IMG/VR virus record: IMGVR_UViG_3300031774_000098
Coordinates: 1-29,218 of that record
Reading direction: 5' to 3' (one strand)
From: a virus
Length of the DNA stretch: 29,218 nt
Position numbers and translations under genes: made by a program. Of this stretch, positions 1 through 29,218 are shown piece after piece. The first letter of the stretch is position 1; the number at the start of each line of letters is the position of its first letter. The notes beneath the pieces were generated by a model. That model was given only the letters and a program-made list of their open reading frames with translations, did not search any database and had not been told where the DNA came from.

Positions 1-3000
1 TTAATAGTTGTGTTACCTGATACACCATCAGCATTGGTAAGTGTAATACCAGAGGATGCTGTAACAGCAAGTGTTCTTTGTGCGTATGTATTTCCAGCAG
101 TCCTTACAACGTATCCTGTGCCACTCATCGCTGCCAAAGCAGTTATATCAGCATCAACATATGTTGTTGTAATTGTTGGAGCAGCACTACCATCTACGGA
201 TACAGAACCAGATACAACACCATCAATAGTGAATGTTCTAGCAGTCTTCCATGCGTCAGCAGTGGTTGCGTTACCTAAGAAACCTGCACCTGCACCTGCA
301 GCACTCGCAGCAGTGATTTGATTAGCAGCAAAGTCTCCAGATCCATCACGATTAACAACTGTAGATGCTGTATTAGCACTTGCAGTTGTCATACCATCCA
401 ACAAGTCAACGTTTAGATTATTAACTTTAGTAGTTGAAGCGATAGAGAATGGAGCACCACTTGATTTATTAGAAACAATTTGACCATCAACAGTTAAAGC
501 ACCATCGATGTTGGCATCATTATCTACATCAAGTGCGGTACCAGCAGCAGTAAGATTTAAACTACCAGCACGAAGAGCACCATCTGTACCAGCAAGAACC
601 TCTGAAGTATTAGTTGCACTTGTTAGGAATGCGAATTGTGAGGAGGATCTATCATATCCGAAGAACCCAATTTTAGCAGAGCCGTCGTAATAACGGAACT
701 CAACACCCCTATCCTTACCATCGTTAGAGCCTGGTGCTGTGTCACCACCCAAAGTAATAACAGGGTCATCGTAAGTTGTGATCGTGCTATTGACTGTAGT
801 TGTTGTTCCATTGACTGTAAGATTCCCCGTAATTGTGAGGTTAGATTCAGCAGTTACATCACCACCAACATCTAATGTTCCACGAATATCAGTATTACCA
901 TTGTCAGTATCAACTGTAAATTTATCAGCAGCAGATCCATTTTGAATAGCAAATTCTTTATTATCAGCAGTGATAGTAACATTATCATGAGTTACTAAAG
1001 CACCAGATATATCTGCACTACTATTAAGATCTAAAGCACCAGTTAATTCAGTTCCACCATAAACTCTTAATCCTTCACCAATAGCAACATTCTTACCAAT
1101 AGCAGCACCACCAGTTAATTGGAATGCACCATCAGCAGCATAAGAACCAGTTAGAGTTTGCTGAGTGTTTCTTGTAAATGTAACAACATTGGAAACACCT
1201 AATGTGTCATTAATCTGTGTGGCATCACCAATAGTAACAGTACCAATGATGTTTGTATTACCATTATCAGTATCGATACTAAACTTAGTTGTACCAGAAC
1301 CATTGTTAATATTAACTACTTCATTATCACTTTGAATGATTAGAGAATCATTAATAGTTGTTTGACCTGCAACAACTAGAGTTCCGTCAGTTGCTATATT
1401 ACCTGAGGAAGATGCGATTGTTGCTTTATCTGTTGTACCAGATCTAACTGCAAAATCTGCATCTACATCTACAGTTCCATTGAACTCTGAATTATTTGTA
1501 ACTACCAGTGTGCCACCAAGAGTTGTATTGTTATCAACGTTAAGAGTTGAATTTAACTCAGTGTGACCATCAGCAGTTAGAGTTCCTTCAATATTAGTAT
1601 TACCTGATGCTGAAGCAACGAAGAACTTATCAGTGGAACCTGATCTGACTGCAAAGTCATTATCAATATCGGTAACACCCTCAATATTAACAGTACCTTG
1701 AATTACTGTATTACCATTGTCTGTGTCAACTGTAAACTTATCAGTACCAGAACCATTCTGAATAGCAAACTCTTCATTAGCAGCATCAATGATAAGTGAA
1801 TCATTAATAGTTGTTTGACCTGCAACAACTAAAGTACCTGAAGTGTTAACGTTACCAGAAGGACCATCAACACTAAACTTAACTGTGTCTCCAGAGTTTT
1901 TCTTACCAACAAATAAACCTTGTCCTACTCCAGTAGCACCAACGTGTAGTGTTGTATTAATACCAGCACCACCATAACATCTGAAGTTAGATGTGTTATG
2001 GTTTGAATAACTTGGAGTGTATACACCAACAGAACCAGTACGTAGTTTGTATCTGACTGATAGGTAGTTCCTTAAACCGTAGTTCTCAGTTGCGTCTTCT
2101 TGCTGGTTAAAGTCACCGTTAAGATACAGATCACCGTTGAACAATACATTCTTATCAAAGTATGCACCACCATCTACTCTTAATGCACCGTAGTCACTAT
2201 TCTGAATTGTATGTGGAGCACCAGATACAATATCAGGATTGTCTGTGGACTCAAAATAAACCAGACCACCTACATTTAAATTAGCAGCAGCATCAATATT
2301 GCCAGTTTGAGTTAATACACCACCAATGTCAACATTACCTGTTGTGGTATGAAGTGTAGTCTTAGTAGTTCCTGAACCATTCTTAAGTTCTAAAGTCTTA
2401 GAAGCACCTTGGAATACAATATTATCATCAAATCTACTTGTAGAATTAGCACGGAATGTACCGTCTACATCTAATAGTCCACCAATATTAACATCATCTC
2501 CAATACCAACACCACCAGCAACTACCAAGTCTCCAGTAGTATTAGATGTTGAGTTAGTATTAGTTGTTAGTTTTAAGTTACCAGCGATGATCCCTGCATC
2601 TGTTCCAGAGAATACTTCGGAGGTATTTGTGGCATCGTAGATGAATGAGAACGCTCCAGTATGGCCTCCAAGATCAGCGGCCGAATCGTCGTAACCAAAG
2701 AATCCAACTCTTGCTTGTGAGTCGTAATATCTGAATTCAACTCCTCTATCCTTGTTGTCATCTGAACCTGGAGCAGTATCACCACCAAGAGTGATAATAG
2801 GATCATCCAACGTAGTAATCGTTGAATTAATTGTTGTAGTCGTTCCATCAACTTGCAGATCCCCCATTATCTGAACTTTACCAGCCACTGCTCTATCATC
2901 ACCAGGATCCAAGATCATGGTAGCAGCAGAGGAAGCAATATAATCCCCTTGGAAGTACATTGCTTCTACTTGTACTTTACCAGCAGCATCTGATGCTGTA

Positions 3001-4499
3001 ATAGCAACTGTATTCTCTGCAGTTACAACAACACCACTAGTACCAGTACCAGCATTAGTTGCTAAAATACTTAATGTTCTAGCAGAAGATGAGTCCTGTG
3101 TAGTCTGGAATGTTAGATTACCATCTCCAGTCTTATCTAGAGTTTGTGCAACCCCTCCGTCGAAGGTAATGTCTGCATCACTAAAATAAAGTCTTGCGTT
3201 AATATCAACTTCTCCAGCACCACCATCACCCGTATTATTTGCCCCAAACAGTAGATTACCGCTTGTATCATTAACTTTAACATAATTTAATTTATTTAAA
3301 CCTCTATATCCCGTAGTCGCAGTTAGTTCTTGATCTAGATCAAAATGCTCTACAGCATTTCCATCAGCAAAGGATATTCTACTATTTTGTAATTGTGGAT
3401 TATCTACACCTGCTGTAGCAATACTAACGTGACCAGATGCTACATCAAAATCCTCCTGTGCGAAAGATGCAAGACCCTTCTGTTCTGTACTCTCGGCAGC
3501 GAGGTATCTCCACCCGCCAGCATCACTAGTATCATTATGAGTAGGAGCACCTTGGCCTGCAGCAATTCCAGTAATTGCTTGATATACCTTAGAGGCATTT
3601 TTAATGATATCATACCTTACGTATGTCGTACCTGCTGCATAATCTAGGGCAGTTGTTCCTTCAACTGCTGTAGCGATAGGCACAGTTGTAGCACTTGTTA
3701 GACGACCCCTGTCGTCAACTGAGAATTTTGTAGCATTAACTGTCTCTGAACCTGCTACAGATGTCAGGGATTCTGTATTATAGTCGCCAGCAGTAACTGT
3801 AGTAGTTGCAAGATCTAAAGTGGGATTACCAGCAAGACCCCCACCATTGTTTACATTAATTTTACCAGCAGTTCCCGTAATTGTACGGGTTGCCATTGTG
3901 TTTGAAGCAGTTCTAGAAATAAAACCTGTAGTAGTAAGACCTGCTAGAGCAACTAAATCTAAATCATATGCTTGTGCAGATGAACCTTCTACAGTTCCAT
4001 TTAAATTATAATCAGCAAGAGTTGTTGGGTTTGAAGCATTCGTAACTCTACCTTTAGCGTCAACAGTAACTTTTGTATATGTTCCAGTACTAGTTTCCGT
4101 ATTATCGTGGTGAGGTAAACTAGATAATAGATCTAAAGTTGCTGAAATAGAAATATTTTCAGATCCATCAAAAATTTGAGAACCACCAACATCACCAATT
4201 AACTGTATCTGTCTAGAACTTGCTAATCTAGATGATGTTGAAGCATTACCGATGAGTGTAGCGGTAATGGTTGCAGCAGAAAAATTACCGTCATTATCTC
4301 TTTGTACTAGAGTGTTTGCCGTGTTTGAGGTTGACTCGATTGGGCGTTCATATCTAAGGGTATTCCATGGGGTGACACCATCACCTATCTTAAAACGACC
4401 TGTATCAAGTTCGATACCAAGTTCGCCTTGAGCGAGGATAGGGTTAGAGTTTTGCCATTCTTGCCCATTACCACGTCTTAATTGAATTCTATTTGCCAT
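1..4499 (-). CDS. Tail fibre protein with Mtd_N-type N-terminus (partial, C-terminus beyond left edge)
   Basis: This is a large fibre protein, probably a receptor-binding distal tail fibre. The frame is open from the ATG at 4499-4497 to the window edge (1499 complete codons), so the C-terminus is missing. The start MANRIQLRRGNGQEW, followed by a GELGIELDTGRFKIGDG stretch (residues 1-50), is the N-terminal domain seen in the major tropism determinant and many phage fibres. Residues about 275-325 look like a small CBM5/12-type carbohydrate-binding module (KVYQAITG, then GGWRYLAA). A module typical of fibre shafts (ALAGLTTTGFISRTAS) lies near residues 165-220 and recurs at the left edge. Residues about 750-1230 consist of repeats with TVDTDNGNT and FAIQNGS motifs, likely trimeric beta structure. 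A block of about 90 residues is duplicated. The gene follows a terminator and has its own late promoter candidate, so it is probably a separate transcript. The fibre role is firm; the receptor is unknown. Confidence 0.85.
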   Translation of the reverse strand, partial: MANRIQLRRGNGQEWQNSNPILAQGELGIELDTGRFKIGDGVTPWNTLRYERPIESTSNTANTLVQRDNDGNFSAATITATLIGNASTSSRLASSRQIQLIGDVGGSQIFDGSENISISATLDLLSSLPHHDNTETSTGTYTKVTVDAKGRVTNASNPTTLADYNLNGTVEGSSAQAYDLDLVALAGLTTTGFISRTASNTMATRTITGTAGKINVNNGGGLAGNPTLDLATTTVTAGDYNTESLTSVAGSETVNATKFSVDDRGRLTSATTVPIATAVEGTTALDYAAGTTYVRYDIIKNASKVYQAITGIAAGQGAPTHNDTSDAGGWRYLAAESTEQKGLASFAQEDFDVASGHVSIATAGVDNPQLQNSRISFADGNAVEHFDLDQELTATTGYRGLNKLNYVKVNDTSGNLLFGANNTGDGGAGEVDINARLYFSDADITFDGGVAQTLDKTGDGNLTFQTTQDSSSARTLSILATNAGTGTSGVVVTAENTVAITASDAAGKVQVEAMYFQGDYIASSAATMILDPGDDRAVAGKVQIMGDLQVDGTTTTINSTITTLDDPIITLGGDTAPGSDDNKDRGVEFRYYDSQARVGFFGYDDSAADLGGHTGAFSFIYDATNTSEVFSGTDAGIIAGNLKLTTNTNSTSNTTGDLVVAGGVGIGDDVNIGGLLDVDGTFRANSTSRFDDNIVFQGASKTLELKNGSGTTKTTLHTTTGNVDIGGVLTQTGNIDAAANLNVGGLVYFESTDNPDIVSGAPHTIQNSDYGALRVDGGAYFDKNVLFNGDLYLNGDFNQQEDATENYGLRNYLSVRYKLRTGSVGVYTPSYSNHNTSNFRCYGGAGINTTLHVGATGVGQGLFVGKKNSGDTVKFSVDGPSGNVNTSGTLVVAGQTTINDSLIIDAANEEFAIQNGSGTDKFTVDTDNGNTVIQGTVNIEGVTDIDNDFAVRSGSTDKFFVASASGNTNIEGTLTADGHTELNSTLNVDNNTTLGGTLVVTNNSEFNGTVDVDADFAVRSGTTDKATIASSSGNIATDGTLVVAGQTTINDSLIIQSDNEVVNINNGSGTTKFSIDTDNGNTNIIGTVTIGDATQINDTLGVSNVVTFTRNTQQTLTGSYAADGAFQLTGGAAIGKNVAIGEGLRVYGGTELTGALDLNSSADISGALVTHDNVTITADNKEFAIQNGSAADKFTVDTDNGNTDIRGTLDVGGDVTAESNLTITGNLTVNGTTTTVNSTITTYDDPVITLGGDTAPGSNDGKDRGVEFRYYDGSAKIGFFGYDRSSSQFAFLTSATNTSEVLAGTDGALRAGSLNLTAAGTALDVDNDANIDGALTVDGQIVSNKSSGAPFSIASTTKVNNLNVDLLDGMTTASANTASTVVNRDGSGDFAANQITAASAAGAGAGFLGNATTADAWKTARTFTIDGVVSGSVSVDGSAAPTITTTYVDADITALAAMSGTGYVVRTAGNTYAQRTLAVTASSGITLTNADGVSGNTTI
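545..821 (-). repeat. Duplicated fibre module, copy B (residues about 1227-1318)
   Basis: This is the second copy of the module, beginning VNGTTTTVNSTITTYDDP and continuing GGDTAPGSNDGKDRGVEFRYYD, FFGYD and ATNTSEVLAGTDGA. The spacing of 679 codons keeps both copies in frame. The similarity extends over about 90 residues, which points to an internal duplication or to recombination between fibre modules. Boundaries are approximate. Confidence 0.8.
1345..1378 (-). repeat. 34-bp perfect direct repeat, copy 2
   Basis: These 34 bases are identical to 1798-1831 and lie in the same reading frame, 453 bp (151 codons) apart. They encode the VVAGQTTINDS motif of the fibre repeat region. The bases immediately flanking the match on both sides differ between the copies. 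Confidence 0.9.
1798..1831 (-). repeat. 34-bp perfect direct repeat, copy 1
   Basis: This matches 1345-1378 exactly over 34 bases. Protein repeats nearby have diverged at the DNA level, so exact identity here suggests recent duplication, gene conversion or recombination in the fibre shaft. Confidence 0.9.
2570..2858 (-). repeat. Duplicated fibre module, copy A (residues about 548-643)
   Basis: This segment encodes a module that starts VDGTTTTINSTITTLDDP and runs through GGDTAPGS, DRGVEFRYYD, FFGYD and ATNTSEVFSGTDAG. The same order of motifs returns 679 codons downstream as copy B. The two copies agree at most positions, but copy A carries a short extra stretch (around DLGGHTGAF) after FFGYD. 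This module is common in T4-like marine phage fibres. Boundaries are approximate. Confidence 0.8.
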
Positions 4500-4535
4500 T
4501 TTTTACGACAACTCTATGAGAACATGCTTCCAAGT

Positions 4536-4543
4536 TATTTATG
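4536..4543 (-). promoter_or_regulatory. Late promoter candidate CATAAATA for the tail fibre
   Basis: The minus strand reads GGCATAAATAA here, one base from the T4 late consensus TATAAATA. It is about 37 nt upstream of the fibre ATG and just downstream of the terminator at 4549-4571. The same 11-mer precedes the gp8 gene. T4 late promoters are recognised by the phage sigma gp55; its use here is inferred. Confidence 0.65.
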
Positions 4544-4548
4544 CCATT

Positions 4549-4571
4549 AAAAAAGGAGACTGGTGTCTCCT
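4549..4571 (-). terminator. Rho-independent terminator after the oxygenase-like gene
   Basis: On the minus strand the RNA would read AGGAGAC, loop ACCA, GTCTCCT, overlapping a run of six T. The stem is a perfect 7 bp with a 4-base loop. It starts 2 nt past the TAA stop of the 199-aa gene. It would end the transcript coming from the gp8 side and separate it from the tail fibre gene. Confidence 0.85.
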
Positions 4572-4573
4572 CT

Positions 4574-5173
4574 TTATTTTACATCGAAAAAGAATGTTTG
4601 TGTTAATCTACTTGTTTCTAGAGTGTCTCCAAAACCAGGCAGAATACTACTATGATACAACTCTTTGCCACGATATAGAACCAGTCTGTTGTAAACATTT
4701 CCTGCACCCATATCTATAATTGGACTATGATCTAAATGTTTAGGAAGATTATCACCTAGTGGAGCATGTGAAGTATCTTTAACAATGCCGTCAAGGTCTA
4801 TTCTATGGTCAATATTAGGACCCAAATAGACAGCAGTTCCAGAATCATGGCAAGCATCGGGAGTCAGATATAATACTCCTGCCCACTCTCCTTGATCTTC
4901 TTCTGGACTATCAACATGAATCCAAGTGTTTGTTCCTGCTTGGCATGATTGAAACTGAAAACTAGCCTGTGTCCAATCCCATACTATCTCTCCTCCGAGA
5001 ATAGTCTTTAGTTTGGTCTCTACCTCTGTCTGTAGATCACCAACCAAAGATGAAGATGTTCTGACACCTGGCACAGATTCTTGAATCAAATCAAAATCTA
5101 AGGATAAGGCATCAAGCCTTACCCTGTCGGGATCATCTAAAAAATTATCTATTATAATAAAATTACGATCCAT
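4574..5173 (-). CDS. 2OG-Fe(II) oxygenase-like protein
   Basis: This 199-aa protein has the layout of a small 2-oxoglutarate/Fe(II)-dependent dioxygenase with a double-stranded beta-helix. Visible are a WIHVD motif (H86, D88), a distal histidine in LYHSS (H174), and an arginine 15 residues further (R189 in SRLTQTFFF) in the place that normally binds 2-oxoglutarate. The facial triad therefore looks complete. The start MDRNFIIIDNFLDDPDRVR resembles the openings of phage and bacterial proteins of this type (possibly the DUF6445 group; this name is from memory). Such enzymes hydroxylate proteins, nucleic acids or small molecules, and the substrate here is not evident. It is the last gene of the gp8 transcript, 5 nt after the preceding stop, and a terminator follows at once. 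Its place among tail genes suggests a virion protein as substrate, which is inference. Confidence 0.75.
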   Translation of the reverse strand: MDRNFIIIDNFLDDPDRVRLDALSLDFDLIQESVPGVRTSSSLVGDLQTEVETKLKTILGGEIVWDWTQASFQFQSCQAGTNTWIHVDSPEEDQGEWAGVLYLTPDACHDSGTAVYLGPNIDHRIDLDGIVKDTSHAPLGDNLPKHLDHSPIIDMGAGNVYNRLVLYRGKELYHSSILPGFGDTLETSRLTQTFFFDVK

Positions 5174-5178
5174 TCTTT

Positions 5179-5448
5179 TTATGTTGTAAGGTTATCAATC
5201 TCTGCGGATTCACTTGCTACATCATCAGCAGGAATATCTGGAGTAGGAACTCCAGTTGGAGGATTATCCTGATAATATTCTAATGCCTCAATAGCACCTT
5301 GTAGTTTCAAAGCAACTACTTCATTTTGTTTAATTTTTTCTGACAACTGCTTATTTTCTTCAATTGCCGCATTAAAACGCTCCCTAAACTGTTGGAGCAT
5401 CGTTTCTTGGGACACCTTTTCTACAGGTGCGGTTGCATCATCTGTCAT
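5179..5448 (-). CDS. Small coiled-coil protein (89 aa), unknown function
   Basis: I do not recognise this gene by function. Residues about 15-60 (around ETMLQQFRERFNAAIEENKQLSEKIKQ) form a charged heptad-like helix, probably a coiled coil. The C-terminal third is Pro/Asp-rich and acidic, likely flexible. There is no signal peptide or membrane segment. The ATG overlaps the upstream TGA as ATGA, which implies translational coupling with the 83-aa protein, also a coiled-coil candidate. Small proteins of this kind sit between tail genes of marine T4-like phages. A fibre chaperone or small structural connector is possible but not shown. Confidence 0.75.
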   Translation of the reverse strand: MTDDATAPVEKVSQETMLQQFRERFNAAIEENKQLSEKIKQNEVVALKLQGAIEALEYYQDNPPTGVPTPDIPADDVASESAEIDNLTT

Positions 5449-5696
5449 TTTTTGTCTTGGACTAACGTTAGTAAAAGTGATTTAATCTCACTCATTTCTG
5501 ATTTTAACTCAGAAACTTCATTTTGTAAAGCTCGCTTATCCGCTGCTTCTTTTTGCCTCTTATTGTAAGATGCCATATATTTATCATATTCATCAGGGTT
5601 ATCTTTTACGATAGCAGTAGAGGTTACATCCCTGTAAAGACCATCATTTCCTTCCACGGGAACCAACTCTGGCAAATCATCTTTAATCGAAGTCAT
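5445..5696 (-). CDS. Small coiled-coil protein (83 aa), unknown function
   Basis: The N-terminal half (residues 10-40) contains PVEGNDGLYRDVTSTAIV and NPDEYDKYMASY. The C-terminal half (about residues 44-81, NEVSELKSEMSEIKSLLLTLV) is a clear heptad pattern, so a coiled coil is likely. From memory, short proteins with a similar opening and helix are common near structural genes of marine T4-like phages, but their role is not established. The start overlaps the end of the 98-aa gene by 14 nt, and the stop overlaps the next start by ATGA, so the three small genes are translated as a block. Confidence 0.78.
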   Translation of the reverse strand: MTSIKDDLPELVPVEGNDGLYRDVTSTAIVKDNPDEYDKYMASYNKRQKEAADKRALQNEVSELKSEMSEIKSLLLTLVQDKK

Positions 5697-5979
5697 GAAT
5701 ATTCTCTGATCCTCCTATAGAAAAGGGGTTATATTTTGATGTAGCAATCCTATACATCTTCTCATGCATAGTAACTACTTCTTCAGCAGGTTTCTCATGG
5801 TCTGGTGTTGACTTATGACGTGAAGCATAAGTATCAGTTTCAAACCAATCATCTGCTATTTCTTCTTCAGGTCTTGGGTTTTCTTCTAATTCAAGCATTT
5901 TTTCAGGGGGTGCATATCTATTAGTGCCATTAGCAATTGGCATAGAATCATGTGGATGTGGTTTATTATCCTCTATCAT
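5683..5979 (-). CDS. Small acidic protein (98 aa), unknown function
   Basis: I do not recognise this protein. It is rich in Glu, Asp, Pro and His (MIEDNKPHPHDSMPIANG at the start, ENPRPEEEIADDWFETD near residues 32-48) and has no membrane segment or signal peptide. The C-terminal part (MHEKMYRIATSKYNPFSIGG) looks more ordered. Its ATG shares one base with the TAA stop of the giant DUF4815 gene (TAATG), indicating translational coupling. Position suggests an accessory to the baseplate or fibre proteins. Confidence 0.75.
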   Translation of the reverse strand: MIEDNKPHPHDSMPIANGTNRYAPPEKMLELEENPRPEEEIADDWFETDTYASRHKSTPDHEKPAEEVVTMHEKMYRIATSKYNPFSIGGSENIHDFD

Positions 5980-8900
5980 TAAGTTGCAAGTGCGATAGCA
6001 CGAAGGTCAGCGATTAACGGAACCCTTGCTTGATTAGAAGATCTCAATACAATCTTAAGTTGGAATGCATTAAAGTTTAAACCACTTACTTCGTAGTAAT
6101 AATCCTTCCAAAGAATTTCTTCACTAGGAGAATCATCATACTGAAGAGGTTTATCCATTTGTGTCCAACCGATAGAATCGATATCATCACCAGTTCCAGT
6201 GCTAAATGCTCTGTAGTAAATTCTAACATCTGCCTCTGGTGGACGAGACATTTGGAAATCAACTCTAATTGATCTAGACTCTCTAATTAAACGAGCAAGT
6301 CTTGTAATATATACACAATCATTTTGATCACCCAATGGGAGAAGAGAAACATCTTGTGTGGTATCAATTGCACTTTGCTGACCATATGGAGAAGAACCAC
6401 CTGGCCACACATTGACTCTATTAGATGTTGTGATCAACGAACATCTATCTAAGTCAACAACAGGAGAAAGTGATGATTTTGTAGTAGACAAATCAATGAG
6501 CATAGTCAATGATTTTTGACCATCTAATTTAGCATTCTCATTAACTTCCGAACAAACCATCTTAGGATTAGGGAAGAAATTAAGATCATTTAATGTTATT
6601 GCTTCATAACTACCATCATTAACAAATGATGATTGATCAACAACAGAACTTCCATTACCAATAGATGTTGCTGTAGTTGTATTAATTCTAGCAGTAATAT
6701 CTGTTTCAGGTAAATTCATTACAGAAATAGTAGGCGTTAGAGTTTCAAACTGTGTATTCTGAGAAGCGTAAATTTGATTTCCACCTGCACGAATACCATT
6801 GTTTGCTACACCATTAAGATGAAGCATATAAGTATCCAACCAAGGACAAGATATACTTGTATGAGTCTTATTAATATCGATTAGAGGAATACCATCAAGA
6901 CTATAACATTCAACAATTGCTCCAGATGCATGTGTTGTATCAGTAGTTCCGTTAGTACCCCTACCAGATGTAGCAACAGTAATGGTTTTACCATCACTAG
7001 AAATATCATTGTATGTTATAATTTCATCATTAATCTTAACGTATCCTGGATTTGCATTACTAATCGCAGCACCATTTACAACTTGATGGAATAAACTTGC
7101 GTTCTCCACAGTGATTGATGTTGCCGCTGCTGCTAATGCACTTGTTAAGGATGTATTAGCAATTTCAGAAATCGCACCTTCAACTTTAACATTATTTGTA
7201 CGTTGATGCATACCATGATTTCTATGATAGACAAGAATTTCTTTCTCATCACTTGCATAGGTAGGTGCAGTAGAAAGATATGCACCGTAAGAATCACCAC
7301 TTTCAGTAGAAGAAGTTACAGTTGCAGACCAACCACCAGCCTCATTTATAGTTTCGGTATTAGTAAATGCACCAGTAATATAATGAAGTACCAATGCATT
7401 AGATCCATTCCAAGTCCTAACAATACCAACAGATCCAGATGTCGCACCAGTAACAGTATCACCAACAGCAAGAGTTCCAGATGCACTACCAACAACCTGA
7501 GTTGCAACTGCTTCAGAAGATCTTAGAAGGAAAGTAGTAGACGTTCCTTGTAACCAATTACCAGATGCATCAGTTACTGTAATAGTATCTGCAGCAGAGT
7601 TAGATGTTGTAGAAGAAACTACAGTTGCTGCAGCATTTGAAGTAAGTTGTAATATACGAGCACCAATACTAAATGTGTATTGAGTGTTGGTAGGACCAGC
7701 AGTAAGGACAAGTTTTGGTTTGATAGTCTGAATTGGATTATCGATTAACCTGTGTATACCACCATTACCTTTACCTTGTGGTGTGTTGTTAAGAGCAACA
7801 GTTCCAGATGTCTCAGTAAAGTTTGCACGATATACAGTGAACTTCAAATCTTCATATTGATCAGCAGTCCATGTAGATGCGTTTTGTGATTTGAATAAAA
7901 CACCAGCATAGGGTTGTTCAGAGATTGTTCTATTACCACTGATATCAATGTCACCCATTCTAGAAATCCAGACCTTATATTCATTAGAGTCTGACAGAAG
8001 AACAAAACAATATTCAACAGAAGACTTAATGTATACAGGTGCTTTGAATGTAAACTTAGTTGCAACAGCAGCACTTTCTGAAATTTCTACCTGATCAGGT
8101 GTTATAGTAGTATCAGAGAAAGGAAGAATTGTCTTTGTAGGATAACCATTTTCCATAGTTCTGATCTGCATCGAGATCGGAATATTATCATCTTTCGTGT
8201 TAAAGAAGAGTTCAACACCTGAAAGGAATGTACCACCTTCTTCCTCAACAATAAATGATTGAGCAAGAGGGTCATACCAACCAATCTGACGTGTTTCAGT
8301 TCTAGTTGTGTTTACAACTCTATCTTCAGAAACAGTATCTCTAACAAGTTCAGCATTACGAATTGCAAGAATATTTTCTTGAACAGTTTGTAATGTACCA
8401 GTTGCTGCATATGTAGTATCAGCAGATGAATCTACTGCACCAATTGCTTTACTATTTGAATCGGATGTTGTAAATCTAAATGCACGAGTACCTGTTGCCC
8501 AACGTGGGTTAGCATCGTTCTTAGGAGAAGGAACAAAGAATGTACCTTGTAGGTTACCAACATTATCAGTTAGAAGACGACGATCCTGAACAACTGCTCT
8601 AGCACCAGAAGTCTGACCAACTAAAATTTCTCCAACTTGCATATTACCAAAGTAATCTGGAGATACAGTTTCTGATATAGCAGTTATATCATGGTTTAGA
8701 AGTGCTGTTTGAGAAGCATATGATGTAGGAAGAGTTTCTGTGCCTTTACCATAAGGATTTGTCTTATATCCATCATCAGGAGCAATAACTTTCAACTGAC
8801 AACCTGAAGTCTCTCCAAGTACAGTTTCACCAACAACAAATGGAGTTTCATTTGTTCTAGAATCAGTTGCAGAGTTCTTAATAAGTTCAATTACTTTAGG

Positions 8901-11900
8901 AGTAAGGTAAGTAGTTACATTAACACCATCAAAGAATGCATACATTCTAGTACGTGGTTTCATTCTATCAACATTAAAACCAATATTACGAGATCTAATC
9001 CAAGGAATAGCACTTCTAGAAAGAACACTATCTCCTAAAGATCTACGCTCAATCTTAGGAACAACTCTGGTACGAATACCCTGACGTGCTTGATTGTTTA
9101 CAACACGGAATGTACGACGTTCATGTAGATAGAATAGACCTTGACGACGCTGACCGTGACCTGCACGACCTAACTGACGACCAACACCATATGTACCAGA
9201 TGTACCTCTTTGTTGTGATGAAGATTGTAATGTTTCACCAGTCCAGTTAGTCTGCCATGAACCCCACTGAACAGGTGCAAAACCATTTTGATCAACACCC
9301 ATATCTTGAGAAACAGTTGAGAAGTCTCCTTCAATATTTTCAACACGAGCAGGAACACGTTCGATATCAATCCAATCATCAGATGCAGGTGTTAAGTCAA
9401 TACGACCAATGAAAGTAAACACGTTGAATGGGTTAACATTCTCAGTTCTAGATGCATAGGGTTGAGTGATAAGTGCAACATCTTCATAAGGTAACATTAA
9501 AACATTACCATCAGTCTTCACAATATTTGTGGAATCTGTTGCATTATACTGAAGTCCTATGTTTGTTGTGTAATGTTGTGGACGTAGTTGACCCTCTCTA
9601 AAGTCAAGAGAACACTTGTAATCTGGATGTAGAACATCACCAGTTGTATGATCTGTAAAATCATCTACAACATAACCGTTCTTCAGACGATCAAATCCAT
9701 TTTCATCATAAGTCTTAGTGTTTTCTGCTTGAGATTCAAGCATTGAAAGTGAAGTATAGTATTCAACATGGGTAAGTCTTTGCTCAAGATCACCAATATC
9801 TTTCATCGTATATCGTCTGATAACTTCTGTAGTAATCAGAACGTCTCTTTCTGGATCAAATACATATGGTTTGTACTCAATAGATGCTAAAAGCATAGCA
9901 TTTTCAACCCTTGGAGGTGGGATGAGGTAATAACCAGATACACCTTTGCTTATAATTAGTTTACCATCATGTGAAAGATATAGTTTATCAATTCTTGGAA
10001 GATACCATGCATAGTCTGCTCTAAACGAAGAATTGACCTTCATAATATCAAAGATGGTCGAACCATTAGTACCACCAGTAGTATCAAATACTCTAGAAAC
10101 AAAATCAAAAGTACTACAATTAACGTAATAAGGAGCACTTATAGTTCCAGAACCATTTCTCAATTCTTTAACAGCAGGACGGATGTCAATTTGATCTCTA
10201 ATATACTTAATAGAACCATCCATCTTGTAGTTAGGAATCTCTTTATAAAGAATACCACTATAAGATTGTGCTGAGAAATAATCACCAGATGCTTCATGGG
10301 CGAAGAAGTCAAAAATTACAAGTAACCTTCTTGTAGGTGCTACAGTAGAAGGAAGACGAATTAGTTTTGATACATCATAGAAGTTTGTTTTTTGACCCGC
10401 TTCAAGAGAAAACTGATCAGTAATAACTTTACTTCCTGCAAAAATAGAACCCTCAGTATCATCAATAATACCACTGATAACATCTCCAGCAGTATTTTCA
10501 CCAGTAATTGTTTCTCCTGTAATGAATGGAATATCATTAAGACCAACATAATATAGTTTTAAATCTGCGTTAGAGAATGAAATAACTCGACCTCTAGCAC
10601 CAGAAGTTTTACCAATCATTAATGTGCTTGCAGCAAAGAATACTGATTCAGTAAGAACAACATATGGTGCAGATGCATCATTATCATCATATGATTCGTA
10701 TATTGCATGAATATTATAAACATCATTAACACCAAACGAAATATCTAAATCTTCAACTCTAGTTCCATAAAGAGTACTGTAAGTAAGACCTGTTGGTTGT
10801 GTATCTACATCTTGGTCAGTTTTAATGACTTTCAATGTCCTCATCTTAGCAGCAGTCTTGATCTTTTTAGCAACAGTATTCTTAGAGACTAATGCTGTAA
10901 GAGTTATTGTAGCAATACCAGTAAGACCACTAATTGAGAAAGACTGATTATCAGAACCAAAAGATGTTGATAATACACCAGCATCTACCTGTGCGTCAAT
11001 ATCTACATTCTCCCCATCAGTAAATACTGAAGAAGTTCCCTTATCAATAATTGTAAGAATATAATTATCACCAGATAATGCACCAAATGCTTCAGTCTCA
11101 GGAAGAGTAAATGTAATAGAACCTGAGGTTACAGTCTTGGATGCAAAGTTTCTAAAGACAAAGAATGATTCATCATCCAAAGACTTCATCGTATCTTCTG
11201 GAAGGTCAAAAGAAAGTTCCCCATTCTGATAATCTTTCTGGAAGATGAACGGACGTAATCTAACTAATTCGCTATATTGACCAGCAGCAACTGTACCAAC
11301 CTTCAAAGTATTATCAATTCTAGTAGTTTGATCACTATAATCGAAGACTGCATCTCCCGCTAAAACTGTAGACTTTCTATTCACAGAAGTTGTTGCAATA
11401 GCAGTAGGATCAACTCTCTTAACACGAAGAGTATTTGTACCTTCCAAATTAGAAAGTGTTGGGGTGACTACATCACCTGGTCTCAAATCCTTTTCAAATC
11501 TTGTACGGAAACCAGTAATATCTTCACGACCAACACTAGCAACATCAAATGTTAATACTGCTGCACCACCAGCTCCAAGTTGAGCATCGGCAACAGTAAC
11601 AGTTTCATCGATAACATATCCAGAACCAGCAGCAGTAACAGTAACAGTAGCAGCACCACTTCCATTAACTACGATCTGGAAGGTAGCACCAGATCCAGAT
11701 CCATCAGTAGATACACCAGTAGTAGAAACATTATAAGTTCCTGCACTTCTAGAACCATCAGCAGCACTAATAGTATCAATAGTTAAAATATCACCAGTTG
11801 TCTCATCGATATTTACTGTAGAAGATTCAATAGGACGAGAATCGTTAAGAATCCAGTTTGCACCAAACCTAACAGCACTAGAACCATCAAGACCGAAAGA

Positions 11901-13583
11901 AGATCTAACATCACTTAATTGATAACTATGTGCTGCCTCTAAGGTTCCAGAATCTCTATTATTAACAGACAAAATTTCACCATTGGTGAATTCACCACTT
12001 ACATGCTCAATATAAATGTAATGTGTATTATTTCCAGTATCTGCAACATAACCTGTTGCACCAGAAGTTTTACCAATAATCTTAGTACCTGCAGTATAAG
12101 TTACTGGATTTGAAATATTCAGAACTGTAAACATCTGAACATCAAAGAACCAAAGATCGTAAACACCACCATTAATAGATGGTTCGATTCCAAATGGTGA
12201 TGTTGCAGCTAAAGCACTGCTAGATTTTTGTAACTGAACTACTCTACATCTACCAATTCTATTAGCACCTGACTTTACAGAAGACGTTGCATTTGGTGCC
12301 CAATCATCATAAAGATTTAGAGTTTGATATGCATCACTAACACCATCTCCAGATATTTCTGGCCAACCATGAACATCATAGACTTTTACAAAATTACCAA
12401 GATTAAAATTGATAATACCATTTTCACGAGTTTCAAAATCTCTTGGTTTATCCACATCAAGATATCGTGGACTGATAAAGTTAGTTCTGTATCCTCTAAT
12501 ATATGCTTTACCAGGAGAAACCTCAATTGCTAATTTCTCATCATTAGCAGGATTACCTTGATCGGAGTCTTGTCCTTTAACATAAACACCATTATTAAAT
12601 CCATCATTAAGATGCTCTCGCATCGTAACGTTAAATGTATCAATTACATAATCACCAGACTCTTCATAAGTTCTACGAGCCAGTGATTTTTCTAACTCAC
12701 TATATTCAGTTCTCTCTACAAAATTTTCTACTCTACTATTGTTAATTCTTAAAAGTTCAATGAAGTCTTTATCTGCTTCATCAGTAATTAATCGTTTTAC
12801 AAACTGTGTTTGAATTTTAAATCTATGAGCACCAGGTGCAGAATAATTTGAAGTTCCTGCAGCATTATCATTGAGAGATTCATCATCTTCAGGAGTAACA
12901 ATAGATTCTAAAATCTCAAGACCTACTCTGTAAGATGGATTACTACCATACTGATCAAGAATCAAATACTTATCTGTTACATTTACAAAATGACCTCTAA
13001 TATAATAAACACCTTCACTAATATATGCAGTAGAACCTACAGCAGTAGCGTTAACAGGAAGAAGTTGTGCAAAAGGAGTTCCAATTTCAATCAGAGTAGA
13101 ACCAAATGTAATTTCTTTATCTGTAATTAACTGCTCATTAATTTGGAATGTTTTTAAACCAGTATCGGATGTTGTATCACCAGAATCGATGTACTTAACA
13201 TATAATGTAATGTAACCTCTTTCTGATTCAGAGGCAGAAATACTATATAAAACCTTTGCTTTAACGCCTGTAGTCAGACCTTCAATAATAGTTCCATTTA
13301 TTTGAGTTCTATAAGTTTCAACATCACTACCCAAGAAAGATTCTTGAACAAGGACTGCCTGTACATCCAAATCATAACCTACTTGACCTGGAATAACCAT
13401 TGCACCATCTTTAAATAGGTGCGTTCCAACAGACTCTACCTGATTCTGCAGAACACTCTGCATTGTACTGAGTTCTCTTGCCTGAATAGGGAATCCAGGA
13501 CGGAACAGCACCCGATAAAAATTCTTATCCTTATCGAAGTCGTCGTAATACGGTGTTACGTTTAGATTAGTATTTTGTGCCAT
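5979..13583 (-). CDS. Giant DUF4815-type virion structural protein (2534 aa)
   Basis: The first ~430 residues, starting MAQNTNLNVTPYYDDFDKDK and including FRPGFPIQARELSTMQS, match the DUF4815 family of marine T4-like phage structural proteins. Further along come TSGA-type beta modules (near residues 494-545, 990-1045, 1648-1675 and 2038-2085), one GSGY module (about 640-680), and an arginine-rich belt leading into RMKPRTRMYAFFDG (about 1460-1555). A DPLAQSF-type domain spans about 1772-1920. An FPxSG-like module with IKINDEIITY-type sequence and a GRGTNGTT motif lies near 2180-2250, before a conserved C-terminal domain (about 2378-2534). No catalytic motif was seen. The gene begins 5 nt after gp8, where T4 carries gp9 and gp10, so it is likely attached to the baseplate rim as a long fibre or whisker. 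Assembly role is inferred from family and position. Confidence 0.88.
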   Translation of the reverse strand: MAQNTNLNVTPYYDDFDKDKNFYRVLFRPGFPIQARELSTMQSVLQNQVESVGTHLFKDGAMVIPGQVGYDLDVQAVLVQESFLGSDVETYRTQINGTIIEGLTTGVKAKVLYSISASESERGYITLYVKYIDSGDTTSDTGLKTFQINEQLITDKEITFGSTLIEIGTPFAQLLPVNATAVGSTAYISEGVYYIRGHFVNVTDKYLILDQYGSNPSYRVGLEILESIVTPEDDESLNDNAAGTSNYSAPGAHRFKIQTQFVKRLITDEADKDFIELLRINNSRVENFVERTEYSELEKSLARRTYEESGDYVIDTFNVTMREHLNDGFNNGVYVKGQDSDQGNPANDEKLAIEVSPGKAYIRGYRTNFISPRYLDVDKPRDFETRENGIINFNLGNFVKVYDVHGWPEISGDGVSDAYQTLNLYDDWAPNATSSVKSGANRIGRCRVVQLQKSSSALAATSPFGIEPSINGGVYDLWFFDVQMFTVLNISNPVTYTAGTKIIGKTSGATGYVADTGNNTHYIYIEHVSGEFTNGEILSVNNRDSGTLEAAHSYQLSDVRSSFGLDGSSAVRFGANWILNDSRPIESSTVNIDETTGDILTIDTISAADGSRSAGTYNVSTTGVSTDGSGSGATFQIVVNGSGAATVTVTAAGSGYVIDETVTVADAQLGAGGAAVLTFDVASVGREDITGFRTRFEKDLRPGDVVTPTLSNLEGTNTLRVKRVDPTAIATTSVNRKSTVLAGDAVFDYSDQTTRIDNTLKVGTVAAGQYSELVRLRPFIFQKDYQNGELSFDLPEDTMKSLDDESFFVFRNFASKTVTSGSITFTLPETEAFGALSGDNYILTIIDKGTSSVFTDGENVDIDAQVDAGVLSTSFGSDNQSFSISGLTGIATITLTALVSKNTVAKKIKTAAKMRTLKVIKTDQDVDTQPTGLTYSTLYGTRVEDLDISFGVNDVYNIHAIYESYDDNDASAPYVVLTESVFFAASTLMIGKTSGARGRVISFSNADLKLYYVGLNDIPFITGETITGENTAGDVISGIIDDTEGSIFAGSKVITDQFSLEAGQKTNFYDVSKLIRLPSTVAPTRRLLVIFDFFAHEASGDYFSAQSYSGILYKEIPNYKMDGSIKYIRDQIDIRPAVKELRNGSGTISAPYYVNCSTFDFVSRVFDTTGGTNGSTIFDIMKVNSSFRADYAWYLPRIDKLYLSHDGKLIISKGVSGYYLIPPPRVENAMLLASIEYKPYVFDPERDVLITTEVIRRYTMKDIGDLEQRLTHVEYYTSLSMLESQAENTKTYDENGFDRLKNGYVVDDFTDHTTGDVLHPDYKCSLDFREGQLRPQHYTTNIGLQYNATDSTNIVKTDGNVLMLPYEDVALITQPYASRTENVNPFNVFTFIGRIDLTPASDDWIDIERVPARVENIEGDFSTVSQDMGVDQNGFAPVQWGSWQTNWTGETLQSSSQQRGTSGTYGVGRQLGRAGHGQRRQGLFYLHERRTFRVVNNQARQGIRTRVVPKIERRSLGDSVLSRSAIPWIRSRNIGFNVDRMKPRTRMYAFFDGVNVTTYLTPKVIELIKNSATDSRTNETPFVVGETVLGETSGCQLKVIAPDDGYKTNPYGKGTETLPTSYASQTALLNHDITAISETVSPDYFGNMQVGEILVGQTSGARAVVQDRRLLTDNVGNLQGTFFVPSPKNDANPRWATGTRAFRFTTSDSNSKAIGAVDSSADTTYAATGTLQTVQENILAIRNAELVRDTVSEDRVVNTTRTETRQIGWYDPLAQSFIVEEEGGTFLSGVELFFNTKDDNIPISMQIRTMENGYPTKTILPFSDTTITPDQVEISESAAVATKFTFKAPVYIKSSVEYCFVLLSDSNEYKVWISRMGDIDISGNRTISEQPYAGVLFKSQNASTWTADQYEDLKFTVYRANFTETSGTVALNNTPQGKGNGGIHRLIDNPIQTIKPKLVLTAGPTNTQYTFSIGARILQLTSNAAATVVSSTTSNSAADTITVTDASGNWLQGTSTTFLLRSSEAVATQVVGSASGTLAVGDTVTGATSGSVGIVRTWNGSNALVLHYITGAFTNTETINEAGGWSATVTSSTESGDSYGAYLSTAPTYASDEKEILVYHRNHGMHQRTNNVKVEGAISEIANTSLTSALAAAATSITVENASLFHQVVNGAAISNANPGYVKINDEIITYNDISSDGKTITVATSGRGTNGTTDTTHASGAIVECYSLDGIPLIDINKTHTSISCPWLDTYMLHLNGVANNGIRAGGNQIYASQNTQFETLTPTISVMNLPETDITARINTTTATSIGNGSSVVDQSSFVNDGSYEAITLNDLNFFPNPKMVCSEVNENAKLDGQKSLTMLIDLSTTKSSLSPVVDLDRCSLITTSNRVNVWPGGSSPYGQQSAIDTTQDVSLLPLGDQNDCVYITRLARLIRESRSIRVDFQMSRPPEADVRIYYRAFSTGTGDDIDSIGWTQMDKPLQYDDSPSEEILWKDYYYEVSGLNFNAFQLKIVLRSSNQARVPLIADLRAIALAT

Positions 13584-13588
13584 TAGAG

Positions 13589-15121
13589 TTAGAACTCGAT
13601 TACGATTTTAATGTCTTCTACTTGGTCGTTTGCACGACTGATTGCTCTCCTATTATCTATATAAACAACCTGACCGCTATTTGGTTCAATTTCTGCTTTT
13701 GCATATCCACTAGTAAATCTCATACCCAAATCATACTCTGTATTGTTAATAGTTCTTGAAGAAGAATTAGGAACAGCAGGAAAGTTTACGTCTGGTTGAC
13801 CAGATGCACCTGAAGTTGCTCCACTTATAACGTTAGATCCATCAAACTCATTCTGTGTACCAGTAACTTCAGGGAAGATACCATCAACTGAGTTCTGATA
13901 GTATTTCAAAACTTTAGTTGTTGCATTCCAAGAAATAACTCTTGCTCTTGCAGTAATATTAGTACCTCCTACAACTCTAGTTTGAGTTATAATTTCATCA
14001 GGAACATAATTACCTTGGAAAGTTGGAGAGAAAATAACTGCTTTTGTAGCAGAAACTGTCAAATCTGCAAGAAGTTCTGATGTACCAAACTTGAGTGGAT
14101 TTGTTACCAATCCAATACGACGATAATCGTTATCAATAGGGAAGTCACCTGCACCCTCATCATATGAGAGTTTAGCATTAATCATTACACGGAAACCACC
14201 TAGTTCAATACTAGAATCAAATCCATGTCCATCTGGAGGTGGAATAACAACATCAACTTCTCCACTAGTACCTGTACCAATACCAGTAATAGAAGTAATA
14301 CTGATTTGACCAAATGTATATCCTGTACCACCAGATGTTACAGTAGCAGAAGTAACCTTACCACCGTCAACAACGATAGACACACGACCTCCAGTACCAT
14401 CACCATTAATAGCAACGTTATCATAAGTTCCGTTATTATATCCAGAACCAGCAGCGTTTATAACAACAGTATCGATCTCTCCACTAACAGCATTAGTTTG
14501 TACCGCAGTATTGGTAAAAACTGGCATGTAGTCATTAGAGAAGAATTTAAGAACTGAAGCAACAGGGATTGTATACATGTACTTCCAACGATAACCATCA
14601 CCAGTTGTGATGATGGAAGTCGAAGTACCAGTAGGTTCAACAGTAGAGGGTTTTCCGTTAGGATCGCTAGGAGAAGTACCGTTATAGATGCACTTATATA
14701 CTTGATATTGTGAATTCACAACAAAAAAGTCTGCATCATATAGTTTTGTAGCACCAGAGGAAGCAGTTTTAGTTGGAGAATAATTATGACGATACATGTC
14801 ATAAGTAAAACCCAAACCACCCGTAGTTTCTTCTGGAGAAACCCAGTCAATTCTACGAACAACCTGAACAGTATCTGCAGCAAGAACTCTCTTAAGAGAG
14901 ATCATATCATCATATGAGTTAGAAAACTCTGAAAATGAATCCACTGCCTGTGGTGGTGCGTTCTCATTGTCCCAAGGTTGGGATCTTCCAATAAAAACAT
15001 AAAGTCTATCTCGATTGACACCAGCTGCAGAATCGCTCTGAGTTGCATCTGGTCCTTCAAGTGCTTTGATGAATTTCCTCGCTGAAAAAATTCTAAATTG
15101 ATCAGTTAATAGGGCTGCCAT
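13589..15121 (-). CDS. 8: Baseplate wedge protein gp8 homologue, enlarged
   Basis: The protein aligns by eye with T4 gp8, a dimeric baseplate wedge subunit. Shared landmarks in the same order are FIGRSQPWDNEN (about residue 43; T4 has FGRSEPW), RRIDW, GDGYRWKYMYTIP (about 174; T4 GDGYVWEYLFEIP), RRIGLVTNPL (about 332; T4 RQISIITNPL), and the end GQVVYIDNRRAI with VEDIKIVIEF (T4 GEMIYMENRPPI and TEEINILFTF). It is 510 aa against 334 in T4. The extra length lies mainly in two blocks: about 205-315 with two GSGY-type beta repeats, and about 345-465 with a TSGA-type module. A late promoter candidate precedes it, 27 nt from the ATG. This is the firmest functional call in the window. Confidence 0.92.
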   Translation of the reverse strand: MAALLTDQFRIFSARKFIKALEGPDATQSDSAAGVNRDRLYVFIGRSQPWDNENAPPQAVDSFSEFSNSYDDMISLKRVLAADTVQVVRRIDWVSPEETTGGLGFTYDMYRHNYSPTKTASSGATKLYDADFFVVNSQYQVYKCIYNGTSPSDPNGKPSTVEPTGTSTSIITTGDGYRWKYMYTIPVASVLKFFSNDYMPVFTNTAVQTNAVSGEIDTVVINAAGSGYNNGTYDNVAINGDGTGGRVSIVVDGGKVTSATVTSGGTGYTFGQISITSITGIGTGTSGEVDVVIPPPDGHGFDSSIELGGFRVMINAKLSYDEGAGDFPIDNDYRRIGLVTNPLKFGTSELLADLTVSATKAVIFSPTFQGNYVPDEIITQTRVVGGTNITARARVISWNATTKVLKYYQNSVDGIFPEVTGTQNEFDGSNVISGATSGASGQPDVNFPAVPNSSSRTINNTEYDLGMRFTSGYAKAEIEPNSGQVVYIDNRRAISRANDQVEDIKIVIEF

Positions 15122-15147
15122 GTCCTAGGTACTATTGTCCTCTTGTT

Positions 15148-15155
15148 TATTTATG
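15148..15155 (-). promoter_or_regulatory. Late promoter candidate CATAAATA for gp8
   Basis: The minus strand reads GGCATAAATAA, identical to the 11-mer before the tail fibre gene. The octamer starts one base after the TAG stop of the 1380-aa gene and ends 27 nt before the gp8 ATG. It differs by one base from the T4 late consensus. It would drive gp8, the DUF4815 gene, the small genes and the oxygenase, up to the terminator at 4549-4571. Confidence 0.65.
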
Positions 15156-15156
15156 C

Positions 15157-18100
15157 CTATTTGGAACGAACAGTTGATAAATACTCAATGCTCTTAATTC
15201 TATACTGTGCTCCGTTATTTCCAGAGACCTTTTCACCACCCATAATTGCATATCCAACAGCACCAGAACCTGTGGTATCTCCACCAGCATTAGTGAATGT
15301 AATTGTTGGGTGTATATTATATGAGTTGTCTACACTCTGCACATAACCATACCCACCATTTGTAAGGGTAATTCCTCCAACTTGGTCGTCAGCAACTGTC
15401 ATAGTAACTGTTCCTGTTGCTCTAATATCGCCAATATCTTCAAATGCCACTGTTGGTATTGCGGAATAGTTTGTTCCTGCATTTTGAATTACAACATCAA
15501 CAATCGTGCTATTCTCAGCAAATTTATATAGATATCCAGCTTCTCCAACATTAACATCACCAGTGTTGAATGCAGTGACATCCTTTAACTGAAGAACTTT
15601 ATTTGATGAATCCCAAGAAACTACTGTTCCTCTAACACTAGATGTATCTCCAGTAACAACTTCATTAACACTAAAGTTTTGACCATTACCATCCAAAGCA
15701 TCTAAAGTTATATTAACAAGAGCATTGTGCTCTCTTCCTTCACTAAGTCCACCTGCTATGGCAATATTTGCATATCTAAATGGTACATTAGCATCTTTGA
15801 CGCTATCACCAACTTGTAATAATGTAGTATTTGTTCCACCTTGCGTTTCTTCAATACCATAAAGAGAATTGTAAATACCACCATCCAAACTAAGTTGGTT
15901 CTCATACTCAGTTGATGTATTGACTAGATCAGGTATACCATCACCATCACCAGAATTTTCTACAATATCTTGGAATTCTTTATCCTGAAGAGATGAAATT
16001 GGGTTTGTAAGAGTTATAATTGTAGATCCTGATACAGTAAGAACAACATGTGGAGAATCATTAGCACCAGCACTACCAGCAACACCAGCATCGAATTGAA
16101 CTGTAGCTTCTTCACTAGATGGAATACCACCATCAATAAATGCTAATTCGTCAATTTCAAATGTTAGTAATAGTTCTCTAGTGCTGGTATTCCAATCATA
16201 AACTTTAGCAATTTTATTACTAGCACTTTCAACTCTACGAATTACTCGATCACCAATATTGAATTTGTATGTAGAAATACCATTGTTATCATTTTGTCCA
16301 TCATCAAGAATAACTCTTTGGTCATAATTAAAGTTTACACCTCTAGTAATACCAGCAAATTTTTCATCTGTTTTACTAGTATATGCAATAGTTTCATAGT
16401 CTAAAATAAATTCACCAGATCCAGGAAAAGCACCAGTATTTGATACATAAATTTCACTAGCAGATGTAGTTACATCTTTAGTAAGACCAGTCAAGTAAAT
16501 ATTTTTAGCATTATTTGCCTGACGAGCTCTAGTCTTACGTTTAAGATTTACCAGTCTCGTAAATATTACATTTGGTGGATTACTATAACCCTCACCTTGA
16601 TCAGTTACAGTAATGCCTGTAATCTGTCCCTGATCGATTGTAGCAACTGCTTTTGCACCTATACCTCCACCACCAGATATAAGAATATATGGAGGTTCCT
16701 GATAGAATTCTCCAGGATCTGCAATAGCAATTGAAGTAACCTTTCCAGTAGTATTGATTTTTGCAGATCCTTGAGCGTCCTGACCTCCTCCTCCTTCAAA
16801 AACCATGGTGGGAGCACTACTATAACTTCTACCAGCACCTAATAATGTTAAACCTGTAACTGTCTGTACTGTAGATGTTCCAGTAGCACCACTTCCTTCA
16901 CCACCTAAAATTCTTGCTTTTGTAGTATTATAATAATTATCACCATTCTTATTCATCTTAACATAGGCAATTGCACCATTCTCATCAAGCACAACATCTC
17001 CAGCAGCACCATCAGGAAAATCTGATACGATTTCTGGAACAATATTTCCTTCAAATAATGGTGTACCGTAAAATTTACGTCCAATAACATATGGATAAAC
17101 AGGATTTCCACTGCCATCCTCTGTCATAAAATATGCATATGTACCATTTGGATAATCTGGAGTTACCGCAAACTTTCCATTAAATTCATCAAGAGTTCCA
17201 ACACCAGAATCGTAAATATAATCTTGTACCAAATCACCTAAAAGATAACCACTTTGAACAGTTCTCAATCCCAGACCACTAGTTTGATATCCAAAAATAT
17301 ATAAAGCATCAGGTGCTGTTGCTGGAACAACAATTTGAATTCTTCTTTGGGTTGCTGCGTTAAATCCAGCAATATATGCAGCATAAGTTACTGTAGAACC
17401 ATCTAGTGTATATGTGACACCTAATTCATACAAATATGAAGTGGTTCCAATACTATTAGAAGGATGCCATCCACCATCAGTTTCTGAAAATAGTAAAAAC
17501 TCACCATTATTAGAAGCATCATCCTGATTGAAAATAAAAGTTTTTCCTCTACCTAAAGATAAGAAATTAGGTCTAGAACCACCAAATAAAAATTCTCCAT
17601 TAGAAACTGTTACAGTATAGTTAGTTGTACCAGTCGTATTTACAGCAGGTCTTGCACCAGGAAGTTCTGTAGTAGTTCTTAATCGATGTGAAGATACTTG
17701 CCGTATAGCAGTACCACTGGAATTATATCCCCAAGGACCATAAATTGGATATCCATCATAGGACATACCAAGAATTTTAGAGTGTCCATCACTCTGACGA
17801 CTATAATCTAAAGTTCCACCAGATCCAAAATGATTTTCAATATAATAATCATTATCTGGATGTTCATCTTCAATTTCATCACTTAAAACCATATATCCTT
17901 CATCTCCCTCATACCCAGACATATATTTGTGATTCTTACAGTAATAATAAATTCTACTATTTTCATCATCATTCATTATGAATAAAGGTTTAAACTCATT
18001 TTCATAATCTGTAGCTGGTGCTGAAGATGCTCCAGTACTTGTATAATAAAGAGTTCCTGGAGTATCATTATGTACACCGTCCTGAGTTGTACTAAAATGC

Positions 18101-19299
18101 ATTGGATGTTGCATTCCACCTGCATTATTTGATGGATCAGTTTGATTCCAAATAATCAAATAATTTCTCTGAACCTTAATATTTTCAGGAGAGAAGTAAT
18201 ATTGTCCAGGAGTAAAGTTACCAAATTCATGAGCATCTGCACCAAAATCAATATAGAAAATGCCATTAGGGAATGTAATAGGATCATCAGATATTTTGAA
18301 TGAAAATCCTGTAGAACCTAAACATAAGTCATTCTTAGAGAAAGAAGACCCAGTAAGTTGTCTTAAATAAATTCTAGTTACAATATTACTACCATCTCTC
18401 ACTACCTTAGAAATTTCTCCAGAGGCATTACCACCAATTTCATCAATAGTTCTACCTACAGCAACTGTTCCGAGTGTTTCATCAACATTTGAAACATCAA
18501 GAGCAATATTATCCATCTCAACCTTTATATTCCACTCAAATTGTTCGAATTTTCCCCATTCAAAAACACCATTTGTAAGTTTAAATTCATCAATAGTTTT
18601 ATTTGATTGATAATATCTTACATTTCCTTCAGTTACCGTATCATAAACACTATTACTTTTAACATAATCATACTTTACCGAATCGATGGCAAAGTTAGTT
18701 GGTGCATTTCCTGTGGTTCCCCATTCTGGTGTATGTAAAAGACCACCATTGGCAAGAATGCCAAGTACTTTGTTATTTTGTTCTGTCCTAACAGTAGGAT
18801 GAGGTACATCTTTACCTCCTCTATAGATAAATGTTTGATCAAAACTTCTATCAATTAATGGTCCACCACCAGGTGCTGCTTCTTCCAGAATGTAAGTGGG
18901 TTTAGGGTGATTATCAGATTGTATACGAAGTCTATCTGTATCTACACTAAAGGTTCCTGAAATTAAAGAGTTTGGATGATCTTGCCAAATTCTATTAATA
19001 TCAAAAGAATTTATAACATTTGGAGTTTCTTGTTCTGGGAAAAACTGTAATCTTAGAGGATCATAACCTCGACCTCTTTCAAGAACTCTTACATGAATAA
19101 TTTGTCCAGAGTCTTCATCAATAATAGGATACAATAATGCAGCTGTATCTGGTGTTCCACAACCAGATATAGTTAATCGTGGTGGATTTGATGAATCATA
19201 TCCCGATCCACCGTCTAATACTCGTATTGCACGTACCCCAAAATTCTCATCAAAAATTGGTTTGATGGAGGCACCTGTACCTGGAACAGTTCTAGTCAT
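15157..19299 (-). CDS. YHYH and cupredoxin-domain virion protein (1380 aa)
   Basis: The N-terminus carries GSGY beta repeats (VLDGGSGYDSSNPPRLTISG). A cupredoxin-like domain spans about residues 350-475, with a full type 1 copper ligand set: His398 (or His401) in GMQHPMHF, then Cys454, His457 and Met460 in YYYCKNHKYM. A YHYH domain follows (about 480-545, GMSYDGYPIYGPWGY). A second cupredoxin-like segment (about 570-690) has lost the ligands. Residues 790-915 hold a run of GSGY-type repeats (SYSSAPTMVFEGGGG, EGYSNPPNVIF), then an FPGSGEFILDYETIAY module (about 915-1010). A TSG-type module and further GSGY repeats occupy about 1240-1365. The gene starts 5 nt after the 406-aa gene. YHYH proteins occur in the tail clusters of marine T4-like phages; their exact place in the virion is unknown to me. 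No signal peptide is present. Confidence 0.85.
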   Translation of the reverse strand: MTRTVPGTGASIKPIFDENFGVRAIRVLDGGSGYDSSNPPRLTISGCGTPDTAALLYPIIDEDSGQIIHVRVLERGRGYDPLRLQFFPEQETPNVINSFDINRIWQDHPNSLISGTFSVDTDRLRIQSDNHPKPTYILEEAAPGGGPLIDRSFDQTFIYRGGKDVPHPTVRTEQNNKVLGILANGGLLHTPEWGTTGNAPTNFAIDSVKYDYVKSNSVYDTVTEGNVRYYQSNKTIDEFKLTNGVFEWGKFEQFEWNIKVEMDNIALDVSNVDETLGTVAVGRTIDEIGGNASGEISKVVRDGSNIVTRIYLRQLTGSSFSKNDLCLGSTGFSFKISDDPITFPNGIFYIDFGADAHEFGNFTPGQYYFSPENIKVQRNYLIIWNQTDPSNNAGGMQHPMHFSTTQDGVHNDTPGTLYYTSTGASSAPATDYENEFKPLFIMNDDENSRIYYYCKNHKYMSGYEGDEGYMVLSDEIEDEHPDNDYYIENHFGSGGTLDYSRQSDGHSKILGMSYDGYPIYGPWGYNSSGTAIRQVSSHRLRTTTELPGARPAVNTTGTTNYTVTVSNGEFLFGGSRPNFLSLGRGKTFIFNQDDASNNGEFLLFSETDGGWHPSNSIGTTSYLYELGVTYTLDGSTVTYAAYIAGFNAATQRRIQIVVPATAPDALYIFGYQTSGLGLRTVQSGYLLGDLVQDYIYDSGVGTLDEFNGKFAVTPDYPNGTYAYFMTEDGSGNPVYPYVIGRKFYGTPLFEGNIVPEIVSDFPDGAAGDVVLDENGAIAYVKMNKNGDNYYNTTKARILGGEGSGATGTSTVQTVTGLTLLGAGRSYSSAPTMVFEGGGGQDAQGSAKINTTGKVTSIAIADPGEFYQEPPYILISGGGGIGAKAVATIDQGQITGITVTDQGEGYSNPPNVIFTRLVNLKRKTRARQANNAKNIYLTGLTKDVTTSASEIYVSNTGAFPGSGEFILDYETIAYTSKTDEKFAGITRGVNFNYDQRVILDDGQNDNNGISTYKFNIGDRVIRRVESASNKIAKVYDWNTSTRELLLTFEIDELAFIDGGIPSSEEATVQFDAGVAGSAGANDSPHVVLTVSGSTIITLTNPISSLQDKEFQDIVENSGDGDGIPDLVNTSTEYENQLSLDGGIYNSLYGIEETQGGTNTTLLQVGDSVKDANVPFRYANIAIAGGLSEGREHNALVNITLDALDGNGQNFSVNEVVTGDTSSVRGTVVSWDSSNKVLQLKDVTAFNTGDVNVGEAGYLYKFAENSTIVDVVIQNAGTNYSAIPTVAFEDIGDIRATGTVTMTVADDQVGGITLTNGGYGYVQSVDNSYNIHPTITFTNAGGDTTGSGAVGYAIMGGEKVSGNNGAQYRIKSIEYLSTVRSK

Positions 19300-19304
19300 T
19301 TATA

Positions 19305-20525
19305 TTAGTTTAATATATTGATAGTGCCGTTCATAAGAGAATGAACAGTGCATTGATAATAAAGAACGTTTGGAGAATTCATAGGAACAGTCCAATAAAG
19401 AATACTAGTTCCACTACCAGATTGACCAGCTGTATACGGAGTACCACTCAATCCTTGAGTACTTTGAATTCTAAATGGGTGGTTAGTACCAGTTAGGTTG
19501 TCAAATGCGTATGTCATGCCTCGCATAACATACAATGTTGGATCTTCTGTAGCTCCAGCAAATCCAGGACCGTCAAATGTATAGTGACTAGCACCACTAG
19601 CACCCAATTCCCACCAAGTCATAGGACTGCGAGTTACAACCCAGTCAGTTCCATTCCAATATAAAGAATCTCCCTTAGTAATAGAAGGTACATCAGTATC
19701 AGTTAATGCAGCAAGAGTTGTAGTTAAATTGCCATTAAACGCAACTGTAATTGTATCACCAGTAATAGAAGTTACAATATCAGTTCCACCAGCTATAGTA
19801 AGTGTGTCTGTAGTGGAGTTGGCAGTTGTAGATCCAGTATCACCAGCAACCGAAGCAAATAAATTTTGTAAACTCGCACCAGCAGCATCATCACCAGGAA
19901 TAAACTTACTTCCACTAGCACTCCACTTTAAAACTTGTCCATCTGCAATTGGAGTGGATGTAATATCAATATCATTTAAAAGATTAACACTAGAATACTC
20001 AGTAATAAGTTTTGCTCTTACATCGCCAGCACCACCAGCAGTGATGTTAATATTCACATAAGGATTATCATCACCATCAACCGTAAAGAAATAACCAGTA
20101 TTAGTAGCTGCAGGTGCATTACCAAGAGCACTATACTCGTTTTTATATGTAATTGTAGATTCAATACCTACGCTTCCAGTAGCACCGTCAAAAGTAGCAG
20201 TTTGACCTCCAGCACTGATAAGAACATCTCCAGTTCCATTAGGAGCAATAGTAATATTTCCATTTGAAGAAGAAATAATACTATTTCCAGCAACATCTAA
20301 TGCAGAAGTTAACGCATTATAATTACCAGCAACAAAATTAGTGCCATTATATTTCAATACCTCGCCTGTAGCTGGATTGGAGAGATCTATACTTAATGTA
20401 GCATTGTTTCCAAGGGCGGTATATATTTCATTAAAATTATCATTAATTTTATCACCGCCACTTCTCAGCGTATCACCTGTATTATCATTAGCTGTAGTAC
20501 CAATATTTAAGGATTGTTTAGCCAT
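19305..20525 (-). CDS. gp9/gp10-type baseplate protein with C-terminal cupredoxin domain
   Basis: The start MAKQSLNIGTTANDNTGDTL plus RSGGDKINDNFNEIYTALG (residues 1-39) matches the N-terminal motif of T4 gp10 (NIGNVVDDGTGDYLRKGG, KINENFDELYYELG) and, more weakly, gp9. That region joins these proteins to the baseplate. Three short repeats of the form GxxLxxNGTxW occur near residues 54-66, 205-220 and 287-297 (GEVLKYNGTNFVAG, GDSLYWNGTDWVV). The last ~105 residues are a cupredoxin-like domain: DPTLYVMRGMTYAF, then His349 in TNHPFRI, then Cys392, His395 and Met398 in YYQCTVHSLMNG. The 406-aa length is shorter than T4 gp10 (602 aa). A late promoter with the exact TATAAATA octamer lies 20 nt upstream. 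A baseplate-anchored short appendage is likely; copper binding is predicted from motif only. Confidence 0.82.
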   Translation of the reverse strand: MAKQSLNIGTTANDNTGDTLRSGGDKINDNFNEIYTALGNNATLSIDLSNPATGEVLKYNGTNFVAGNYNALTSALDVAGNSIISSSNGNITIAPNGTGDVLISAGGQTATFDGATGSVGIESTITYKNEYSALGNAPAATNTGYFFTVDGDDNPYVNINITAGGAGDVRAKLITEYSSVNLLNDIDITSTPIADGQVLKWSASGSKFIPGDDAAGASLQNLFASVAGDTGSTTANSTTDTLTIAGGTDIVTSITGDTITVAFNGNLTTTLAALTDTDVPSITKGDSLYWNGTDWVVTRSPMTWWELGASGASHYTFDGPGFAGATEDPTLYVMRGMTYAFDNLTGTNHPFRIQSTQGLSGTPYTAGQSGSGTSILYWTVPMNSPNVLYYQCTVHSLMNGTINILN

Positions 20526-20545
20526 TACTCACTACTTTTTTTAGT

Positions 20546-20553
20546 TATTTATA
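20546..20553 (-). promoter_or_regulatory. Late promoter TATAAATA overlapping the stop codon of the giant gene
   Basis: The minus strand reads CCTATAAATAAC, an exact match to the T4 late promoter octamer. The TAA stop of the upstream giant gene (20551-20549) lies inside the octamer. The ATG of the 406-aa gene follows 20 nt later. It should drive the 406-aa and 1380-aa genes late in infection. Confidence 0.75.
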
Positions 20554-23500
20554 GGATCTCTGGATCTACTAGTTCTTCACCATATAGTGAAAGATCTGGT
20601 GGAGTCCAATCTGAAGGAACTGTTGTTTCAACATCGACTCCAGGATCTTGATATCCAGAACCAACATTAGTAACCGTAACTCCTGCAATACCAACAAGTG
20701 CCTTCACCTGACCTTCAAATCCAGAGATAGAATCTAATCTTACAACGGGTCTAGATGTATATCCAGATCCACCAGATGTTACACTAACCCTTTCAATATA
20801 TCCACTAGTTAAGACTGCCGTTGCATTTGCATTTTGTCCAAAGACAGATCCAAGATAATCAAATGTGATCAATGAGTTTGAAGATTCAATAACAGCAACT
20901 TCACGGTCACTTACCTCACCTTCAATATCAATAAAGTCTCCTGCTTCAACTGGTGGTACAACTACATCAGCATCAACGTCTGCCTCAGAACCCACATAAG
21001 AGAATCCTACAAATGTTGATCCAAAACGAGGAACTTCAGAGAATATAATTCTAGAACCAACAAGTTCAAAACCAACACCAGGTTCCTGAAGAACACCATT
21101 AACAGAAATAATAATATTATTTTCTGGTCGAATAGTAGACGATTGAACACCATCAGTAAGTGTAAGCGAGTAGAAAATATCATCACGCTTAAGGTTGAAT
21201 GATTGACGTAAAGAATCAAATTCAAATCCAATATCATCCAATTGTCTCAATTTACCAAGATAGAATCCTGTAAACGATGCACCAAGTTCAGGTGCTTCAC
21301 TAAACTGAATTTTATCAGAGAATGCTGTATATGCATTTCCTGCTCCAGGAGGTTGTAAAATACCATTCACAAAGACCATCATGTGACCTTCAGGATCAGG
21401 AAGGTATTGCTGACCATTGGCAGTAGTTAAATTAAATGTGGTTTGAGTTCCATCAAATCCCTTAAAGAATCTCTTAGTCCTTGCTTTAAGAACTTTTTTA
21501 CCAATAGATGCAGATCTATAATTATCTCCTCCTCGGAGACCATCTCTTGCACTAAAGGTTCCATTAACGTTAGTGAGATATAATCTCTTATTAATAGAAA
21601 CATCACGAATTTCCTGAATACGAGCAGAAGCTGCACCAGCAACACTCAAATCTCCCGAAACAGTGGCTTTTCCAACTAAGGTTACATTAGTAGTTGAATA
21701 ATCACCAACAGTATCACTAGATCCTATTGTTCCCTCAACAGGAACATAATAGATGTAATTATTGACTGAATCATATTCAGTTATAATACCATAATTATCA
21801 TCATCCTGACCGTCATTAACGATACGATAAAGTCTATTACCAACAGTGAAAGTATTTAAAGTAGAATCTACAGTTACAGTCAATCTCACATGACCAGTAG
21901 AGGCAACTTTGTCTCCTACTTTAACATCAAAACCATTAAATTTCTTAACATCTAAGTATATTTTAGAAGAATTAGGATAAACAACAGATGTTGTTTCAAG
22001 AGATCCAAGAAGAGATGCTGTATCAACAGTTAGTTTTCCTCCAGTATTATCAAGAACTGCTGCAGAATTAATAGTATAAGAAACAGGTTCTGCAGTTTTG
22101 TTGCTTGTAAATCCTTGGAATGCAACATTTTCAACAAAGTTACCTTTAACATTAATGAGATGCATTCTACTATCAATCGCACTAATTTGTGCAAGTGTTG
22201 TATTTGCTGCACCTTGAATTACATCCGTAACTTGCCATGTTCCTGCGGTTACAGCAACATCGAGATAACTATAATTAGCATCTTCATGGAAACCATATAC
22301 AACACCAGTAATTCCAGAATCACCTTGCTTCTGTACAGATTCATTCATTGTGAATGGACCATCTGTAATATTTCCATCAATTCTAAATCTCTTATAAACT
22401 TTAGCAACCTTTGCTTCATTTAAAGTAAGTTGTTGAATTTCTGCAGAAACATCAGATGTAACAGAGTAAGCATAATCAGATTGAACTATTTCACCACTAA
22501 TTCCAACAGGAACAACAATATCACCATAAAATTTAGTTAATGTAGGTAATGCATTATTTCCAGTAATTGTAGTGTAATGTTCATTATCTTTCAATTGTCC
22601 AGAAATTATATCCAAACTAGATCCAATTAATGTCATCGCTGTATCTGTATTATAATATGCAGCACTAGCAGTATCATAGAATGGATAGAAACTTGCAGAT
22701 GGTGAAGGACTTACCAAAGTATTGTTGAGTGCTTGTTTCATATATTCTCTCAAAAGATCCAATGCAAATGTTTTGATATTATACTCTGCATTTGTATAGA
22801 ATTCAGTTCCAAGAACAGAAACATATGTTCCAAGTGCTTTTGTAGTAAGTTTAGCACCCCAAAGATATAAACCAGTTCCACCAGTACCAGTCCAATCTAA
22901 TAAACCAGTATTGCTAAGAACACTAATTCTATTTTTCACAGTACTAAATCCATATCCAAAATCTACTGTCATGTATAATCTATACCATCCATCGCCAAGA
23001 GGAATAGATCCATGTGCAGAAACATTCATACCACTAGTAGCAAAGAGACTACCAACTTCACCTGTGTTTAGATTTACACTAAACTGTGCATTTTCAATTC
23101 CAGAATCTAAAAATAATGTAAATCTAATCTGTTGATTTTCTCCTTGTTTCGCAAAGAATGAAGATGTGAATGTTTGTGCTGCACTATTAGCACCAGTATC
23201 AAATGTTTCTGTACTAGAATCCCATTTAATTGTATCAACATCAAAGGTGTCGAATGATGTTAAAGTGTAAGTTCTTTCAATCTTATGCTCACCAGCACTT
23301 GCAGCAACTACAAGTTTTTCAGATGTTAGTGTAGAATCTGGACTAATTGCTGCATTACCAGTAACTGTTAGAAGAGATGTTGCCCAATTTTGATCAAACA
23401 CTTCAGGATTGACCCAAAGATTAGTATTATTAACAGAACCTTGAATTAAAGAAGATACGCTATCTTTAGCATTTTCAATAGTCTTTACATTACTGTAATT

Positions 23501-26500
23501 GTTATACCATTCATGTGCTGCAGTAATACCACCAGTAGCAATTGTAGCAGTAGCACCAGAACCAGGTGCAGTTAAATTAGCTCCTGCTGTATATAATGTT
23601 CCAATAACACTTCCAATAACCATTTTAGATCCAGAAGTATATAAAACAATAGCAGTTGTGGAATTGTTGGTAATGGTTTCTCCAACAACAAAACTACCAG
23701 ATACTGCACTAAAGTCAAGAGTATACGCTGTCTGTGTGTCAACTGTATTAGAAGTAATATAATCATATTGAATGTTGTTAACAACATCGTCAATAAATGA
23801 GTTATATAACCAAGTATTAGAACCAAATTGACTGGTAACTAAAGATGTGATTTCTGCTTTATAGTAATTCTTATTATAAAGAATATTTTTAACTACGCTA
23901 CGTGCTTCAATATCTCCTGGGAATAGAGTATCTAAACCAAAGTCAATAAGATCTCTCATTCTATACCAAACTTTATCAATATCGGTAGGAGTTTCTGTAT
24001 CTCTATATGCATCAATATTTGTATGTGTTGCTGCATATTGCTGACCAGATACACTAGTATTACTACTGTAAAGTAAATTCTTAATTGCTTTTTCAGATAA
24101 TGTTTTTATTAATTCATGAGCAAAGAAGAATGCATATAGTTCATCACCAACAGGAGTAATTTTCTTAGTTGCATCCAAGAATTTTTCCATTTGAGTGATA
24201 ACACTATTATTACCACCTGTTTGAAGATCTGAAATTGCAGCAATTATAAACTCTTCGATATAAGTTCTATAATCTGAATAGTCATAAGTTGATGCAGCGT
24301 AACTACCACTATCGATTGTGTATTGAAGTTCTGTTCCGAGTAATCCAAGAGAAGATTGCTTACCAGCAATTTCCTGAGTGATGTAATCTCTATTAAAGTA
24401 AAGTCTATTACCACCAATATCATAATCACTTCCAGTAGGAGCAATGATGTCATTAACAGTTGTGATCAGAGTATCAATTGCATCCTTAACATTAGCACAA
24501 TCACCAGGAACTGTTACACAGTTAGCAATTGCTGAAACAAATGTGTGTGGAGAATCAATAGAAGTTGGTTTGCCATCAGTTACATTTACTGTAATAGTAT
24601 CTGCTGTAGATGATAATATTTTAAGATCTCTCTGATATGCATAATCTACACCAGTTGAACGAGGATATGTCTTAGTCTGACCACCAGATGCAGCACCAAC
24701 ATTAACTGTAATTGTAGTTGCTGTAACGCCACTAATAGCAATTGCAGTATTGTATGAAGGATCTGTTGTTCTTGGATAAGTATGTGTTGTTTGATGATTA
24801 TCAGCATCACAAGTAAATGCCAATACATCAGGAGCAATAGTTACCGTATTACTGGTTGTTAGTGCATGGTTTCCAATAGTCATTTCCATGTCACCAGTAG
24901 TAGGATTATAATCAACATCACTGATTACAAATCCTGAAGACTGACCAACATTAACTGTAATTCTTTCTGCTGTAACTGCACTAACTGCAATTGCTGTATT
25001 GTATACAGGGTCAGTTGCTCTTGGATATGTCTTAGTTGCTGTGTTACCATCCATTGCACATGTGAATGATAACTTATCTTGTCCAATAGTAACTCTAGTT
25101 ACTGCTCTCTTAATAGCACCTGCTGCTCCACTTACAAATGTGTGTGTATCTGTATTTGTGGAAGGCGTGACATCTAATACTTGAATATCGAAGGTGTCAG
25201 TAGTAACACCAGAAATTGCGATCCACTTATTACTAATAGGATCATTAGCACGAGGATAAGCAGTTCCTGGAGAGCTAACACCAACATTAACTGTAATAGT
25301 ATCAGTGCCAACAGCAGTAATAGCAATTTCAGTATTATATGAAGGATCAGTTGTTCTTGGATATGAATGAGTTGATCCATAATTATCCATATCACACTGG
25401 AAGTCTAGAGAACCTGCAGCAATTGTTACTGTATCAGAAGTTGTTAAACTATGAGCACCAATGGTTAATACCATTACACCTGTTGTTGGGGTGTAATCAG
25501 CATCAGTAACGTTAAATACGTTACCACCACCACTTACAGCACCAATTGCAGGTCCACCAGTATAATTATGATTGCCAGCACCATATGTGCAACTAAAGGT
25601 TATAGCACCATCATCAAGATAAACTAAATCACCATTGGAGAAGTTATGACCACTAACCTTCAAGGTCATAACACCTGTAGTTGGATTATATGCACTACCA
25701 GCTTCTGCAGTATGTGTAGTAGGAGCTGCTAAACTATGAGATCCAATAGTCATGTCTAACTGACCACTAAGAGGATCGTACTCAGCACCAAGAACATCAA
25801 ACTGAGATCCACCTGATACTGTGATGGCATTAGTTGAAGTACCACCATTATAAGTGTGGAAGGTGTCTGCTCCAGTCACCATAAGTGCATTAGCAATACC
25901 AACATTAACTGTAATTGAAGTCGCTGTAACTGCAGTGATAGTAAGGGTTTTGCCAGATGCAGGATCAGTTGCTCTTGGATATGCATGGTTAGATGCATTA
26001 CCATCCTTAGTACAAGTAAATGTTATACCGTTATTAGCAATAGTAGCTGCATTATCAGTAGTAAGAGTGTGAGTACCAATAAAGATCTCCATCTTACCTG
26101 TGGTTGGATCATAATTTGTTCCAGCCTGTGCTGTAAAGTTTAATCCACCAGCTGCGATAGCATTTTCAGCACCAGTTACAAATGTATGATCTCCAGTATT
26201 AGCATACTTAACTATTCCACCAACATAAGTATGATTTCCACTACCGTATGTGCAACTGAATGATAATGAATTAGTTGCTAATTGGATCATCCTTCCAGCA
26301 GGAACTTGATGTGTTCCAATATTCATAGTTAAATCACCAGATGCAACATCATAGGTTGCAGCAGAAACATTAAACTGTGCTCCTGGAGTATCATTAGTAA
26401 TTCCCCAGTCACCAGTAATAATATTATCAGTATTATTATAATCGAGATCACCACTAACTGCTTGCTTCATGTAATGTGCAAGTCTCTCATGAGCATAAAT

Positions 26501-29218
26501 TGACTGTGGAAGTTGTAATCTAATATGTTGAATTTCATTCTTATTGTCAACATAGAACTTAGCAGCTCTTAAAGTATTTTTATTACCACCATATTGAATA
26601 TCTTTAGCAATACCTTCAACAACAAGTCCCAAATCAGTCTTACATCTTAGAGTACCATTACCACTTCCATCAGCATTTCTAGGCATATCATTTGATAGAT
26701 CAGGATATCTATCAATCATATCAAATGCTGCTTTATCAACAATAACAGAGTTATTTTCAAGTAGTAAGTTCGCAGCATCACGGAACCTATCTTGTGAAGA
26801 TGGATCGATGCGAGGTGTATAAAGAACATTAGTTGCACTATCGTGATATGAAATATCAAGTTCTACTTTATTCAATGCATCAATTATTCCACCTTGGAAT
26901 TCTACTATAGGTTGAAGTTTGCTAATAGTTGCAAGATGATCTATAGGTGTTGCTGCAGATGCGTTAGTGATTGTATCTGTGAGGATATCTATCAAGTTAC
27001 CGATAGTAGAGTATACATCAGCACAATCACCTGTAGTAAAGCTTAGAACCTTAACAGCACCAGAGGTAGCACTAGCAAATGTATGAATATATTGATCTTT
27101 AGCAGGAGAAACACCAACATTAACTGTAATAGTTCCGTCTTGATGTGTTAATCCATCAGCAACTGCAGATACAAATGTATGAGCATCAGTATTTGTGGAA
27201 GGTGTAGATCCTAAGACCTGAATATCAAATGTATTCTGAGTTAAATTAGTAATTTGTGCCCACTTATTACTGATTGGGTCAGTAGATCTTGGATATGACT
27301 TCTGTGCAGCAGGACCAGAAGCACCGCCAAATGCACAACTGAATGTAATAGAATTATCATCCATCTTAATGTGATCACCAGCTTCAAATCCATGATTAGG
27401 AATTGTAAGTGTCATCACACCTGTAGTTGGGTTGTAAGCACCATCAGTAATTGTATGTGTAGTTCCTCCTACAGCAGTAATTGGAAGAACAGCATTGGCA
27501 GCAGGATCAGTTGCTCTAGGATATGATTTCTCTGCAGTATTTCCATCCATCTGACACTTGAATTTAATACCACCAGTTTTAATACCAATGCTATCTGAAG
27601 TTGTTAGTGAATGAGATCCAATAGTAAGAACCATATCACCTGTTGCAGCATTATAAGTTGCACTAGTAGGAGTAAATGTTGGAACTGCTTTACCAACATT
27701 GACTGTAATTGTGGTAGCAGTTTCTGCAGTAATAGCAAGAGATGTTCCAGATGCAGGGTCAGAAGCACGAGGATAAGCAGTTTCTAATGTATTATCATCA
27801 GCATCACAAGTGAAGGTCACACCACCATTATCGATAATAACTGTATTGGAAGTTGTTAAACTGTGTGATCCAATCTCAAGAACCATATCACCTGTTGCAG
27901 GATCATATGTTGTTCCAGATGCAGCAGTAAAGGTTCCAGATGCTCCACCACCAGCAGTGATTGCATTAGTAACACCACTTACAAAGGCATGAACACCTGC
28001 AGGATAAGTTGAATCAGTAATTGTAGTATCAGTCTTCTGTGTCAATCCATGATCACCCTGAACTGTCCAAAGAGTATTTGTGATGATGTACTCAAGCATA
28101 TCATCAACTTTCTCATAAGCAAATAAAGTTTCTTTAACTGCTGGTTCAATTTGTGCAATTTGTACTGGAGTTAAAGTTCTATCAACATAGTAAGATGCAG
28201 CATCCCAAATATGACTGTTAGATCCATTACGAAGATCTTGAACGATTGCATTCAATGAGTCACGAATATCATCTTCACAATTAACACCTGCGTCAGCAAT
28301 AACACCACCAGTTACAGCAGAAACAAATTTATGAGTATAGTTACCACCAGTAACAACTGCATTATCAGCAGCAGATACGAAGTTATGTGTAGAAGTATCT
28401 GATGATGTTCCTACGTTAATTGTAACTGTTCCAGTTTGTTTGATTATTGCACCAGCAGTTGCAGATACAAATGCATGTGTAGATGCATTAATAGATTTTC
28501 CAATATCGAGTGTAAATGTATCAGAATCAACGATAGTTACTTCAACCCACTTACCACTAATAGGATCAGTTTGTCTAGGATAAGACTTACCAGCAGTTGC
28601 AACACCAACATTAATTGAAATAGTATCAGTAGTTACAGCAGTTATTGCTTGAGCAAGATTGTATATTGGGTCTGTTGCTCTAGGATATGAATGAGTAGAA
28701 CCATGTTGATCCTTATCACAAGTAAAGTCAAGAGAATTAGCAGCAATTTTAATTGTATTAGATGTTGTTAATCCATGACCAACACTAGTTAATACCAATA
28801 CACCAGTTCCAGGATCATAAGTTGCACCCGTTACATCTTTATTACCAGCACCAGTTACAGAAATTGCACCAGCAGCAGTTCCACCAACATAAGTGTGAAC
28901 ACCTGCACCACCAAAAGCACAAGAGAATGTAAGTGAATTATCAGCAATTTGAACTCTATTACCACTTGCTAGGTTATGAGCACTAGCAGTATTAATTGTT
29001 AAAATACCAGTTGCATGATCATAAGACGCAGTGCTGACATCCTGAGTTGTTGTTCCAACTGCAGTTACATCAAGAGATGTATTGTATGCAGCATCAGCAA
29101 CTCCAGTGTTGTTAGATGCCCCACCAGCAGTTCCATCAGCACCACTTGCTCTTGGGTATGTTTTCTGAGTTGTGTTACCATCACTATTATAATCACAAGT
29201 AAATGTAAATGAATTTGG
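20549..29218 (-). CDS. Giant repeat-rich virion protein (at least 2889 aa; N-terminus beyond right edge)
   Basis: The frame is open from the right edge to the TAA at 20551-20549. A TTG at 28798 lies inside an ongoing repeat, so it is not a credible start and the true start is outside the window. The upstream part holds beta repeats built from YDPTTGDMVLTIGSHSL, FTCDMDGN, YPRATDP, TITVNVG and HTFVSA motifs, broken by helical modules of about 75 residues near 28293-28063, 26650-26445 and 24285-24065. A jelly-roll, carbohydrate-binding-like domain typical of phage fibres (NLWVNPEVF to GLYLWGAKL) spans about 23436-22810. Near the C-terminus two VNGxLQ modules stand in tandem (21460-20995), followed by two GSGY repeats. 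It precedes the gp10-like gene, the region where T4 carries gp7, but I see no firm gp7 similarity. A long baseplate-linked fibre is the likely role. No enzyme motif was seen. Confidence 0.85.
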   Translation of the reverse strand, partial: PNSFTFTCDYNSDGNTTQKTYPRASGADGTAGGASNNTGVADAAYNTSLDVTAVGTTTQDVSTASYDHATGILTINTASAHNLASGNRVQIADNSLTFSCAFGGAGVHTYVGGTAAGAISVTGAGNKDVTGATYDPGTGVLVLTSVGHGLTTSNTIKIAANSLDFTCDKDQHGSTHSYPRATDPIYNLAQAITAVTTDTISINVGVATAGKSYPRQTDPISGKWVEVTIVDSDTFTLDIGKSINASTHAFVSATAGAIIKQTGTVTINVGTSSDTSTHNFVSAADNAVVTGGNYTHKFVSAVTGGVIADAGVNCEDDIRDSLNAIVQDLRNGSNSHIWDAASYYVDRTLTPVQIAQIEPAVKETLFAYEKVDDMLEYIITNTLWTVQGDHGLTQKTDTTITDSTYPAGVHAFVSGVTNAITAGGGASGTFTAASGTTYDPATGDMVLEIGSHSLTTSNTVIIDNGGVTFTCDADDNTLETAYPRASDPASGTSLAITAETATTITVNVGKAVPTFTPTSATYNAATGDMVLTIGSHSLTTSDSIGIKTGGIKFKCQMDGNTAEKSYPRATDPAANAVLPITAVGGTTHTITDGAYNPTTGVMTLTIPNHGFEAGDHIKMDDNSITFSCAFGGASGPAAQKSYPRSTDPISNKWAQITNLTQNTFDIQVLGSTPSTNTDAHTFVSAVADGLTHQDGTITVNVGVSPAKDQYIHTFASATSGAVKVLSFTTGDCADVYSTIGNLIDILTDTITNASAATPIDHLATISKLQPIVEFQGGIIDALNKVELDISYHDSATNVLYTPRIDPSSQDRFRDAANLLLENNSVIVDKAAFDMIDRYPDLSNDMPRNADGSGNGTLRCKTDLGLVVEGIAKDIQYGGNKNTLRAAKFYVDNKNEIQHIRLQLPQSIYAHERLAHYMKQAVSGDLDYNNTDNIITGDWGITNDTPGAQFNVSAATYDVASGDLTMNIGTHQVPAGRMIQLATNSLSFSCTYGSGNHTYVGGIVKYANTGDHTFVTGAENAIAAGGLNFTAQAGTNYDPTTGKMEIFIGTHTLTTDNAATIANNGITFTCTKDGNASNHAYPRATDPASGKTLTITAVTATSITVNVGIANALMVTGADTFHTYNGGTSTNAITVSGGSQFDVLGAEYDPLSGQLDMTIGSHSLAAPTTHTAEAGSAYNPTTGVMTLKVSGHNFSNGDLVYLDDGAITFSCTYGAGNHNYTGGPAIGAVSGGGNVFNVTDADYTPTTGVMVLTIGAHSLTTSDTVTIAAGSLDFQCDMDNYGSTHSYPRTTDPSYNTEIAITAVGTDTITVNVGVSSPGTAYPRANDPISNKWIAISGVTTDTFDIQVLDVTPSTNTDTHTFVSGAAGAIKRAVTRVTIGQDKLSFTCAMDGNTATKTYPRATDPVYNTAIAVSAVTAERITVNVGQSSGFVISDVDYNPTTGDMEMTIGNHALTTSNTVTIAPDVLAFTCDADNHQTTHTYPRTTDPSYNTAIAISGVTATTITVNVGAASGGQTKTYPRSTGVDYAYQRDLKILSSTADTITVNVTDGKPTSIDSPHTFVSAIANCVTVPGDCANVKDAIDTLITTVNDIIAPTGSDYDIGGNRLYFNRDYITQEIAGKQSSLGLLGTELQYTIDSGSYAASTYDYSDYRTYIEEFIIAAISDLQTGGNNSVITQMEKFLDATKKITPVGDELYAFFFAHELIKTLSEKAIKNLLYSSNTSVSGQQYAATHTNIDAYRDTETPTDIDKVWYRMRDLIDFGLDTLFPGDIEARSVVKNILYNKNYYKAEITSLVTSQFGSNTWLYNSFIDDVVNNIQYDYITSNTVDTQTAYTLDFSAVSGSFVVGETITNNSTTAIVLYTSGSKMVIGSVIGTLYTAGANLTAPGSGATATIATGGITAAHEWYNNYSNVKTIENAKDSVSSLIQGSVNNTNLWVNPEVFDQNWATSLLTVTGNAAISPDSTLTSEKLVVAASAGEHKIERTYTLTSFDTFDVDTIKWDSSTETFDTGANSAAQTFTSSFFAKQGENQQIRFTLFLDSGIENAQFSVNLNTGEVGSLFATSGMNVSAHGSIPLGDGWYRLYMTVDFGYGFSTVKNRISVLSNTGLLDWTGTGGTGLYLWGAKLTTKALGTYVSVLGTEFYTNAEYNIKTFALDLLREYMKQALNNTLVSPSPSASFYPFYDTASAAYYNTDTAMTLIGSSLDIISGQLKDNEHYTTITGNNALPTLTKFYGDIVVPVGISGEIVQSDYAYSVTSDVSAEIQQLTLNEAKVAKVYKRFRIDGNITDGPFTMNESVQKQGDSGITGVVYGFHEDANYSYLDVAVTAGTWQVTDVIQGAANTTLAQISAIDSRMHLINVKGNFVENVAFQGFTSNKTAEPVSYTINSAAVLDNTGGKLTVDTASLLGSLETTSVVYPNSSKIYLDVKKFNGFDVKVGDKVASTGHVRLTVTVDSTLNTFTVGNRLYRIVNDGQDDDNYGIITEYDSVNNYIYYVPVEGTIGSSDTVGDYSTTNVTLVGKATVSGDLSVAGAASARIQEIRDVSINKRLYLTNVNGTFSARDGLRGGDNYRSASIGKKVLKARTKRFFKGFDGTQTTFNLTTANGQQYLPDPEGHMMVFVNGILQPPGAGNAYTAFSDKIQFSEAPELGASFTGFYLGKLRQLDDIGFEFDSLRQSFNLKRDDIFYSLTLTDGVQSSTIRPENNIIISVNGVLQEPGVGFELVGSRIIFSEVPRFGSTFVGFSYVGSEADVDADVVVPPVEAGDFIDIEGEVSDREVAVIESSNSLITFDYLGSVFGQNANATAVLTSGYIERVSVTSGGSGYTSRPVVRLDSISGFEGQVKALVGIAGVTVTNVGSGYQDPGVDVETTVPSDWTPPDLSLYGEELVDPEIL
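20995..21460 (-). repeat. Tandem VNGxLQ beta modules near the giant protein's C-terminus
   Basis: Two adjacent modules of about 75 residues share the order TFNL or SLTL, then VFVNGILQPPG or ISVNGVLQEPG, then IQFSEAPELGASFTGFYLG or IIFSEVPRFGSTFVGFSYVG. The clear alignment shows a tandem duplication. A related VNG/FNGILQE module is present in T4 gp10, which links it to baseplate proteins. Confidence 0.75.
24500..29218 (-). repeat. Coding tandem beta repeats in the giant protein
   Basis: About 12 copies of a Cys-containing strand motif (FTCD or FSCT/FSCA), 12 copies of a YPR motif (mostly YPRxTDP) and 9 copies of an HTFVS-like motif can be counted on the minus strand. The basic unit is roughly 60-75 residues. 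Two subtypes alternate: FTCDxDGN followed by YPRxTDP, and FSCTYGxGNHxYxGG. Copies are diverged at DNA level and are interrupted by helical modules. Limits are approximate and the array continues past the right edge. Confidence 0.8.

Follow-up and report, generated by a model that had tools for sequence, protein, structure and literature searches.

The described proteins with which the present locus can be most closely compared are, on the one hand, gp9 and gp10 of phage T4, in which gp9 is present in 18 copies, and on the other hand, several copper proteins, namely NirK, an enzyme; rusticyanin, a soluble electron carrier; amicyanin, the partner of methylamine dehydrogenase; and plastocyanin (petE), which is also phage-borne. 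So how does the present locus relate to these proteins? The window, that is, the whole stretch of DNA that was analysed, is a virus record of 29,218 bases. Its baseplate genes lie on the minus strand and follow the order seen in Prochlorococcus phage P-SSM7, in which gp9 comes between a very long structural protein and a protein of about 1,380 aa, with gp8 and a further long protein (VrlC in P-SSM7) after these.

The gp9-type connector and its C-terminal domain

The features of the gp9-type gene are the following.

19305..20525, minus strand: gp9-type baseplate wedge/tail-fibre connector of 406 aa (P0001), by open reading frame, phrog_677 and P-SSM7 gp9
20313..20519, minus strand: T4_gp9_10_N domain, P0001 residues 3-71
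19308..19625, minus strand: predicted C-terminal cupredoxin domain (P0003), P0001 residues 301-406, by AlphaFold2, Foldseek, VIA-align and PDB profile matches
19479..19481, minus strand: codon of His349, proposed first His ligand, in NHPF
19350..19352, minus strand: codon of Cys392, proposed Cys ligand, from the sequence and masked-profile conservation
19341..19343, minus strand: codon of His395, proposed second His ligand, on the same grounds
19332..19334, minus strand: codon of Met398, proposed axial ligand, on the same grounds

The earlier note on this DNA placed its putative copper site in a baseplate protein, and this context is borne out by several matches. P0001 belongs to phrog_677, 'baseplate wedge tail fiber protein connector' (E 2.3e-186, residues 1-405), and to the T4_gp9_10_N family (PF07880, 46.3 bits against a cut-off of 25). 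Among the solved T4 proteins, gp10 residues 2-40 match P0001 residues 3-41 and gp9 residues 7-65 match residues 3-61; past residue 61, the sequence search against these proteins gave no match to gp9 or gp10. Identity to P-SSM7 gp9 is 92.5% in the C-terminal domain and 88% in residues 1-299.

Two other genes of the window, both on the minus strand, deserve mention in their own right. The 2749-aa open reading frame at 20549-28798 contains many repeats of the 'TIGSHSLTTSDTVTIAAGSLDF.C...SYPRATDP' type, many of them with Cys and His. The 199-aa protein encoded at 4574-5173 matches DUF6445 and phrog_1644 ('minor coat protein') and contains an HxD...H pattern that we take to be reminiscent of 2-oxoglutarate/Fe(II) oxygenases.

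For P0003, which comprises the last 106 residues of P0001, AlphaFold2 predicts nine strands with a pLDDT of 97.6 and a pTM of 0.89 from an alignment of 137 sequences (members 25-93% identical to the first), all five models scoring 97.5-97.6; an earlier model built with 27 close relatives reached a pLDDT of 66.2 and was not used in the fold searches. The top Foldseek matches in the PDB are NirK (E 1.9e-5), rusticyanin, a pseudoazurin with an amicyanin loop, amicyanin and plastocyanin. At E<=0.001, 22 of the 23 matches are cupredoxins or multicopper oxidases, the one exception being SO1698, an aspartic peptidase by title; the query-normalised TM-scores are moderate, 0.37-0.58 among the 50 matches listed. 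In VIA-align, the best match is the N-terminal region (residues 28-135) of the three-domain NirK of H. denitrificans (6tfd, 2dv6; Z 10.9, rmsd 1.9, 90 residues), and rusticyanin (2cal) aligns with Z 10.0 and rmsd 2.1 over 91 residues. The profile of the 137 relatives, compared to the PDB with hmmsearch, retrieves 61 sequences at E<=1, with NirK at 6.8e-6, the lowest value, rusticyanin at 2.7e-5, amicyanin at 3.3e-5 and plastocyanin at 1.3e-3 at best; among the best 60 of these 61, 59 are blue-copper proteins, copper enzymes or cytochrome oxidase subunit 2, and one is an endopolygalacturonase.

The curated family models give no simple label for this domain. P0003 alone falls below every Pfam and NCBIfam cut-off, and its sole Pfam match is to PF25489 (At5g54830-like domain; 18.1 bits against a cut-off of 27). 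Across the 137 relatives, at E<=0.1, PF25489 is matched by 69, Copper-bind by 35 and Cupredoxin_1 by 7. The NCBIfam amicyanin model (TIGR02657) matches 20 of the 137 at E<=0.01 (best 1.4e-6). P0003 itself gives no NCBIfam row at this threshold, whether for the amicyanin model or for the plastocyanin model TIGR02656, and the plastocyanin family PF00127 gives none for P0001 at E<=1 or for P0003 at E<=0.1.

The predicted Greek-key beta sandwich, together with the sequence-profile relationship, places P0003 in the cupredoxin superfamily, a fold of an already known kind. The structure prediction of residues ~300-406 that the earlier note had proposed as a check came out in its favour as regards the fold, with Foldseek and VIA-align in agreement. 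The description of the domain as 'plastocyanin-like', however, stands with respect to the cupredoxin fold only, given that NirK, rusticyanin and amicyanin resemble it more closely than plastocyanin does, both in fold and in profile.

Conservation of the proposed copper ligands

The ligand loop of P0001 reads C392-T-V-H395-S-L-M398. The protein has three His residues (314, 349 and 395) and a single Cys (392); among 27 aligned relatives, His314 is unconserved (H in 16), while all 27 share the four proposed ligands. In tblastn matches to the first 80 viral loci (84 matches, 80 main and 4 secondary), the first His is kept in 82, the Cys in 84, the second His in 84 and the Met in 83.

To lessen circularity, the four ligand columns were masked in the profile, which was then searched against open reading frames of at least 60 aa from 328 viral or phage loci, the window and 70 cellular loci. 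Of the 640 domains retrieved, 514 have letters at all four positions, and 498 of these read H-C-H-M; the other 126 have gaps at ligand columns and were excluded and, since degenerate, ligand-less copies are among them along with truncated ones, loss of the ligands is under-counted. With the whole loop masked, H-C-H-M is found in 357 of 363 domains (267 of 630 have no letters there). Sampling and ligands are not independent of one another, because some of the patterns used to fetch loci held a ligand residue and the training rows of the masked profile were recruited with the unmasked one. The ligands are accompanied by other near-constant features: a Tyr-x-Cys before the loop; a C-x2-H-x2-M loop, present in 484 of the 499 domains (of 640) with a readable motif; and a Pro following the first His in 484 of the 507 domains that have that His. 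Most small blue-copper proteins have Asn after the first His; the Pro of the phage domain is as in multicopper oxidases.

When representatives are taken at 60% identity, 53 of 64 keep all four ligands; of the remaining 11, nine lack three or four, one lacks the first His only and one has Gln for Met. Under independent loss, 0.64 joint losses of three or four ligands would be expected against the nine observed (P 1.6e-8, uncorrected for relatedness). Ligands that are kept jointly and lost jointly are what a metal site predicts, whichever the metal may be, and we conclude from the sequences that the four positions are jointly constrained, beyond chance.

Alignment to solved proteins points the same way. 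In the PDB profile alignments, NirK and rusticyanin each have a His opposite the first His of the family; opposite the Cys, His and Met stand the corresponding residues of rusticyanin and, free of gaps, of amicyanin, in which the first His is offset by two residues and remains unpaired; we take the aligned residues to be the copper ligands of these proteins. By alignment and conservation, therefore, His, Cys, His and an axial Met occupy the positions homologous to those of a type 1 copper site. The four ligands that the earlier note had read from the letters, His349 in NHPF and Cys392, His395 and Met398 near the C-terminus, are hence confirmed in the sequence and in its relatives. The C-x2-H-x2-M spacing that it had given is present as well, and this is the spacing of amicyanin.

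The neighbouring gene contains further copies of the domain.

15157..19299, minus strand: baseplate wedge protein of 1380 aa (P0002), by phrog_708 (E 0, residues 1-1379) and by gene order as in P-SSM7
17914..18189, minus strand: putative second cupredoxin copy, P0002 residues 371-462, with proposed ligands His398, Cys454, His457 and Met460, by profile match and homologues
17293..17646, minus strand: degenerate copy, P0002 residues 552-669, without the ligand set, between the two halves of a YHYH domain

Among 132 homologues of the second copy, 128 cover the site, and His398, Cys454 and His457 are each kept in all 128 and Met460 in 125 (two gaps and one Ser). The persistence of degenerate copies without ligands implies that the fold can serve without metal.

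The YHYH domain (PF14240) of P0002, at 17116-17826 of the window (residues 492-728), is split by an insert, with profile positions 78-138 before it and 141-183 after it and positions 1-77 unmatched; the degenerate cupredoxin copy lies inside this insert. In P-HM2 (loci L411 and L416), in a protein annotated gp7, an intact copy adjoins a degenerate one whose ligand columns contain K, D, H and T, and P-HM1 (L436 and L439) has an intact and degenerate pair of the same kind.

A domain shared by many phage proteins

Domain matches (E<=0.01) were found in 353 of 50,697 annotated phage records, 343 of which are named Synechococcus phage, Cyanophage or Prochlorococcus phage; most of the 60 matches listed are annotated baseplate wedge tail fiber connector. 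P-SSM7 and Syn9 are among the phages with copies. The position within the protein varies. The viral set accounts for 426 of the 498 intact domains, and these 426 comprise 234 internal and 137 C-terminal ones and 55 near the N-terminus: in S-WAM1, the domain is at the C-terminus of a gp9-like protein, in podovirus P-GSP1 near the N-terminus of a hypothetical protein, and in P-SSM5 within proteins annotated hypothetical. Predicted viral structures with the domain include tail fibre subunits of S-SCSM1 and P-SSM2. The available portion of PMC9602691 gives 45 S-SCSM1 proteins detected in virions by mass spectrometry and, in that portion, does not say whether the copy-bearing protein is among them. 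Phages of non-photosynthetic hosts are represented by a Methylophilales phage (tail fibre protein) and an actinobacterial phage (hypothetical protein). In the profile search, no copy was found in S-PM2, T4, KVP40, HTVC008M or P-SSP7; S-PM2 and HTVC008M belong to the same virus family and yet lack the domain. A copper site on a baseplate appendage had been called unexpected in the earlier note; it is not a one-off, with a second ligand set encoded next door and the domain present in many phages.

Cellular genome contigs contribute 70 loci, mostly with Bacteroidota-type titles; a few look like phage contigs, one of them (L330) encoding a gp9-sized and a 1387-aa reading frame as in cyanophages. 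Here 74 of the 76 domains with letters at the ligand columns read H-C-H-M (79 domains, 3 gapped), a count that we set aside as evidence because one of the two scan patterns contained C..H..M. Among the predicted structures of BFVD, proteins of giant-virus contigs annotated 'Beta-sandwich protein' (Pithovirus LCPAC302 and LCPAC304, Marseillevirus LCMAC201 and LCMAC202) match the same fold, with E from 7e-8 to 3e-6.

Possible copper on the adsorption apparatus: scenario and alternatives

The reading that we favour, to which, as a whole, we assign a probability of roughly 0.6, is that this cyanophage connector of the gp9 type ends in a true cupredoxin domain whose type 1 copper ligand set is intact, as the model and the conserved residues suggest; that the domain represents a mostly cyanophage subfamily of cupredoxins, a module at differing sites of phage proteins, among them several of the tail, baseplate or fibre; and that this module, probably copper-loaded, is used in the adsorption apparatus. 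Because even very different relatives retain the four ligands, phages of this kind may have copper on the machinery by which they attach. Each domain of the mature virion would hold one copper ion, perhaps acquired after release, from seawater or lysate, given that the cytoplasm in which virions assemble is copper-poor. The metal would stiffen the loop end of the sandwich, to which a tail fibre or a ligand of the host surface could then dock, a role that needs no electron transfer. A function in stability or docking appears more likely to us than one in electron transfer.

The evidence has to be weighed against several other readings, some of which dispense with copper altogether. Thus, the domain could be an adhesion or docking module of cupredoxin fold with a purely structural Cys-His-His-Met site that binds zinc, another metal or none, making copper irrelevant. 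That virions are built in the copper-poor cytoplasm and that cupredoxins such as azurin can load zinc speaks for this possibility, as do the degenerate copies, which keep the fold signature without the ligands; but the four ligands, the axial Met included, are kept together in relatives below 60% identity, zinc would not obviously need a conserved Met, and the copy in the neighbouring gene keeps the same ligand set, so that we regard a site indifferent to copper as unlikely albeit worth keeping in mind. That type 1 sites sit, loaded with copper, on the baseplate connectors and fibres of marine tailed phages (here one in gp9 and one in the next gene) and moreover act in adsorption as a functional metal switch or receptor-docking centre is distinctly doubtful. 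A narrower version of docking would turn the copper into bait: the tail-borne site would attach to a copper-uptake or copper-ligand receptor of the host, much as has been proposed for tail iron and siderophore receptors. The presence of the domain on the tail-fibre connector and in phages of different groups would be compatible with such use; in P0001, however, the domain is on the connector and not on the fibre tip, we know of no receptor that would fit, and we hold the bait version to be highly improbable.

The remaining alternatives bring in light and photosynthesis. The redox sensor suggested in the earlier note could be a redox- or light-coupled switch in which a change of the copper's oxidation state at the surface of the host would license the deployment of fibres or the attachment. 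The thin support for it is a contrast between two phages: in the available part of PMC7112961, P-HM2 is unable to adsorb in the dark and P-SSP7 infects in the dark, and P-HM2 has five profile matches (three with all four ligands, one degenerate and one, at 74732, not recovered in the ligand check) whereas P-SSP7 has none. These two phages differ in morphology, however, and the comparison is no test. Moreover, S-PM2, which we take to be a myophage with light-dependent adsorption, has no copy by the profile, P-HM1, which presumably adsorbs in the dark, also has five matches, and copies are found in the phages of non-photosynthetic hosts as well. The sources give little further guidance: in its available text, PMC2984593 attributes light-dependent adsorption only to 'several marine cyanomyoviruses', and the accessible portions of PMC7238727, PMC9229316 and PMC9910659 do not name the phages that fail to adsorb in the dark. 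Given the misfit of S-PM2 and P-HM1, we consider the redox or light switch very unlikely. If the domain were a plastocyanin of host type, captured to serve as an auxiliary metabolic gene, this would explain the blue-copper fold and the annotation of one relative, in S-SCSM2R, as PetE, but the idea can hardly be entertained: the domain makes up the last quarter of a baseplate protein whose N-terminus is of the T4 gp9/10 type, P0003 has no plastocyanin-family match, and P-SSM2 and S-SCSM2R have separate plastocyanin-type genes above the PF00127 cut-off, so that the cupredoxin tail domain is not the phage petE. This candidate was accordingly rejected.

The S-SCSM2R 'PetE' itself (170926-171432) is a protein of 168 aa whose C-terminal part is the cupredoxin tail domain and whose N-terminus resembles that of a domain-bearing P-SSM5 protein. 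A viral 'PetE' call may thus denote a cupredoxin tail domain, not a photosynthesis gene. In the record (PQ898602; L083:5794-6300), this gene adjoins genes annotated FhaB and peptidase S8.

In the open-access literature searched, outside of which lie most subscription papers and all preprints, we found no paper on a conserved, ligand-complete cupredoxin module of phage tails; a term search of the paper on the A-1(L) tail structure gave no 'cupredoxin'. Filled sites would make copper proteins of the tails of many marine cyanophages, with some 18 coppers per virion from gp9 alone under T4-type stoichiometry and more from the neighbouring protein. The copper load would then be measurable, phage adsorption would be linked to copper and perhaps to the redox chemistry of seawater, and the effect of a virion metal on infection could be tested directly.

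Among the known systems, the NirK region that is the best structural match is 19% identical to P0003 and belongs to an enzyme, whereas P0003 is a domain of a virion protein. Rusticyanin pairs its His, Cys, His and Met with the ligands of the P0003 family in the profile alignment but has a longer Cys-to-Met loop and a longer chain. Amicyanin shares the C-x2-H-x2-M loop without gaps, and its NCBIfam model recognises some of the relatives; it differs in the two-residue displacement of the first His and in not being a phage protein. With plastocyanin, P0003 has the fold in common, the profile match being weak, but in phages plastocyanin is a separate gene, whereas P0003 is fused to a baseplate protein and is not a free-standing exported carrier. 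As for T4, its gp9 and gp10 have the N-terminal 40-60 residues in common with P0001, and gp9 and gp8 are near each other in the syntenic P-SSM7; beyond residue 61 of P0001, no sequence match to the T4 proteins was obtained, and the T4 genome has no copy of the domain by the profile.
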